In this document: piece after piece, positions 1 through 64,000 of the stretch
Layout: the number at the start of each line of letters is the position of its first letter
Numbering within the stretch: the stretch's first letter is position 1
Assembly (NCBI GenBank): GCA_028713555.1
Contig: JAQTOA010000002.1
Span: 1 to 64,000 of the forward strand
Source of the DNA: Sterolibacterium sp.
GTDB lineage: Bacteria; Pseudomonadota; Gammaproteobacteria; Burkholderiales; Rhodocyclaceae
Reading direction: 5' to 3'
DNA: 64,000 nt
Program-made: the position numbers and the translations under genes
The notes under the pieces: generated by a model
Told to the model about the DNA's origin: nothing
Database searches by the model: none
The model's input: only the letters and a program-made list of their open reading frames with translations

Positions 1-502
1 CCACCTTTTGGTTGATCCACGCAAATTCGTCAACAAACTCGCCTGACGGACCATGGTAGTAGCGCCGCGTCTCGTCGTTGAACGTCCCCTTGATGTTCTG
101 TGCGGCCACCGGACTGCCCGGCATGGCTTTGCTGCCGCTGCCGTATTTGGTGTCGTACCACGCTTGGGCCGAAACACGGAAGCCGATCCGGTTCTGGTAC
201 TTGAAATCGAATTCGCCAAACCAGTCGAGCCGGTTGGTGATCATCTCGTTCTTGTCGTATAGATAGTCGCTTTCGTCCTGGACGCCGATGTTGTTGGCCA
301 GCCCGGGATCCCTGGCCTTCGCACGCCACGCCGTGTTGTAGCGAATAATGTTGTCCAGCGACATCACGATGTCGGGGTTACCCGACTCAATGTTGAAGGC
401 CGATGCGCTGCCAATGCATCCCAACAGCCCCAGCAACGCTACCACCACCGGCGCAACGCGAAGTGCACCGGGAGCTCCCTGCTCCCTCTTCCCGAATTTC
501 AT
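1..502 (-). CDS. DUF1302 family outer-membrane protein (N-terminal part)
   Basis: Minus-strand gene whose 3' end lies outside the window; 167 residues are visible. It begins MKFGKREQ with a hydrophobic signal segment (about residues 16-35, ending GSASA) followed by FNIESGNPDIVMSLDNIIRY, typical of the mature start of DUF1302 proteins. These are predicted beta-barrel proteins usually found beside DUF1329 proteins in clusters for lipids, steroids or other hydrophobic substrates. The start is fixed by a strong GGAGGAG ribosome site eight bases upstream. A degenerate copy of its 5' end lies at 1.7-1.9 kb, so the locus was once duplicated. It is not in the ORF track because the frame is open to the window edge. 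The family call is from recognition of the N-terminal pattern; the exact substrate is unknown. Confidence 0.8.
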   Translation of the reverse strand, partial: MKFGKREQGAPGALRVAPVVVALLGLLGCIGSASAFNIESGNPDIVMSLDNIIRYNTAWRAKARDPGLANNIGVQDESDYLYDKNEMITNRLDWFGEFDFKYQNRIGFRVSAQAWYDTKYGSGSKAMPGSPVAAQNIKGTFNDETRRYYHGPSGEFVDEFAWINQKV

Positions 503-707
503 CCGATTACTCCTCCTCAAAATGAACCATCATCACATGACGACAGTCTTGCTCCGATAAAAAATTTAATGTTATTAAACCGCTCATACGAACAATAATT
601 CTCCTCGTACATGTGTCACGTTAACATGCAATCCCGCTCAGTTAGAGAAACAGAGCCTATTAATAATTCCACACGCTGTCGTTAAATAGGCCGCTTGGGA
701 CATCGGG

Positions 708-1004
708 TCATCCGCAGATATGGGATATAGGTGTGTGTCCGGGTTTTCGTCCCGTCACTTCATGTGCTCGCTGGCGCTGTTGGCGAACCCCGGCGTATGA
801 CCCGGTCTTGTCCCTGGCGAAGAACTTGATATCTATGCCGCCATTGGGTCCGGCTGCCAAAGTTTCAGTGCGAAAGGTCTTCTCACGAAAATTGGCGGCA
901 ACCAGTACCTTCGCTTCGGGAACTATGGAAGGGGGCCAGGCAACGGGTGCTGCAATAAAACCACAAAATTCCCGTTGTGCTTCTAAGGATGCCGGAGTTG
1001 CCGG
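708..1004 (-). pseudogene. Startless coding-like fragment between the DUF1302 and TetR genes
   Basis: On the minus strand one frame is open from 1004 to a TGA at 708 without an ATG or GTG near its beginning. Its translation (for example PEAKVLVAANFREKTFRTET, then GPNGGIDIKFFARDKTGSY) has the composition and GC-rich third positions of real protein, unlike the other frames here. The frame begins inside the tail of the TetR gene. I do not recognise the family. It is best explained as the C-terminal remnant of a gene whose 5' part was lost; a chance open frame is the alternative. The rest of this 480-base gap holds only the AT-rich upstream region of the DUF1302 gene. Confidence 0.3.
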
Positions 1005-1648
1005 TCAAACATCTCGGAAACAAAATCAATCCAGTCATCCCCCTTGAACCTTTCATGTGAGACCTTGGTATCCCCAAAAAGCGGGGTTAGAGCAAGAGGA
1101 GCCGTAACAATACTCATCATGCATAATGCGGCATGGGCCGCATTTGCCCGACGGTCGTAAACTCCCTGTTCAATGAGTTGTTCAAAGATTCGCCGGAGAC
1201 GAACCAACCCCTGTCCCTGAGAACCATATTTTTTCAGGAATTGCTCTTTGACAACGGAGCCGTTTCGTCCGAGCTCCGATGCAGTGAATTCCGAAATCCA
1301 TGGTTTCGCGTAATAGATGTCTACAAGCGACTTGAAAAGTTTGCGGGTAACGGTTCCCGGTGAAGCACCGGTTATTTCTAGCCCATTGAGTTCTTGTTTT
1401 ATCTCTTCGCAACGCCGAGTAATAACTCCAAATAAAAGCCCATCCTTATCGCCGAAATAATAGTAAATCATTGTTCTATTGACCCCGGCTTTGGTGGCTA
1501 TTTTTCCTTCAGTGATATCCGAATAATTATGTTCTCGAATTAGAAGCTCGGTTGCGTCCAGTAGGCTATTAATAACCTGAGCTTTCGGAATACATTTAGG
1601 GCGCCCACGAGGCCGTTGCGGCAACAATGAATCCACAGAAGAATCCAT
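983..1648 (-). CDS. TetR/AcrR family transcriptional regulator
   Basis: A 221-residue DNA-binding regulator. The N-terminal TetR helix-turn-helix is clear: residues about 22-75 contain SDITEGKIATKAGVNRTMIY followed by YYFGDKDGLLFGVI, the canonical recognition helix and YYF-K-GL motif. The C-terminal ligand domain is all-helical and not assignable. GTG at 1651 and ATG at 1648 are adjacent in-frame starts; AAGGAA sits upstream of both, and the ATG has the better spacing. Its neighbours (DUF1302, DUF1214, sulfotransferase, thiolase, LuxE/LuxC) suggest it controls uptake or catabolism of a lipophilic compound, but no operator could be assigned. Confidence 0.85.
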   Translation of the reverse strand: MDSSVDSLLPQRPRGRPKCIPKAQVINSLLDATELLIREHNYSDITEGKIATKAGVNRTMIYYYFGDKDGLLFGVITRRCEEIKQELNGLEITGASPGTVTRKLFKSLVDIYYAKPWISEFTASELGRNGSVVKEQFLKKYGSQGQGLVRLRRIFEQLIEQGVYDRRANAAHAALCMMSIVTAPLALTPLFGDTKVSHERFKGDDWIDFVSEMFDRQLRHP

Positions 1649-1708
1649 CACTTGATTTCCTTGGCTGTATCCACAAAGTTTTGACGCAAATTACTCACCC
1701 ATTATTTT

Positions 1709-1862
1709 AATTATTGAAGGCCGCTGCGCTGCCCACGCAACCCTGTAGCGCCGCCGCCACCTTCGCAACGCGAAGTATACCGGAAACACCCGGCTCCCTT
1801 TTCCTGGTTTTCGTCCGATTACTTCTCCTAAAATGAACCTCCATCACATAACGACGGTATTG
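1709..1862 (-). pseudogene. Dead copy of the DUF1302 gene leader and signal peptide
   Basis: This stretch aligns by eye with the leader and first ~35 codons of the DUF1302 gene at 390-560: the same TGTGATG(G/A)..GGTTCATTTT leader, GAAGTAATCGG ribosome-site region, GAAGTATACCGG and GCGCAGCGGCCTTCAA blocks. The ATG has become ACG (1812-1814), the ribosome site is weakened, and several short deletions break the frame. Homology stops near AAGGCC.., so only the 5' end survives. It lies just upstream of the TetR gene, implying duplication followed by decay or recombination within the leader. Confidence 0.7.
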
Positions 1863-1877
1863 CTACGCCATAAAACT

Positions 1878-2048
1878 TCACCGCTGTCCAGGTAAATCAT
1901 GCTGAATGCCGTGATTCAAGCGGAATTCCGAATGATTCTGGGTAGCGTTGATTTGAACGGCGATTGGCTGCTTGCCGCCCACGGACGGGGCTTGACTCCG
2001 AGTTGCAATTCGAACCGTGTCACCACCCCGCACCGCGTTGTGGTTCAT
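1878..2048 (-). CDS. Possible 56-residue small ORF behind a strong ribosome site
   Basis: ATG at 2048 follows CAGGAGGAGATGTCAAAA, a strong Shine-Dalgarno sequence, and the frame runs 56 codons to TGA at 1878. The predicted peptide starts MNHNAVRGGDTVRIATRSQA; it has no signal peptide, membrane segment or recognised domain. It is too short for the ORF track. It sits directly behind a leader that is shared with the region at 10.2 kb. It may be a true small protein, or the surviving 5' end of a gene whose remainder was replaced by the decayed DUF1302 fragment that begins about 16 bases after its stop. Confidence 0.3.
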   Translation of the reverse strand: MNHNAVRGGDTVRIATRSQAPSVGGKQPIAVQINATQNHSEFRLNHGIQHDLPGQR

Positions 2049-2075
2049 TTTTGACATCTCCTCCTGTTTGCCGGT

Positions 2076-2101
2076 CCTGGTCCTTTATCTTAAGGACTTG
2101 G
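2076..2101 (-). repeat. 26-bp leader repeat, copy A (inverted to copy B at 10230)
   Basis: Read on the minus strand this is CCAAGTCCTTAAGATAAAGG followed by ACCAGG, identical over 26 bases to 10230-10255 on the plus strand. Weaker similarity continues on both sides (GGTTTRYCGGGAACA upstream, AGGAGAT.TCAAAAA downstream), giving about 85 bases of related leader. The core folds as GTCCTT-AAGATA-AAGGAC. It ends in a ribosome site, so this is a transcribed leader, not a random repeat. Confidence 0.85.
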
Positions 2102-2207
2102 AATCTCTGTTCCCGGTAAACCGTTCTGCACCAGCGGCGGCAAAATTTACCGTGCCAGCCTCGCTTCACAAGCCGCTGGGTGCTCTACAAGTTATTGCGA
2201 GGCCGAC

Positions 2208-3467
2208 TCACTTCGGCCGGCACACTTCGAAAGCTGCCTGGCGTTCTGCTTGCTGCTGCTGGCGCTCGGCCGGGCTGACGCGCACTACCTCGACGGGCAG
2301 TGTCGCCGCCAGTTGGGACAGCTTGAGCATGCGCACTTCACGCATGGCCTTCCCTGCCACATCCGGCCCTGCCGGCTTGGATAGATCCCAACGCACGCCA
2401 ATGACCCCATCATGCAAACCGCCGGTATCGACCCAATTGTAGATCCCCGGGTCCTTCAGCGAAAGCACAAAGGTAATGGTACCGTCCGCATTTGGCTTGA
2501 CCTGCGTGAGATTCAAGTTGGTGGTGCGATTACTGTAGGGGGTTGAGCGCAGATAATTATCCATCGCCTGAATGTTAAGATGTACAGAATCCAACGGGTC
2601 GAGCGTTATCACCATCGCGTCGTCGTCCTTGAGGCTGAAACGATTGACGGCCACCACACCCCAAGCAAGGGGACGTACATAGACGTCCAGCTGATTGGCT
2701 GGACGTAGCCAGACTCCATTACAAAAATCCAATGACATGGTGACCGACCGGTCTATCTCTTCGGCGGCATGCATGATAATGTCTTCTCGGGAGCGGGTTG
2801 GAGTCGGGCCACCATCCACGCGCTTCACCGTATATTCATTGGGCAACTGATTCTTCCAGTCCGGAATCGAGTCGCGAATAAACAGCAAGTCCGTCCCGGG
2901 CGGCATTTGCAGATGATTTCGGCGGCCATTGGTCGGGGTGGCGTCAACGCTAATCACGAATGAACCATCGTTCGCGAAATCCACATCCTTTGATGAGATA
3001 AATGCCAACGAAGGAAGGGCCCAGATACCCCCCTTCATAATCGCTTCGATGTTCAAGTACAGCGCTGGCTTGTCTTTGTTGCAGCGCCCACGGATTTCGT
3101 AGCGGTAAGCCGTATTGACGGCGATGCTTCGATAAATGCGATCCGGGTTGTCGCCGGCGTAACAGCTGCCGGGGAGGCTGCGCTTGCCGATAGTATAAGG
3201 AAGATTACAGAACCAGATGAGCTTGGGATTCGCGGGGTCGTCGGTGACGGACAACAATATGCCATAAACCATTTCATCTACCGCCCCCGGGATGGTGGCT
3301 TTGCCGTCTGCCGACAGGCCCATCCGCGATGCTTCATAACGCTTGATGGAGGCTTCGCGTGCCGTCTTGATGATCGGATCGTTGCGTAGCTCCAGTGCCA
3401 AGTTTTCAGCTTTTTCTTGATCCGGCGTCAGCAGGATCGACGCGGCATGAAGAGTACTCATTTTCAT
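2208..3467 (-). CDS. DUF1214-type (DUF1254/DUF1214 family) protein
   Basis: A 419-residue protein without signal peptide or membrane segment. The C-terminal third carries the DUF1214 pattern: WGVVAVNRFSLKDDDAMVIT, then SNRTTNLNLTQVKPNADGTI, FVLSLKDPGIYNWVDTGG and DGVIGVRWDL. Biochemical function of the family is not established; members are frequent beside genes for degradation of steroids, terpenes and other hydrophobic compounds. ATG at 3467 follows GGAGAAGA; a second in-frame ATG lies two codons in. It is co-oriented with the sulfotransferase-fold gene upstream (about 105 bases between), so the two may be one transcript. Family call moderately sure; role unknown. Confidence 0.65.
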   Translation of the reverse strand: MKMSTLHAASILLTPDQEKAENLALELRNDPIIKTAREASIKRYEASRMGLSADGKATIPGAVDEMVYGILLSVTDDPANPKLIWFCNLPYTIGKRSLPGSCYAGDNPDRIYRSIAVNTAYRYEIRGRCNKDKPALYLNIEAIMKGGIWALPSLAFISSKDVDFANDGSFVISVDATPTNGRRNHLQMPPGTDLLFIRDSIPDWKNQLPNEYTVKRVDGGPTPTRSREDIIMHAAEEIDRSVTMSLDFCNGVWLRPANQLDVYVRPLAWGVVAVNRFSLKDDDAMVITLDPLDSVHLNIQAMDNYLRSTPYSNRTTNLNLTQVKPNADGTITFVLSLKDPGIYNWVDTGGLHDGVIGVRWDLSKPAGPDVAGKAMREVRMLKLSQLAATLPVEVVRVSPAERQQQQAERQAAFEVCRPK

Positions 3468-3571
3468 TCTTCTCCAAATATTGTGTTGAAGAACTCCCCT
3501 TGTTGGCCACGGTGAAAAATTATGGGCCCGGGGGGAGCATAAATGGCTAGGGAAACACTATGAGTCACACC

Positions 3572-4744
3572 TCAAAAGCACTGGCCGAAACGCTTGATGT
3601 AGGGACCGAATCTTTCTTTCACCATTTCGGGCGTGATCGAATAATCGGCCGCCGAATACTTATAAACGCCGTGCTTGTGCTGGCGATTTCTCTGCTCCCA
3701 ATCCCGCATCGCTTGTTTGGCCTTCTCGGTCAGCGTTCTTCCTGCGTGAGCATAGACCTTCTCGGCAACAAGTTCCGAGTTCTTTGTCAGCTCGGTATAG
3801 CCAATATCGAGAATCTTCAACTCGGGATGTGCATCGAGCAGTTCCAGGTACTGGTCCGCGCATATGACCATGAATTCGACGATCTGTTGTCCCAGCGCAA
3901 TCGCCCGATCGGCATCGCTATAGGCTTTCTGCATGCAGGCCATCAGTCCCGCCGCCGAGGCAATCCGTTTGCCTGGATCGCGGTGGGTGGCCACCAGCAC
4001 CGCATCGGGGAACACCTGCATGATCAGGTGTTCCCGACCGGAATACTGCGGGTTCTTCAGCAGCCATGGCCGTGCGTCCTCATCGGGGTAGAACTGCCAC
4101 TGCAGATACTTCACGCACTGCTTGAGAAATTCAAGCTGCGGCTTCATGTCCTGCGTCATGAACCACTGCGTAAAACTGGGGGTGCAGGCATGCGTGAGGG
4201 TGTAATTGATGCCGAAGCGCGTATGGTCGAACAGGAAGGTTTCTTCCTCGGGTTCGAAGGTCTCATAGTGGTGGATCGTCTTGGCCTCGGGTGTACGCTC
4301 ATTGAACCAGCGGATGAACTCGTCGGCTTCGCGCACGCGATCGGACGGGTCCTCGATGCGGTAGCCGGTGCGTAGCGAAGGGTTATATTGCTGCCAGAAG
4401 TGCAGGTACTTGAAATCGCCGCTCGCGGCGAGCAATTTGTGCATTTTGGTCGAGCCCGTACGGCCTGCTCCGGTGAGGAAAACGGGACGGACGATTTTTT
4501 GCTCGTTGATTTCCGGATGTTGCTGAAAGTCGCGCTGCATGCGCAGCCGATTGCACAAAACGGTCAGGAGGCGCTGCTCCATGCATCTAGCCCCTTCCTC
4601 GTTGAGCAAGGCTTCGGTGTTGAGCGACCGCAACAGTCTTTCCAGCGCTTCTTCGATGTCTGAATCAATGATGTTGATAGCGGTCAGTTCCCGTGCTTTC
4701 GACATTAACTGCTGAGCGGACGATTTGATTTCAAACGATTCCAT
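3572..4744 (-). CDS. Sulfotransferase-fold family protein
   Basis: A 390-residue cytosolic protein. Near residue 88 is PVFLTGAGRTGSTKMHKLLA, the 5'-phosphosulfate-binding loop of PAPS-dependent sulfotransferases (Sulfotransfer_3-like), and VFPDAVLVATHRDPGKRIAS near residue 245 corresponds to the 3'-phosphate-binding region with the conserved R-DP. Such proteins transfer sulfate from PAPS to alcohols, or are non-catalytic relatives common in steroid- and lipid-degrading bacteria. The start has AAGGA nine bases upstream. The neighbouring DUF1214, LuxC/LuxE and thiolase genes suggest a lipid or sterol-like acceptor; this is inference. Confidence 0.8.
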   Translation of the reverse strand: MESFEIKSSAQQLMSKARELTAINIIDSDIEEALERLLRSLNTEALLNEEGARCMEQRLLTVLCNRLRMQRDFQQHPEINEQKIVRPVFLTGAGRTGSTKMHKLLAASGDFKYLHFWQQYNPSLRTGYRIEDPSDRVREADEFIRWFNERTPEAKTIHHYETFEPEEETFLFDHTRFGINYTLTHACTPSFTQWFMTQDMKPQLEFLKQCVKYLQWQFYPDEDARPWLLKNPQYSGREHLIMQVFPDAVLVATHRDPGKRIASAAGLMACMQKAYSDADRAIALGQQIVEFMVICADQYLELLDAHPELKILDIGYTELTKNSELVAEKVYAHAGRTLTEKAKQAMRDWEQRNRQHKHGVYKYSAADYSITPEMVKERFGPYIKRFGQCF

Positions 4745-5578
4745 TTGCTGTTTCCTTCAGTCTCTGGTTAAGATGGCTTGGCTAACTGCGCCAGATTGGT
4801 CGGGAGACGCTCAAGCACAAACTGGTCTCTGCGTTTGGTTTGTAACACTAACTATACGACACACGGGCATCCCAAGATTAAGGGGGGCTGGCGAAGCATT
4901 CGCCTTTCCATACTCATTTCACGCCCACCCCCGCTCCTGTGAAGCAACACGGTCGGGCACTTCTTCCTTCATGGTATTTTGAAAATACCGTCTGGAGCGC
5001 GGTGTCTTCCACGGCATTCCGGAACTGATCGTAGCCTATCGACCGCGATCTGCAACTTTCAAGAAACCACCAAGCTATCGAACTCTAGGTCGGTGCAACC
5101 AAGTAATCGATTGACCAGAATGCAGAACCACATCACAGGGGCTGATCCCCCCTCCGTTAACAAGCCGCACGTCACGCATACTATACCAGCACACAGTAAA
5201 CTATAAATTGCAAACCAAAATGACTTTTGTTCCGCTCCTGCATGATCCAAAGTCATGCGGCCGGTTTGTTTGTGAAAGTGTGACCAATGATAGAATGAAA
5301 GCCAATTCTGTCGTATTGTCATTATTTTACGTAGCAGGCAGGTTTTGTATTATGGCTCCCGTTCGCGGTTCGGCAAGTCTTCAGCAATAGATAGCGGAAC
5401 AAGATCATCGGATGGTCAAGCATATCCGCTAGCGGATGCCCGGTTTTAATGCCTTCCGCGCTGCCTGAAATGTCTTGGCAAGGATCGGGCGCATGCGCGG
5501 AAAAGCTGCGCTCGCCCATACTCGCAAATTTTAATGCAAAAAAACCAATTGAATTCTCAGTAAATAGGAATGGACGAC
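4745..5578. other. Divergent intergenic region, 0.8 kb, with a palindrome
   Basis: No convincing gene: the six-frame ORFs here are short, low in coding character and mutually overlapping. It separates the minus-strand sulfotransferase gene from the plus-strand luxE-like gene and must contain both promoters. The clear structure is an inverted repeat ATGACTTT (5220-5227) and AAAGTCAT (5249-5256) 22 bases apart, in an AT-rich stretch; it may be an operator. No terminator or RNA gene was recognised. Confidence 0.5.
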
Positions 5579-7045
5579 ATGACAACGCAAAGCAAAACTG
5601 CAAAACCGTGGTTAAACGACGATATTACAGCTGCTAGTATCGATCAGTTTCTTGCCGACCCATGCGAATTCTTCGGTAATTCGCTGACGAATCTCATGAG
5701 CTTGGCGCGAAAACCTCGCGAGCGGCTCCAGCTGGCCAGCCTGAAACGGCGTTTTTCACAGTTTCGTGGCTCATTACCGATGCTGGACAAGCTGGCCGAC
5801 AGCCAGAACATCAACGCCATCGAGCAGCTTGAAGATGTGACGCCGCTGCTGTTCGGCCACTCCGTCTACAAATCCTACCCGCCTTCGCTGCTCGACAAAC
5901 ACCGTTACGACCAGCTCACGGTCTGGCTCAACAAGCTCACGACGATCGACCTTTCCCATGTTGACGTATCGGCATGCCGCAGCATCGATGACTGGATGCT
6001 GACGCTAAAACGTGAAACACCGCTGTTCGTGTGCCATACCTCGGGAACCAGCGGCACCATGTCTTTTCTGCCTTGGGACAGTGCGGAATGTGACAAGTTT
6101 ATTGGGGGATATCCCATCACGCAATTCCAGCACTTCGGACAGGATGGGCCTATAGAAACGCGCCCGGTGAATATCGACTGCATCTACCCCTATTTCCGCA
6201 GTGGCGGAATCTCCCACGCAGTATTGAACGATTTTGTTATAAAGCACATTGCCGGCAGCGAAGAACGCTTCCACGCCGCCTATCCCGGGCGCCTGAGTGC
6301 GGACATGATGTTGCTGGCGTCCAGATACCGTGCGGCGGCGGCCAAGGGGCAGCTTGACCGTCTCCAGATCAGCCCGGAGCTGGCGGCACGACGCGCGGAA
6401 TTTGAAATCCAGCAACGCGACATGCCGCGCCGCGCCGCCGAGTTTTTTGACACCATGCGCACCACGCTGGCCGGACGACGGGTATTCATACAATGTGCTA
6501 ACCCTATGCTGACCAAGCTCGCCGAGGACGGGCTCAAGCAGGGCCTGAAGAAAATATTTGCACCCGATTCGCTAATCGTCACCGGCGGTGGCGGCAAGGG
6601 CACAGTACTGCCGGGAAACTGGCGGGAAATGGTCAAGGAATTCTTCGGTTGCGACAACATCAACAACAACTATGGCATGACGGAAGGGGGAGGGTTCAAC
6701 AGAAGTTGCGAACATGGCAATTATCACATCCTGCCTGGGACGATTCCTTTTATTCTCGATCCGGACACGTTTAAGCCGCTGCCGCGTACCGGCAGAGCCA
6801 CCGGCTGCTATGCCTTTTACGACCTGTTGCCCGACACACACTGGGGCGGCTTCATCACTGGCGACTATCTCACGATGGAGTTTGATGCTCCTTGCGCATG
6901 CGGCCGCAACGCGCCGTATATTGTTGGAGAAGTCAAGCGTCTGAGCGAGGTAAGGAACGTCGAGGGCGAAGAGAAACTCAGCTGCGCCGCGGCCCCGGGG
7001 GCTTATGCCGATGCGCTCGATTACCTGAACGAAGGCACAGCCTGA
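5579..7045 (+). CDS. LuxE-like acyl-protein synthetase / adenylate-forming enzyme
   Basis: A 488-residue member of the adenylate-forming family. CHTSGTSGTMSFLPW (about residues 154-168) is the phosphate-binding loop, and NNNYGMTEGGGFNRSCEHGN is the motif expected of LuxE-type acyl activation; TGGGGKGTVLPGN is also characteristic. LuxE proteins activate fatty acids as acyl-AMP and pass the acyl group to a protein thiol or to LuxC. The gene is 20 bases ahead of the luxC-like gene, so the pair probably works as an acyl reductase. ATG 5570 lies directly on the AGGA; ATG 5579 has proper spacing, so I chose it. No luciferase genes are present, so bioluminescence is not implied. Confidence 0.8.
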   Translation: MTTQSKTAKPWLNDDITAASIDQFLADPCEFFGNSLTNLMSLARKPRERLQLASLKRRFSQFRGSLPMLDKLADSQNINAIEQLEDVTPLLFGHSVYKSYPPSLLDKHRYDQLTVWLNKLTTIDLSHVDVSACRSIDDWMLTLKRETPLFVCHTSGTSGTMSFLPWDSAECDKFIGGYPITQFQHFGQDGPIETRPVNIDCIYPYFRSGGISHAVLNDFVIKHIAGSEERFHAAYPGRLSADMMLLASRYRAAAAKGQLDRLQISPELAARRAEFEIQQRDMPRRAAEFFDTMRTTLAGRRVFIQCANPMLTKLAEDGLKQGLKKIFAPDSLIVTGGGGKGTVLPGNWREMVKEFFGCDNINNNYGMTEGGGFNRSCEHGNYHILPGTIPFILDPDTFKPLPRTGRATGCYAFYDLLPDTHWGGFITGDYLTMEFDAPCACGRNAPYIVGEVKRLSEVRNVEGEEKLSCAAAPGAYADALDYLNEGTA

Positions 7046-7064
7046 CATTGAAATGGAGAACAAG

Positions 7065-8540
7065 ATGAAACAGTTTAAGGCCGGCATCGTGATTCGTGGT
7101 GAATGGATCCAGGATCATCTGGTCGAGTTTGGCGGGCGCAGCACCGGAATCACGTTTCTGTCGCCCGATCCAAAACAGTATCTGGGACGCCTGCCACTGC
7201 CGACACCGCAGGATATGAGCGACCTCTACAAGCTCAGCTTCGACGACGTCCTGGATTACATCGAACGTTTAGGCAGCCGTCTCAAGCTTTCCGATAATCC
7301 CTACCTGCAGGAAGCATTGGAGGCTTCCTGTCTGACCTCCTCGCTGACTCCGCCGCTGCTGCGTCAGGCGTACGAAACCCTGCCGTATTTGTTTAACCGC
7401 GAGGGAGCACGCGAAATCGCCGATAATACTATCGGCATCGGCCACCTCGAAGGCTGGGTCACCAAGACGCTGAACGATGGACGCAAGGTATCGATCCGCG
7501 CCTTCGGCGCGCGTGCTCTGCACATCATTGCCGGCAACAGCCCCGCCGTTGCGGGAGTAACGATTCTGCGCAACGCCATCACACGCAGCGACGCCATCAT
7601 CAAGAGTCCATCCAACGACCCCTTCACCGCGCTGGCAATCGCCCGCACCATGATCGACATGGATCCGAACCATCCGCTCACGCGCCACCTGTCGGTTGCC
7701 TACTGGAAGGGAGGCGACGAGGCACTGGAGCAAAAACTCTACCAGCCGCGCCATATCGAGAAGATCATCGCCTGGGGCGGTTTTGCTTCGGTCAAGCATG
7801 TCACCAAGTACATCCAACCCGGACTCGAACTGATCTCGCTGGACCCGAAGCGCAGCGTCAGCATCATCGGCCCGGAGGCATTCGCCGACGAAAATACGAT
7901 GCATGAAGTGGCGCTACGGCTGGCTACCGACATCGGCGCCGTAAATCAGGAGGGATGCATTTGTGCCCGCGTGGTCTACGTGCTGTCAGGAACCGACGAA
8001 GCAGGCTTGAAAAATATCAACCGCTTGGCTGACCTCACCTATACCGCCATGATCAATCTGCCGGAGGCGGTATCGACGACTCCCAAGGAGATGGGTCCGG
8101 AGTTGCGTTCGCTGGTCAATACCGCGCGCTTCAACGACGAATGGTTTCACGTTGTCGGCGGCGAGAAGGACGAAGGCGCCATCATCGCCTCGCAATTGCC
8201 GGAACCGGTCGATTTTGCCAGCCAGTTGGCAAACCGCGTCGCCAATCTGGTGCCAGTCGACGACATCGAGGAAGTCTGCGCAGTGGTCGATGCCTACACA
8301 CAAACAGTCGGTGTCTACCCAGAAAGCCTCAAGCACGCCTTGCGCGATCGACTGGCTTTGTACGGCGCCCAGCGTTTCACCTCGCTCGGCTATGCCGCGT
8401 ATCTGACGCTCGCTACGCCGCAGGATGCCATCGAATCGACCCGCGAGTTGTGCAAGTGGGTGGTGTGCGAAGACTGCGATCCCGCCGTCACGCCACCCCT
8501 GTGGGAGGGTGGCGAAATGTTCAAAGGTATCGCTGGGTAG
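7065..8540 (+). CDS. LuxC-like acyl-CoA/acyl-protein reductase
   Basis: A 491-residue member of the LuxC branch of the aldehyde dehydrogenase superfamily, reducing an activated acyl group to an aldehyde with NADPH. ARALHIIAGNSPAVAGVTIL (near residue 150) with KSPSNDPFTALAIARTM forms the nucleotide-binding part, and GAVNQEGCICARVVYVL (near residue 295) holds the predicted catalytic cysteine. GGAGA precedes ATG 7065 with good spacing; ATG 7053 lies before the ribosome site. It is coupled to the luxE-like gene and followed by a convergent thiolase, consistent with metabolism of a carboxylic side chain; the physiological substrate is not visible in the sequence. Confidence 0.85.
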   Translation: MKQFKAGIVIRGEWIQDHLVEFGGRSTGITFLSPDPKQYLGRLPLPTPQDMSDLYKLSFDDVLDYIERLGSRLKLSDNPYLQEALEASCLTSSLTPPLLRQAYETLPYLFNREGAREIADNTIGIGHLEGWVTKTLNDGRKVSIRAFGARALHIIAGNSPAVAGVTILRNAITRSDAIIKSPSNDPFTALAIARTMIDMDPNHPLTRHLSVAYWKGGDEALEQKLYQPRHIEKIIAWGGFASVKHVTKYIQPGLELISLDPKRSVSIIGPEAFADENTMHEVALRLATDIGAVNQEGCICARVVYVLSGTDEAGLKNINRLADLTYTAMINLPEAVSTTPKEMGPELRSLVNTARFNDEWFHVVGGEKDEGAIIASQLPEPVDFASQLANRVANLVPVDDIEEVCAVVDAYTQTVGVYPESLKHALRDRLALYGAQRFTSLGYAAYLTLATPQDAIESTRELCKWVVCEDCDPAVTPPLWEGGEMFKGIAG

Positions 8541-8773
8541 CCCTCCCGGGCGCGGGGAGGTCCAAACCGATCTGTATCGCCGAAGCCTGCCGGTGCCAGC
8601 AACAGCATAGGCCTTGGCATGCCGGCGAACAAAATCAGGCCGCGCATCCCGCCGTCTCACCTCACTCGAAGGGTGAGGACAACGAAGAACCCCGCTTTGC
8701 AGCGAGCGCGCCGTCAATCCGGCACAGAAGCACCCGATGCTCCCGGAGTATTGGGCGGGAGCAATCGCGTTGT
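8541..8773. terminator. Convergent gene junction with two GC hairpins
   Basis: Between convergent luxC-like and thiolase genes are two hairpins: CCTCCC..GGGAGG at 8542-8560 directly after the luxC-like stop, and GCTCCCG..CGGGAGC at 8739-8762, which follows the thiolase stop on the minus strand. Neither has a U-tract, so they would be weak or factor-assisted terminators. Confidence 0.3.
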
Positions 8774-9958
8774 TTACTGTCGCTGGTACAGGGTCACCAC
8801 GGTAGCGCCCCCCAAGCCCAGGTTGTGCTGCAATGCGACCTTCACGCCTTCCACCTGACGCGGTCCGGCCTGGCCGCGCAATTGCCACACCAGTTCCGTG
8901 CACTGCGCGAGCCCAGTTGCCCCAAGCGGATGTCCTTTGGACAGCAGCCCGCCGGAGGGGTTGGTCACCACCCGTCCTCCATAGGTGTTGTCGCCGTCCA
9001 GGATGAACTTCTCAGCCGTACCTTCGGGAGTCAAACCCAATGCCTCGTAGGTGAGCAGCTCATTGGAGGTAAAGCAGTCATGCAGTTCGACCACCTTGAT
9101 GTCCTCCGGCCCGATGCCGGCCTGCTCATACACCTGTAGCGCGGCATTGCGCGTCATGTCATAGCCAATTACCTTGCGCATGTCGCCTTCGTCAAAGGTG
9201 CTGCTGCTGTCGGTTGTCATTGCCTGTCCGGCAATCGCCACGCTCTGGTCCAAGCCGTGCTTCTTGGCAAATTCTTCCGAGCACAGCACGGCCGCCGCCG
9301 CGCCGCAGGTCGGCGGGCAGCATTGCAGCCGGGTTAGCGGCGCAAAGACCATCGGTGAAGCCAGCACTTCCTCAAGCGTGATCGGCTCGCGGAATACCGA
9401 ATACGGGTTGTTCGCCGCATGCTTACGCGCCTTGACCGAAATACGCGCAAAGGTTTCGGGGCGCGTGCCAAACAACTCCATGTGTTTCCTGCCGCCACCG
9501 CCAAACAGTTGCGCTGCTCCAGGCAACGCCTCGTCCCGGCCCTGCAGTGCGGCCATGGCGTCGTAGATGTGCTGCGATGAGTCGGGACGATCCGCCCATT
9601 TAGCGCCAATCGCGCCGCGCATCATTTGCTCAAATCCCAACGCCAGGGCGCATTCGGCCTCGCCGCTGGCAACCGCCAAGCGCGCCAGATACAGAGCCGA
9701 GGAACCGGTGGCACAGTTGTTATTGACGTTGAAGATCGGGATCCCCGTCACGCCCACACCATACAGTGCCGCCTGCCCGCTGCAGGAATCTCCATACACG
9801 TAGCCGACATAAGCCTGCTGCACCAGTTGGTAGCTGACGCCGGCATCGTCCAGCGCCGCCTTCGCGGCCTTAGCTCCCATCACGGGGTAGGCCTCGCTCG
9901 CGCCGGGTTTCGAGAACGGAATCATGCCGACTCCCGTGACTAAGACTTTACGACTCAT
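8774..9958 (-). CDS. SCP-x type thiolase / lipid-transfer protein
   Basis: A 394-residue thiolase-fold protein. FNVNNNCATGSSALYLARLA (near residue 80) contains the nucleophilic cysteine; VVELHDCFTSNELLTYEALG and GGLLSKGHPLGATGLAQ are the other active-site blocks of the SCP2/nonspecific lipid-transfer thiolase group. These catalyse thiolytic or aldol-type cleavage of acyl-CoAs including steroid side chains. The ORF track begins 17 codons upstream, but ATG 9958 follows CAGGAGTTATTT and gives the usual MSRKVLVTGVGM start. A DUF35-type partner is not adjacent. It is convergent to the luxE-luxC pair. Confidence 0.85.
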   Translation of the reverse strand: MSRKVLVTGVGMIPFSKPGASEAYPVMGAKAAKAALDDAGVSYQLVQQAYVGYVYGDSCSGQAALYGVGVTGIPIFNVNNNCATGSSALYLARLAVASGEAECALALGFEQMMRGAIGAKWADRPDSSQHIYDAMAALQGRDEALPGAAQLFGGGGRKHMELFGTRPETFARISVKARKHAANNPYSVFREPITLEEVLASPMVFAPLTRLQCCPPTCGAAAAVLCSEEFAKKHGLDQSVAIAGQAMTTDSSSTFDEGDMRKVIGYDMTRNAALQVYEQAGIGPEDIKVVELHDCFTSNELLTYEALGLTPEGTAEKFILDGDNTYGGRVVTNPSGGLLSKGHPLGATGLAQCTELVWQLRGQAGPRQVEGVKVALQHNLGLGGATVVTLYQRQ

Positions 9959-10361
9959 AAAATAACTCCTGATGTTGGAAGGTTGCCGGACGCCATCAAC
10001 GCCGTGCACGCGACGGCCCGCCTAAAAGTCTATCACATCTGCCTGAAGCCATTTCGCCTGCATTGCCCATTCTGACTTGCTCGACGTAAGGATTCGTTCC
10101 CGACAGCCGATGAATCGACGCTCATCATCGAACTGGGGGTATCTGAACAAGTGCACAGACAAATTGCATCGCTCCACTATCATTCCTGGTGGGGATCTAG
10201 TTACAATGGTTTGTCGGGAACAACAATCCCCAAGTCCTTAAGATAAAGGACCAGGGCCTCAAGTAGAGGAGATTTCAAAAACACTGAAGTTGGCCCCGCA
10301 ATACGCGGGGTAGGTCGTGGCCACCAAATCATGTGGTCAATAACGGATGGAGGTTCCGATA
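9959..10361 (+). other. Divergent regulatory region of thiolase and membrane-protein genes
   Basis: About 400 bases without a gene. Its right half (about 10207-10285) is the leader related to copy A at 2.1 kb: conserved GTCCTT-hairpin then AGAGGAGATTTCAAAAA. In this copy the ATG found after the ribosome site in copy A is missing, and no useful frame follows, so it is a leader without its original gene. A small GC hairpin CCCCGC..GCGGGG (about 10293-10310) lies between it and the membrane-protein start. Confidence 0.6.
10230..10255 (+). repeat. 26-bp leader repeat, copy B
   Basis: Exact inverted partner of 2076-2101, 8.1 kb away. The two copies bracket the DUF1214, sulfotransferase, luxE/luxC-like and thiolase genes in opposite orientation, so homologous recombination between them could in principle invert that block. 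Similarity outside the 26 bases shows that it is part of a longer duplicated leader. Confidence 0.85.
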
Positions 10362-11141
10362 ATGGCGATTAATTTTGACGCGTTAGCTTCTTTTCCTTCG
10401 GTGCCTACTCATATGGTGATGCCAACTGAGTTCGCTATGAATTTGACAATCGTGCATGGCATATGCGCAGCGATTGCCTTGATATATGGGCTGCGTTTGG
10501 CATTAATAAATCGCGAACTTATACCGCTGCTGGTAATCTTGGGGGGCGGGGTCGCCGTGCTGGCAGAGCCCATGGTAGATGTGTTTGGCATGTGTTACTG
10601 GACAGAGAACGGTCAGTGGACACTCTTCGAATCCTTTGGCCGAAAGATTCCTGTGATTGGGCTTTTTGGCTACATAGCATTTTTTGGTGGTGCCACATTG
10701 CAGTTTCTTCAACAATTTCGCAATGGCGCCAGTTACTGGCACGTATGGAAGTTGTTTTTGATATGGGCGGTGATTGAAGGCATATCAGAACCGTATCCCA
10801 TCAGTATGGGCGTATGGAGCTATTATGGAGCCCAGCCTTTCAGCCTGTTTTCCTTTCCGTACTGGTGGCCGCCCGTCAACACGGTGGGTGCCTACACCGC
10901 AGCATTCCTGATATACAAGCTCCTGCCGTATCTTACTGGGGTGCGGCAATTGCTCATCGTGCTTGCCGTAATGACGGGAGACATCATGGGAAACGCTGCA
11001 GTTGCATGGCCGGTATGGAGCGCGCTGAACAGCAAGGCTGGCTACGCCGCGACCATTCCAGCAGCCATCCTGACCTTGGTGCTATGCGGAATTGCCATGC
11101 ATTTCTTTGCCAAGCAGGCTGAGCAAAAAAATACCCCATGA
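10362..11141 (+). CDS. Polytopic inner-membrane protein, possibly AveC-spirocyclase-like
   Basis: A 259-residue protein with about seven predicted membrane helices, for example LTIVHGICAAIALIYGLRLA, LIPLLVILGGGVAVLAEPMV and LLIVLAVMTGDIMGNAAVAW. Conserved-looking polar motifs lie within helices: EPMVDVFGMCYW and EGISEPYPISMGVWSYYG. This pattern (about 7 helices with buried E and D) recalls the spirocyclase AveC-like membrane family common in steroid-degrading bacteria, but the assignment is tentative and no reaction is claimed. ATG 10362 follows GGAGG with eight bases; the upstream ATG 10347 overlaps the ribosome site. It stands alone behind leader copy B. Confidence 0.7.
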   Translation: MAINFDALASFPSVPTHMVMPTEFAMNLTIVHGICAAIALIYGLRLALINRELIPLLVILGGGVAVLAEPMVDVFGMCYWTENGQWTLFESFGRKIPVIGLFGYIAFFGGATLQFLQQFRNGASYWHVWKLFLIWAVIEGISEPYPISMGVWSYYGAQPFSLFSFPYWWPPVNTVGAYTAAFLIYKLLPYLTGVRQLLIVLAVMTGDIMGNAAVAWPVWSALNSKAGYAATIPAAILTLVLCGIAMHFFAKQAEQKNTP

Positions 11142-11200
11142 CGAACGACAACTAAAAGGGTAGAGCGCTGGCGGCCGAACTCGGCAACGGATGTGTTGTG

Positions 11201-13234
11201 TTAAAACTCCAGCGGGTCTACGTCCAGATGCCAGCGCAGGTCATGCGGCGTTTTTAGCTTGTACAGTTGCTCGGCCCAAGTGGTCAGGAAGACTTGCAGC
11301 GCCGGCCGGTTGGTGGATTCCGCCAGCAGTTGGGCACGTTCCAGCGCCATGACACGGTATAAGCGCATCGGTACCGGGTCGTAGATGCTCACGCCTTCGG
11401 GCAAGAGTGTTCGCGCCAATTCGGCAGCCATCTTGAGGAAAGTTATGGCAGCCTCAAGATGCTTCGCTTCGGCGCGCAGCAGTGCCTGGAAGGTGAACGG
11501 CGGAAAGCCCGCTGCGCGGCGTTCATCGAGTTGGGTCGCAGCGAAACGCGCATAGTCGTGTGTCAGCAAGGCCTGATACAGCGGGTGCGCCGGGTACTCG
11601 GTCTGGATCAGCACTTCGCCGGGCAACGCTGCGCGCCCACTGCGCCCACCAACCTGCAGCAACTGGCTGAACAAGCGTTCCGGGGCACGGAAATCGGCGG
11701 CAAACAGCGCCGCATCGGCGCCGACCACGCCAACCAACGTGAGCAGGGGGAAATCGTGGCCCTTGGCGAGCATCTGGGTGCCGATCAGAATATCGGCGCG
11801 TCCGCCATGTATGATTTCCAGGATCGCCTGCCACTTGGCCGGGGTGCTCGCCGAGTCGCGGTCGACACGCAGCAGTCGCGCAGCAGGAAAGCGCGCGGCG
11901 AAGTTTTCTTCAAGCCGCTGGGTACCGCGGCCAAAAGGATGAATGTCGAGATTGCCGCAGCCTGGACAACTCTTCGGGATCGATTCTTCAATGCCACAGA
12001 GATGGCAGCGCAGGCGCCGGTCGGCGAGATGCACCACCAGATTCGCCGCGCAGCGCCGGCAGCGACTGATCCAGCCACAGGCCGGACAGGCCAGCACCGG
12101 CGCATAGCCGCGCCGGTTGAGAAAGATCAGGCTCTGCTCGCCGCGTTCCAGCCGTATGGCAATGGCGGCCAGCAACGCCGCGCTCATGCCGTCTTGCAGT
12201 TTCTCGCGCCGCGTATCGATGCAGCGCACCACGGGCGGCGCTGCGGCGACGGCACGCCGCGACAGTTCCAACAAGCGGTAACGGCCGCCGTCCTGGCGCG
12301 CCTGGTGGAAAGTTTCCAATGAAGGAGTAGCCGAGCCCAGCACGATCGGTACACCGCATTGATGGGCGCGCCACACCGCGACATCACGGGCCGAGTAACG
12401 CAGACCTTCCTGCTGCTTGAAAGAGGCGTCATGCTCCTCGTCGACGACAATCAGGCCGAGCCGCGACAAAGGAGTGAACACTGACAGACGTGTGCCGAGG
12501 ACAATGTCGACTTGCCCTTCGAGAGCGTCCACAAAGCCCCGCGCGCGTGCCGCCTCGGCCATGCCGCTATGCGCCGAAACCACCCGGGCGTTAGGGAAAC
12601 GCGTGGCGACGCGCCCCTCCAGTTGCGGCGTCAGGGCAATCTCCGGCACCAGCATCAGGGCTTGTCTGCCCTGTGCCAGGGTCTGCTCGATCAGCCGCAG
12701 ATACACTTCTGTCTTGCCGCTGCCGGTAATGCCATGCAGCAGGAAGGCCGCATAGCGGCCGAAGCTGGCGGCTATTTCGGTGACCGCCCTGGCTTGCTCG
12801 GGTAACAGTTTGGGCAGAATGGGCAGGGGATAACCTCCTTCCCCACCCAATTCGACGCTGGCCGCGCCGCGCTTCTTTCCCTCTGCGACAGATTGCGCTT
12901 TACGGCGAGGCAACTTGCCGCGCCGCAAATGAGGCGGCAACGCCATGGCCATGACCTCGCCGAGCGGACGCTGATAGTAACAGCTGCAAAATTCAGTCAG
13001 CGCCAGCCAATCACTTGGCAGTGACGGCAGCCCACGCAAAATCTCCCCCGCTAGTTTGAGCTTGTCAGGCGCCTGTTCGCTGGTCGCAACCAGTGCGACG
13101 ATGACGCCAATCTTTTCACGATTGCCAAAAGGCACCCGCACACAGCGTCCGATATCTTCAGGCAGAGCATCGTCCGAACTGTAATCGAACAAACGCGGCA
13201 ACGGAATATCGAGAGCGACACGCAGGATAGTCAT
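11201..13234 (-). CDS. priA: Primosomal protein N' (replication restart helicase PriA)
   Basis: A 677-residue superfamily-2 DNA helicase that reloads the replisome at stalled forks. The N-terminal 3'-DNA-binding domain is followed by Walker A FLLHGITGSGKTEVYLRLIE (about 163-182), DEEHD (Walker B, near 268), the zinc-binding cysteines CPACGWISRCRRC..CHLCG..CPGCGN (about 385-425), and the helicase motif LIGTQMLAKGHDFPLLTLVG. Somewhat shorter than E. coli PriA (about 730) but complete in motifs. It lies downstream of hemE on the same strand, a frequent Rhodocyclales arrangement. Confidence 0.95.
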   Translation of the reverse strand: MTILRVALDIPLPRLFDYSSDDALPEDIGRCVRVPFGNREKIGVIVALVATSEQAPDKLKLAGEILRGLPSLPSDWLALTEFCSCYYQRPLGEVMAMALPPHLRRGKLPRRKAQSVAEGKKRGAASVELGGEGGYPLPILPKLLPEQARAVTEIAASFGRYAAFLLHGITGSGKTEVYLRLIEQTLAQGRQALMLVPEIALTPQLEGRVATRFPNARVVSAHSGMAEAARARGFVDALEGQVDIVLGTRLSVFTPLSRLGLIVVDEEHDASFKQQEGLRYSARDVAVWRAHQCGVPIVLGSATPSLETFHQARQDGGRYRLLELSRRAVAAAPPVVRCIDTRREKLQDGMSAALLAAIAIRLERGEQSLIFLNRRGYAPVLACPACGWISRCRRCAANLVVHLADRRLRCHLCGIEESIPKSCPGCGNLDIHPFGRGTQRLEENFAARFPAARLLRVDRDSASTPAKWQAILEIIHGGRADILIGTQMLAKGHDFPLLTLVGVVGADAALFAADFRAPERLFSQLLQVGGRSGRAALPGEVLIQTEYPAHPLYQALLTHDYARFAATQLDERRAAGFPPFTFQALLRAEAKHLEAAITFLKMAAELARTLLPEGVSIYDPVPMRLYRVMALERAQLLAESTNRPALQVFLTTWAEQLYKLKTPHDLRWHLDVDPLEF

Positions 13235-13635
13235 GCGATCAAAAACTTACCAGGAAGTCGTCGACATCACATTTGTTTTATCAGCTAATCTATTGCCGTT
13301 AAAGGGGAATATGGTTACCCACGTCCCCTGTGGATAGATTTGTGAGCAATTACCCAGATAATTGAGGAATTCCCTAACAGGTTAAAGGATCTGTTGCCTC
13401 AACGACATTTGAGTTTGTTAATATTCATTAAAAATCAATCATATGCCAAAAAGACAAAAAATTAACGGCAAACCTATCTGTTTTTCATGGTCTTACGTAC
13501 ATCTGTGCATAAGTCACGAGCTTGCGAGTATGCGAGCAGCAATTTCAAAGACTCGCCGGATCTCTTGCGGCCGGAAGAAATTATGTTGAGTGAGCACTAA
13601 CACCTGAACAAAAACAAGATCGCTCACTGTGCTAA
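13235..13635. other. Intergenic region between hemE and priA
   Basis: About 400 AT-rich bases with no plausible gene. It contains a DnaA-box-like TGTGGATAG (near 13330), an inverted repeat AGTGAGC (13589-13595) / GCTCACT (13622-13628) just past the hemE stop, and a ten-base palindrome GCTAATTAGC across the hemE stop. The priA promoter must lie here on the minus strand. Confidence 0.4.
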
Positions 13636-14712
13636 TTAGCAGCGCAGCAATTGTCGGCTGTATTCATGCACCGTGTTTACCAGGACCGATACATTCTGCG
13701 GCGGCGTAAATTGCGAAATGCCGTGGCCAAGATTAAATACATGGCCGCCACCAGGACCGGCAGCATGAAAGTCGTCGAGTACCCGTTTGGTTTCTTTGGC
13801 GATCACTTCAGGCGAAGCGAATAAGCACATCGGATCAAGGTTGCCTTGCAACGCCACTTTGTCTGCGGTGCGGCGCCGGGATTCAGCCAGACTCGATGTC
13901 CAGTCGAGGCCGACCGCATCGCAACCGATACTGGCGATATCCTCCAGCCATTGGCCGCCACCCTTGGTGAAAACAATGCTCGGCACGCGCTCGCCATCAT
14001 GTTCCTTGAGTAGTCCGGCGACAATAAGCTGCAGGTAGGCCAGCGAGAATTCGCGGTAACCGCGGTGCGAAAGACTGCCGCCCCAAGTATCGAAAATCAT
14101 CACTGCCTGGGCACCGGCTTCGATCTGCGCATTGAGATAGCCGGTCACCGACTGGGCCGTCACCTTGAGTATGTGATGGAGCAGATCAGGTCTTTCATAG
14201 AGCATGGTCTTGACGCGGCGGAAATCATCAGAGGCGCCGCCTTCGATCATGTAACAGGCCAGGGTAAATGGACTGCCGGAGAAGCCGATCAGCGGCACGG
14301 AGTTATCCAGCGCTTTGCGGATCTCGGTCACTGCGTCCATCACGTAGCGCAAGTGGTCATAAGGATCTGGCGTGGCCAAGGCACGGATTTCCCATTCCTC
14401 GCGTAATGGCCGCTCGAACCTGGGACCTTCGCCTTCGGCGAAATACAGGCCAAGACCCATGGCGTCGGGAATGGTCAGAATGTCCGAGAACAGGATGGCG
14501 GCATCCAACTCGTAGCGCGCCAGCGGTTGCATCGTCACTTCGCAAGCCAAGTTGGGTGACTTGCATAAATTCAGGAAATTACCGGCGCGACGACGCGTTT
14601 CGCAATACTCGGGCAAGTAGCGCCCGGCTTGACGCATCAGCCAGACCGGAGTGTATTCGACCGGCTCGCGCAACAGGGCACGCAAAAAAGTATCGTTCTT
14701 GGGACGGGTCAT
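13636..14712 (-). CDS. hemE: Uroporphyrinogen decarboxylase
   Basis: 358 residues, full length for the family. Decarboxylates the four acetate side chains of uroporphyrinogen III to give coproporphyrinogen III in haem synthesis. The N-terminal signature [19 protein letters not shown] (about 18-36) is diagnostic; [20 protein letters not shown] holds the catalytic aspartate region, and [18 protein letters not shown] and [16 protein letters not shown] complete the conserved blocks. Core gene, preceded on its strand by the ntrYX-like operon. Confidence 0.97.
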
Positions 14713-14756
14713 GGCGGCAGAGCAGCGCAGAATTTGAATGGCCGTATTTTACGCCT

Positions 14757-16016
14757 TTATGCCTCACCTTCGTCCTTCTTGCCGGAGCGCAGACCGAGAT
14801 CCTTAAGCTTGCGATAGAGATGGGTGCGTTCCAGACCGGCTTTTTCCGCCAGCCGTGTCATATTGCCGCCGTCAAGCCGCAAGTGGTGTTCGAAATAGAT
14901 GCGCTCGAAAACTTCACGCGCCTCACGCAAGGGCAATCTCATAACTTCCGCCGGCAGATTGATCAAAGTCATGGAGGAACCCACCATGGCAAGTCGGCTG
15001 GCTACATCCTCGGCATCGATTTCTTCTTCCAGAGCGGAAAGCGCCAGCGACTTCACCGCGCTTCTCAACTCACCATAACCACCCGGCCAAGCGTACTGAC
15101 GCAATGCATTGAGTGCCGCAGTGGAAAAACGGCGCGGCACCATCCCGTGTAACTCAGTCAGTTGCGTCAGCAACTGATTGGCAATCACTGGAACCTCATC
15201 GCGCAGTTCCGCCAGCGACGGCACATTCAGCCAGATGTCCGACAAACGCGTCAGCAGTGCTTCTTCCCACCCCAACTCAAGTAAAGTCGCGGTATCGTGG
15301 ACCGTGGCGACGATCAGACGCAGACCGAACTTCTCCAGCCGATCAAGGGCAAACAGCAGATTCTTCTGCTGCAAACGGGAAAGCCGGCCCAGTTCCTCGA
15401 CGTACAGCACACCCCCGCTCGCCGCTTGCAAGACTTCAATAGTCAACGGAGTACTGTCCAGTGCGAGATCAGCCCAAACCTTACCTGGCAAGTGCAGGGT
15501 ACGGGCTGCCAGTTCCACAATTCCGCCGTGGGTCGTCTTGAGCATCACGGCGCGACTCTTATCTGCGACTTGATCGAGCCTTTTCCTGAGGTCGCGGAGT
15601 GGAACCGATCGGGGAAAAGCGGCCAGTGTCAAGGCGCTGCCCACAGGCACCGAGGTTTTGGCCAGCGCACGTTTCACCGCGCTAAGCAGTTTTTGCAGCG
15701 CGATGGGCTTCTCGAGAAAATCGAGCGCGCCGATCCGCGTGGCCTCCACCGCGGTGTCGATGGTTCCGTGTCCCGACATCATGATGACCGGCATGGTCAG
15801 CTGACCACCGCTGGACCATTCCTTGAGCAAGGTGATGCCATCGGTATCGGGCATCCAGATATCCAGCAATACCAGGTCGGGCCGCGCTGCAGCACGTGCC
15901 ATTCGAGCTGCAGCGGCGTTTTCTGCAAGCCGTACTTGGTGGCCCTCATCGCTAAGAATTTCCGAGAGCAACTCGCGAATTCCCATTTCATCGTCTACTA
16001 CGAGTATTTGTGCCAT
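14757..16016 (-). CDS. NtrX-like response regulator with degenerate AAA+ domain
   Basis: A 419-residue regulator paired with the NtrY-like kinase immediately upstream (17 bases). Receiver domain residues 1-120 with phospho-acceptor D52 in LVLLDIWMPDTDG and the MSGHGT..EKP signature. The central region resembles a sigma54 AAA+ domain in length and later motifs (GGVLYVEELGRL, DEVPVIANQLL, YAWPGGYGELRSAVKSLAL) but lacks the Walker A GESGTGKE loop and GAFTGA, and Walker B has VEE in place of DE. The C-terminal Fis-type HTH (GGNMTRLAEKAGLERTHLYR) is intact. It therefore should bind DNA but not hydrolyse ATP or remodel sigma54 holoenzyme. Confidence 0.85.
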   Translation of the reverse strand: MAQILVVDDEMGIRELLSEILSDEGHQVRLAENAAAARMARAAARPDLVLLDIWMPDTDGITLLKEWSSGGQLTMPVIMMSGHGTIDTAVEATRIGALDFLEKPIALQKLLSAVKRALAKTSVPVGSALTLAAFPRSVPLRDLRKRLDQVADKSRAVMLKTTHGGIVELAARTLHLPGKVWADLALDSTPLTIEVLQAASGGVLYVEELGRLSRLQQKNLLFALDRLEKFGLRLIVATVHDTATLLELGWEEALLTRLSDIWLNVPSLAELRDEVPVIANQLLTQLTELHGMVPRRFSTAALNALRQYAWPGGYGELRSAVKSLALSALEEEIDAEDVASRLAMVGSSMTLINLPAEVMRLPLREAREVFERIYFEHHLRLDGGNMTRLAEKAGLERTHLYRKLKDLGLRSGKKDEGEA

Positions 16017-16033
16017 AGTCCCAGTTCATTCAA

Positions 16034-18181
16034 TCATGCCGCCAGAGGCAGCCTTATCGTTACCTCGGCACCACGCGGTTGGCGGTTGGCGATGCGGATA
16101 TCGCCATGGTGCTCATCCACAATCTTCCTGACAATAGCCAGACCCAAGCCGCTGCCTTTGGCCTTGGTGGTGACATAAGGCTCGAAGGCATGCGCCAGAA
16201 TTTGCGCCGGAAAGCCGATCCCATTGTCTCTGATCGTCAGCAGTATCCCCCCGTTCCTTTCCGTACGCTGGGTGGCGATCAGGATTTCCGGCCGGACTTC
16301 GGCGCCGGATGCATCTTCCATCGCTTCTTCGGCGTTGGTCAGCAAGTTGTGAATCACCTGCCGAAGCTGGGCGGCATCTCCCGACACACGCGGCAAGTCC
16401 CGCGTCAACTCGGTTGCAAAGTGGGCGCTCGAATTTTCGTAGAGCCCCAATATTTCCACTATCAGGGCGTTCAAGTCGAGCGGCTGCAACTGTGCTGGCG
16501 GCGTGCGGGCATAATCGCGAAAGGCATTAACCATGCTTTTCATGGCTTCGACCTGATTGACGATAGTCTCTGTCGCGCGACTCAGCATCGCCTTGGCGCC
16601 CGGATCGAGCTTGTCGGCCAGTTTCTGTTGCAGGCGCTCGGCGGAGAGCTGGATCGGCGTCAGCGGATTCTTGATTTCGTGCGCCAGGCGACGCGCCACC
16701 TCACCCCAAGCAGCGGAACGCTGCGCGGCGATAAGTTGCGTGATGTCGTCGAAAACCACCACAAAACCACCGCCTCCCGCCTGAGGCAAGGTTGAGCCAC
16801 GCAGCAGCAATACCTGGGTTGAGCCGGCGCCGTCGTCAATCTCAATCTGGCGCTGCCATTCCCTGCCCTGCTCACCTTGCGCAACGCTGCCGTCAAACCC
16901 GGCGTGGATTGCCTCTTTAAAGGTCGCGTGTCCCGGCCAGTCATCCAGCGGCATTCCTTCCAGCGTAACGAGAGCATCACCGAGAATGGTGCTGGCGCCG
17001 CGATTGGTGGCGCGCAACACGAAACCATTGTCGAAGGCCAGCACGCCGGTGGAGAGGTTGGCCAGCACGCTTTCGAGGTAGGCGCGCGCCGCTTCGACTT
17101 CGCCGCGATGCCGTTCGGTTTCGCGCCGCGCCTCGTCGAGTTGGCGTGTCATCCGGTTGAAAGATTGCGTCAGGACGCCCAACTCATCGTGTGTTTCCAG
17201 CGCCGCGCGCGGCGTGAAGTCGCCGGCCGCTACCGCGCGCGTGCCTTCGGCGAGAATCAGCAATGGTGCGGCCAGGCGCTTTGCCAGGAAGAAAGCCAGA
17301 GCGATCGCAGCGAACAGCGCCAGCAGCAGGGTCAAGGTCAAGGTCAGAGTGTAGATGTGCTTTAAACCCTGACGGCCGAGGGACAACTCTTGATAATCAC
17401 GATACGCCGCCTCGACGCTGGCTGCGCTCTTGGCGATCGCCGGAGGTACGGATTGAGTCAGTTGCAGCACGCGCGCCTCCATCGTCAACTCGCTACCCGT
17501 TACCGGCACCAGCACTCGCAAGATCAAGCCTGCTGTGGCATCGCCTTCCACCTGCGACAAGCCGCGATTCTGGCGCCCTTGGCGTAATTGTACGGTGCTA
17601 GGCACATCAGGAAGCAGTTTGTCGAAGTCGCCCAAACTGCTTGCCAACACCCGGCCTGAGCTGGACAGCAAAGTAGCTGTTTGCGCGCCCGCCTGCTCGC
17701 GCAACCGGTTTAGCTTGGTTGCCAGAGCCACTTTGCCGTCGTTGCTGTCGCCCAGTTCGATCGCCATGTCGCGTGCTTTGGCGGTCAACTCGGCAAGTTG
17801 TCCATCCAGGACATTGCGGCCGAGATTGAGTCCACCTTCAAGCGCGTTATCAACCCGCACGTCGAACCAAGATTCAATGCTACTCATTGCGAATTGCAGC
17901 GATACGCCATACACCAGCGCTCCCGGCAGCACCGCCATCAACGCCAACATCAGCAGCAAACGTGACTTCAGGCGCGAGCCGAACACACCCTGGCGGTATT
18001 CGCGCCACATGATGCGCAACTGCACGATAACCAGCGCCAGCAAAGCCACCACGACCACCAGGTTCAATCCCAGCAGCAACGGATAGCTGTCAGCAAAAAG
18101 CGCTGTGTTGGCACTGGCCGAAGCCAGTAGGAACAGCAGGATTGCACTGATCGCGGCGGCGATGATGGCCAGGATCTTCAT
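16034..18181 (-). CDS. ntrY: NtrY-like membrane sensor histidine kinase
   Basis: 715 residues. Membrane helices at about 5-25, 35-57, 75-97 and 280-305 enclose a periplasmic region; then HAMP ([20 protein letters not shown]), PAS ([20 protein letters not shown]), HisKA with phospho-acceptor histidine in [20 protein letters not shown], and HATPase_c ([37 protein letters not shown]). Its start codon overlaps the DUF4390 stop, and ntrX follows, so the three are one operon. NtrY senses redox or nitrogen status in relatives; the signal here is not visible. Confidence 0.9.
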
Positions 18182-18786
18182 TTTGGCTCGCGCTCCGTCG
18201 CAACCGCAGGCGTGGGCACATTCGTAGGTATGAACTGCCAGCGCAACACTTTTGCTTCTATCTGCCAGTCCCGGTTGGCAATGGCATCAACCTGCAAGGG
18301 TTTGGGAAGTTGTTGCCGATCCAGCGCCAGACGCAAGGCAACCTGGTAGGTTTCTCCGACTTTCAACAGATTCCTGTCGGCAACCGGTAGCGCAGCAACG
18401 CGTCCCAGCATGCGCAACGCATCTCCCAAGCTGGCGAAATTCTGGTGCAAGGTGCCGTCCCGGGAAAGCCGGTACTGGCGCGTCAGCGGAATATAGGCCA
18501 GGCGGTAATTTAGACTGCGGCCAGCAATGTGTTCATTCGGCCAGTACCAGCGGTTGCGGGTGATGTCCAGTTCGAGCACGAAATAAAGTGGAACACCGCG
18601 TGAAATGGCATCTTCGAAATGGCCACCGAGATCGATGCCAAATTCAGAGGAAAGGACATAAGCTTCTTCGCCAGACGACAGCTTGGCCGAGATCGGCTCA
18701 ATGGTTCCGGCCCAAGTTGTCCGGCTCAAGACGAGCAGTCCAACCAAGGCAAAAGCCAACAGTAATCGTAGCGCAGGTTTAGTCAC
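18178..18786 (-). CDS. DUF4390 domain-containing exported protein
   Basis: About 202 residues with an N-terminal hydrophobic export signal ([21 protein letters not shown]) and a beta-rich remainder including [19 protein letters not shown]-like and [20 protein letters not shown] segments typical of DUF4390. Function unknown; the family is regularly encoded between rsmB and ntrY in beta- and gammaproteobacteria. The ORF track starts at 18819, inside rsmB; the GTG at 18786, overlapping the rsmB stop by eight bases, is a better coupled start. Ends in a 4-base overlap with ntrY. Confidence 0.75.
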
Positions 18787-20167
18787 GTTTCTGCAAAAGG
18801 GCATAAAAAAAGCCGTCATGTTCCGCCTGTGGCATCAATTGCCATTGCGCTGAGTCTTGCAGCCCATCTCCACCCTTCAGGGGAAAACACAAAGCATCCG
18901 CATGGCGCGCGCTAAAAGCGGCGATCTGCAAGTCGTTTTCCTGAGGAAACAGAGAACAGGTGCAATAGAGCATTTTGCCACCGGGGGCAAGCAGATGCCA
19001 TAAGGCATCGATGATTTCGGCCTGGCGACGGACAAAGCCGGCAATATCGGTCTCGCGCCGCAGCCATTTGCTGTCAGGGTGGCGGCGCACGACACCCGAG
19101 GCCGAACAAGGCACGTCCGCCAGAATCCGCTCGAACAGCCGCCCGTCCCACCAGTTCTCAGGCGTGCGACAGTCCGCGGTTTTGACCTCCGCATGCAGGC
19201 CGAGACGCGCCAGGTTGTCGACAATGCGCACCGTGCGCAACGGCACTGCTTCGAGCGCGAGCAAGTCGATGTCGGTGAGTTCCAGCAGATGCGTGGTTTT
19301 GCCGCCGGGTGCAGCACAGGCATCCAGCACGCGCATGCCCGGCTGCGCATCCAGCAGCGGGGCCGCATGCTGGGCCCCCCAGTCCTGCACCGAAACCAGG
19401 CCATCAAAGAATCCCGGCAGCTTATCCACTGTCTGCGGGTTCTCAAGCAGGATGGCATAGCCATTCTCCGTCAGCAGGCGGGCGCCGATTCCGGCCCTGC
19501 CCAACTGGGCGAGATAAGTCGGACCATCAACACGACGGCGATTGACACGCAGGGTCATCGGCGGACGGTCATTGCCGACGGCGAGGATGCTTTCCCACTG
19601 TGCCGGACAGGCATGATGGATGTTTTCTATCCACCAGCACGGATGTTGGCAGTGCGCCACCAGATCGGCCTTGGCAGCGGCCAGCAACTCACCATCGCGA
19701 CGCAGGCGGTTGCGCAATACGGCATTGGTCAATCCCCTATATTGGCCCTGAGCAATGCCGGCGGCAGCGTTGACCGCCTGATCCACGGTGGTATGGGCAT
19801 CGGCCAGACGGGATTCAAGCCGATACAGTGCAGCAAGCAGCAGGGATCGCAACAGGAGTTTCTCGTCATTGCTCGACTCGATTGGCGAACGCAACAGATG
19901 GGCGAGCATGAAATCGCCGCGGCCATACTGACGCAGGGCGCCGTAAGCCAGATCCTGCACCGCGCCGCGCTGAGCCGGCGATAGCTCATATGCCTGCCAG
20001 CAGGCGGCAAGCGCGGCATCCAGGGTGCGGCCAGCGGAAATTCCCGCCGGATTTTCTGCAATGACGCTGGCAATAACTTCGGCGGAACGCGTCAGGGCGA
20101 ATGCCAGCGAGTCGGACGGCAAGACCGGCGTGGCCAGATTATTAGGCTTATTGCGACAAACCGACAT
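18779..20167 (-). CDS. rsmB: 16S rRNA (cytosine-967-C5)-methyltransferase
   Basis: Methylates C967 of 16S rRNA using S-adenosylmethionine. An N-terminal NusB-like RNA-binding domain (about 30-165) precedes the methyltransferase domain with VLDACAAPGGKTTHLLEL (SAM loop), ILADVPCSASGVVRRHPDSK (PC motif) and MLYCTCSLFPQEN (catalytic TCS cysteine). The start is uncertain: the open frame runs to TTG 20257, but no candidate (20257, 20245, 20212, 20167) has a good ribosome site; ATG 20167 gives the length closest to homologues. Starts just after the sigma54 regulator of the arsenic island ends. Confidence 0.9.
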   Translation of the reverse strand: MSVCRNKPNNLATPVLPSDSLAFALTRSAEVIASVIAENPAGISAGRTLDAALAACWQAYELSPAQRGAVQDLAYGALRQYGRGDFMLAHLLRSPIESSNDEKLLLRSLLLAALYRLESRLADAHTTVDQAVNAAAGIAQGQYRGLTNAVLRNRLRRDGELLAAAKADLVAHCQHPCWWIENIHHACPAQWESILAVGNDRPPMTLRVNRRRVDGPTYLAQLGRAGIGARLLTENGYAILLENPQTVDKLPGFFDGLVSVQDWGAQHAAPLLDAQPGMRVLDACAAPGGKTTHLLELTDIDLLALEAVPLRTVRIVDNLARLGLHAEVKTADCRTPENWWDGRLFERILADVPCSASGVVRRHPDSKWLRRETDIAGFVRRQAEIIDALWHLLAPGGKMLYCTCSLFPQENDLQIAAFSARHADALCFPLKGGDGLQDSAQWQLMPQAEHDGFFYALLQKRD

Positions 20168-20261
20168 AGGAGTTTTCCGAGCTTTACCGAGGTGGCAGTT
20201 GAAGTTTGACATATTCGCGAGCCTGGCGCGGAAACTCCATGGCATGCCATGTCGCAAGTGA

Positions 20262-21593
20262 TCAGTCGTCGCCCTTTCTCTGTATGCCGTAGCGTTTCAT
20301 TCTTTCCCACATGTTCTTGCGACTGATGCCCAGGGTTTCGGCAGCGTGCGTGACGTGGCCATTGTGAGCGGCGAGCACGCGTGATATGTATTGCCGTTCG
20401 AAGTTGTTCAGGTGCTCAGCCAGGGTTTCGTTGGTTGCGGGCAGTGCCAAAGGCATTTCTTCAAACAACGACTCGGGAAGTAATTGACGTTTCTCGCTGA
20501 GCACGCAAGCCCGCTCGAGTGCATGCTTCAATTCACGAACATTTCCAGGCCAGACATTATCCAGCATCAAACGCTCAAGCTTTGCCGACATGAATCGAGG
20601 CGCACCGCCTCGCACCGCCGCTTCCTCTTCGAGAAATTGTCTGGCAAGCCAAAGAATGTCTTCCTTGCGGTCGCGCAGTGGCGGTATGTACAAATGAACC
20701 ACGTTGATGCGGTAATACAAATCCTCGCGGAACTCTCTGTTCTCCACCATTTGCTTCAGATCGCGATGGGTGGCGCAGATCAGTCGCAGACTGACCTGCA
20801 GGGGATGCTCGCCGCCGATCCGGGTAATACACCGCTCCTGGATAGCTCGCAACAGACGAATCTGCATCGACTGCGACATGTCGCCGACTTCATCGAGGAG
20901 CAGAGTGCCGCCGTTGGCTTGCTCGAACACTCCCTTGTGCATTCTTACGGCTCCAGTGAAAGCCCCTTTTTCGAAGCCAAACAACTCGGCTTCGAGAAGG
21001 CTATCGGCAAAGGCGCCGCAATTCACCGCCACAAAGGGGCGTTCGACATCCTTGTTGCCGCGCAGGTGCAATTCACGCGCCACCATCTCTTTGCCGACCC
21101 CCGATTCACCACTGATCAGCACGTTGCTAGTGCTGCCGCCAATTTTATCCAGCATGGATTCGAGCGTGCGCATTGCTGGAGAAATGCCGAGTTTTGGTTG
21201 CCGGTCTCGTGCCATCGGTGCCGTCACCAGGGAACCAATTTTTTCCAGCAAGGTTTCGATATCGAAAGGCTTCTTAATGTAGTCGGCAGCGCCAAGCTTG
21301 AGCAGACGAACCGCCTGGTCGATTTCGCCGTAACCGGTAATGAACAGGTAGGGGGGCAGCGGTACGGCTTCTTCGAGCAGCGCCATGTAGAGCTTTTCGC
21401 CCGACATGTCGGGCAAACGGATGTCGCTGATGACTACATCGAACTGGCGCCGCGGCAAGGTGAGCAGCGCCTCGCGGCCAGTACGAAACCAGGTGCAATC
21501 GTAGTTCTCAAGCTCGAAACGCTCGACCAGCGCGTCGCCGACGATGTCGTCGTCTTCAATCAGGCAAAGATGCAGCTTGGCGGCTACGCTCAT
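20262..21593 (-). CDS. Sigma54-dependent response regulator (ArxR/AioR-like)
   Basis: 443 residues. Receiver with phospho-acceptor D57 in FDVVISDIRLPDMSG; intact AAA+ domain with LISGESGVGKEMVARELH (Walker A), FGFEKGAFTGAVRMHKG (sigma54-contacting GAFTGA loop) and LLLDEVGDMS (Walker B); C-terminal Fis-type HTH HAAETLGISRKNMWERMKRY. The ORF track extends it falsely upstream; ATG 21593 overlaps the end of the kinase gene. With the kinase and PhnD-like protein it forms an X-S-R system like AioXSR/ArxXSR, which control arsenite/arsenate enzymes. Expected to bind the palindromes at 23.9-24.0 kb and drive the sigma54 promoter of arrA. Specific role is inference from context. Confidence 0.85.
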   Translation of the reverse strand: MSVAAKLHLCLIEDDDIVGDALVERFELENYDCTWFRTGREALLTLPRRQFDVVISDIRLPDMSGEKLYMALLEEAVPLPPYLFITGYGEIDQAVRLLKLGAADYIKKPFDIETLLEKIGSLVTAPMARDRQPKLGISPAMRTLESMLDKIGGSTSNVLISGESGVGKEMVARELHLRGNKDVERPFVAVNCGAFADSLLEAELFGFEKGAFTGAVRMHKGVFEQANGGTLLLDEVGDMSQSMQIRLLRAIQERCITRIGGEHPLQVSLRLICATHRDLKQMVENREFREDLYYRINVVHLYIPPLRDRKEDILWLARQFLEEEAAVRGGAPRFMSAKLERLMLDNVWPGNVRELKHALERACVLSEKRQLLPESLFEEMPLALPATNETLAEHLNNFERQYISRVLAAHNGHVTHAAETLGISRKNMWERMKRYGIQRKGDD

Positions 21594-23050
21594 GACAAAG
21601 TTTTGAGCGGCAAGTTGACTGAGAACCGGGTCATGCTTTCCCCCTCTCGCATGGCACTGTGCACGGTAATGTTGCCCCCCAACTGTTTGACGATCTGATA
21701 GCAGACCCAAAGTCCGAGGCCCCGACCCGTTTCGCCGGCATTGATGAATGGCTCGAACAGATGCTCGGTCTGGGACTCGGTCAACATCTTGCCGCCATTG
21801 ACGATTTCGAAAGACAAGGTTTCGTCTAACTGTGCAATATTGACTTGCACGGCGCCGCCCTCGTCGGTTGCCTGAACAGCATTGAGAATCAGGTTGATCA
21901 ACACCTGTCGTACCAGAGTAGAAGGCAATGGTACAGATATTTCCAGATCGCTCTGCCAAGTCACGCTCACACTGCGCTTGTGCGCCTGGGGGGCAATCAG
22001 GGTGCGCAAATCGTCGACGTCTTGGGGTGAGAGGTCGCGGCTGTTAACCTTCGCTTCGACCAACAGCGCGGCTACGGTCTCCTTGATTTGGGTAAGTCCT
22101 CTTTCCAGCAAGTTCAAGGTCCGCGTGGTGCGGGCATCGGGTTCGCCGTGATGACGCAGGGTATTAATCGAGGTCAGCATGCCGAGTAAGGGATTGTTGA
22201 TTTCGTGAGCGATGCCGGCAGCCAGCCGGCCCAGTGCCACCAAGCGTTCCGAATGAATGACTTCCCGCTCGATCAGCGTTTTCTCGCGTAATTGCTGAAG
22301 GGTTCTGTTGTAGGCATGGAACAGGCGCCCTAGTTCATCCTGATAATCGTAGATTTGTGTCGGTAACTCGGCTGGCAGGCTACGTCCGAGCTGCTCCATG
22401 CGTTCTGTCAGGCGCAGCAACGGCGTTGCGGTACGTTGCCCCCAGTACCAGTTGATCGGCAGCAATACCGAAAGAACCAGGAAGGTCACCCAGGCTGCTT
22501 TCTCGGCACTTTCGAGAAAGCGCGGCAACAGTATCTTCTTGGAGTAAATTTGTAGTAGCGTGCCTAGCCGCGTTTGTTCGTCGATGATCGGCGTGGCGAC
22601 AAACAAATAGTCCGATCCCTCCGGCTCGAATACGGCGGTGTCCTTGCCCAGGCCGGCGATGTCAGATGCAATGCCGGCATGCTCGGCCGACAATTGGCGA
22701 AAATCGGCGAGCATCGGCATTGTTTCCGGGCGTGTCGAGACATACACCTGCAACTTTGGATCGAGTACCAGCAAACTTTCCGCCCGCACCGGATTTTCCT
22801 GGGAGGCACCACGCAGTGGCGCCCTGATCAATTCGTAAGCGTGCCAAACATGATCCTGCAAAATTGCCGGCACCAGAGTATGCGCCATGGTTTCCCCTTG
22901 CGTCGTCGCATTGCGCAGCAGATCGCGTTCAAGATCGTGATAGGCGCCGAAGATCAGGGTGGAGGAAATGATCAGCGCCGTGGCGACGATCAGGAAACCT
23001 CCCCACAAAGGAATCTTGTAGCGAAAACTCAGGTTGAAGATGCCGCGCAT
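21590..23050 (-). CDS. Membrane sensor histidine kinase (ArxS/AioS-like)
   Basis: About 486 residues. Two membrane helices (about 13-35 and 190-210) bracket a periplasmic domain of ~150 residues; a HAMP-like linker follows, then HisKA with H in GRLAAGIAHEINNPLLGMLT and HATPase_c (LINLILNAVQATDE, GRGLGLWVCYQIVKQLGG). The ORF track reads through the upstream gene in another frame; the true start is one of two tandem ATGs at 23053/23050, overlapping the stop of the binding-protein gene, with GCGAGG upstream favouring 23050. Likely receives its signal from the periplasmic protein encoded immediately before it and phosphorylates the regulator encoded after it. Confidence 0.85.
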   Translation of the reverse strand: MRGIFNLSFRYKIPLWGGFLIVATALIISSTLIFGAYHDLERDLLRNATTQGETMAHTLVPAILQDHVWHAYELIRAPLRGASQENPVRAESLLVLDPKLQVYVSTRPETMPMLADFRQLSAEHAGIASDIAGLGKDTAVFEPEGSDYLFVATPIIDEQTRLGTLLQIYSKKILLPRFLESAEKAAWVTFLVLSVLLPINWYWGQRTATPLLRLTERMEQLGRSLPAELPTQIYDYQDELGRLFHAYNRTLQQLREKTLIEREVIHSERLVALGRLAAGIAHEINNPLLGMLTSINTLRHHGEPDARTTRTLNLLERGLTQIKETVAALLVEAKVNSRDLSPQDVDDLRTLIAPQAHKRSVSVTWQSDLEISVPLPSTLVRQVLINLILNAVQATDEGGAVQVNIAQLDETLSFEIVNGGKMLTESQTEHLFEPFINAGETGRGLGLWVCYQIVKQLGGNITVHSAMREGESMTRFSVNLPLKTLS

Positions 23051-23898
23051 CATTCCTCGCCAAACTCGCCCATCATCTTGGTGACCAACGCATAGAGCCT
23101 GGGATCGCCCGCGATAAAGCCATCCAGATTTAACCGCTGGAGAAGTGACTTGCCTTGGGGATCGGTGCTCATTGCCAGTAGCATCCCTTGCATGGCGGCA
23201 AAACTCTCCTTGGAAACAGATCGATGGGCGACGAAAGGAGGAAAGCCGTATTCGGGCGATTGATTCACCACCCAGGTGCGGCGCGTAATATCCGACTTGA
23301 CCTTGTTCAAACTGTCCCAGACAAAACTGTCCACCGAACCACCCTGCGCCAAGCCGTCTGCGACGGCCTCGATCAGCTTCCGGTGAGAATAGGTGAAAAA
23401 TGTGCGGCTGAAAAACCTTCCCGGATCTTCTCCCGCCATCCGCAGTTGATAGCGTGGAACAAGATAACCGGTGTTGGAATAGGGGTCTGAGTAGGCAAAG
23501 ATCTTGCCTCGAAGTTCCAGCAAACTGTTGGCATGAGGCAATTGCGCCGGAACGATCAGGTAGGCGCGGTAGTACGGACGTCCCTGGAACACCGGTACGG
23601 CCAGCAGGCGAACCTGCTCGCGCAAATGAACGTAGGGGTAGTCGCAGATCCAGGCGAAGTCGATTTTTTCCAGTCGCAGCAAATCCATGGTTTCGCGATA
23701 GCTGTCGCGTTGCAGGAATTGGACCCGCTGCAGCAACTTGGCTTCCATATACTGACGCCACGCTTCCAGCGTGCCGTGCTGGTCGTGCAGAAAAGCCGGC
23801 GTCAGACCGATACGGACTGGACGCCCGGGAACCAAGGCCAGCGCCGGCGTCAGCGCCAGGCTGGCACAGGCGCCGAGAAACAGTCGGCGTGTCGGCAT
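23050..23898 (-). CDS. PhnD-like periplasmic binding protein (ArxX/AioX-like)
   Basis: 282 residues with a signal peptide (MPTRRLFLGACASLALTPAL). PhnD-family (phosphonate/phosphite-type) solute-binding fold: PVRIGLTPAFL at the mature start, IDFAWICDYPYVHLREQV (C85), YSDPYSNTGYLVPRYQL and SVDSFVWDSLNKVK. No ABC permease or ATPase is nearby; it is fused by overlap to a kinase and sigma54 regulator, the arrangement of AioX/ArxX, where the protein is a sensor not a transporter and a cysteine in the equivalent region is required for arsenite binding in AioX. C85 is a candidate. Strong ribosome site AAGGAGG. Divergent from arrA. Confidence 0.8.
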   Translation of the reverse strand: MPTRRLFLGACASLALTPALALVPGRPVRIGLTPAFLHDQHGTLEAWRQYMEAKLLQRVQFLQRDSYRETMDLLRLEKIDFAWICDYPYVHLREQVRLLAVPVFQGRPYYRAYLIVPAQLPHANSLLELRGKIFAYSDPYSNTGYLVPRYQLRMAGEDPGRFFSRTFFTYSHRKLIEAVADGLAQGGSVDSFVWDSLNKVKSDITRRTWVVNQSPEYGFPPFVAHRSVSKESFAAMQGMLLAMSTDPQGKSLLQRLNLDGFIAGDPRLYALVTKMMGEFGEE

Positions 23899-23919
23899 GG
23901 TATTCCCTCCTTATCAATT

Positions 23920-23935
23920 GTTACCTTTCGGTAGC
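23920..23935. promoter_or_regulatory. Upstream activator palindrome 1
   Basis: GTTACCTTTCGGTAGC, an imperfect match to the perfect palindromes at 23972 and 24013 (one arm mismatch). It lies 22 bases upstream of the PhnD-like sensor start, so the same regulator may autoregulate its own operon. An extra half site GTTACC lies at 23955. Confidence 0.6.
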
Positions 23936-23971
23936 AAGTTACCGTCGCATCGGCGTTACCTTTGGTTTTAT

Positions 23972-23987
23972 GCTACCTGAAGGTAGC
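23972..23987. promoter_or_regulatory. Upstream activator palindrome 2
   Basis: GCTACCTGAAGGTAGC: seven-base arms around a two-base centre. Centre about 52 bases from palindrome 1 and 41 from palindrome 3, that is near-helical multiples, and 170-190 bases upstream of the -24/-12 element, the usual place for sigma54 enhancer sites. Confidence 0.7.
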
Positions 23988-24012
23988 AATTATGAGCTGA
24001 AATCCAGTTTTT

Positions 24013-24028
24013 GCTACCTTAAGGTAGC
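24013..24028. promoter_or_regulatory. Upstream activator palindrome 3
   Basis: GCTACCTTAAGGTAGC, a perfect 16-base palindrome. Same motif as palindromes 1 and 2. About 122 bases upstream of the start of the -24/-12 element of arrA. Confidence 0.7.
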
Positions 24029-24052
24029 GATTTATTGCATGCGTCCAGTGAA

Positions 24053-24071
24053 TTGATGCTTCATGCATCAA
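24053..24071. promoter_or_regulatory. Second type of inverted repeat in the arrA promoter
   Basis: TTGATGC-TTCAT-GCATCAA, perfect seven-base arms. It resembles an FNR-like half-site pair (TTGAT/ATCAA) but the spacing is nine not four, so a standard FNR box is not claimed. It lies between the activator palindromes and the sigma54 promoter and could bind another regulator, for example the Crp/Fnr-family protein of this operon. Confidence 0.4.
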
Positions 24072-24149
24072 TCATGCCTTCGCAGCGCTTGCCCGGAGAC
24101 TGCCTGTTGGCGCGCTAACAGCCGTGAAGTGGCGAATAAATCTGCCCCA

Positions 24150-24165
24150 TGGCCTGCTTTTTGCA
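24150..24165 (+). promoter_or_regulatory. Sigma54 -24/-12 promoter of the arr operon
   Basis: TGGCCTGCTTTTTGCA matches the sigma54 consensus TGGCACGNNNNTTGCW: GG and GC are separated by exactly ten bases. Transcription would start near 24177, leaving a leader of about 95 bases before arrA. It fits the adjacent sigma54 activator and the three upstream palindromes. Confidence 0.75.
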
Positions 24166-24270
24166 GGAAGAGTTCGGGAATGGGGTGGCACCTATCGCCC
24201 GCGAAAACTTCAAGAGCATTGTCGAAAACGAGTTCCAAATTTTGATTTTGTATAAAGAGGAGTCCTCCAT

Positions 24271-26817
24271 ATGAAACTGACGAGACGGGAATTTCTTACG
24301 GCCTCGGTTGCCACGGGCGCATTGGCTGCTGCGGGCGGTCTGGCTAGCGGGTTGGCCATGGCGGCGCCGAAAACCAGTGCCTTGGCCGTGCGTAATGCAC
24401 AGGCCGCCGGCCCGGCCAAAGGCAGTTGGGTGGCCAGCACTTGCCAAGGCTGCACCCAATGGTGCGCGATCCAGATCTTCGTCGAAGAGGGCCGCGCGGT
24501 ACGCGTGCGCGGCAATGCGCTTTCCAAGTGCAACCATGGTTATGTCTGTCCGCGCGGCCACCTGATCCCGCAGCAAACCTACGATCCGGACCGCATCAAG
24601 GTGCCGATGAAGCGCACCAATCCCCTCAAGGGCCGCGGCATCGATCCGAAGTTCGTCCCGATCACCTGGGACGAGGCGATCAACATCGTCGCCGACAAGA
24701 TGATCGAGTTGCGCACAGCCGGCGAACCCGAGAAGCTGCTCTATCTGCGCGGCCGCTATTCGAACACCTCCACCGAACTGCTCTATGGCACGCTGCCCAG
24801 GGTCTTTGGCACTGGCAACTACTTCTCGCACAGCGCCATCTGCGCCGAGGCCGAGAAAATGGGCCCGGGCATGACGCAAGGTTTCGCTGGCTACCGTGAC
24901 TACGACCTCGAGAAGACCAACTGCCTGGTGCTTTGGGGTACCGACCCGCTGGCCTCCAATCGGCAAGTACCGAACACGATTCGCCGCTTCGGCGAGATTC
25001 TCGCGCGCGGCAAGGTGATCGCGGTCGATCCGCGCCTGTCTAATGTTGCGGCCAAGGCCCACGAATGGCTTCCGGTCAAACCCGGCACCGACGGCGCGCT
25101 GGCCGGCGCCATCGCCCACGTAATTCTCACCGAAGGCCTGTGGAACAAGGAGTTCGTCGGCGACTTCAAGGAGGGCAAGAACCTCTTCGTCGCCGGCAAG
25201 GAAGTCTCGGCGGACGCCTTCGCCGAAAAAGAAACCTCCGGCCTCGTCAAGTGGTGGAACCTCGAGCTCAAGGACCGCACCGCGGCCTTTGGCGAGAAGG
25301 AATCCGGTATCCCCGCCGCGCAGATCGTGCGCGTCGCCCGCGCCATGGGCAAGGCCGCACCCAAGACCGCCGTCTGGATGGGCCCCGGCGCCGCGATGTG
25401 GCCGCGTGGCACCTATGCCGCAATGGCGGTGTACGCGCTGAATGGCTTGCTGGGTTCGATCGATGTCGAAGGCGGCGTCTGGGAAAGCGCCAGTAGTCCC
25501 CATCTGGCAAAGTTCCCCAGCATCGACAAGTTCATCGATGAAGTGGCGAAGAAAGGCTACAAGGGGCACGCGACCAGCAACCGCGGCCACAAGGACATGC
25601 CGGGCTTCATGACCGCTTCGATCAACAACGTGCCCAACGAACTGTTGAAGAAACCCGACGCGATCAAGGTGGTGCTTTCCACTTGGAGCAACTTCAACCA
25701 TTCGGCCACCGGCGCCGACCGCTGGAACCAGGCGATGGCCAAGGTGCCCTTCTTCGCCCACATGGTAACCAATGCCTCGGAACTGACCCAGTTCGCCGAC
25801 ATCGTGCTGCCCGCAACCCATAATACCTCCGAGGGTTGGTCGATCGTCACCAACATGTCCAACGGCTATGCCTACGCCTCGATCCAGCAGAACCCGATCA
25901 AGCGCGTGTTCGACACCAAGCAGGAAGAAACCGAAGTCATGTGGCTGCTGGCGCAGAAGTTGAAAGCCAAGGGCTTCCCCAATCTGGCCGATTACTACGA
26001 TACGATCAAGGATCCCGAGACCGGCAAGTCGGCGACCAGCGAGCTGGAATTTGCCGAGTTCGCCGCCAAGTTCACCAGCGCGCCGATCTGGGATGGCAAG
26101 GAAGTGCCCAAAGGCGACGAGCCGATCAAGGGCTGGGGCGAGTTCAAAGCCAAGGGTATGTTCCACGGCCCGCGCTACACCCTCAAGAAAAACTGGGGCG
26201 GCAAGTTCAAGACCGAGACCAAGAAGTTCGAGTTCTACAGCGAAACGCTGAAGAAGAAACTGGCCGAGCACGCCAAGAAGAACGAGACCACCACCGACGA
26301 TGTCCTCACCGTCAGCGGCTACACCGCGCGCGGCGATCTTGCCTTCGTGCCGCATTACGAGGTGCCCAAGCGCCATGGCAGTTTCGAGGAATACCCGTTC
26401 ACCTTTGTAGACTACAAGTCGCGCCTGAACCGCGAGGGCCGTTCGCAGAACTTGCCTTGGTACAACGAGTTCAAAAAGGTCGATCCGGGCGATGTTTCCT
26501 GGAACGACGTGCTGAGGATGAACCCGGCCGACGGCGCCAAGCTGGGCCTGAAGACGGGCGACAAGGTGAAGATCACCTCGCCGACGGGAGCCATCGTCGT
26601 CGATCTCAGGTTGTGGGAAGGCGTGCGCCCCGGCACGGTGAGCAAGTGCTACGGCCAGGGACACTGGGCCTATGGCCGCGTTGCCGCCAAGGACTACGCC
26701 AAGGCGGAGCCGCGCGGCGGCAACAACAACGAGATCCTGGTCGACGACTACGATCGCTTGAGCGGCGCCACGGCCCGCAATGGCGGGTTCGTCGGCGTCA
26801 AGATCGAGAAAGCCTGA
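24271..26817 (+). CDS. arrA: Respiratory arsenate reductase catalytic subunit (ArrA/ArxA clade)
   Basis: 848-residue periplasmic molybdopterin enzyme reducing arsenate to arsenite (or, if ArxA, oxidising arsenite). Twin-arginine signal TRREFLTASVATGALAAAGG. One [4Fe-4S] site: C58-x2-C61-x3-C65-x27-C93. Mo ligand C191 in FSHSAICAEAEKMG. Residues corresponding to the arsenate pocket described for Shewanella ArrA are present: R162-Y163, S188, K196, Y208. The C-terminal half keeps family blocks VDYKSRLNREGRSQNLPWYN and CYGQGHWAYGR. The exact ArrA-versus-ArxA split needs a tree; no NrfD-type membrane subunit or second Fe-S subunit gene is present, which favours Arr. Start preceded by AGAGGAG. First gene of the operon with arrB, torD, tatA. 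Confidence 0.85.
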   Translation: MKLTRREFLTASVATGALAAAGGLASGLAMAAPKTSALAVRNAQAAGPAKGSWVASTCQGCTQWCAIQIFVEEGRAVRVRGNALSKCNHGYVCPRGHLIPQQTYDPDRIKVPMKRTNPLKGRGIDPKFVPITWDEAINIVADKMIELRTAGEPEKLLYLRGRYSNTSTELLYGTLPRVFGTGNYFSHSAICAEAEKMGPGMTQGFAGYRDYDLEKTNCLVLWGTDPLASNRQVPNTIRRFGEILARGKVIAVDPRLSNVAAKAHEWLPVKPGTDGALAGAIAHVILTEGLWNKEFVGDFKEGKNLFVAGKEVSADAFAEKETSGLVKWWNLELKDRTAAFGEKESGIPAAQIVRVARAMGKAAPKTAVWMGPGAAMWPRGTYAAMAVYALNGLLGSIDVEGGVWESASSPHLAKFPSIDKFIDEVAKKGYKGHATSNRGHKDMPGFMTASINNVPNELLKKPDAIKVVLSTWSNFNHSATGADRWNQAMAKVPFFAHMVTNASELTQFADIVLPATHNTSEGWSIVTNMSNGYAYASIQQNPIKRVFDTKQEETEVMWLLAQKLKAKGFPNLADYYDTIKDPETGKSATSELEFAEFAAKFTSAPIWDGKEVPKGDEPIKGWGEFKAKGMFHGPRYTLKKNWGGKFKTETKKFEFYSETLKKKLAEHAKKNETTTDDVLTVSGYTARGDLAFVPHYEVPKRHGSFEEYPFTFVDYKSRLNREGRSQNLPWYNEFKKVDPGDVSWNDVLRMNPADGAKLGLKTGDKVKITSPTGAIVVDLRLWEGVRPGTVSKCYGQGHWAYGRVAAKDYAKAEPRGGNNNEILVDDYDRLSGATARNGGFVGVKIEKA

Positions 26818-26848
26818 TTTCCGCATACCGAATTGAAGGAGAAAATAA

Positions 26849-27619
26849 ATGCCTAAATATGGAATGGTCATCGACCTTCAGAAATGTGTTGGCTGCGGAA
26901 CTTGCGCACTGGCCTGCAAAGCCGAAAACAACACCCGCAACCGTGCCGACGGTCAGAGCCACAATTTTGCCGACTTCCTGATGAAGACCGAAGGGGTCTT
27001 TCCGAAAGCGGTGCAGACGGCGATGCCGGTGCTCTGCAACCACTGCACCGACGCGCCCTGCGTCAAGAACTGTCCGGTCGAACCGAAGGCGATGTTCAAG
27101 ACACCGGAAGGCATCACCATGCACGACAACGAGCGCTGCATCGGCTGTCGCATGTGCCAGAACTCATGTCCTTACAGCCACGCCGAACTCGACAACACCA
27201 GCCTCAGCGGCGGCAGCTACAGCGTGATCAGCTTCAACGCCAAGGGTAAAGATACTCAGCCCTTCTGGACCGACAAGACCGAAATGATTCCAGGGTGCAC
27301 CGCTTCCGGGGCCGAGACCGCCAAGAAAGCCGGCGCAGAGACGCCTGCTTTCAACGCGTTTGCCGGAGGGGATGTCAAGCCGATTCGCCGGGCAGGAGTG
27401 GTCGAGAAATGTACCTTGTGCTATCACCGCATCAGCAACGGCCTGCAGCCGGCCTGCGTCGAGGCTTGCCCGGCCAAGGCGCGCATCTTCGGCGACCAGG
27501 CCGATCCGCAAGCGGAAATCGCGAAAGTGCTTAAGGCGCAGAAGCCGTTCCGCTTGCAGGAAAACAAGAAGACCCGCCCGAACGTATCTTACGTCGGGAA
27601 ATACAGCGCCAGGGCCTGA
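26849..27619 (+). CDS. arrB: Arsenate reductase iron-sulfur subunit
   Basis: 256 residues, ferredoxin-like electron-transfer subunit with four cysteine clusters: CVGCGTCALAC (13-23), CNHCTDAPCVKNC, CIGCRMCQNSC and CTLCYH..CVEACPAKA, fit to carry four [4Fe-4S] centres passing electrons between quinol-derived donors and ArrA. No Tat signal of its own, so it should be exported as a complex with ArrA. Directly follows arrA (31 bases) with AAGGAG upstream. An insertion of about 45 residues between clusters three and four (DKTEMIPGCTASGAE..) makes it somewhat longer than the ~234 residues I recall for ArrB. Confidence 0.85.
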   Translation: MPKYGMVIDLQKCVGCGTCALACKAENNTRNRADGQSHNFADFLMKTEGVFPKAVQTAMPVLCNHCTDAPCVKNCPVEPKAMFKTPEGITMHDNERCIGCRMCQNSCPYSHAELDNTSLSGGSYSVISFNAKGKDTQPFWTDKTEMIPGCTASGAETAKKAGAETPAFNAFAGGDVKPIRRAGVVEKCTLCYHRISNGLQPACVEACPAKARIFGDQADPQAEIAKVLKAQKPFRLQENKKTRPNVSYVGKYSARA

Positions 27620-27642
27620 TCTTAGGGCGGTTTGTTTAAACT

Positions 27643-27664
27643 GGGGGCGGATCAGTCTGCCCCC
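27643..27664 (+). promoter_or_regulatory. Hairpin between arrB and the chaperone gene
   Basis: GGGGGCGGA-TCAG-TCTGCCCCC pairs over nine bases (one G-T) in the transcript and is followed by a short TTT. Placed between arrB and torD, it could act as an attenuator or RNA-end protector that lowers expression of the downstream genes relative to arrAB. Confidence 0.4.
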
Positions 27665-27692
27665 TTTCCAATTCAGGAACCCGAACATCAAA

Positions 27693-28319
27693 ATGCCAAA
27701 CTACGACCTCGACAAGGGACGCGCCCGCGAAGACCTCTGCCGTTATCTGGCGGCCTGCTATTACCAGCCGGGCCCAGAATTCTCGGAAGAAAAAGTGTTC
27801 GATTCGATGCTCGCTGCCGCGACTTGCCTCCATCCGGACCTCGCCGCTTGCGCACGCCGGCTGGGCGAGGAATTTTCCGCGGAAAGCGCGGAGGACCTGC
27901 TGCTCGATTACACCCGGCTTTTCCTCGGCCCCAACCATATCATCGCCAAGCCCTACGGCTCGGTATGGCTGGAACAGCAAGAGACCCTGATGGGGGAATC
28001 GACGCTGGCGATGCTGGCGCTATACAAGGAAGGCGGCTTCGAGATGGACGAGACATTCCGCGAACTGCCCGACCACATCGCCGCCGAGCTGGAGTTTCTT
28101 TACTTGCTGATCTTCCGCGAAAACGAAGCGCACCACCAGGGCAAGCTGGAAGCGCAAGAGGCCAAGGCCGCGCTGCGCAAGCGTTTTCTCGACGAACATC
28201 TCGGCCGCTGGGTCGGACCCTTCACGGCAGCCGTCAAGGACGGCGCACAAAGCAATTATTACCGGCAGCTTGCCGAACTCACCGACAGATTCATCAACAT
28301 GGAAGCCAACAAAGACTGA
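27693..28319 (+). CDS. arrD: TorD-family molybdoenzyme chaperone
   Basis: 208-residue all-helical cytosolic protein of the TorD/DmsD family, which binds the Tat signal peptide and apo-enzyme until the Mo cofactor is inserted. Family features visible: YLAACYYQPGPEFSEE near the N-terminus, YTRLFLGPNHIIAKPYGSVW (the Y-x-x-L-F-x-G-P..P-Y-x-S motif, about 66-88) and LPDHIAAELEFLYLL (D-H-x-x-x-E-L). The ORF track begins far upstream in an arrB-overlapping extension; ATG 27693 gives the natural N-terminus, with GGA 19 bases upstream being weak. Its position after arrB makes arrA its client. Confidence 0.85.
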   Translation: MPNYDLDKGRAREDLCRYLAACYYQPGPEFSEEKVFDSMLAAATCLHPDLAACARRLGEEFSAESAEDLLLDYTRLFLGPNHIIAKPYGSVWLEQQETLMGESTLAMLALYKEGGFEMDETFRELPDHIAAELEFLYLLIFRENEAHHQGKLEAQEAKAALRKRFLDEHLGRWVGPFTAAVKDGAQSNYYRQLAELTDRFINMEANKD

Positions 28320-28349
28320 GCAGCGATTCATCAACGAGGAGGATGCAAA

Positions 28350-28562
28350 ATGGGAACCATGAGTATCTGGCATTGGCTAGTTGTCTTGGTTATTGTCATG
28401 CTGGTGTTTGGCACCAAGAAACTGCGGTCTGTCGGCGCCGACCTCGGTGGCGCGGTCAAGGGTTTCAAGGAAGGCATGGCCGAGGCTGCGGTGGAACATG
28501 GTGCCGGACAAGCTTCTCCTGAGACTGTTCGTCAGTCGATCGAAGCCAAACTCCGTCAATGA
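28350..28562 (+). CDS. tatA: Twin-arginine translocase subunit TatA/E
   Basis: 70 residues: one N-terminal membrane helix ([20 protein letters not shown]), the FGTKKLR hinge and an amphipathic helix ([15 protein letters not shown]), the standard TatA/TatE layout. TatA multimers form the export pore for folded cofactor proteins. Strong AGGAGGA upstream. No tatB or tatC here, so it must join a core TatBC encoded elsewhere, perhaps giving extra capacity for ArrAB. It overlaps the start of the Crp/Fnr gene by four bases (ATGA). Confidence 0.9.
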
Positions 28563-29338
28563 CCGTGCAGTTGTCGGAAGCATCTTGCACCAGCTCAGGT
28601 GCGGCAAATTCCGTGCTTTTGGCGTTCACGAGCAAGACTGCACGCCAAATACGCGGCTATGGCGAATGCTTTCCTTGCGCATTGCTATTGGCGGAAGCAC
28701 CTCCTGAACAGCATGCTGATTTCGATGCGCTGGTTCATGACCAAGACTTCGGGCATTCCGAAGTTCTATACCGTGCCACGGCACCGGTCGATGCGGTGCA
28801 TTTCATCCAGATGGGCGCCGTAAAACTGGTGAGGACTGGGCCTACTGGCGAGCAGCGCATTGTCAGAGTGCTCAAGACCGGAGACTCCGCCGGAACTGAG
28901 TCAATCTTCTCGCAAACTTACGAACACACGGCAATCGCGCTTGGTGATGTGCGTGTCTGTAGCATCCCTGTAGCCTTGTTCCTCAAGTTAGTCGCCGGAT
29001 CCGGGCGAACACAAATGTGGTTGCTACAGAAATCGCTGACGGCACTAAACGATGTAGAAACCTGGCTTTTACAGTTGGCAGGTGGCTCAGTATCATCCCG
29101 CGTTCGTATTGCACGGTTGATGTTGAAGCTATGTGCTGACAACGAAGGCCACATCCACCGGTTGCCTCTCAAGGAAATGGGCGCCATCGTTGGCTTGGTG
29201 GAGGAAACGGTGTGCCGGGTTATTTCCGAATTCGACCGCCAGGGAATTATCGCTAAAGATGGTAGCGGTAGCGTTTTTGGCCAGCGCTATTTCCGCGGCA
29301 ATATACCGGCGCTGAAGAAAATCGCCCATGAACCTTGA
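28559..29338 (+). CDS. Crp/Fnr-family transcriptional regulator
   Basis: 259 residues. Cyclic-nucleotide-like beta-roll (about 60-160: [37 protein letters not shown]) and a C-terminal winged HTH ([33 protein letters not shown]). The N-terminal part has C10 and a CxxC pair, C37/C40 (GECFPCALL), reminiscent of but not identical to the FNR cluster cysteines, so redox or metalloid sensing is possible. The first ~35 residues may be non-native: the ATG overlaps tatA by four bases but later starts cannot be excluded. Encoded inside the arr operon, so a feedback or anaerobic controller of these genes is likely by context. Confidence 0.8.
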
Positions 29339-29418
29339 AGCACCCAGCAGAACCTTTCTCTTAGCGTCATGGCCAGGAACTTTTCCCTCGGATGTCGCCA
29401 GCTGCCCGGAATACACCA

Positions 29419-30438
29419 ATGAAGTTGACAGATTGGAATGACCAGTCTCTGACTCAGCCTTCGGCCTTGCTACAGGACGGTCACGGTCGTCGGGTCGAGT
29501 ACTTGCGGCTCTCAGTTACCGATCGCTGCGATTTGCGTTGCCGCTATTGCCTGCCGCGCGACTACTGCAAATTCGAGCAGCCGTCGCACTGGCTCAACTT
29601 TGCGGAGATCGAGCGGCTGGTTTTCGCCTTCGCCCGTCTGGGGCTGAAGCGGGTTCGGCTGACCGGCGGCGAACCCCTGCTGCGCAAGAATCTGGCGGAG
29701 TTGGCGACACGGTTGGCGGTAGTGCCGGGCATCGAAGACCTGTCGTTATCCACCAACGGCACGCAGCTCAAAGCTCAGGCGCGTCGTTTGCGAGAGGCCG
29801 GGGTGGGCCGCCTCAATGTGAGCCTGGACACGCTCGACCGGACCCGCTTTGCCGCGATCACCGGACGCGATGTCCTTCCTGAAGTTCTGGCCGGCCTGGA
29901 GGCAACCTGCGCCGAAGGCTTTCGTCTGATCAAGATCAACATGGTGGCCTTGGCAGATACCACCGATGACGAAGTCGACGCCATGACGGCGTATTGCCTG
30001 GAGCGAGGATTTGTCCTGCGCCTGATTGAAACCATGCCGATCGGCGAAGCTGGCCGGAAGGCGGGCTTCGTTAGCTTGCAACCGTTGCAGGAGAGGCTGC
30101 GTGCGCGTTACAACCTGGTCGACGGCATGGTGCCCGGTGGTGGCCCGGCGCGTTACCTGGTATCCGCCGATGGCAGTTTCCAGATCGGTTTCATCACGCC
30201 GCTTTCCCAACACTTTTGCGAGTCTTGCAACCGCGTCCGCCTGACCGTGGATGGGCAACTTTGTCTGTGTCTTGGTCAGCACAACTCGGTTGACCTGCGT
30301 ACTCCGCTGCGCGCTGGTGTCAGCGATGCAGCTCTGGAACAAGTTCTGGTTGAGGCATTGCGCGGCAAACCGAAACGTCATGAATTCGAGGATCAGCCAC
30401 AACGGCTGCGACGTTTAATGTCCGCCACCGGCGGTTGA
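29419..30438 (+). CDS. moaA: GTP 3',8-cyclase (molybdenum cofactor biosynthesis MoaA)
   Basis: 339 residues, radical-SAM enzyme for the first step of molybdopterin synthesis. Radical-SAM cluster CDLRCRYC (near residue 45), LTGGEPLLRK SAM-binding motif, and C-terminal second cluster FCESCNRVRLTVDGQLCLC with GQHNSVDLR. The terminal GG dipeptide required for activity in MoaA is present (SATGG). ATG 29419 (GGAATACACC upstream) is preferred over 29392. Its placement after the arr genes provides cofactor for ArrA; moaC lies 27 kb away at 57.7 kb. Confidence 0.9.
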   Translation: MKLTDWNDQSLTQPSALLQDGHGRRVEYLRLSVTDRCDLRCRYCLPRDYCKFEQPSHWLNFAEIERLVFAFARLGLKRVRLTGGEPLLRKNLAELATRLAVVPGIEDLSLSTNGTQLKAQARRLREAGVGRLNVSLDTLDRTRFAAITGRDVLPEVLAGLEATCAEGFRLIKINMVALADTTDDEVDAMTAYCLERGFVLRLIETMPIGEAGRKAGFVSLQPLQERLRARYNLVDGMVPGGGPARYLVSADGSFQIGFITPLSQHFCESCNRVRLTVDGQLCLCLGQHNSVDLRTPLRAGVSDAALEQVLVEALRGKPKRHEFEDQPQRLRRLMSATGG

Positions 30439-30764
30439 TTCTCAAGCATCAATTTGCGGCGAGTGCTCTTATGACCATTCCCTGTGGTTTTCGCAAGAGA
30501 CACCGAAGAGTTCTATGCGCCTGCGTTGACGCAAGCAGTAAGCGTTGGAAACGATACGATCGGCTCGCACGACTACTCAATTACCGGTAGGTGCAAATAT
30601 GGCATTCATGGTATTCCCCAAATATTGGGTTTTTCATATTCTTCGCTCAGGCACCGTGGGGAGGCTATAACCCTGATTACGACCTTCTCAGCCTCAGCCT
30701 TCATGCAAGAATTGGGCATCTACTCCAAACGTACCAGTAAGTATCTAGAAAGAGAAGGTTAACC
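30439..30764 (+). other. Gap between moaA and the chemoreceptor gene, with a weak terminator
   Basis: No convincing gene; the 92-codon frame here lacks a ribosome site and domain signal. A short hairpin CCCAA-ATA-TTGGG followed by TTTTT at 30617-30634 could end the arr-moaA transcript. The promoter of the chemoreceptor must lie after it; no sigma28 (GCCGATAA-type) element was seen. Confidence 0.35.
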
Positions 30765-32294
30765 ATGTTGAAGAACCTGCGCATCGGCGTGCGTCTTGCC
30801 ATCGGCTTTGGCCTCGCCTTGCTGGCCATGGCTTTTATCGCCGGATTGGGCTACAACCGCATCAGCGTCCTCAACGGCCAGATGGCGATCCTTGCCAAGG
30901 ACCGTTTTCCCAAGACGGTCTGGGCGAACGACATCATCGGTTCCATCAACGTCATGGCCCGAGCCACGCGGAATACCCTGCTGATCAAGAAGGAGGCCGA
31001 TATCCGCAAGGAAATGGAGCGTATTCCGGTCGAACGGAAAACCATCGACGACCGGATAGAAAAACTGGACAAGACCATCAATAGCGCAAAGGGCAAGGAG
31101 CTTCTCCAGAAGCTTAAAGACGCCCGCGCCGCCTACCTCACCAACCAGGAGAAGCTGCTGGAGCTCGCCCGACAAGGCAAGCGCGACGAGGCAACGGACT
31201 TCATGGTCGGCGAATTCCGCAAGTACCAGAACCCGTTTTTCGCGGCGGCGGGTGATCTCATCAAGTACCAAGGTGAGCAAATGGATGAAGCCTGCTGCGC
31301 GGCCGAGAACATGACCGAGACCGCCCTCAGCCTGTTGCTTGGCATCTCCATTGCCGCCCTGGTCGCCGTGCTCGGCTTCGCCTACTGGGTAACGCGCAGC
31401 ATCACCAGGCCGCTCAATCAGGCAGTTAACGCAGCCGACGCATTGGCGCAGGGCAACCTGACGGTCAAGATCGAGATCGACTCGAAAGACGAGACCGGTC
31501 AATTGAAGCAGTCAATGAGCAACATGGTCGGCAAACTCACCCATATCATCGGCGAAGTGAATACCGCCTCTGACGCCCTCAACAACGCCGCCGGACAAGT
31601 CTCGCAAACCGCCCAGTCGCTATCGCAAGCTTCCTCCGAGCAGGCCGCCAGTATCGAAGAGACCACCGCCAGCATCGAACAAATGACCGCCAGCATCAAC
31701 CAGAACACCGAGAACGCCAAGGTCACCGACGGCATGGCCAGCAAATCCGCGACCGAAGCCACCGAAGGCGGCAGCGCGGTCAATGAAACCGTCGCGGCCA
31801 TGAAGCAAATCGCCGGCAAGATCGGCATCATCGACGACATCGCCTACCAGACCAACCTCCTGGCCCTGAATGCCGCCATCGAAGCCGCTAGAGCCGGCGA
31901 GCACGGCAAGGGCTTCGCGGTGGTCGCCGCAGAAGTGCGCAAATTGGCCGAGCGCAGCCAGATCGCCGCGCAAGAGATCGGCCAACTCGCCAGCAGCAGC
32001 GTCGCCGTGGCCGAGCAGGCCGGCAAGTTGCTCGACACCATGGTGCCATCGATCAAGAAAACCTCCGACCTGGTGCGGGAAATAGCCGCCGCCTCGCAGG
32101 AGCAGTCGAACGGCGTCGGTCAGATCAATAGCGCGATGGGCCAGTTGAACCAGGCCACCCAGCAGAACGCCTCGGCCTCAGAGGAGTTAGCTGCGACCGC
32201 TGAGGAAATGAGCGGCCAGTCGGAGCAACTCACCTCCTTGATGTCCTTCTTCAAGATCAATCAGGAACAAGACGCGGCGCGAGGTTCAAGATAG
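30765..32294 (+). CDS. Methyl-accepting chemotaxis protein with 4-helix-bundle sensor
   Basis: 509 residues. Helix at 10-30, periplasmic four-helix bundle (about 31-186), second helix 187-208 ([20 protein letters not shown]), HAMP ([20 protein letters not shown]) and the signalling domain with hairpin tip [27 protein letters not shown]. No C-terminal NWETF tether. A vicinal Cys-Cys pair at 177-178 ([11 protein letters not shown]) sits just outside the membrane before helix two; vicinal thiols bind As(III), so arsenic taxis is a reasonable but untested idea given the neighbours. AGAGAAGG upstream. Encoded between arr-moaA and the second X-S sensor cluster. Confidence 0.9.
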
Positions 32295-32322
32295 ACCTTG
32301 TCTAAGAAGCCGTCTTAAAAGA

Positions 32323-32487
32323 TCACGCGAAGCGTTTAACGAGAAAATGAATCAGCGCGAGTTTGATCATTGTCTCGGATTGTCTAGGATTGACTTCATA
32401 GTCACGGTTCAATCGACGGGAGAAGGCGAGCCAGGCAAAAGTGCGCTCAACGATCCTTCGCTTGAGCGGATGGCCCACAGGGTTCAT
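32323..32487 (-). pseudogene. 3' remnant of an IS5-family transposase
   Basis: The minus-strand frame from 32487 to TGA at 32323 reads [38 protein letters not shown], the characteristic C-terminus of IS5-group DDE transposases (the E of the catalytic triad is in VERTFAW). Everything upstream is gone or frameshifted. After the stop is AAGACGGCTTCTTAGAC, a likely IS end, reaching to within a few bases of the chemoreceptor stop. It records an old insertion between the chemoreceptor and the second sensor cluster. Confidence 0.75.
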
Positions 32488-32675
32488 CGGGCACTACGCC
32501 AACAGCATTCCATACCCGTTGTTGAATCTCGTCCTCGGATAGAATTCCGGCGCGAGTCGTCCCCCTTCAATGACAGACACTTTGCGCCCGATGGTTGCGG
32601 TCATTCAGCAGCCTCCCACTGAAATCGCCAATTGTCTATATGCTACTTTTCGCAGGATTCTAGGAAGATACAGCC
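32488..32675. other. Residual IS-side DNA upstream of the second sensor operon
   Basis: No gene recognised. A minus-strand frame beginning MTATIGRKVSVIEGGRLAPE is short and lacks a known domain. The promoter for the second PhnD-like sensor operon should be here; TATATGCTACTTTTCGCAGG has a GCTAC half-site reminiscent of the arr palindrome but no partner arm. Confidence 0.3.
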
Positions 32676-33611
32676 ATGAAATTGACGAAGCGGTGGTTAA
32701 TTCCGGTATCGGCGGTCCTGGTGGCAGCGGCGCTAGCGGCACTGTATTGGTTCGGGCGGGGAGAGACGATTTCCCGCCAAGTAAATATGGCTGAGGTGGC
32801 GAAGAGCGAGACTGGGCCACGGCCGGAAGCAGTGTTGCGGATAGCGGTGGCTTCGATGATCTCCCCCAAGGAGACCGAAAACAGCTATTTCGACTTGCTG
32901 CGTCTTGTCGGTCGGCATGTGGGTCATGAGGTAAGCTTCGTTCAGCGCAAGACCTATGCCGAAGTCAATGAACTGCTGGAGCGCCGCGAGATCGATCTGG
33001 CCTTTGTATGCTCCGGCCCTTACGTCGATGGGCACGAGCGCTTCGGCATGGAGTTGCTCGCTGTGCCGGTAGTGCATGGCGGCATGGTTTACCATTCCTA
33101 TTTCATCGTTCGCCGCGATGCCCCCATCAAGGATTTGGAGGGGTTGCGCGGAAGACGTTTCGCCTTCACCGATCCCAACTCCAACACCGGCTATCTAGTA
33201 CCTACCTACGTGCTGAGCCGCCGGGGCGAAACTCCCAAGAGCTTCTTTGGCGAAACGTTCTTCACCAACAGCCACGACAACTCCATCAAAGCGGTGGCAG
33301 ACGGCTTGGCTGACGGTGCCGCCGTGGATTCGCTGATCTGGGAGTACATCAACGCCACCAAGCCGGCCGATACGGCGCGCACCCGTATCATCGACAAGTC
33401 GCCGCCCTACGGCATCCCTCCGATTGTGATACATCCGGCGCTAAACCCGGAATTCAAACAACAGTTGCGCGAGGTGTTTCTGCATCTGCATGAAGATCCT
33501 CAAGCCACTGCCTTGCTGAAGAACATCCAGATCGAGCGCTTCGCCGTGGGCAACGATGCCATGTACGACTCTGTACGCCAAATGCAGCACGAGTTGAAGG
33601 AGAAGCGGTGA
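32676..33611 (+). CDS. Second PhnD-like periplasmic/membrane-anchored binding protein
   Basis: 311 residues. N-terminal helix (LIPVSAVLVAAALAALYWFG) acts as an anchor or uncleaved signal; then the PhnD-type fold: VLRIAVASMISPKETENSYF, REIDLAFVCSGPYVDGHERF (C112), FTDPNSNTGYLVPTYVLSRR, FFTNSHDNSIKAVADGLADG. Cousin of the sensor at 23 kb, with the cysteine at the same place in the fold (AWICDYPYV there, AFVCSGPYV here). Its stop overlaps the start of a large kinase gene and there are no transporter genes, so it is again predicted to be a sensory partner. Ligand unknown; arsenite, arsenate, phosphite or phosphonate are possible. Confidence 0.8.
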   Translation: MKLTKRWLIPVSAVLVAAALAALYWFGRGETISRQVNMAEVAKSETGPRPEAVLRIAVASMISPKETENSYFDLLRLVGRHVGHEVSFVQRKTYAEVNELLERREIDLAFVCSGPYVDGHERFGMELLAVPVVHGGMVYHSYFIVRRDAPIKDLEGLRGRRFAFTDPNSNTGYLVPTYVLSRRGETPKSFFGETFFTNSHDNSIKAVADGLADGAAVDSLIWEYINATKPADTARTRIIDKSPPYGIPPIVIHPALNPEFKQQLREVFLHLHEDPQATALLKNIQIERFAVGNDAMYDSVRQMQHELKEKR

Positions 33612-36600
33612 TTCGTGTCGATCTGCGCACGCGGATTTTCCTGCGAGCACTAGGGCTGTTGACGGTACTGATCCTTGCAGTAACTCTCGCCTCGGGCGCG
33701 TCGAGCGTAATCCATCGGCGTGAGTACGCGCAGACCATCTACCAGGGCCAGGTCCGGACGCTAATTTTTCAGATGACGGAGCTCGTGCTGTGGGACGACC
33801 GGGTGGCGCTGGACAAGCTCATCACAGAGGTGGTGGAGAAAGATAGTACGCTAGGTTACGTCTTTCTGGAACGCGGCGGCAAGCCCTACGTGTACACGTT
33901 CTCAGCCGGGGTGCCCAAGGCGCTGCTGGGCCTTGGGCCGTTCTCCATGGAGCAGGCAACGATGACCCCTTTTCGGGATCAGGAGGGGGGGCAATGGCTC
34001 GATATTGCCCAAGCGGTGCCAGCCGATGCGGCAGTGCTGCACTTGGGAGTCAACGTCGATGTGCTGTTCTGGCAAGCCTTGGTCGGCTTGCGCGGGGTAT
34101 TGGTGGCCAGCGGTGCCGCCTTGCTGGCCGGCGCGCTGTTTGCCTGGTATATCGCCAGAGCCACCACTCGGGAGGTAACGGCAGATGAGGAGGCTTTGCG
34201 CGAGAGCATGGCATTTCAGAACTCGCTGCTCGATGCGATGCCCATTCCGGTTTTCTATAAGGATCGGGAAGGGCGATACCTGGGATGCAACAGGGCTTAC
34301 GAGACATTTTTTGGCGCAACAAATGATCAACTGATCGGCAAGACCGTATTCGATATCAGTCCGCGGGAGCTTGCGGAAATCTATCGCGTCAAGGACAACG
34401 AGCTGTTCGAGAGCGGAGGGATACAGCAATACGAGTCCCAAGTAAAGAACACGCATGGCGTATTGCGCGATGTCATCTTCAACAAAGCGGTTTTCTTTGA
34501 TGCCCGGGGAGCCGTCGGCGGCTTGATCGGGGCGATTCTCGACATCACCGAGCGCAAGCGGGCGGAGGAAGCGTTTCAGCAGGTGAATCGTCGCAATCAA
34601 ATGATCCTGGAATCGGCCGGCGAAGGCATATTTGGTTTGGATAGCGAGGCGCGTATCGACTTCATCAACCCGGCGGCACTCACCATTCTGGGTTTTAAAA
34701 AGGACGAATTGCTGGGGCAGGACTCCCACGCCGCTTTGCATCACAGCAAGCCGGACGGCAGTTCATATCGGCAAGAAGATTGCCCAATACACCATTCAGT
34801 GCTCAGCGAACTCGGGGTTCGGGGGCTGGAGGAAACGTTTTGGCGCAAGGACGGCTCCCCGCTGCCGGTGCTGTTTTCCAGCATGCCGATCAAGGAAGAT
34901 GGCAAAGTCATTGGCGCGGTGGTCACGTTCCAGGACATTACCGAACTCAAACAGAAGGAAATGGCGCTGGAGGAGAGCGAAGAGCGTCTGCATACGGCCA
35001 CGGAAACGGCGCGCGATGCCATGGTCATTATTGAAGGCGAGCGCGGCACCATCACTGTGTGGAATCCTGCGGCCGAAACGATTTTCGGCCATACGCGGGC
35101 CGAGGCACTCGGTCAGTCCTTGCATGAATTGCTGGCGCCGTCCCGCTTCCGTGAGACGGCACAGCGCGGTTTGTCGCATTTCTCCAGCAGCGGCGAAGGT
35201 GGCGCGGTAGGCAAGACTCTGGAACTGGTGGCCTTGCGCAAGGATGGGACGGAATTCCCCATTGAGCTTTCGCTTTCTGCCATGCAGATATGCGGGAAAT
35301 GGCACGCCACCGGCTTTGTCCGCGACATCACCGAACGCAAGCGCATGGAGCAGGAACGCCTGACCCATCTTCAGTTTGTCGAGAGCCTGGATCGGATCAA
35401 TCGGGCCATACAGGAAACAAATGACCTTGAGAAGACGCTGAGCGATGTGCTCGGCGCAGTGCTGGCGATCTTCGATTGCGACCGGGCGTGGCTTTTCTAT
35501 CCGTGCGACCCGGATGCGCCATCGTTCCGGGTTCCCATGGAAATTGCCAAGCCTGAATATCCTGGCGCCGGGATACTAAATGTGGATGTACCGATGCCCC
35601 CCGACATGGCCCAGAATCTGCGGGAGGCTCTGGAATCTGCCGACCCGGTGACTTATATCGTCGGGACAGACAGACCCATTAACAAGGTGAGTGCCGAGCA
35701 ATTTGGCGTCAAGTCGATGATGATGGCTGCTCTTTATCCCCAGTCGGGCAAGGCCTGGGCGTTCGGCCTTCACCAATGCGCTTACCCGCGAGTCTGGACA
35801 GCGGAAGACAAGAGGCTGTTCCAGGAGATCAGCAGGCGCTTGGGCGATAGCCTGACCGGCCTGTTGTCTCATCGCGACTTGCAGGAAAGCGAGGCAAAGT
35901 ATCGTCGTATCGTGGACACCGCCAACGAGGGGATATGGATGCTCGGGCCGGACACCATGACCACCTTCGTCAACGCCCGGATGGCCGGAATGCTCGGCTA
36001 TTCCGGCGAAGAGATGATCGGCCGGCCGGTGACGGACTTCATGTTCGGGGAGGATGCGTCCGACCATCTCAGGAAAATGGAGCATCGTCGTCAGGGAATA
36101 TCGGATAACTATGAACGACGTTACCGCCGCAAAGATGGGCAGGCAGTTTGGACTCTGGCTTCTGCGGCTCCCATCTTCGACGGTAAGCATCAGTTCATGG
36201 GTTCCTTTGCCATGTTCACCGACATCACCGAGCGCAAACAAGCGGAAGAAAGGCTCAAGCGCGCCAACACCGAACTGGAGCGGCAGGCCATGGCTCTTAC
36301 CCGCACCAACGCCGATCTGCAACGATTTGCCGAAGTGACGGCGCACCACCTGAAGGAACCGGCGCGGCGCCTGGCTACCTATGCGATGCGTCTAACCAAG
36401 CAATTGGGCGATCGGCTCGACGACGCCGAAGCCAGGCTGTCCCTCGAATTCATCAACCAGCAGGCGCGGCAACAACAAGCCCTGCTGCGCGACGTCGAAC
36501 GTTATCTGGCGTCCGATCAGCCGCGCGGGGAGATCGAGTCGATCGATGCTTACCAGACAGTTGCCAGGATACTGGCGCGATTGAAGAATCGGATCCGCGA

Positions 36601-36991
36601 AGCCGGCGCCGAAATCTCGCTGGGTAATCTGCCGCCCTCACGCATCGACTTACCGCGACTGGACGACGCGTTCTCGATTGCACTGGATAACGCCCTGATT
36701 CACGGGCGCTGCGCGCACCCCTTGTGCATCGGGATCGAGGGCGAACACCAAGGTGGCAAGGTGCGCTACAGCATCAGCGACAACGGCCCCGGCGTGGAAG
36801 CGCAGTATCGCGAGAGGGTGTTTCGTGTGTTCGAGCGATTGACATCAGACGATCATGTGATCGGAACCGGTATCGGGCTGGCGATCCTGCGACGAATCGC
36901 CGAGAGTTGCGACGGGCGCGCCTGGATCGAAGAAACGCCAGGCGGCGGTTGCCGCGTCCTGTTTGAATTACCTATTGGAGAATCGCATTGA
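33608..36991 (+). CDS. Multi-PAS/GAF membrane histidine kinase partnered with the PhnD-like sensor
   Basis: 1127 residues. Helix 11-33, periplasmic domain ~34-155, second helix ~160-182, then PAS1 (LLDAMPIPVFYKDREGRYLG), PAS2 (ILESAGEGIFGLDSEARIDF), PAS3 (TARDAMVIIEGERGTITVWN), a GAF-like domain (LGAVLAIFDCDRAWLFYPCD), PAS4 (IVDTANEGIWMLGPDTMTTF), and a phytochrome-type HisKA with VTAHHLKEPARRLATYAMRL followed by HATPase_c (DNGPGVEAQYRERVFRVFER, GTGIGLAILRRIAESCDGRA). Overlaps the binding-protein gene by four bases and the receiver gene downstream, so the three form one unit. No sigma54 regulator is attached, unlike the 21 kb system. Confidence 0.85.
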   Translation: MIRVDLRTRIFLRALGLLTVLILAVTLASGASSVIHRREYAQTIYQGQVRTLIFQMTELVLWDDRVALDKLITEVVEKDSTLGYVFLERGGKPYVYTFSAGVPKALLGLGPFSMEQATMTPFRDQEGGQWLDIAQAVPADAAVLHLGVNVDVLFWQALVGLRGVLVASGAALLAGALFAWYIARATTREVTADEEALRESMAFQNSLLDAMPIPVFYKDREGRYLGCNRAYETFFGATNDQLIGKTVFDISPRELAEIYRVKDNELFESGGIQQYESQVKNTHGVLRDVIFNKAVFFDARGAVGGLIGAILDITERKRAEEAFQQVNRRNQMILESAGEGIFGLDSEARIDFINPAALTILGFKKDELLGQDSHAALHHSKPDGSSYRQEDCPIHHSVLSELGVRGLEETFWRKDGSPLPVLFSSMPIKEDGKVIGAVVTFQDITELKQKEMALEESEERLHTATETARDAMVIIEGERGTITVWNPAAETIFGHTRAEALGQSLHELLAPSRFRETAQRGLSHFSSSGEGGAVGKTLELVALRKDGTEFPIELSLSAMQICGKWHATGFVRDITERKRMEQERLTHLQFVESLDRINRAIQETNDLEKTLSDVLGAVLAIFDCDRAWLFYPCDPDAPSFRVPMEIAKPEYPGAGILNVDVPMPPDMAQNLREALESADPVTYIVGTDRPINKVSAEQFGVKSMMMAALYPQSGKAWAFGLHQCAYPRVWTAEDKRLFQEISRRLGDSLTGLLSHRDLQESEAKYRRIVDTANEGIWMLGPDTMTTFVNARMAGMLGYSGEEMIGRPVTDFMFGEDASDHLRKMEHRRQGISDNYERRYRRKDGQAVWTLASAAPIFDGKHQFMGSFAMFTDITERKQAEERLKRANTELERQAMALTRTNADLQRFAEVTAHHLKEPARRLATYAMRLTKQLGDRLDDAEARLSLEFINQQARQQQALLRDVERYLASDQPRGEIESIDAYQTVARILARLKNRIREAGAEISLGNLPPSRIDLPRLDDAFSIALDNALIHGRCAHPLCIGIEGEHQGGKVRYSISDNGPGVEAQYRERVFRVFERLTSDDHVIGTGIGLAILRRIAESCDGRAWIEETPGGGCRVLFELPIGESH

Positions 36992-37452
36992 ATGCCCCGG
37001 TGCCACTCTTTAACATTCTGCTGGTCGAAGACGAACGGGCGGATGCCCACCTCGTAAAAGTCGCCTTTGTCGAAAATCATATTCTGGCCGACTTGCACCA
37101 CGTGGTTGATGGCCGGGAGGCGCTCGAATTCCTGCGCTGCCAGGGACCGCATTTTGCCAATAGTTCGCGTCCCGACCTGATTCTGCTGGATCTGAATATG
37201 CCGCGCATGGACGGGAGAGAATGCCTCGCCGAGTTAAAGAAAGACTCTGCTTTGTGCGATATTCCTGTGGTTGTGCTGACCACTTCCGAGGGCGAGCGGG
37301 ACGTCGTTGCTTCCTACAACCTGGGCGCTGCCGGCTACATTACCAAGCCGATGGATGTGGTTCAGTTCATGTCCGTCATTCGCGATATGGGCAATTACTG
37401 GTTCGCATTGGTGCGCCTGCCCGAACACAAGAAACCCGGCACTCCTAATTGA
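36988..37452 (+). CDS. Rcp1-like single-domain response regulator
   Basis: 154 residues, receiver only: LVEDERADAHLVKVAF, PDLILLDLNMPRMDGRECLA (phospho-acceptor D near 66), VVLTTSEGERDVVASYNLGA and AGYITKPMDV. No output domain. Rcp1-type receivers serve phytochrome-like kinases, matching the kinase immediately upstream. Start is TTG overlapping the kinase stop, with GGAG seven bases upstream. Could feed a phosphorelay or the kinase encoded next, or the chemotaxis machinery. Confidence 0.85.
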   Translation: MNAPVPLFNILLVEDERADAHLVKVAFVENHILADLHHVVDGREALEFLRCQGPHFANSSRPDLILLDLNMPRMDGRECLAELKKDSALCDIPVVVLTTSEGERDVVASYNLGAAGYITKPMDVVQFMSVIRDMGNYWFALVRLPEHKKPGTPN

Positions 37453-37482
37453 AGATAACGATTCTGGCAATGCACCATTAGC

Positions 37483-40400
37483 ATGAGCCACATCAAATAT
37501 TCCGATCTCGTCGATATCCAAAAGCTCCAGGCTCTGCTGGAAAGGATGGCTTTTAGAATCAGCAAATCATTTATGTCAATGTCGCAGCTCCCATTCCGGG
37601 CGCCTTTGTTTTCCAGTCTCCAGCTGAGAGTGACGCTGATGACAGTCAGTGTATTCGTCGCCGGGCTGTGGGTTGCCGCGCTGCTGCTAGTCAGGCATCA
37701 AGAAGAAAATCTGCACGACATGCTCGCGGCCCAGCAAGTGACCACCGCCCGCTATGTCGCGAGAGAAATCGACAGCAAAATCCGTATGCGGCTGGAAAGC
37801 CTGGAGTCGATTGCGGCGCGCATCCCATCGCCCATCGACGAAATACCGAAGCTGGAAAGCTATCTGCAAGAGCGGCGCGCGATCTACAAGATGTTCGATT
37901 TTGGGCTGATCGTGGTCAAACCGGATCTTAGCGCTGCCTATGCTGACTTCCCGGTTCTGCCCGGTCGCCGCACCAGCAACCGGCAGCTAGCGCCGTTCGC
38001 GGATGTAGCGCGTACCGGCAGGCCCTCGGTGGGCGAACCGCACATCGGACGCTACTCGGAAAGCCCGATGGTCCCGATGGCGGTGCCCATCAAGGACGAT
38101 CAAGGCCGGATGCGGGGCATTCTTGCCGGTATTACCAGCATCGATGCACCGTTCTTTCTGGAACCTCTCTCCCAGTATCGGCAGGCACAAGGCGGCAGCA
38201 TTGAGATTGTCGCGCCGCGCAGTGGGCTGATGTTGGCCGGTTCGGACCGGCGCAACATTATGAAACCGATGCCTGCCGCCGGCACGGTGCCGCTGGACGA
38301 CCGATTGGTGGCACAGGAAGGATCGTTAGTTGGCTTGAATGCGCAAGGTGTTGAAGAACTGGCTTCGAGCTATCGCATTTCTTCTTCGGACTGGTTCGTG
38401 ATCGTCCGTTTGCCGACCACAGAGGCTTTCGCGCCAGTACGCACACTACAAGCCCAAGTGCTAGCCATCGCCGCTGCCCTGTCGCTGATCGTCGGCCTGC
38501 TCACCGCGCTGCTGGTGCGCTACGCCCTGCACCCGGTCAAACTGCTGGCGATAGATATGAATTCGATGTCGCGCGGAGTGAAGTCGCTGCATGCGCTGCC
38601 GGTGCTGCGGCAGGACGAAGTGGGTAATCTGGTCGATAGCTTCAATCGCTTTCAGGCCAGTCTGCTCAGCGAGCAGGCCGCTCAGCGCGAAGGCGAGGAA
38701 CGCTTGCGCACTTTGATCGAAGCGATTCCGGATGCAGTCCAGTTCAAGGATCGCGACGGTCGCTGGCTGGTATTCAATCGCACCGCACAGTGCTCCTTTG
38801 GCCTGGAACACGTGGATTGCCAGGGAAAGAGCGACGTCGAACTCGCGCAACTGGCTCCGCCGTCCTTTCGGGATCCGCTACTCCAGTGCCGAGCTACGGA
38901 CGAGTTGGTATGGCAGGCAGGCACGTTGTCGCGCGTGGAAGAGGTCATTACGCTGCCCGATGCTTCGATTCTGACCTTCGATGTGACCAAAGTGCCGCTG
39001 TTCGAGTCGGACGGTGCACGCAAGGGGTTAGTCATCATTGGCCGCGACATCACCGCCGCCCGGCGCGCAGAAACCGAATTGCAACAACTGGGTGAAGCCG
39101 TACGGCAATGCTCCGAAGCGATCATCCTGGTCGATGAAACGCTGCACTTCCAATATATCAATCCGGCGTTCGAGCGCTTGCTCGGCTACACCCTCGACGA
39201 AGTGCGCGGGCGATCGCTGTCGTTGCTGGTTCCGGACGATCCGGCACTGCGGGAGACCAACGCCATAATCCTGGGCGGCCCCTTTACCGGCGAGCGGTTA
39301 CGCCGAGCCAAGGATGGTCGAGTAGTCCCGGTGTTGCTTAACATCGCGCCGATCAGGCTAGCCGACGGGCGACGGATCGGACTGGTTGGCACCATGACCG
39401 ACCTGACCCACATCAAGCAAGTGGAGGCTCGGCTGGAAAGCGAGCGAACGCACTTGCGCACGTTGGTACAGACCATTCCAGACATGGTCTGGTTGAAGGA
39501 TCCGAATGGCATTTACTTGGCCTGCAATCCGGAGTTCGAGCGGTTCTTCGGCGCCCCGGAAGCCGAAATCATCGGCAAGACCGATTACGATTTCGTTGCT
39601 GCGGAACTGGCCGATTTCTTTCGCAAGAAAGACCGCGAGGCGATGGCTGCCGGCCGGCCCAGCGTCAACGAGGAATGGATCACCTATGCCAGCAACGGCC
39701 ATCGCGCCCTGCTCGAAACGATCAAGACGCCGATGAGCGACGGCACTGGCCGGATGATGGGCGTGCTTGGTATCGCGCGCAACATCACCGAACGCAAGCA
39801 GGCAGAAGCGGAGCTCAAGCGCTCCAACGCCGAACTGGAACAATTCAGCTACGGCATCTCCCACGACATGCGCCAACCCTTGCGCATGATCGCAAGCTAC
39901 CTGCAACTCTTGGACAAAGAGCTTGCCGACCAACTCGACGACGAGAAACGCAAATTCCTGAACTTTGCCAAAGACGGGGCCAAACGTCTCGATCAAATGT
40001 TGGTTGGCCTGCTTGAATACTCCCGTGTCGGCCGCAAGGGTGAGCCGCCGGTGTGGATCGAAAGCCGCGCCGTCCTCGACGAAGCATTGCTTTTCCTGCG
40101 ACCGGCAGTTGCCGAGGCGCAGGCAATCGTTCGTGTCGAAGGAGATTGGCCGCGAATTCTGGCCAGTCCCGACGAAATGCTGCGGCTGATGCAAAACCTG
40201 CTGGGCAACGCGCTTAAGTACCGAGTCCCCGGACGCACCCCGGAAGTCGCCGTGACTGGCGAAATCGTCGGCAAGGAGTGGTGCATGTGTGTTGCCGACA
40301 ACGGTATAGGTATCATTCCAGACCAGATTGGACGGCTGTTTCAGGTCTTCCAGCGTTTGCAAAGCCGCGCTGTTTATGAAGGTACTGGCATCGGTTTGGC

Positions 40401-40509
40401 GCTTTGTCGCAAGATTGCCGAGCATCATGGTGGTAGGATCTGGGCAGAATCAGCAGGCGAAGGACAGGGTAGCCGGTTCTGCGTTGCGCTGCCACAGGGA
40501 GCATTTTGA
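37483..40509 (+). CDS. Cache/PAS membrane histidine kinase
   Basis: 1008 residues. The first ~25 residues (YSDLVDIQKLQALLERM) look like the beginning of a PocR-type sensor domain, cut short. A membrane helix (about 45-67), a periplasmic dCache-like domain (about 68-320), second helix (about 327-349), a HAMP-like segment, three PAS domains (AIPDAVQFKDRDGRWLVFNR; AIILVDETLHFQYINPAFER; TIPDMVWLKDPNGIYLACNP), HisKA (SYGISHDMRQPLRMIASYLQ) and HATPase_c (GIGIIPDQIGRLFQVFQRL, GTGIGLALCRKIAEHHGGRI). Start uncertain: 37483 has no good ribosome site, 37546 is an alternative. Thirty bases after the receiver gene, so likely its partner. Confidence 0.85.
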   Translation: MSHIKYSDLVDIQKLQALLERMAFRISKSFMSMSQLPFRAPLFSSLQLRVTLMTVSVFVAGLWVAALLLVRHQEENLHDMLAAQQVTTARYVAREIDSKIRMRLESLESIAARIPSPIDEIPKLESYLQERRAIYKMFDFGLIVVKPDLSAAYADFPVLPGRRTSNRQLAPFADVARTGRPSVGEPHIGRYSESPMVPMAVPIKDDQGRMRGILAGITSIDAPFFLEPLSQYRQAQGGSIEIVAPRSGLMLAGSDRRNIMKPMPAAGTVPLDDRLVAQEGSLVGLNAQGVEELASSYRISSSDWFVIVRLPTTEAFAPVRTLQAQVLAIAAALSLIVGLLTALLVRYALHPVKLLAIDMNSMSRGVKSLHALPVLRQDEVGNLVDSFNRFQASLLSEQAAQREGEERLRTLIEAIPDAVQFKDRDGRWLVFNRTAQCSFGLEHVDCQGKSDVELAQLAPPSFRDPLLQCRATDELVWQAGTLSRVEEVITLPDASILTFDVTKVPLFESDGARKGLVIIGRDITAARRAETELQQLGEAVRQCSEAIILVDETLHFQYINPAFERLLGYTLDEVRGRSLSLLVPDDPALRETNAIILGGPFTGERLRRAKDGRVVPVLLNIAPIRLADGRRIGLVGTMTDLTHIKQVEARLESERTHLRTLVQTIPDMVWLKDPNGIYLACNPEFERFFGAPEAEIIGKTDYDFVAAELADFFRKKDREAMAAGRPSVNEEWITYASNGHRALLETIKTPMSDGTGRMMGVLGIARNITERKQAEAELKRSNAELEQFSYGISHDMRQPLRMIASYLQLLDKELADQLDDEKRKFLNFAKDGAKRLDQMLVGLLEYSRVGRKGEPPVWIESRAVLDEALLFLRPAVAEAQAIVRVEGDWPRILASPDEMLRLMQNLLGNALKYRVPGRTPEVAVTGEIVGKEWCMCVADNGIGIIPDQIGRLFQVFQRLQSRAVYEGTGIGLALCRKIAEHHGGRIWAESAGEGQGSRFCVALPQGAF

Positions 40510-40705
40510 ATGCTCCCCATAACGCCTGGTACGCGCACCTGAAAAACCTCAGTGACCGGCCCTGGTGGATTGCCGCGATGGTATCGTTGGGCATCACCTT
40601 GTTCGAATATCTGCTACAGGTGCCCGACAATCGAATTGGTCATCAAGCCTTGGATCTGGGCCAGTTGAAAATAATGCAGGAAGCCATCATTGTTTTGATT
40701 TACAA
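40507..40705 (+). pseudogene. Truncated DUF486 (DMT-family) gene
   Basis: In frame from the bases following the kinase stop, NAWYAHLKNLSDRPWWIAAM, VSLGITLFEYLLQVPDNRIG and LGQLKIMQEAIIVLIY match the middle of DUF486/DMT small membrane proteins. The N-terminal ~35 residues are absent and the match ends abruptly near 40705, where the frame runs into the antisense of arsA. The gene is thus broken at both ends and is a scar at the joint between the sensor cluster and the ars operon. The 121-codon ORF in the track is this remnant plus arsA antisense. Confidence 0.7.
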
Positions 40706-42564
40706 CCAATGCCATCGCGTTCCATACGGGCAGCTATTGATGTTTGGAGTTGATGGACAACGTGCTGATCTGAAGTCAATTGCGCCAAGCCCTTTGCGCC
40801 GATCGGCGCTTCCGGCAACCAGGGAATCAGGGCGCAGCGTGAAGAGAGCTTATCGGCCACGCGCCGGATGAACGGGATCTCGTAGTGGCCGCACTGGGCC
40901 AGCAAAGGATTGCGGGTGCCGCTGGCGAGCAGGCTTTGATTGATCACCCAGGCGAAGGGCTGAATCCCGGCGCGCAGCAGATCATCTTGCAGGCGCTCTG
41001 CCTCGTGCACCGGCGTGGCTTCCGGCAGGGTGACGATCAGCACCTTGGTGAAATCCGCGTCGCGCAGGCGCGGCAGCAGGCTACGCACGGCTTCCGGCAT
41101 GTCGCCCTGAGTACGCAGGACTTCCCGGTGGTAAGACTCGGCGGCATCGAGCAACAGAATGGTGTGCCCGGTGGGCGCCGTATCGAGGACCACAAAGCCT
41201 TCCTTGCCGGCATCGACTGCCCGCGCGAAGGCACGGAACACGGCGATTTCCTCGGTGCAAGGCGAACGCAAATCTTCTTCGAGCATGGCGCGGCCATTCA
41301 GGTCGAGATGGCTGCCGGCCTTGGCGAGAACTTCGGCGGTGTATTGGGCGATTTCCGCGGCCGGGTCGATGCGGCTGACATTTAATAGGGCGATGCTTTC
41401 GCCCACCGCGGCAGCCACGTGAGCGGCCGGGTCAGTCGTCGAGAGCTGCACCGGGAAGCCGCGCCGGGCAAGCGCCATGGCGATGGCCGCGGCGACCGTG
41501 GTCTTACCCACGCCACCCTTGCCCATGGCCATGATGACCCCGCGTCCGGCCTTGGCGATTTCATCGACCAGCACGCTGAGTGGTCCAGGTAGCCGAGTCG
41601 TGGCTGCATTGGATGGAACCGACAAATTGGCCATATCCGGGTAAGCCATCAGGCGCAGCGCAGGCAGTCCCACGGTGCCTAGTGGCAGGAAGGGGGTCAC
41701 GGTGCGTGGCAAGTGGCTCAGTCCTGGCGGCACGGCGGCAAGTGCCGCATTGGCTCGCCGCATCATGGCATTGGCAATGGAGTCGTCGGCGCGATCAGTG
41801 GAAAACAGGCCATTGATGGCGAGTTGCAGGTTGCTGACGCCGAGTTCAACCAACTCCGCACGGGTGCGTTCCGCCTCGCGCAGGGCCGAGGTGTCGGGGC
41901 GGCTGACGAGGATCACGGCGGTGCTGGCGGGGTCGCAGAGCCGTTCGACGGTAGCGGCATACAGCGCCTTCTGTTTTTCCAGTCCGGCCAGCGGGCCGAG
42001 ACAGGATGCGCCGCTGTCAGAGGAGGCGATGAATTCGCTCCAGGCCGAAGGCAGCGTCAGCAGCCGCAAGGTGTGGCCGGTCGGCGCCGTGTCGAAAATG
42101 ACGTGATCGAATTCTGCAGTGGCCTGCGGTTGGCCGAGCAGTTTCGAGAACTCGTCGAAGGCGGCGATCTCGACCGTGCACGCGCCGGAAAACTGCTCTT
42201 CCATGCTGGCAATCGCCGCAGCCGGAAGCACGCCCCGGTAGGGCGCCACCATGCGTTCGCGATAATCCCGGGCCGAAGCTTCGGGATCGATGTTGAGGGC
42301 ATAAAGACCGGCGGCATCGGGGATGGCCGTCGGTTGCGCACCGAGGCTGACGCCCAGCACTTCATCCAGATTGGAGGCCGGATCGGTACTGACGATCAGC
42401 ACCTGTTTGCCGGCTTCGGCCAGCGCCAGACCGGTGGCGCAGGACAGCGAGGTCTTGCCCACGCCGCCCTTGCCGGTAAAAAATAAGTGGCGGGTGGTCG
42501 CCTTGGGCAAGCTCACGACGAAGTTCTCAGCAGCAGCCGGATTTCGGATTGCAGGCACCGGCAA
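40687..42564 (-). CDS. arsA: Arsenite-transporting ATPase
   Basis: 625 residues with the duplicated ArsA layout: half one with P-loop FFTGKGGVGKTSLSCATG (about 30) and half two with MGKGGVGKTTVAAAIAMAL (about 343), and DTAPTGHTLRLL / DTAPTGHTILLL signature segments in each half. Couples ATP hydrolysis to arsenite extrusion through the Acr3/ArsB carrier. The start lies within arsD: TTG 42564 or GTG 42558 give translationally coupled overlap of about 35 bases; a GTG 45-50 bases further in is another option. Last gene of the ars operon; its 3' end overlaps the DUF486 scar on the other strand. Confidence 0.92.
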   Translation of the reverse strand: MPVPAIRNPAAAENFVVSLPKATTRHLFFTGKGGVGKTSLSCATGLALAEAGKQVLIVSTDPASNLDEVLGVSLGAQPTAIPDAAGLYALNIDPEASARDYRERMVAPYRGVLPAAAIASMEEQFSGACTVEIAAFDEFSKLLGQPQATAEFDHVIFDTAPTGHTLRLLTLPSAWSEFIASSDSGASCLGPLAGLEKQKALYAATVERLCDPASTAVILVSRPDTSALREAERTRAELVELGVSNLQLAINGLFSTDRADDSIANAMMRRANAALAAVPPGLSHLPRTVTPFLPLGTVGLPALRLMAYPDMANLSVPSNAATTRLPGPLSVLVDEIAKAGRGVIMAMGKGGVGKTTVAAAIAMALARRGFPVQLSTTDPAAHVAAAVGESIALLNVSRIDPAAEIAQYTAEVLAKAGSHLDLNGRAMLEEDLRSPCTEEIAVFRAFARAVDAGKEGFVVLDTAPTGHTILLLDAAESYHREVLRTQGDMPEAVRSLLPRLRDADFTKVLIVTLPEATPVHEAERLQDDLLRAGIQPFAWVINQSLLASGTRNPLLAQCGHYEIPFIRRVADKLSSRCALIPWLPEAPIGAKGLAQLTSDQHVVHQLQTSIAARMERDGIGCKSKQ

Positions 42565-42898
42565 CCACCCTGATGCGGGGTTTCTCCGCGGTCGTCAGGG
42601 TGATGCCCAGCTTCTGAACCAGCTGGATGCGCGAAGGATACATGCCGGTGGAAACGATGTGCCCATCGACCAGCAATATCGGCAGGCGATCCATCCCCGC
42701 TTCCATTTCCTTGACGATCGCGGCATTGCCGGCGAAGGCCTGCGGTTCCTGGGACAGGTTGTAGCGCTTGACCTGAATATCATGCTCTGCCAGCCATTGC
42801 AGGTCGGCCGAGAACTGGACCAGTACCGGGTCAACTTCCACACCGCAAACGCCGGTCGAACAGCACATCGCGGGATCGAAAACTTCGAGCTTCTTCAT
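42527..42898 (-). CDS. arsD: Arsenite metallochaperone ArsD
   Basis: 123 residues. Delivers As(III) to ArsA. Thioredoxin-like fold with the essential cysteines C12-C13 and C18 (PAMCCSTGVCGVEVD) and a C-terminal CNPKSGCC group (C116, C122, C123). The remainder shows NLSQEPQAFAGNAAIVKEM and LPILLVDGHIVSTGMYPSR, diagnostic of ArsD. AGAGGAAATGCC ribosome site. Lies between acr3 and arsA. Confidence 0.95.
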   Translation of the reverse strand: MKKLEVFDPAMCCSTGVCGVEVDPVLVQFSADLQWLAEHDIQVKRYNLSQEPQAFAGNAAIVKEMEAGMDRLPILLVDGHIVSTGMYPSRIQLVQKLGITLTTAEKPRIRVVAGACNPKSGCC

Positions 42899-42931
42899 GG
42901 CATTTCCTCTCTTGTTGCCAGCCCTTGCGTC

Positions 42932-44002
42932 CTACCCATGACTGGGTAATTGGGCTGATGTCGAAACAAAATACTTCCTCTGAAACCATAGCGAGACATT
43001 GACCAAACCGATCATTACCGGCACTTCGACCAGGGGTCCGATCACCGCCGCAAAAGCGACACCCGAGTTGATGCCGTAAACCGCCACGGCAACCGCGATG
43101 GCCAGTTCGAAATTGTTGCTGGCGGCGGTGAACGAGAGGGTGGCACTCTTTTCATAACTGGCCCCGAGGCGCATGCTCATGAAGAACGAGAACACGAACA
43201 TCACCACGAAGTAGATCAGCAACGGAATGGCGATGCGCACCACATCCAGCGGAATGCCGATGATCAGCTTGCCCTTCAGGCTGAACATCACCACGATGGT
43301 AAACAGCAGCGCGGCCAGGGTGATCGGTCCGATCTTCGGCACGAAATGGGCGTGATACCAATCCTTGGTGACAAAGCGTAGCATGATCACGCGCGTCAGC
43401 ACGCCGGCTATGCAGGGGATGCCCAGATAGATGAAGACACTCTCGGCGATCTGCCTGATCGAGATATCGACCACCGAGCCGGACAGCCCGAAGAACGGCG
43501 GCAACACCGTGATGAACAGCCAGGCATAGACACTGAAGAACAGCACCTGGAAAATCGAATTGAAGGCCACCAGGCCGGCCGCGTACTCGGTCGAGCCCTT
43601 GGCGAGCTCGTTCCAGACAATCACCATGGCGATGCAACGCGCCAGGCCGATCATGATCAGGCCCACCATGTATTCCGGCTGGTCCTGCAAAAAAATCAGC
43701 GCCAGTGCAAACATCAGCAGCGGCCCGACGATCCAGTTCTGCACCAGGGAAAGGCCCAGCACCTTCCAGTCTCGAAATACGTCGGGCAAATCCTCGTAAC
43801 GCACCTTGGCGAAGGGCGGGTACATCATCAGGATCAGTCCGACGGCAATCGGAATGTTGGTGGTGCCAACCTGGAAACTGTTGATGAATGCCTCGATGCC
43901 TGGCACGAAGAAGCCAAGCCCAACCCCGAGCGCCATCGCTGCAAATATCCAGACGGTCAGGTATCGATCAAGAAATGAAAGCCTTTTTGTCAGGGTACTC
44001 AT
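42932..44002 (-). CDS. acr3: ACR3-family arsenite efflux carrier
   Basis: 356 residues, about ten membrane helices. Exports As(OH)3/arsenite. Starts [20 protein letters not shown] with the FVPG motif; the conserved cysteine needed for transport lies in [20 protein letters not shown]; a second block is [20 protein letters not shown] and [20 protein letters not shown]. Belongs to the bacterial ACR3 group rather than the ArsB family. Starts nine bases after the arsR stop, so it is in the arsR transcript. Confidence 0.95.
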
Positions 44003-44011
44003 GTGTAGCCC

Positions 44012-44371
44012 CTAGCGGACGGGTTTTGTGCTTGCGCGACGGCGTTTCGCCGTGCTGTTGGCAGCCATGGTCTTGGGCAGACAACTGCCGCCGTTGCAGC
44101 AGTTCTGGGTCAGGAAGGCGAGCAGGTCGTCCATCTCGGTGTAATCGGCGGCGTAATAAATGAAGCGGCTTTCCTGCCGCCCGGCAATCAGCCCCACCCG
44201 GCTCAGATGCGCTAGATGGAAGGACAGCGTGGCCGGCGCCAGAGCCAACTCTTCGCCGATGACGCCGGCGCTGAGGCCCTGCGGTCCGGCTTGCACCAGC
44301 AGGCGAAAGACGCTGAGACGCTTTTCGTGTCCGAGTGCGGCAAGTCGCGATGTGGCATCTTTTGTTTTCAT
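44012..44371 (-). CDS. arsR: Arsenite-responsive repressor ArsR
   Basis: 119-residue ArsR/SmtB winged-helix repressor. HTH EELALAPATLSFHLAHLSRVGL; the arsenite site is probably the C-terminal C91-C92..C97 group (QNCCNGGSC), like the C-terminal sites of Acidithiobacillus-type ArsR, because the classic ELCVCDL motif in the HTH is absent. The ORF track adds 30 codons upstream; ATG 44371 follows the operator directly. First gene of the arsR-acr3-arsD-arsA operon. Confidence 0.93.
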   Translation of the reverse strand: MKTKDATSRLAALGHEKRLSVFRLLVQAGPQGLSAGVIGEELALAPATLSFHLAHLSRVGLIAGRQESRFIYYAADYTEMDDLLAFLTQNCCNGGSCLPKTMAANSTAKRRRASTKPVR

Positions 44372-44391
44372 GTTTCGAGTATTGTCGAAAC
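44372..44391. promoter_or_regulatory. ArsR operator palindrome
   Basis: GTTTCGA-GTATTG-TCGAAAC, perfect seven-base arms, immediately before the arsR start and over the predicted -10 element. Position and symmetry are those expected for an autoregulating ArsR dimer. Confidence 0.75.
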
Positions 44392-44406
44392 GACAGGCAA
44401 AGTCAA
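44378..44406 (-). promoter_or_regulatory. Sigma70 promoter of the ars operon
   Basis: Minus strand: TTGACT (44406-44401), 17-base spacer, AATACT (44383-44378). The expected start of transcription coincides with the A of the arsR ATG (44371), predicting a leaderless arsR message; no ribosome site is present. The -10 lies inside the operator palindrome. Confidence 0.65.
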
Positions 44407-44885
44407 ATAATGCTTTTTCGTTGACCCCAAGGGGATTGCGAGATCCGTCGATCCGGCACAAGGCAGAGAAATACCGGTATTCGATTGTCGTGATCTATAT
44501 GGCATTGGCATGGCGCAATGCAGCGAGTTTGTGGAGTGGCAATGCTGTCGCGATCACGCCGTGCCAGCCCGGTGTCGACCGGCAAGAGACGTTCGGCCTT
44601 CGACGCCATGACAGTCAGCGATCTGGGGTGGAGCCGTTACTCGCTAATTTTCTGCGAACTGCGGCTCTTCGGCCATAACGGCGGTTCGCGATCGATTGAA
44701 GAACAATTCTGAGCAGCAGCTTCGAACGTCTGCTTACCGGCAAGCCGTGGGTCCGCACCCGACCCACACCGGCCGGTCGATCCCTCAGAAGTTCAAGGAC
44801 AGGTTACTGAGCGAAGCAGTCACCCGACGCGGCAACCGACAGGTAGAATCCTGCTTTGTCTAGTTCACTGAACTTGAGATGACTG
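44407..44885. other. Intergenic region between ars operon and caspase gene
   Basis: About 480 bases. Short frames on both strands have no ribosome site or recognisable domain (for example MTVSDLGWSRYSLIF, plus strand). I see no IS end, RNA gene or repeat. The caspase-gene promoter must be at its right end. Confidence 0.4.
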
Positions 44886-46988
44886 ATGGGCATCTTCCTG
44901 CGATTTCTGTTGCTGGTTGCTTCCATTTCCTGTGGTCTTGCGTATGCCGCCGACGGCCGCAACCTTGGGGTACGAGCGACCGCAGTCCGCGTTGCCCTTG
45001 TTATTGGCAATTCATCCTATCCCGGTAGTGCCGCCCTCAAGAACCCGGCCAACGATGCCACAGACGTTGCCGGAAAGTTGAGAAGACTGAACTTCAACGT
45101 CACCCTTAAGACGAATGTTGGCCTGAAGGAAATGCTCCGCGCCCTGACTGCGTTCGGTGACAAGGTGCAACAAGGGAGCGAAGTACTCTTCTTCTATGCT
45201 GGGCACGGCATGCAGGTGCATGGCAAGAACTACTTGATTCCTGTCGACGCGGAGATCAAGAGCGAAGGCTCAGTCAGCAGCGAGGCTGTTGATGTGGACC
45301 AACTTCTCGATAAATTAGCTCAGGCCAGATTGTCAATCGTCATTCTTGATGCATGCCGGAACAATCCCTTCGAGCGACGTTTCCGTGGCAGCGGCCAGGG
45401 TTTGGCACAGATCAATGCGCCCACGGGGACATTGATCGCCTATGCAACGGCACCGGGCAAAGTGGCCTCCGACGGCGAAGGGCGCAATGGCCTATACACG
45501 TCGGAACTGCTGGCCAGCATGGACGTTCCTGGGATCAGGATCGAAGATGTATTCAAGCGCGTCCGCTCCAATGTGGTCAGGAAGAGCAACGAAGCTCAGA
45601 TTCCGTGGGAATCCAGTTCCTTGACTGGCGACTTTTTCTTCATGACAACCGGAGTGGAGAGCGCCCCCGCCATGCAGGCTGCTTCATCGCCATCCGACCC
45701 CACGGCAGTCGAACTGGCTTACTGGAATGGCGTCAAGGACAGTCGCGACACCGATGCTTTCAAGGCCTATCTGGACCAATATCCTGATGGGCGATTCGCG
45801 TCGCTGGCCAAAGTCAGGATGCGCGAGCTGTCGGGCACCCCGCCGGAGGATGGGCAACGCACAAGTGCTACTGATTTCCTGGAAGGCATGTGGGAATACC
45901 AGATGCCCGACAACTACGCCCACGTCCAGGTGTATTGGAATCCCAAGGCGGCACAGTACGAAGCCATCTTGATGCACCACGGAAAGATTTCCCAGTGGGT
46001 GGGCTTCGTGATGGGCGAAGTGGTGTGGAAGGCCAAGCCGACAAGTGACCCCAAGCGCTTACAAGAAAGCCAGTTGACCCGGGTTGGCTCCAATGGCGTT
46101 TCGATCAGCCAGCAATGGCTGGAGGGCGAACTCCATCTCGATCGTTCCAGTCCCGACGAACTCGTAACCTCGTTCGGGAAGCTGAGACGCATCGGGCCAG
46201 GTTCCGGTGCAGGTACCCAGACGGCCGGTCGACAGGAAAAAGGCGTGGTGGAGAGAGCTTTAGCCGGCAGGTGGGTCGCGCAGGACGGAGCAATATACCA
46301 ATTGGCTCAGGATGGTACCCGGCTGACGCTGAGAACCGATAGCCGTCCGATATCCGATGATGAGGTTCGCTCCACCTACACCCTGGTCGGCAACGTTCCG
46401 ATCACCCAACCCAACCATGCGGAATTCCATCTGCTATTGGATGGCAAGCGATTGAGTGGCAGCTGGAATCGCGCGCCGATTCCAGCGGAAAAATGCATCG
46501 TTCCCGCCGCCACCTCTCAGGTCGAAGGCGAGTTGAAGGACAGGGAAGGTACGATGGCACTACGCTACGCGCGGACGAGCTACAAAGCCGCGACCCAACT
46601 GGCCCTTCTGGGAGACGATACTTGCTCCGGGGTGGCCACTCTTGGCACAAAAACCGTCGAAGACGTTCTTTATGGTCCTCTTGGGCGAGGCGGAATTGGT
46701 GGAAGTATCTACGGACTAACCTCGTGGTGGGATGGCGGCATGTCAGCGATCAAGTTCGGCTGGCAGGGGCGTTTGGGTATCCGAGTCCAAGAAGGTTCTT
46801 CGGCGTATCTGGCGGGATTACGAGATAACGATGAAATCCTCGCTATCGATGGCGTATACCTAAAGAACCTCACTGCTGGCGAGGCGATGGTACGACTGCA
46901 TGGTGAGCCGCTCAGCAGCGTCACATTGGAAGTGAAGCGCAAAGACGAAGCAGCACCCGTTTCCTTGAAGGTTCAGCGAGTCGAGTGA
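44886..46988 (+). CDS. Caspase-domain (peptidase C14, metacaspase-like) exported protein with PDZ-like C-terminus
   Basis: 700 residues. N-terminal hydrophobic signal (LRFLLLVASISCGLAYA). Caspase-fold p20-like domain at about 34-255: VALVIGNSSYPGSAALKNPA, catalytic H107 in FFYAGHGMQVHGKNYLIPVD and catalytic C157 in SIVILDACRNNPFERRFRGS. A middle region (about 300-590) of beta-rich repeats around WEYQMPDNYAHVQV is unassigned. The C-terminal ~90 residues (RLGIRVQEGSSAYLAGLRDN, DEILAIDGVYL) resemble a PDZ domain. Prokaryotic caspase-like proteases are usually Arg/Lys-specific; substrate and role here are unknown. No adjacent effector or toxin gene suggests a defence module. Confidence 0.85.
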   Translation: MGIFLRFLLLVASISCGLAYAADGRNLGVRATAVRVALVIGNSSYPGSAALKNPANDATDVAGKLRRLNFNVTLKTNVGLKEMLRALTAFGDKVQQGSEVLFFYAGHGMQVHGKNYLIPVDAEIKSEGSVSSEAVDVDQLLDKLAQARLSIVILDACRNNPFERRFRGSGQGLAQINAPTGTLIAYATAPGKVASDGEGRNGLYTSELLASMDVPGIRIEDVFKRVRSNVVRKSNEAQIPWESSSLTGDFFFMTTGVESAPAMQAASSPSDPTAVELAYWNGVKDSRDTDAFKAYLDQYPDGRFASLAKVRMRELSGTPPEDGQRTSATDFLEGMWEYQMPDNYAHVQVYWNPKAAQYEAILMHHGKISQWVGFVMGEVVWKAKPTSDPKRLQESQLTRVGSNGVSISQQWLEGELHLDRSSPDELVTSFGKLRRIGPGSGAGTQTAGRQEKGVVERALAGRWVAQDGAIYQLAQDGTRLTLRTDSRPISDDEVRSTYTLVGNVPITQPNHAEFHLLLDGKRLSGSWNRAPIPAEKCIVPAATSQVEGELKDREGTMALRYARTSYKAATQLALLGDDTCSGVATLGTKTVEDVLYGPLGRGGIGGSIYGLTSWWDGGMSAIKFGWQGRLGIRVQEGSSAYLAGLRDNDEILAIDGVYLKNLTAGEAMVRLHGEPLSSVTLEVKRKDEAAPVSLKVQRVE

Positions 46989-47308
46989 GCTTAAGCAGGT
47001 ACCGATCGCTAATTGAAGTGGTTCGAAAGAAAGTGAGGCTGATCGTCGTCAAGTGTGCGGCCCATTGCAGACTGAAGTCCCACGCCGGATGAAGGTCCGT
47101 TTTGGCTGAGTTGCGGTAGATCGCTATGTTTGTGCGAAGGTCAGCTATCCGAGGTGCTGCTGACTTTCAATTCGCAGATTCTGGTGACCAGCGACAGACC
47201 TCACCTGGCCGAACTGAGGCAGTCAGTTCGGACTGCCCAAGGCGCTCATTTTCAGCGCTGGATCGCACAACCAATTATCAATCACGAAGATCGGATACCC
47301 AAAAATAC
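46989..47308. other. Convergent intergenic region with a strong hairpin
   Basis: No gene recognised. At 47209-47231 CCGAACTGA-GGCAG-TCAGTTCGG pairs perfectly over nine bases. It lies between the convergent caspase and pirin genes, so it may help end transcription in both directions, although neither side has a long U-tract. Confidence 0.4.
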
Positions 47309-48010
47309 TCAGGCGGCCAGATCGAACACCAGCACCTCGGCATCGGTGCCGTTCGCGAGCGTGATCCGTCGTTCAGCTTCCAGCATGATGGCGTCGCCGC
47401 TGCCGATGCGCTGGCCATTGACCTCCAGCGTGCCGCGCACCAGATGCACATAGGCTTTGCGGGCCGGGTCCAGTGCGAGCTCCGCAGTCTGGTCGCCATC
47501 GAACAGGCCGGCGTAGACCGCCGCATCGGCATGAATCGTGACCGAGCCCTGCGCCCCGTCGGGCGATGCCACCAGCCGCAGGGTGCCCCGCTTCTGTTCG
47601 GCCGGAATGGTTTTCTGCTCATAGCTCGGCGCGATGCCGTTCATGTTCGGCTCGATCCAGATCTGCAGAAAGTGCGTGGTCTGGCCTTCGGCGTGGTTGA
47701 ACTCGCTGTGCGTCACGCCGCTGCCGGCGCTCATGCGCTGCACGTCGCCGGGCGGGATGCCCTCGACGTTGCCGATGCTGTCCTGGTGCGCCAGCTCGCC
47801 CGACAGCACATAGCTGATGATTTCCATGTCGCGGTGACTATGCTTGCCAAAGCCGGTGCCCGGTGCGACGGTGTCCTCGTTGATAACGCGCAGGTTGCCC
47901 CAGCCCATGTGGACCGGGTCGTAATAGCCGGCAAACGAGAACGAGTGATAGCTCTTGAGCCAGCCGTGGTCCGCGTAGCCGCGGTCTTGCGATTTGCGCA
48001 GGGTAATCAT
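47309..48010 (-). CDS. Pirin-family bicupin protein
   Basis: 233 residues, typical for bacterial pirins of the YhhW type. Metal-binding motif FGKHSHRDMEIISYVLSGEL (two His, one Glu) and SAGSGVTHSEFNH for the remaining ligands; GWLKSYHSFSFAGYYDPVHM is the family N-terminus. Some members oxidise quercetin-like flavonoids; others are regulators. ATG 48010 has AGGAGGCC upstream. It follows the VWA protein gene on the same strand (20 bases), so it may be the last gene of the apr transcript. Confidence 0.88.
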   Translation of the reverse strand: MITLRKSQDRGYADHGWLKSYHSFSFAGYYDPVHMGWGNLRVINEDTVAPGTGFGKHSHRDMEIISYVLSGELAHQDSIGNVEGIPPGDVQRMSAGSGVTHSEFNHAEGQTTHFLQIWIEPNMNGIAPSYEQKTIPAEQKRGTLRLVASPDGAQGSVTIHADAAVYAGLFDGDQTAELALDPARKAYVHLVRGTLEVNGQRIGSGDAIMLEAERRITLANGTDAEVLVFDLAA

Positions 48011-48030
48011 GGATCGGCCTCCTTTTCCTG

Positions 48031-50118
48031 TCAGCTTGCCAGTCGTCGATAGATGTCGGCGACCTTCAGCGGCAGTTTCTTTACATCGTCCAATACCGTG
48101 TAGCCTGCAGCCCCGTACATGTGCGCCAGATAATCCGCGCCATGCCGGTCGATCGTGATGCAGTAGCTGCGCACCCCCTGTTCGCGCGCTTCCTGCAAGG
48201 CGCGGCGGGTGTCCTCGATGCCATAGTGACCCCGGTATTCGTCGCCGAAATCGTCCGGGCGGCCGTCCGACAAAGTGACCAGCAGCCGGTGGCGAGCGGG
48301 CTGGCGCAGCAACAGCCGCGTCAGATGGCGGATCGCCACGCCCATGCGCGTGTAATCCTTGGCTTCGACTGCCGCGATGCGGGCGCGCACGGCATCGTCA
48401 TAGCGCTCGGCGAAATGCTTGATGCGGTAGATGTCGCAGCGGGTGCGCGTCCACCCCGAGAATCCGCAAATGGCATAGGCATCGCCGAGCGACTCCAGCG
48501 CTTCGCAGAGCATCACCAGCGCTTCGCGCTCGGCATCATTGACCCAGCCTTTGGTCGAGCCGCTCATGTCGACCATGAACATCGCCGCCAGCGAGCGCTG
48601 GTTGCGAATCCGCTGGCAGAACAGGCGGGCGGAAGGCTCGCAGCCGGCCCTGCGGTCGCCCAGGGCATCGACCATGGCGTCGAGATCGATCTCCTCGCCT
48701 TCGGGCTGCCGCCCGAGCATGCGATTCTCGCCGCGCAGCATCTCGAAGCGCCGGCGGATCTGGCGGATCAGGGCAGCATGGCGCGCCTTGACGGCGCCGA
48801 CATAGTCGGCCGCGCCGGCCGGCACATCGGCTTCGAATACATGGCACCAGTCGTGCCGGTAGGCCTTGCGCCGGTAATCCCATTCATCATAGCGACAATC
48901 CGGTTCGAGTTGGCTGGCGAGGGTTTCGGCATCGCCCTTGAGCGCGGTGGCCTGCCAAACTCCCGGCCCGGCCGGAAGCAGGCACTCCGGCGGCACTTCA
49001 CCGAGATCCTGCAGCAAGGACTGCGCCGCCGCACGCGCTTCGGGCGGCAAGGCAGACACTTTTTCGGCTAAATTGATTTCTGCCGCACCGCCTTCCGCAG
49101 CCAGTTGAGCCATGACCTCATCGCGCTGCCCCGGATGGCCGGCGCTCCCCTTGAGCGCATGAATCGCTCGACTTAGAATTTCCTTGTGCCGGGCAATTCG
49201 CTCGGCACGCACGCGCAAGGCTATTGCCGGATCGATGCGCACGGCGTGCGGCAAGTGCGGCGCCTCAGCGCTCCCCCGCATGCATTCGGCCAAGCAGGCC
49301 AGCGTGTCGGCCAGTGTCGCATCTGCTTGGTAGAGGCGTACCAGCAGTGGCTCCAGTGACGGCGGCCAGAGGCCGCGCACGGCGGCAATCTCGGCGCCGA
49401 GACCGGGCAACTCGTTGGTAACTCTCGCTTCCAGACGCACCGACTCGAGCGCCGCCAGCCATTGCAAGGCGCGTTCCTGATCCTCCGTGCCCTGCCAAGG
49501 CGCCAGCGCCGCATCAAGGTCGCAGTGCGCCGAGCCGAAGGTGCCGAAGCGCGCTTGCGCCCAGAGCATGGTCGCCAGAGTCTTGTAGAGCTTGCGGTTG
49601 GCCCCGGCCTGCGGCTGGGCGTCGAGCTGTCCCGGCAGATAGAGGGTATCCGTATCGGTCCAGGCATCGGCGCCGCTGGCGCTGATACTCAGCCCCAGCG
49701 GACGGCCGGAAAGGCCTTGCAGAAACCGTGACAGCCGCGCTTCGATTTCGGCAAACTTCACGACCGGCCTGTCGCCGTCCAGCTTGAGGCGAAAACCCTC
49801 AAGATCACGCAATACTTCCATCGCCGCGCGGCCGCCATCGCGGTCGAAGGCATCCAGGCCGGCCAGCACCCAGGCGTCGAAACTCGCGTCGTCGAGCATG
49901 ACGAATGCTTGGGGCGCCAGGGTGGCGATCAGGTAGCCGATTTCGGCGTAGGTCTGGGCGGCGACGGCCACCCAGTCGAGGAGCTTTTCCTGTTGTACCC
50001 GGGGTAGCGCCTCCAGGCCCTCGGCAATGCCGGTAGCGGAGCGATGCGAGTGAGACGCGAACAGCACGGCGTCGAGGCGCGCCTCGAGTTCGGCGGCGAA
50101 CAGGCGTCGCTCGCTCAC
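48031..50118 (-). CDS. CbbO/NorD-type VWA-domain protein
   Basis: 695 residues, soluble. A C-terminal von Willebrand factor A domain (about 500-690) has the MIDAS motif AAMFMVDMSGSTKGWVNDAE plus LVTLSDGRPDDFGDEYRGHY. The helical N-terminal two-thirds is the CbbO/NorD part. With a MoxR ATPase (next gene, 15 bases) these act as enzyme activases, remodelling Rubisco (CbbQO) or nitric oxide reductase (NorQD). Neither cbbLM nor norCB is present here; the co-directional aprBA genes suggest APS reductase or an unlinked enzyme as client. Function by context only. Confidence 0.85.
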   Translation of the reverse strand: MSERRLFAAELEARLDAVLFASHSHRSATGIAEGLEALPRVQQEKLLDWVAVAAQTYAEIGYLIATLAPQAFVMLDDASFDAWVLAGLDAFDRDGGRAAMEVLRDLEGFRLKLDGDRPVVKFAEIEARLSRFLQGLSGRPLGLSISASGADAWTDTDTLYLPGQLDAQPQAGANRKLYKTLATMLWAQARFGTFGSAHCDLDAALAPWQGTEDQERALQWLAALESVRLEARVTNELPGLGAEIAAVRGLWPPSLEPLLVRLYQADATLADTLACLAECMRGSAEAPHLPHAVRIDPAIALRVRAERIARHKEILSRAIHALKGSAGHPGQRDEVMAQLAAEGGAAEINLAEKVSALPPEARAAAQSLLQDLGEVPPECLLPAGPGVWQATALKGDAETLASQLEPDCRYDEWDYRRKAYRHDWCHVFEADVPAGAADYVGAVKARHAALIRQIRRRFEMLRGENRMLGRQPEGEEIDLDAMVDALGDRRAGCEPSARLFCQRIRNQRSLAAMFMVDMSGSTKGWVNDAEREALVMLCEALESLGDAYAICGFSGWTRTRCDIYRIKHFAERYDDAVRARIAAVEAKDYTRMGVAIRHLTRLLLRQPARHRLLVTLSDGRPDDFGDEYRGHYGIEDTRRALQEAREQGVRSYCITIDRHGADYLAHMYGAAGYTVLDDVKKLPLKVADIYRRLAS

Positions 50119-50133
50119 CGTCTTCGGCAGAGC

Positions 50134-50940
50134 TTAAAAGACGGCCCGGACCAGGTCATCGAGCGTGTCCGTCATGTCGGCGTCATCGCTGAGCGCGCGC
50201 GCCACGGCGGCGGTACAAGCCTGCTCGGGTGCGATGCCGGCCGCCATGAGCTGCGCCGCATGGATCAGCAGGCGTGTGCTGGCGCCTTCGTCCAGCCCGG
50301 CCCCCTTGAGATTGCGGGTCAGTTCGCCGAGCTTGACGAGTCGTCGCGCAATGTCGGCATCGACGCCGCCTTCGCGGGCCACGATGCCGGCTTCGACCGC
50401 AGCTTCCGGATAGTCGAAGTCGAGCGCGACAAAGCGCTGCCGCGTGCTCGGCTTGATTTCCTTCAACACGCTCTGATAGCCGGGGTTGTAGGAAATCACC
50501 AGCATGAAGCCGGCCGGAGCCGGCACCAGTTCGCCGCGCTTGTCCACGGCCAGGACTCTGCGCGCGTCAGCCAGCGGGTGGATCACCACGATGGTGTCTT
50601 TGCGCGCCTCGACAATCTCATCCAGATAACAGATGGCGCCGGCACGCACGGCGGCGGTCAGCGGACCGTCCACCCAGACTGTCTCGTTGCCGACGATCAG
50701 GTAGCGGCCGACCAGATCGGCCGTGGTCAGGTCGTCGTGGCAGGCCACCGTGACCAGCGGGCGTTTCAGGCGCCAGGCCATGTATTCGACAAAGCGCGTC
50801 TTGCCGCAACCGGTCGGTCCCTTCAGCAGCACCGGCAAGCGCTGGGCATGGGCGGCCTCGAACAGGGTGACTTCCTCGGCTATCGACTGATAGTAGGGTT
50901 CCGTGTCGATGTGCGCGAGCTGCGTGGCAAGAGCTTCCAT
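50134..50940 (-). CDS. MoxR-family AAA+ ATPase (CbbQ/NirQ/NorQ-like)
   Basis: 268 residues. Walker [21 protein letters not shown] (about 37-56), Walker [21 protein letters not shown], sensor [20 protein letters not shown], and the CbbQ/NirQ C-terminal domain. Hexameric ATPases of this group act with VWA partners to activate metalloenzymes or Rubisco; the partner here is the following gene. Encoded directly after the YkgJ-like gene (eight bases), indicating one operon with aprBA. Confidence 0.9.
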
Positions 50941-50948
50941 GCGTAGGC

Positions 50949-51839
50949 TTACTCCTGATCGCCGTACATCTCACGCTCTTCGCGCGCCATTCGGTCGGCA
51001 GCTTCGGTTTCCAGGCGGCGCTGTTTTTCCACCAGACGTTCGCGGCGCTGCTCCACCGAATCAGCATGTATGGCAATCGACATTTCGCCGAACAATACCT
51101 GGCGCAAGAAACGGAAAGCGAACAACATCAGACCCTGGTCGTCACTGAGTAGCTGGGATTTCTCATCCTCGGCAAACGCATAGACCTCGTTGAAGCCATC
51201 GCTGGCCACAAAGCCGCGGAACCGATCGAGGTCGTAGCAGGCCATGAAGAACAATTGCCGGCTGCGCTGCGAGGGTTTGCCGATGCTCGGACCCGAAGAC
51301 TTCTTCTTCAGGATCAGCTGACGCCAGCCGCGCGCGAGTTCGTCGTATTCTTCGAGCCCCTGCTCGCTGCGGTATTCGTCGATGCTCAGGCGGCGCGGCT
51401 CCTGGTGGCCGAGGCAGTGATCTTCCTTGACCAAGGCATACGAGTCCCGATCCACATACTCGTCCTGGCGCCGCATCGACAACAGCGCGACCGGATAGTA
51501 GCGGCAGGCGGTGGGACGGTCGGCGTAAACGCCGCATCCCTCGGGCTGCATGAACTGGCAGGCGGTACCCCCCTCAACCGGACGCAGCTTGACGCCGGCA
51601 ATGCTGTCCAGCTCCATCTCATAAGGCAGGGTGTGCTTTTGCAGGAATTCCGTGGAGCTGATGCCAAGCCGCTGCTTGAGGCGCAGGATATCGTAAGGTG
51701 TCAGGGAAATGTCGATATTGCCGCAGCAAACGTTCCAGCAGGCGATGCCCTTCCTGCACTGGAACTGGATGGTCTTGCCGCCATCGAAAGTTTCGGGCAG
51801 GACGGGGCTGGTTGGAAACGGGGCTTCGGATGGGGTCAT
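50949..51839 (-). CDS. YkgJ-family cysteine-cluster protein
   Basis: 296 residues. The N-terminal ~150 residues hold the YkgJ Cys pattern: [44 protein letters not shown]. Such proteins are thought to bind zinc or an Fe-S centre; no biochemical role is fixed. The C-terminal ~100 residues are charged and helical ([20 protein letters not shown]). It lies between aprA and the MoxR ATPase in the same direction, and may serve maturation of the APS reductase Fe-S or flavin cofactors; this is inference. Confidence 0.82.
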
Positions 51840-51920
51840 GGATATTCTCGTCTAAAAACGCACCGGGCGCCCCAAGGGACGCCCGGCAATTACATCACAA
51901 AACGGCTTGCGCGTTAAAGC

Positions 51921-53954
51921 TTAATGCGCGGCGGCCTTGAACAGCTTGGACTTGTCCACCAGGTCGACGTGCTTGCGCTTGAAGCAGGTCCACTTGTGGG
52001 TGGTCTTGTCATACACCGAGTTCACGAAGCAATGCCAATTCTTCTCGTCCACGAAGTTCTTGTCGGTGCGATAGTAGAAGCCCGGATAACGCGACTCTTC
52101 GCGGAACTGGATGTGCTTCATGTGCGCTTCGGCGGTGATGATGCGATGGTAATTTTCCCAGGCGCGCAACAACTCATGCAGATCCTTGGCGCGCATCTTC
52201 AGCGCGTCTTCCTTGAGCAACTCGAGCTTTTCCTCGGCGACCGCCAGCATCTTGTCGTTGGTGTTGTAATAAGTAGAGCAACCGGCGACATATTCGTCCA
52301 TGATTTTCTGCAAACGCATCTGCAGCATCTTGGGCGTAATGTAATGCGGATTGACGTCGATCGCCGTACTGTAGTCCTTGTGCTCAAGGAAGGTGCGCAC
52401 CGGTTTGTAGATTTCCTCGGCCAAAGCTGCGGCGGTGGTCGCCAACTCGGGCTTGTAGTCCTTGTGGTCGACCGCATACTTGACCATCGCCTTGGCGGCC
52501 AGGCGGCCTTCGGCATGCGAGCCGGAGGAGAACTTGTGGCCGGAAGCGCCGACGCCGTCGCCGGCGGTAAACAAACCCTTGACCGTGGTCATCGAGCGAT
52601 AGCCCCAGCTCCAGCCGCGCGGCAGATGCGCCGGCACGCCGTCATATTCGCCGTCGGCGGCAGTCGGTGCGCCGAGATCCTCGGGACCGGATACCCAGAT
52701 GCCGCAGCAGCCGGAGTGCGAACCGAGCAGATAGGGCTCGGTCGGCATCAGCTCGGACATCTTCTTTTCCGGCTCGACGTTTTCGCCGACCCAGATGCCG
52801 CACTGGCCAACGCACATGTCGAGGAAATCTTCCCAGGCTTCGGCTTCGAGGTGCTTGACTTCCTTTGGCGTCAGCGTCTCGCGCAAAACGGCCAGCGCCG
52901 ACACGGTGTCCATGTAGATCGGCCCGCGGCCTTCCTTCATCTCGTGCAGCATCAGATGATTGCGCAGGCAGGAAGCGGGCACGGCCGCCTGCCCATAGGG
53001 CGGATAGTCGTTCAGCATCTCCTTGTTCCTGACCATGTAGTCTTCGCCATAGGCGTTGATCGCCTTGGCCTTGAACAGCAGGAACCAGGCGCCGACCGGC
53101 CCATAGCCATCCTTGAAGCGGGCCGGCACGAAACGGTTTTCCATCATGGTCATCTCGGCGCCGGCTTCGGCGGCCATCGCATAAGTGCTGCCGGCGTTCC
53201 ACACCGGATACCAGGCGCGCCCCGCGCCTTCGCCGACGGAACGCGGCCGGAACAGATTCACGCAGCCGCCGGCGGCGAGCAGCACCGCCTTGGCCTTGTA
53301 GATGTGAATGGTATTGTCGCGAACCGAGAAGCCGACTGCCCCGGCAATGCGCGAGGGATCGTTCTTGTCATTGACCAGCTTGACGATGAAAATGCGCTCC
53401 TCGATGCGCGCCAGGCCCAACGCCTTCTTGGCGGCCTCGGCGACGATCCACTTGTAGGATTCACCGTTGATCATGATCTGCCACTTGCCCGAGCGCACCG
53501 GCTTGCCGCCGTCCTTGAGCGCCGGGATGCCTTCGCGCATGGCTTCGGCGCCATCGTGGCGGACGCCATCGGTGTCGGTTTTCCAGATCGGCAGGCCCCA
53601 TTCCTCGAACAGATGCACCGAGTCATCAACCACCCGGCCGAGATCATAGGCCAGATCGTCGCGGGTAATGCCCATCAGGTCATTCGAGATCATGCGGGTG
53701 TAATCGGCGGGATCGAGATCCGGACCGATGTAGGTATTGATCGCCGAAAGGCCCTGGGCGACAGCACCGGAGCGGTCCATCGCGGCCTTGTCGACCAGTT
53801 TGATCTTGAGTTCGGTGCCCGATTCGGCCTTGACCGCCTCGGCCCAGCGCATGACTTCGTAAGCGGCGCCGCATGAGGCCATGCCGCCGCCGATAATCAG
53901 AATATCGAGTTCTTCCTCGACGATAGTTGGGTTGTCGAAAGTTCCTTGGGCCAT
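51921..53954 (-). CDS. aprA: Adenylylsulfate (APS) reductase alpha subunit
   Basis: 677 residues, FAD protein interconverting APS and sulfite plus AMP. FAD-binding loop LDILIIGGGMASCGAAYEVM (about 17-36); further diagnostic blocks RSGAVAQGLSAINTYIG, GCVNLFRPRSVGEGAGRAWY, GSHSGCCGIWVSGPEDLGAP and TAGDGVGASGHKFSSGSHAE. In a betaproteobacterium it most likely runs in the oxidative direction. The track start (GTG 53963) overlaps the ribosome site; ATG 53954 (MAQGTFDN) has AGGAG at proper spacing. 21 bases after aprB. No sat, aprM or qmo genes in the window. Confidence 0.95.
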   Translation of the reverse strand: MAQGTFDNPTIVEEELDILIIGGGMASCGAAYEVMRWAEAVKAESGTELKIKLVDKAAMDRSGAVAQGLSAINTYIGPDLDPADYTRMISNDLMGITRDDLAYDLGRVVDDSVHLFEEWGLPIWKTDTDGVRHDGAEAMREGIPALKDGGKPVRSGKWQIMINGESYKWIVAEAAKKALGLARIEERIFIVKLVNDKNDPSRIAGAVGFSVRDNTIHIYKAKAVLLAAGGCVNLFRPRSVGEGAGRAWYPVWNAGSTYAMAAEAGAEMTMMENRFVPARFKDGYGPVGAWFLLFKAKAINAYGEDYMVRNKEMLNDYPPYGQAAVPASCLRNHLMLHEMKEGRGPIYMDTVSALAVLRETLTPKEVKHLEAEAWEDFLDMCVGQCGIWVGENVEPEKKMSELMPTEPYLLGSHSGCCGIWVSGPEDLGAPTAADGEYDGVPAHLPRGWSWGYRSMTTVKGLFTAGDGVGASGHKFSSGSHAEGRLAAKAMVKYAVDHKDYKPELATTAAALAEEIYKPVRTFLEHKDYSTAIDVNPHYITPKMLQMRLQKIMDEYVAGCSTYYNTNDKMLAVAEEKLELLKEDALKMRAKDLHELLRAWENYHRIITAEAHMKHIQFREESRYPGFYYRTDKNFVDEKNWHCFVNSVYDKTTHKWTCFKRKHVDLVDKSKLFKAAAH

Positions 53955-53975
53955 TTCATTCACTCCTAAATAAGC

Positions 53976-54452
53976 TTACTTGACGCGGATCAGTTCTTCG
54001 GGCTTGCCGGTGCGATAGCCGTTCATCGTGGTGCCGGTAAACATGCCGGCCGTGCCGAGCTCGGCCAGCTTCGGCATGGGCTTGCCGCCGAACGGGTCGA
54101 CGGAACCTTCCGAGGTGGTGCGAATCGGAAACTTGAAGCGCTTCAGCGTACCGTTCCTGAACTTGACGGTCCACATGATGGTATCGGAACCGCGCAGGGG
54201 CTGAACCGAGCCGCCCAGCGGCACGATGTCGGCATAGTGGCGAACTTCGATGGCATTCTGTGGGCAGATCTTGACGCAGGAATAGCACTCCCAGCACTGT
54301 TCCGGCTCCTGGTTCCAAGCTTTCATGGCATGGCCGGTCTCCGAACCGTCCTTGTCCAGTTTCATCAGGTCGTGCGGGCAGATGTACATGCAAGCGGTCT
54401 TGTCCTGGCCCTTGCAACCGTCGCATTTTTCAGTGCGTACATAGGTTGGCAT
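53976..54452 (-). CDS. aprB: APS reductase beta subunit
   Basis: 158 residues. Two ferredoxin-type [4Fe-4S] motifs: CDGCKGQDKTACMYICPHDL (10-29) and CWECYSCVKICPQNAIEVRH (about 53-72), followed by the beta-sheet tail (DTIMWTVKFRNGTLKRFKFP) that wraps AprA. Passes electrons between the FAD of AprA and the membrane acceptor. AAGGAGTAAT upstream of ATG. First certain gene of the minus-strand apr run. Confidence 0.96.
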   Translation of the reverse strand: MPTYVRTEKCDGCKGQDKTACMYICPHDLMKLDKDGSETGHAMKAWNQEPEQCWECYSCVKICPQNAIEVRHYADIVPLGGSVQPLRGSDTIMWTVKFRNGTLKRFKFPIRTTSEGSVDPFGGKPMPKLAELGTAGMFTGTTMNGYRTGKPEELIRVK

Positions 54453-54491
54453 TGTTATTACTCCTTAGGTGATAACGACAAAAGCGAAACC

Positions 54492-54671
54492 TCAATGTGC
54501 TGGATGTCCGGATAACTTCACTCCAACTTTCTCATGCTCGGCCATGCCGGCGTAATACGCACGCAAGATCTCCAGGACTTCCGGACGACTGAATTCGCTC
54601 GGCACGGCCTGGGCTTTGGAAAACGATTGGAATCGGCCAGAACAGTTCTGGCCTGAGATCTTTGTCGCCAT
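54492..54671 (-). CDS. Possible 59-residue protein ahead of aprB
   Basis: An open frame ending 39 bases before aprB. Its last half (SEFSRPEVLEILRAYYAGMA, EHEKVGVKLSGHPAH) looks helical and protein-like, but ATG 54671 has no ribosome site and I recognise no family. It could be a small apr-linked protein, the tail of a decayed gene or a chance frame. The remaining bases to 54939 (AT-rich TATTTGTTTATTGG..) show no other gene and likely hold the apr promoter. Confidence 0.25.
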   Translation of the reverse strand: MATKISGQNCSGRFQSFSKAQAVPSEFSRPEVLEILRAYYAGMAEHEKVGVKLSGHPAH

Positions 54672-54939
54672 GCGGATTAACCAATGCCACCTTGCCCACC
54701 CCCGCGCATGCTGGTATCTGGGCGAGGAGATTAGCATTTTGCTATGGGGTGACTAATCCTATTTGTTTATTGGAAAATAAACGGGGCGAATCAGAACGGT
54801 TTACTTATCAAAACTGAATCTCTGGCAAATCGCGTAGGAGCTTCATGAAAGACACCGCCGCCGCAAGCCGGACAGTATTACCAGCCCAGACCCTGTAATC
54901 TCGGCGACGGACAAGGGCGCAGCCGATGAAGTCGTTCCG

Positions 54940-54970
54940 CTTTAAATTCTCTATCGCTAGGGCGATAGAG
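54940..54970 (-). terminator. Hairpin across the bactofilin stop codon
   Basis: Minus-strand transcript: CTCTATCGC-CCTA-GCGATAGAG, perfect nine-base stem, followed by AATTTAAA. The TAG stop codon of the bactofilin gene lies in the loop. Probable intrinsic terminator of that gene. Confidence 0.55.
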
Positions 54971-56021
54971 GAACGAAGCTCATCCAAGCGCCGCTTTCGA
55001 TGGTTTTCGGCGCCACCCTCCGGCCTTGATAGAAAATCATAAGGTTCCGGCCCTCCGCAACCCGAACGATTTCGTTTTTTGCAATCGAAATGGTTGTTGT
55101 CGCACCTTTGGAAATAAAGATGCGCGTGCCTTCAGAAGAATCCTGGCGTTTCTTCCTAAACAGGACCGACGGCTCTTTGCTAATCACCGAGACAACGCCC
55201 GCTGGCTTACCCGGATTGACCCCTTGCACCACGACCACCTTTTCCGGATCCATTTCGGGATGATCTGAGGGGGAAGCTTGCGCAACACTTGTGGTGGCCG
55301 CATCTGGGCTTGGCGCAAGGGGAACTGCATTTTCAGCAACACCTCTCGAACCATCCTGCAGCCCACCGCTTGCCGCGGACGCGGACTGCGCCGCCGATGG
55401 CTCGTTCATAGAGGAACTGGCCCTGAGTGCATCGCCAGTAACTATTGGCGTAATAGGCGCCGGATCTCTGCTTGCCAACATGACTGCGACCACGGCAATC
55501 AGCAGGGTAACGGCCCAGCCGAGCTTACGCGCATACCAAACCCGGTAATTACTGCCGACCGGTGCTGCATTGGCGAGTGGCATGTCGGGTTCTTTGGCAG
55601 CTGATGGTTCTGAAACTTGAATAAACCGTTCCTGCTCTAACTGCTCCCTATCCATTAAACCTCTTGGGATTAGCAATCCTTCGATAGCTCCACCTGCATG
55701 GACTTCAATTACCGAGTAGAAAGCGTCACCTACAAGACTTGCTCCCGGTCGAATTTCAATTGACCCCGATGAATTCGCAGGTCCAGAAACTCGTCCTCCC
55801 ACGACGATGTGAGGGACGCTGATTGTGCCAGTCACATTTCCCGACTGACCCACGACAACCGTTCCGTTGATATCGGCGTCGCACGACACATCGCCGAGGA
55901 CGTCCCCCTGAATGCGCAGAACACCCGTGAAGGAAATATTACCTTCAACGCGCACACCAGCGCCGATCATGGTATCGGTGCGGCTCTGCGAATATCTCGC
56001 GCTATTACTCTTCCTGGACAA
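54957..56021 (-). CDS. Membrane-anchored bactofilin-domain protein
   Basis: 354 residues from the proposed start. N-terminal bactofilin beta-helix (about 18-115: MIGAGVRVEGNISFTGVLRI, GDVLGDVSCDADINGTVVVG, GSIEIRPGASLVGDAFYSVI), a basic linker, one membrane helix (KLGWAVTLLIAVVAVMLASR, about 172-191), a Ser/Ala/Pro-rich stretch and a C-terminal beta-rich domain (KGATTTISIAKNEIVRVAEG). Bactofilins form cytoskeletal filaments; a C-terminal periplasmic tail is unusual. I chose TTG 56021 (AAAAAGG eight bases upstream) since it yields LLSRKSNSARYSQSR, the normal bactofilin N-terminus; the track ORF extends 46 codons of low-quality sequence. Confidence 0.75.
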   Translation of the reverse strand: MSRKSNSARYSQSRTDTMIGAGVRVEGNISFTGVLRIQGDVLGDVSCDADINGTVVVGQSGNVTGTISVPHIVVGGRVSGPANSSGSIEIRPGASLVGDAFYSVIEVHAGGAIEGLLIPRGLMDREQLEQERFIQVSEPSAAKEPDMPLANAAPVGSNYRVWYARKLGWAVTLLIAVVAVMLASRDPAPITPIVTGDALRASSSMNEPSAAQSASAASGGLQDGSRGVAENAVPLAPSPDAATTSVAQASPSDHPEMDPEKVVVVQGVNPGKPAGVVSVISKEPSVLFRKKRQDSSEGTRIFISKGATTTISIAKNEIVRVAEGRNLMIFYQGRRVAPKTIESGAWMSFVPLSP

Positions 56022-56194
56022 AAGATTCGCCTTTTTCACGAACCAGAATGCATCATGCCTAGAGACACAGTCCGATGACCACCGGCTTCGTCGCGGGCCG
56101 CATCGAGTGCAAGCTTGGCAACGGGGCACCAGCCATTCGGTGCGCAAAACCATCGACACGACACACCGGGTAACATCCGTGCAATACGGGTCCG

Positions 56195-57649
56195 CTATCT
56201 TTCTTGCTTCTCCTGCTTCCTCTGCTGGGCTTCCGTAGCTTGTCGCAGCTTCAGTTCGCGCAACCGGGCATCGACCTGCGAGTGCTCGTAGAAATCTCCG
56301 TCGCTGTCTTTTTGTGCAAACTGCAGCTGGTTGATTGCCTCCAGCAACAACCCCTGCAACACGTAGGCCTCGGCCTGGGCGCGATGTTGCTGGAACCGCA
56401 TACCCAGGGCGGAATAGGTTTTGGCTTGTAGCCCGCGCATGTAATCATCGCTCGGATATGCCAGCAAATCGTCCGCGCTTGCCTTCAAAGCTTCCTGTGG
56501 CTGGCCGGCGGCAAGCAAGGTATCAACCAACGCATAGGCCAACCCGCGTTCGTGAGGGTAGCGCGCCAGCGCCTGGCGCAGAATCTTCAAGGCGCCCGCC
56601 AGGTCTTTCTGGTTCATCCGCAGATCGGCGGCGAGCGATTCGATCATCGCCGAGTTTGCCTTGAGGCGACGCAGTTCGACCAGTTCGCGTTCGGCGGCAA
56701 CGAAGTTTCCGGCACGCGACTGGGCTAGCGCCAGGCCATAGCGCGTGGCGATCTCGCTGGTGAACTTGCGTTCGCGGAGTTGCGCTCCAAATTCCTTCAC
56801 CGCATCCTGTGGCGTTCCATCGCTCGCCTTGAGCTTGGCGCGCACCAGCAGGAATTCCAGCGTATCCGGTACCTGCCGATAAGGCAGTTCATGAATGCGA
56901 TTTTCCATGTCGGCGATGCGTTCGGAGGTCAGCGGGTGGGTGCGCAGATACCCCGGCGCATTGTTCTCGTAGAGCCGTCCAAATTTTTGCAGGCGCTCGA
57001 AAAAAGCTGCCATGGCGCTAATATCGAAGCCCGCGCGCTCCAGCAATTGGATACCGAGGCGGTCGGCCTCGCGCTCGAAATCGCGCGAATAGTTGAGTTG
57101 GTTCTGGATCCCGGCGGCCTGGCCGGCCATCAGGGCGCCTTGCGCCACGTCGCCACCGGAATGGCTGCGCGATGCCAGAATCGCCACGGCCAGGGACAGC
57201 AGCATCGGCAGACTTGCCTGGCTTTGCACGCCCAGTTGACGAGCCAGATGGTGCTGGGTGACGTGGGAAATTTCATGCGCCAGCACCGACGCCAGTTCCG
57301 ATTCCGACTGTGCCGCCATGATCAGACCGGTATGCACGCCGATAAAGCCGCCAGGCATGGCAAACGCGTTGAGTGTGGCGTCGCGTAGCACAAAGAATTC
57401 GAAATCCTGGCGTGCTTCGGTGCTTTGCGCGACCAGGCGCGATCCAAGCTGATTCAGATAAGCGCTGATCTCCGGATCGAAAACATAGCTTGGCTCATGC
57501 AGGCGAATATCACGCATGATGGTAGCGCCGACATGTTTTTCCATCGCAGGCGAAAAATCGGCCTGAGCCACCTCACCCAGATCCGGCAAGCCTTCAGCCA
57601 ACGCGAGCGGCGCCAAACAGAGGAAAAAAAATAAGGTCCTTAATCGCAT
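56195..57649 (-). CDS. bepA: M48-family metalloprotease with TPR repeats (BepA-like)
   Basis: 484 residues. Signal peptide (LRTLFFFLCLAPLALA). Peptidase M48 domain with zinc motif LASVLAHEISHVTQHHLARQ (HExxH, near residue 127) and third ligand in YSRDFEREADRLGIQLLERA; the C-terminal half is TPR-like helices (ALAYALVDTLLAAGQPQEAL and similar). BepA/YfgC-type periplasmic proteases assist or degrade outer-membrane proteins such as LptD. Divergent from moaC (50 bases). BepA orthology is inferred from architecture. Confidence 0.88.
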   Translation of the reverse strand: MRLRTLFFFLCLAPLALAEGLPDLGEVAQADFSPAMEKHVGATIMRDIRLHEPSYVFDPEISAYLNQLGSRLVAQSTEARQDFEFFVLRDATLNAFAMPGGFIGVHTGLIMAAQSESELASVLAHEISHVTQHHLARQLGVQSQASLPMLLSLAVAILASRSHSGGDVAQGALMAGQAAGIQNQLNYSRDFEREADRLGIQLLERAGFDISAMAAFFERLQKFGRLYENNAPGYLRTHPLTSERIADMENRIHELPYRQVPDTLEFLLVRAKLKASDGTPQDAVKEFGAQLRERKFTSEIATRYGLALAQSRAGNFVAAERELVELRRLKANSAMIESLAADLRMNQKDLAGALKILRQALARYPHERGLAYALVDTLLAAGQPQEALKASADDLLAYPSDDYMRGLQAKTYSALGMRFQQHRAQAEAYVLQGLLLEAINQLQFAQKDSDGDFYEHSQVDARLRELKLRQATEAQQRKQEKQER

Positions 57650-57699
57650 GTCGTCTATGATAGCTGTTTTGAACTATGATTTTTTGGAGATGACTGTTG

Positions 57700-58182
57700 A
57701 TGAAATCGCCATTGACGCATTTTGATACTGCCGGACAGGCTCGCATGGTGGATGTCGGCGGAAAAGCCAAAACCCGGCGAATCGCCCGGGCGATCGGCAG
57801 CATCACGATGCAAGCCGAAACGCTGGCGCTGATTCAGGCCGGCAGCGCCAAGAAAGGCGACGTACTGGGCATCGCCCGCATCGCTGCGATCCAGGCTTCC
57901 AAGCGCACGACCGAACTGATTCCGCTTTGCCATCCACTGGCCCTCACCCGCGTCGGGGTCGAATTCAGCATCGACGAGAAACATCCACGTATCGCCTGCG
58001 AAGTGACTGCCGAAACGGTGGGACGCACCGGCGTCGAGATGGAAGCACTGACCGCGGTAAGCGTCGGGCTGCTTACCATCTATGACATGTGCAAGGCAGC
58101 GGATCGCGCCATGCGCATCGAAAATATTCATCTGCTCGAGAAAGCCGGGGGCAAATCGGGACACTGGATGGCAACCGAATAA
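57700..58182 (+). CDS. moaC: Cyclic pyranopterin monophosphate synthase
   Basis: 160 residues, full length. Second step of molybdopterin synthesis, converting the MoaA product to cPMP. Diagnostic motifs: [60 protein letters not shown] and [25 protein letters not shown]. The track starts at TTG 57697; ATG 57700 with TTGGAGA nine bases upstream is correct. Only Mo-cofactor gene besides moaA here; both would serve ArrA. Confidence 0.97.
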
Positions 58183-58186
58183 TTTG

Positions 58187-59386
<1,200 letters not shown>

Positions 59387-59407
<21 letters not shown>

Positions 59408-59445
59408 TTCCTGCCTCCGGCAGGATGGTCTCTGCCATGCTCGGC
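59387..59445 (-). promoter_or_regulatory. Long hairpin enclosing the macB-permease start
   Basis: The first seven codons of the permease are mirrored by an inverted copy just upstream: left arm 59387-59415, loop 59416-59418, right arm 59419-59445, about 26 paired bases with one mismatch and a two-base bulge. In the mRNA the GGAGG lies at the hairpin tip and the AUG within the stem, so translation initiation should be restrained unless the stem opens. Confidence 0.7.
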
Positions 59446-59449
59446 TAGG

Positions 59450-59534
59450 TTAGGGCACCCCCTCCCAACCTCCCCCGCCGGGCGGGGAAGGTGACTAGTA
59501 AGCCCCGCCCTTGGGGCGGGGAAAGAGGAGTTTG
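59450..59534. repeat. GC-rich hairpins between the two ABC subunit genes
   Basis: Two palindromes: CCCCGCC-GGGCGGGG (about 59475-59490) and CCCCGCCC-TT-GGGGCGGG (about 59502-59520). They lie between the ATPase stop and the permease leader on the minus strand and look like short dispersed intergenic palindromes; they could partly terminate transcription or protect the ATPase mRNA end. Confidence 0.5.
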
Positions 59535-60269
59535 TCACGTGGTCGCCTCCAGGTGTTGAGGTTCGGCATGAGCCACCGGGCCGTCATAGACGATGCGTCC
59601 ATCCGCCAGGCGCACCAGGCGTTGGGCATAGGCGGCAATATCCGACTCGTGAGTCACCAGGACGATGGTGATACCGTCGCGCTCGTTGAGTTCGGTGAAC
59701 AGGGCCATGATCTCCTGGCTGGTGTGCGTGTCGAGGTTGCCGGTGGGTTCGTCGGCAAGGATCAGCTTGGGCTGATTCACCAAGGCGCGGGCAATCGCGA
59801 CGCGCTGCTGCTGGCCGCCAGAAATCTGATTGGGCCGCGAGGCGCGGTGGGTGGCGAGACCGACCTTGGCCAGCATCTCGTTGGCCCTTCTCAGCCGCTC
59901 GTCGCCGGGCGTGCCTCGGTAGATCAGGGGCAGAGCGATGTTGTCCTCGATGCTTGCGCGCGGCAGCAGATTGAAACCCTGGAAGACAAAGCCGATCACC
60001 TGATTGCGCAGATGCGCCAGTTCGTCGCGGTTAAGGGCGCCAACATCGCGGCCGTTGAGCCGATAGCTGCCACTGGTGGCAACGTCGAGGCAACCGAGAA
60101 TGTTCATGAAAGTGGACTTGCCGGAACCCGATGGGCCCATGATGGCAACGAACTCGCCCGGCATCACCGAAACCGAAATGTCCTTGAGCACCGGCACCGG
60201 ACCGGCGTCGGTTTCATATTCCTTGTGGAGTTGTTCGATGCGGATGACCGCATCGGCCGTGCCGCTCAT
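59535..60269 (-). CDS. MacB/LolD-type ABC transporter ATP-binding protein
   Basis: 244 residues. Walker A AIMGPSGSGKSTFMNILGCL (about 39-58), Q-loop GFVFQGFNLLPRAS, signature PNQISGGQQQRVAIARALVN, Walker B LILADEPTGNLDTHTSQEIM, H-loop VLVTHESD. Sequence is of the MacB/LolD/FtsE group. Start overlaps the adaptor stop by one base. The ATPase and permease are separate genes, unlike E. coli macB where they are fused. Confidence 0.93.
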   Translation of the reverse strand: MSGTADAVIRIEQLHKEYETDAGPVPVLKDISVSVMPGEFVAIMGPSGSGKSTFMNILGCLDVATSGSYRLNGRDVGALNRDELAHLRNQVIGFVFQGFNLLPRASIEDNIALPLIYRGTPGDERLRRANEMLAKVGLATHRASRPNQISGGQQQRVAIARALVNQPKLILADEPTGNLDTHTSQEIMALFTELNERDGITIVLVTHESDIAAYAQRLVRLADGRIVYDGPVAHAEPQHLEATT

Positions 60270-61474
60270 CAGAACAATCTCATCCCGGGAGCACCGGGTG
60301 CCTTGGTAGGCGGCTGCCGATCTTCGACGATCACTGCGGCGCCCTCCTTGATCTCGCCGCCGGTAACTTCGGTGTAGCGATTGTCGGTGATGCCGACGCT
60401 GACGCGCACAGCCTTCGGCTGTCCATTCTCAAGCACATAGACTGTCCCGCTGGGACCTTCACCCTTGCCCTTGCCGTCCTTGCGGCCTTCCGGTGACTTT
60501 TCTGCGCGCGGCTTATCCGGACGAGGCGCGGCATCAGCTGGGCGGAAACGCAGGGCGGCATTGGGCACGGTCAGCACGTCCTGGCGCTGGGCGACGGTGA
60601 TATTGACATAAGCCGTCATGCCCGGCATCAGCACCTGATCCGGGTTGTCGACGGCAATCACCACATCGTAGGTGACGACGTTCTGCTGTGTGGTGGGATT
60701 GAGCCGCACCTGTTTCACGGCGCCGCGAAAGTTGCGGTTGGGAAAGGCATCGACGCGAAAGCTGGCTGGCTGATCGACCTTGATATTGCCGACATCCGCT
60801 TCGGCGAAGCTCGAGTCAATCTGCATCTTGCTCAAGTCCTGGGCGATCTTGAACAGGGTGGGGGTCTGGAAGCTGGCCGCCACGGTCTGGCCGATATCGA
60901 CTTCGCGCGAAACGACGACTCCGGAAACCGGCGAGCGAATCACCGAATACCCGAGGTTGGTGTTGTCCTTCAGCAACTGGGCGGACACCTGCGCCACCTG
61001 GGCGCGAGCGGCTTCCAGGGCCTGCACGCTGGTGTCGAGTTCCTGCCTCGATATATATTCCTGACGAAATAATTCACGCGCACGCGCCGCGTTGGCTTCG
61101 GCGAGTTTCAGCTGGGAACGGGCGGCAGCCAGACTGGCGCTGCTCAGCTTGACCTGGGCATTGTAGAGCGCCGGGTCGAGCTCCAGCAGTTTCTGTCCCT
61201 CCTTGACGTGGTCGTTGAAATCCGCGTACCACTTCTTGACGGTGCCGGAAACCTGGGTGCCGACGTTGACCAGCACCACCGGATTCAGGGTGCCGTTGGC
61301 CGAGGCCAACTGGGTCAGGTCGCCGCGTTCAACAACCATGGTGCGGTAGCGGGCCTGGTTGTCCTGAGCGTGGGAGTTGTCCCAGAAATAATATCCGCAA
61401 GCGGCAGCGAGCAGCAGCGCGATGCTCAAGGTATATCTGTTAAACAGCGACTTAAACGGTTTCATGACGGACAC
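60269..61474 (-). CDS. MacA-type periplasmic adaptor (membrane fusion protein)
   Basis: 401 residues. N-terminal membrane anchor (RYTLSIALLLAAACGYYFWD), lipoyl halves around VVLVNVGTQVSGTVKKWYAD and GYSVIRSPVSGVVVSREVDI, a helical hairpin between them (KLSSASLAAARSQLKLAEAN) and beta-barrel domain. A Lys/Glu/Gly-rich insert (PRPDKPRAEKSPEGRKDGKG) occurs near residue 320. Bridges the MacB complex and the TolC-like channel encoded next to it. Confidence 0.92.
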   Translation of the reverse strand: MSVMKPFKSLFNRYTLSIALLLAAACGYYFWDNSHAQDNQARYRTMVVERGDLTQLASANGTLNPVVLVNVGTQVSGTVKKWYADFNDHVKEGQKLLELDPALYNAQVKLSSASLAAARSQLKLAEANAARARELFRQEYISRQELDTSVQALEAARAQVAQVSAQLLKDNTNLGYSVIRSPVSGVVVSREVDIGQTVAASFQTPTLFKIAQDLSKMQIDSSFAEADVGNIKVDQPASFRVDAFPNRNFRGAVKQVRLNPTTQQNVVTYDVVIAVDNPDQVLMPGMTAYVNITVAQRQDVLTVPNAALRFRPADAAPRPDKPRAEKSPEGRKDGKGKGEGPSGTVYVLENGQPKAVRVSVGITDNRYTEVTGGEIKEGAAVIVEDRQPPTKAPGAPGMRLF

Positions 61475-61490
61475 ATTTCCTTAGAAGGAA

Positions 61491-62930
61491 TCACTTAGCG
61501 GCAGTTTGAAGCTCGCTGACATCCAACTGGCCCATGGCCTGGGCCAGAGCGGTCTTGGCGATGCGCCAGTTGTAAAAGGCCTGGATATTCTGCTGACGGG
61601 CGCTGGCCAGCGCGCTCTGGGCGTTGAGCAGCTCGAGAATGCCGCCGACGCCGGCCTTGTAGCGGCCTGCCGCCAGCTTCTCTGATTCTTCGGCGCTGGC
61701 GAGGAGATCCGCGCTGGCGCGCAGGGCTTCAGTGCCGGTGATCAGCGCGTAATAAGCGCGCCAGACATCGAGCGAGACCTGCTTGGAAAGCTGGTCGAGT
61801 AGAGCTGTCTTGGCTTCCAGCTGCGCCTCGGCTGCCTTCACCCGGTAGGTGGTGTTGTAACCCGTGAACAGGGGAATGTTCATCGAGATGCCTAGGGTAT
61901 TGCCGCGCAAGGCAGCGCTTGAACCGTTATCGCTGTAGTTCCGGGTGGCGAAAAGTGCGATGCTCGGCATGCCGGAGGCATTAACTGCGGCGATATTGGC
62001 GTGGGCCGCCTTGACCTGGGCCTCGGCGGCGGATAGATCGGGCCGGGCACGTTTGGCCTCGGCGATCAGCTCGCTGATGTTGCGTTCGAAAGCGCCACTC
62101 GAAGCGATATCCGCCGGCGCTGCAATGGCAGGGGCGCTGTTGGCGTCGAGACCCATGACATTGGCAAGCACGCCGAGGGCGGTCTGGGCGTTTCCCTCGG
62201 CCTGGATCAGCGTTAATGCCGCCTGAGAAGCGGCGGTCTGTGCCTGCAGGCGATCCGCCGGCGTGCCGGTGCCGACTCGGTAGCGCGCTTCGGCGGCTTT
62301 CAGACTTTCCTGACTGGCCCGCACAGACTCGCGGGCTGCAGTCGCTGCGGCCTCGACGGCATAGCGCTGATAATACGCTTGGACAGCCGACAGGAAGACG
62401 CTCTGCAGCGTTGCATCCTGAGTCGCGGCGAGCGCGGCCATGAGTTGGCGAGCATTCTCCAACGTCGCCTCCCGACCGCCGAAATCGTAAAGCAGATAGT
62501 TGGCGGAGAGACTGGCGGAGGTCTGGTTATAGGTAAGCTGGGGACCAGTAGCGTTGCTGCTGTTGCGGCTATGGGCAGCGCTGGCGGAAAGCGTGGGCAG
62601 AAAGGCGCTCTGCGATACGCCAAGCTGGGCTGCCTGGATCCGTGCGTTGACCCACGCCAGCCGGGTTTGCGGATTGTTGCAGAGGGACGCTTCGACGATA
62701 TCCGCCAAGGCCAGTGCCACGCCATCCGGAGTTTTCTGGCAGGGCATGCGCAATTTGCCGCCACGGCTATCCCCCGGTCCGGCCGCATACAGCGCACCGG
62801 TATTGAATGGATCGACCTCGGCGCCCGCGACCTTGCCGGCAACAGCAGCCAGCAAAATGCACGCCCCGCAGGCAATGCCCACGGCTGGCGGAAAAAGCGC
62901 GGCGATTCTGTTTGCCAAGCCGGTCGACAT
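61491..62930 (-). CDS. TolC-family outer-membrane efflux channel
   Basis: 479 residues from ATG 62930. Signal sequence (about 14-37), then two repeats of the outer-membrane efflux protein domain: SLCNNPQTRLAWVNARIQAA near 80, ANYLLYDFGGREATLENARQ, and ISMNIPLFTGYNTTYRVKAA, GVGGILELLNAQSALASARQ. Long coiled helices and tandem organisation are as in TolC. GTG 62978 is an in-frame alternative; neither start has a strong ribosome site. First gene of the exporter operon (channel, adaptor, ATPase, permease). Confidence 0.9.
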   Translation of the reverse strand: MSTGLANRIAALFPPAVGIACGACILLAAVAGKVAGAEVDPFNTGALYAAGPGDSRGGKLRMPCQKTPDGVALALADIVEASLCNNPQTRLAWVNARIQAAQLGVSQSAFLPTLSASAAHSRNSSNATGPQLTYNQTSASLSANYLLYDFGGREATLENARQLMAALAATQDATLQSVFLSAVQAYYQRYAVEAAATAARESVRASQESLKAAEARYRVGTGTPADRLQAQTAASQAALTLIQAEGNAQTALGVLANVMGLDANSAPAIAAPADIASSGAFERNISELIAEAKRARPDLSAAEAQVKAAHANIAAVNASGMPSIALFATRNYSDNGSSAALRGNTLGISMNIPLFTGYNTTYRVKAAEAQLEAKTALLDQLSKQVSLDVWRAYYALITGTEALRASADLLASAEESEKLAAGRYKAGVGGILELLNAQSALASARQQNIQAFYNWRIAKTALAQAMGQLDVSELQTAAK

Positions 62931-63061
62931 GGAACGAATGATTACAAACGATAGTAAAGCCGGCAAATAGCATATCACCTATAATCAAACAGGCTTGCTG
63001 TCGAGATGGTTTTATATCGTAACAAAATATCTCAGTGAGTCATCCTTGACCCGTAACAATC

Positions 63062-64000
63062 ATGGCCAACGAAATTGAACTCAAGCTAGCCCTGCCCGTA
63101 GCGGCGCAACGCCAGCTGCTGCGCCAACCGATCTTGCGCAAGGCTGTTGCTAGACAGTCCCAGCATCTCGTCAACCTCTATTACGACACGCCCACCCTTG
63201 CCCTGCACCAGCAAGGCATCGCATTGCGTTTGCGCAAGCAGGGACGCATCTGGCTGCAAACCGTGAAATGCGCCGGCAGTTCCGCTGCGGGACTGACTAC
63301 TCGACCGGAATGGGAAACGCCGTATGCGGGGCATTTCGACTTTTCAGCGGTCGATACCAAGCCCGTGCGCCGCTGGCTGGAACGGCCGGAGCAGCGCGAT
63401 CGCATTTCCCCTCTGTTCGAGACCAACTTTCGCCGTACCACCTGGCGCTTCGAACCCAGAGCCGGCTGCGTCGTGCTGCTGATGCTGGATCGTGGCTGGA
63501 TCGCCGCCGCTGGAAGACTCGAAGCGATTTCCGAGGTGGAAATCGAACTGGCTGGTGGCGAAGACAATGACGATGGCAACGAGAGTGGCAAAGTCAGCGA
63601 ACTGTTCAAGCTGGCGCAAACTTTGGGCGAACGGCTGGCTCTGGTGCCAGCCATTCTAAGCAAGGCCGAGCGCGGCTATCGACTGTACCAGGGCATGCGG
63701 CTCACGCCGCAAAAAGCCCGGATCGTGCCGTTGGAATCCACTAGCGTCCCTCTGGCGGCGTTCCGCAAAATCGCCCTGGCTGGCCTCGAACATCTGCAAG
63801 GCAACGTCGACGGCGCCATCAACAGCGACGACCCCGAGTTTATTCACCAGATGCGGGTGGCGACGCGTCGACTGCGCGCCGCGCTGCGCCTGTTTGCCCC
63901 ACGTCTGCCGCCGACGCTGGCGGAGGAATTACTGCCGGAATTGCGCATCCTGACCACGCGGCTCGGTCGCGCCCGTGATCTTGACGTGCTTCTGACCGAG
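63062..64000 (+). CDS. CYTH-CHAD domain protein (N-terminal part)
   Basis: 313 codons are visible to the window edge; not in the ORF track because it lacks a stop. The CYTH (inorganic triphosphatase-like) domain occupies about 1-205, beginning with the ExExK signature MANEIELKLALP and containing LYYDTPTLALHQQGIALRLR and ISEVEIELAGGED. The CHAD domain starts about 235 with FIHQMRVATRRLRAALRLFA and RILTTRLGRARDLDVLLTE, whose conserved histidine and basic residues bind polyphosphate. Such proteins are YgiF-like triphosphatases. Divergent from the tolC-like gene. Confidence 0.9.
   Translation, partial: MANEIELKLALPVAAQRQLLRQPILRKAVARQSQHLVNLYYDTPTLALHQQGIALRLRKQGRIWLQTVKCAGSSAAGLTTRPEWETPYAGHFDFSAVDTKPVRRWLERPEQRDRISPLFETNFRRTTWRFEPRAGCVVLLMLDRGWIAAAGRLEAISEVEIELAGGEDNDDGNESGKVSELFKLAQTLGERLALVPAILSKAERGYRLYQGMRLTPQKARIVPLESTSVPLAAFRKIALAGLEHLQGNVDGAINSDDPEFIHQMRVATRRLRAALRLFAPRLPPTLAEELLPELRILTTRLGRARDLDVLLTE

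Follow-up and report, generated by a model that had tools for sequence, protein, structure and literature searches.

Predicted AioR/ArxR-type sigma54 enhancer control of an arsenate-reductase operon in a divergent arrXSR/arrABD locus

A sigma54 enhancer circuit of the AioR/ArxR type very probably drives the arsenate-reductase operon in the divergent arrXSR/arrABD locus of the window (the whole stretch of 64,000 nucleotides that was analysed); DNA binding, phosphorylation, promoter use, ligand and autoregulation are the predicted parts of this reading. The two gene sets are separated by a gap of 372 bp (positions 23899-24270) holding three palindromic boxes and a putative promoter. This gap had been called a complete control region in a preliminary description of the DNA, a term that stands as a prediction. 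The genes and the DNA elements observed are the following:

20262-21593, minus strand: arrR, response regulator with receiver, AAA+ sigma54-interaction and Fis-type HTH domains (Pfam PF00072, PF00158, PF02954)
21590-23050, minus strand: arrS, histidine kinase with HAMP, HisKA and HATPase_c domains
23050-23898, minus strand: arrX, periplasmic oxyanion-binding protein of the AioX/ArxX type (PF12974, pocket residues, AioX-like loop, tree)
23920-23935, strandless: box 1, GTTACCTTTCGGTAGC, adjoining arrX
23938-23943, plus strand: extra half-site GTTACC between boxes 1 and 2
23955-23960, plus strand: extra half-site GTTACC between boxes 1 and 2
23972-23987, strandless: box 2, GCTACCTGAAGGTAGC, exact copy of GCTACCTNNAGGTAGC
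24013-24028, strandless: box 3, GCTACCTTAAGGTAGC, exact copy of GCTACCTNNAGGTAGC
24150-24165, plus strand: sigma54-type -24/-12 promoter candidate, TGGCCTGCTTTTTGCA
24271-26817, plus strand: arrA, molybdoenzyme catalytic subunit with RGRY motif (NCBIfam ArrA model, PDB 6cz7)
26849-27619, plus strand: arrB, iron-sulphur subunit (NF041715 ArrB, 232.7 bits, under the cutoff of 450)
27693-28319, plus strand: arrD, TorD-type chaperone (PF02613)

Judged from its sequence, the arrA product is an ArrA-type respiratory arsenate reductase of predicted activity. The NCBIfam ArrA model spanned the full protein at 1000.8 bits, which is under its cutoff of 1600, and the next-best family scored 237.8. The closest solved chain was ArrA 6cz7. 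The protein contains the motif LRGRYSNTS; published motif classes are (R/K)GRY for ArrA versus XGRGWG for ArxA, and the ArxA of locus L090, used for comparison, has GRGWG. The earlier assignment of the genes to arsenate respiration was therefore kept on the strength of the RGRY motif and the nearest solved chain, despite the score below the NCBIfam cutoff. A reading as ArxA was dropped on account of the same motif, the absence of arxC and arxB2, and the weak resemblance to Sulfuricella ArxA, with which it shares 39% and 27% identity over two separate pieces.

The divergent set had been said to encode a sigma54 activator with an intact GAFTGA motif, and the translation of arrR bore this out. 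ArrR joins a receiver, an AAA+ domain with GAFTGA and a Fis-type HTH, and is encoded together with X and S genes, as is characteristic of AioR/ArxR-type sigma54 activators. Its HTH helix reads ISRKNMWERM. In the tree the window ArrR, ArxR and AioR fell into one group of 22 rows with a support of 100/100, apart from more distant arr regulators; the window ArrR paired with that of L033 inside a clade of Arr/Arx regulators. An rpoN gene is present in the same genome assembly, which comprises 3.07 Mb at 80% completeness, and all genome-wide counts refer to this assembly.

Each box is 16 bp long, and the box starts are 52 and 41 bp apart, the same distances as originally given for the palindromes. 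Three palindromes of one type had been described at 23920, 23972 and 24013. All three positions held, with boxes 2 and 3 as exact copies, while box 1 was imperfect with two mismatches to the pattern proposed. When up to three mismatches were allowed, the window contained 7 matches versus 1.29 expected, and none of 100 shuffles attained 7. Exactly three copies of GYTACCNNNNGGTARC (GYTACC-N4-GGTARC) occurred in the 3.07-Mb assembly, every one in the arr gap, and a control search with the reversed pattern gave no copies. Two or more extra GTTACC half-sites, overlooked earlier, are expected by chance with a probability of about 3e-5; those at 23938 and 23955 are possibly decayed or weak sites. The half-sites at 23920, 23938, 23955 and 23972 follow each other in steps of 17-18 bp. 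Box 3 scores as a terminator-like hairpin; this reading was discounted, since box 3 belongs with the other two copies to a box type that recurs in other loci and goes with the regulator. Between box 3 and the promoter candidate lies a perfect 8-bp inverted repeat, ATTGATGC-N5-GCATCAAT (window 24052-24072). A gene for a methyl-accepting chemotaxis protein is located near the arr operon (window 30765-32294), comparable to the mcp near aio in Agrobacterium GW4; no box was found upstream of it, as all three genome copies sit in the arr gap.

In the promoter candidate TGGCCTGCTTTTTGCA, GG at 24151-24152 and GC at 24163-24164 are separated by exactly ten bases, in agreement with the GG-N10-GC spacing reported before, and TGGC and TTGC elements are present. 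No other plus-strand site in the 64 kb has this score; the minus strand has one, which lies inside a gene. For the 400 bp upstream of arrA its p value was about 0.005 (mononucleotide shuffles). With the C of GC taken as -12, transcription is predicted to start at about 24176, so that the box centres would lie at about -156, -197 and -249. Two of them are thus within the 80-200 bases upstream that had been named for the enhancer sites, and the third is outside. A search for a minus-strand sigma54 promoter of arrX gave just the weak site AGGCATGATTGATGCA (24079, score 8).

The same box was conserved beside related regulators. The relatives comprised 80 arrA loci from a scan of one genome per species. 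XSR genes of roughly 42-66% identity adjoin arrABD in mostly betaproteobacterial loci, usually divergently, and in Desulfobacterota and Nitrospirota more distant XSR-like sets precede arrA in the same orientation. The upstream regions of the mostly betaproteobacterial set hold GTTACC-N4-GGTAAC or near forms, often paired 52 or 41-44 bp apart. When all 5-mer gapped palindromes were ranked de novo in 12 arr loci with XSR genes, the window being excluded, GTTAC-N6-GTAAC came first (11 of 12 loci); in shuffled sequences no palindrome occurred in more than three loci. Among the other arr loci it was present in 7 of 64 (p 6e-8), and in six of these seven the ArrR is more distant and has a helix of the same type. 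The search of related arr promoters that had been suggested thus recovered the same 16-bp class, which goes with the presence of XSR and in several loci is spaced by 52 or 41 bp.

Sigma54-like sites often came after the boxes. Upstream of arrA they were enriched in loci with an RK-helix ArrR relative to the remaining arr loci (Mann-Whitney p 1e-4). The combined p for these RK-helix loci, without the window, was 2e-12, a value to be read with the non-independence of related loci in mind. At L049 and L057 a longer operon, with arrABD as its last genes, starts with boxes and a sigma54-like site; in L049 its first genes are those for a multihaem cytochrome c and a cytochrome b. Some observations weigh against the circuit. 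The -12 element is CGC instead of TGC in the L010 group. A third box downstream of the putative sigma54 site, near the arrA start, was seen at L010:5002-5017 and at equivalent positions in L011-L017. No exact box was found in the RK-helix loci L055, L059, L079, L085 and L094, and no sigma54-like site upstream of arrA in the RK-helix loci L033, L055, L059, L077 and L079. The exact box of L090 falls within an annotated gene, and the copy between genes carries a mismatch.

Box 1 begins 22 bp from the arrX start codon. This distance had been given correctly in the preliminary description; the gene concerned encodes the periplasmic binding protein ArrX and not the kinase. In L014, XSR is located about 6 kb from arrA with a separate 52-bp box pair on each side, and in L083 and L084 a box and a sigma54-like site accompany X as well as A, with TGGCCTGCAATTTGCA as the putative promoter of X. 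These arrangements support control of both operons by ArrR at the three loci and suggest autoregulation more than the 22-bp distance does. For the window ArrR we infer autoregulation. One L014 pair is also upstream of a divergent operon coding for PAS-GGDEF-type proteins, the second being upstream of arrA (L014:2122-7573).

The base pattern of the boxes followed the recognition helix. In DNase I footprinting, AioR of Agrobacterium GW4 covers GTTCGGATTTCCGAAC; the 16-bp consensus of its box is GTT-N10-AAC (PMC5335332). With the same length and layout, box 1 has the ends GTT..AGC and boxes 2 and 3 GCT..AGC, one outer base per arm being changed; exact GTT-N10-AAC ends occur in boxes of relatives. 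The window box is probably a form of the documented AioR box and not a wholly new motif, the general box reading G[TC]TAC-N6-GTA[AG]C and the window variant GCTACC..GGTAGC. The aio promoters of NT-26 and Agrobacterium (plasmid collection) carry GTTCG-N6-CGAAC. The helix SRTTLWEKM of alphaproteobacterial AioR occurred with TCG boxes, and [ST]RK[NT]LWEKM or near forms of Arr and Arx regulators with TAC boxes. Exact TAC boxes between genes were present in 23 of 30 RK-helix loci versus 0 of 12 others (p 4.6e-6; intergenic assignment was by hand and many loci are kin, p being about 3e-4 with clades collapsed). L042 encodes one regulator of each helix kind, with the matching box near each.

According to the proposed circuit, ArrX would take an arsenic oxyanion in the periplasm and activate the kinase ArrS, which would phosphorylate ArrR. 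Dimers of phosphorylated ArrR would then occupy the three boxes from about the same side of the DNA, and the AAA+ domain would open sigma54 RNA polymerase at TGGCCTGCTTTTTGCA, which lies some 130 bp beyond box 3, thereby switching on arrABD. From box 1, ArrR would probably adjust its own operon too.

It is improbable that the boxes bind ArrR while a sigma70-type promoter serves arrA and TGGCCTGCTTTTTGCA matches by chance. In favour of this, at L042:4883-5719 an arr-linked ArrR-like regulator has a receiver and an RKNLWEKM helix, lacks the AAA+ domain and lies beside a GTTAC-N6-GTAAC box; no sigma54-like site was found upstream of arrA in this single case, so the box can exist without sigma54. 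No RpoN promoter was detected for Chrysiogenes arrAB either (PMC5908839). However, the AAA+ domain of the window ArrR is intact with GAFTGA, no sigma70-like site was found in the gap 23899-24270, and the low p value of TGGCCTGCTTTTTGCA and the recurrence of sigma54-like sites in relatives argue against a chance match. Even less probable is that the palindromes bind another regulator, such as an ArsR protein or the CRP-like protein encoded in the operon region (28559-29338), and that ArrR binds elsewhere. Presence of the CRP-like gene is in favour of this, but box length and ends match the AioR footprint (PMC5335332), and box type tracks the ArrR helix and XSR presence across loci, including the one with both regulator types and both boxes.

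The locus raises the question of whether the inducer is arsenate or arsenite. An otherwise unchanged circuit responding to arsenite, the product of the enzyme, is a substantial possibility, the sensor module being of the ArxX/AioX type. The ArrX loop PAFLHDQ is hydrophobic as in AioX (PVFLSND), the conserved Cys is present, and in the tree ArrX grouped with ArxX/AioX, apart from PhnD-like sensors adjoining deltaproteobacterial arr genes. Arsenite is the ligand of AioX and ArxX, and arsenate that of Chrysiogenes ArrX, whose loop is shorter and more polar (PMC5908839); the likeness of the window loop to arsenite sensors thus suggests that arsenite might be the signal. On the other hand, position 56 of ArrX is Ala and not Val, pocket residues alone do not fix specificity, and every sensor tested bound the substrate of its own enzyme (PMC5908839), a caution that keeps arsenite sensing hypothetical. 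A second PhnD-like sensor protein (PF12974) is encoded at window 32676-33611, followed by a large gene for a PAS-domain kinase; unlike ArrX, it is similar in both loop and tree position to the sensors that adjoin arr genes in Desulfobacterota and other phyla.

The control layout of these arr genes is already known for arsenite-oxidising genes. Among the nearest known systems, AioXSR-aioBA of Agrobacterium and Rhizobium NT-26 shares with the window the XSR trio, an AtoC-family regulator and the layout of a 16-bp box, there GTT-N10-AAC, upstream of a sigma54-type promoter (PMC5335332; PMC6011840); unlike in the window, arsenite oxidase is controlled, the inner bases are TCG and not TAC, and the helix is SRTT and not SRKN. 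ArxXSR-arxB2ABCD of Alkalilimnicola, Azoarcus and Sulfuricella has the divergent XSR layout, TAC-class boxes in or near L090 and L091, and, in Sulfuricella, an ArxX and an ArxR that are 65% and 55% identical to the window proteins, but it controls ArxA (GRGWG) and includes arxC and arxB2, which the window locus is without. In Chrysiogenes arsenatis the arr genes likewise adjoin XSR genes, whereas ArrR is CitB-like and lacks AAA+, a search upstream of arrAB revealed no RpoN promoter, and the ArrX loop is shorter and polar (PMC5908839). The groups for which Badilla et al. (2018) reported arrXSR are Firmicutes, Epsilonproteobacteria and Chrysiogenetes, without Betaproteobacteria. In the open-licence papers searched no description of this box for arr operons was found, and among them an AioR/ArxR-type circuit on an arr operon is apparently unreported for Betaproteobacteria.

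Arsenate respiration mobilises arsenic in sediments and groundwater. The papers found say little on the switching of arr operons beyond a few models, and the locus offers a readable candidate circuit in a betaproteobacterium. As the same DNA mark lies beside matching regulators in relatives from several phyla, the circuit is directly testable. The part that exceeds the known AioR/ArxR kind is the relation of helix to box. It is tentatively proposed that arsenic XSR regulators of several phyla follow a code across arr, arx and aio, in which K-N/S/T versus T-T after SR corresponds to TAC versus TCG, and that the window ArrR (RKNM) accepts GCT..AGC and serves a product-induced operon. With such a box-and-helix rule, XSR control of an arr, arx or aio operon would be predictable from its sequence.
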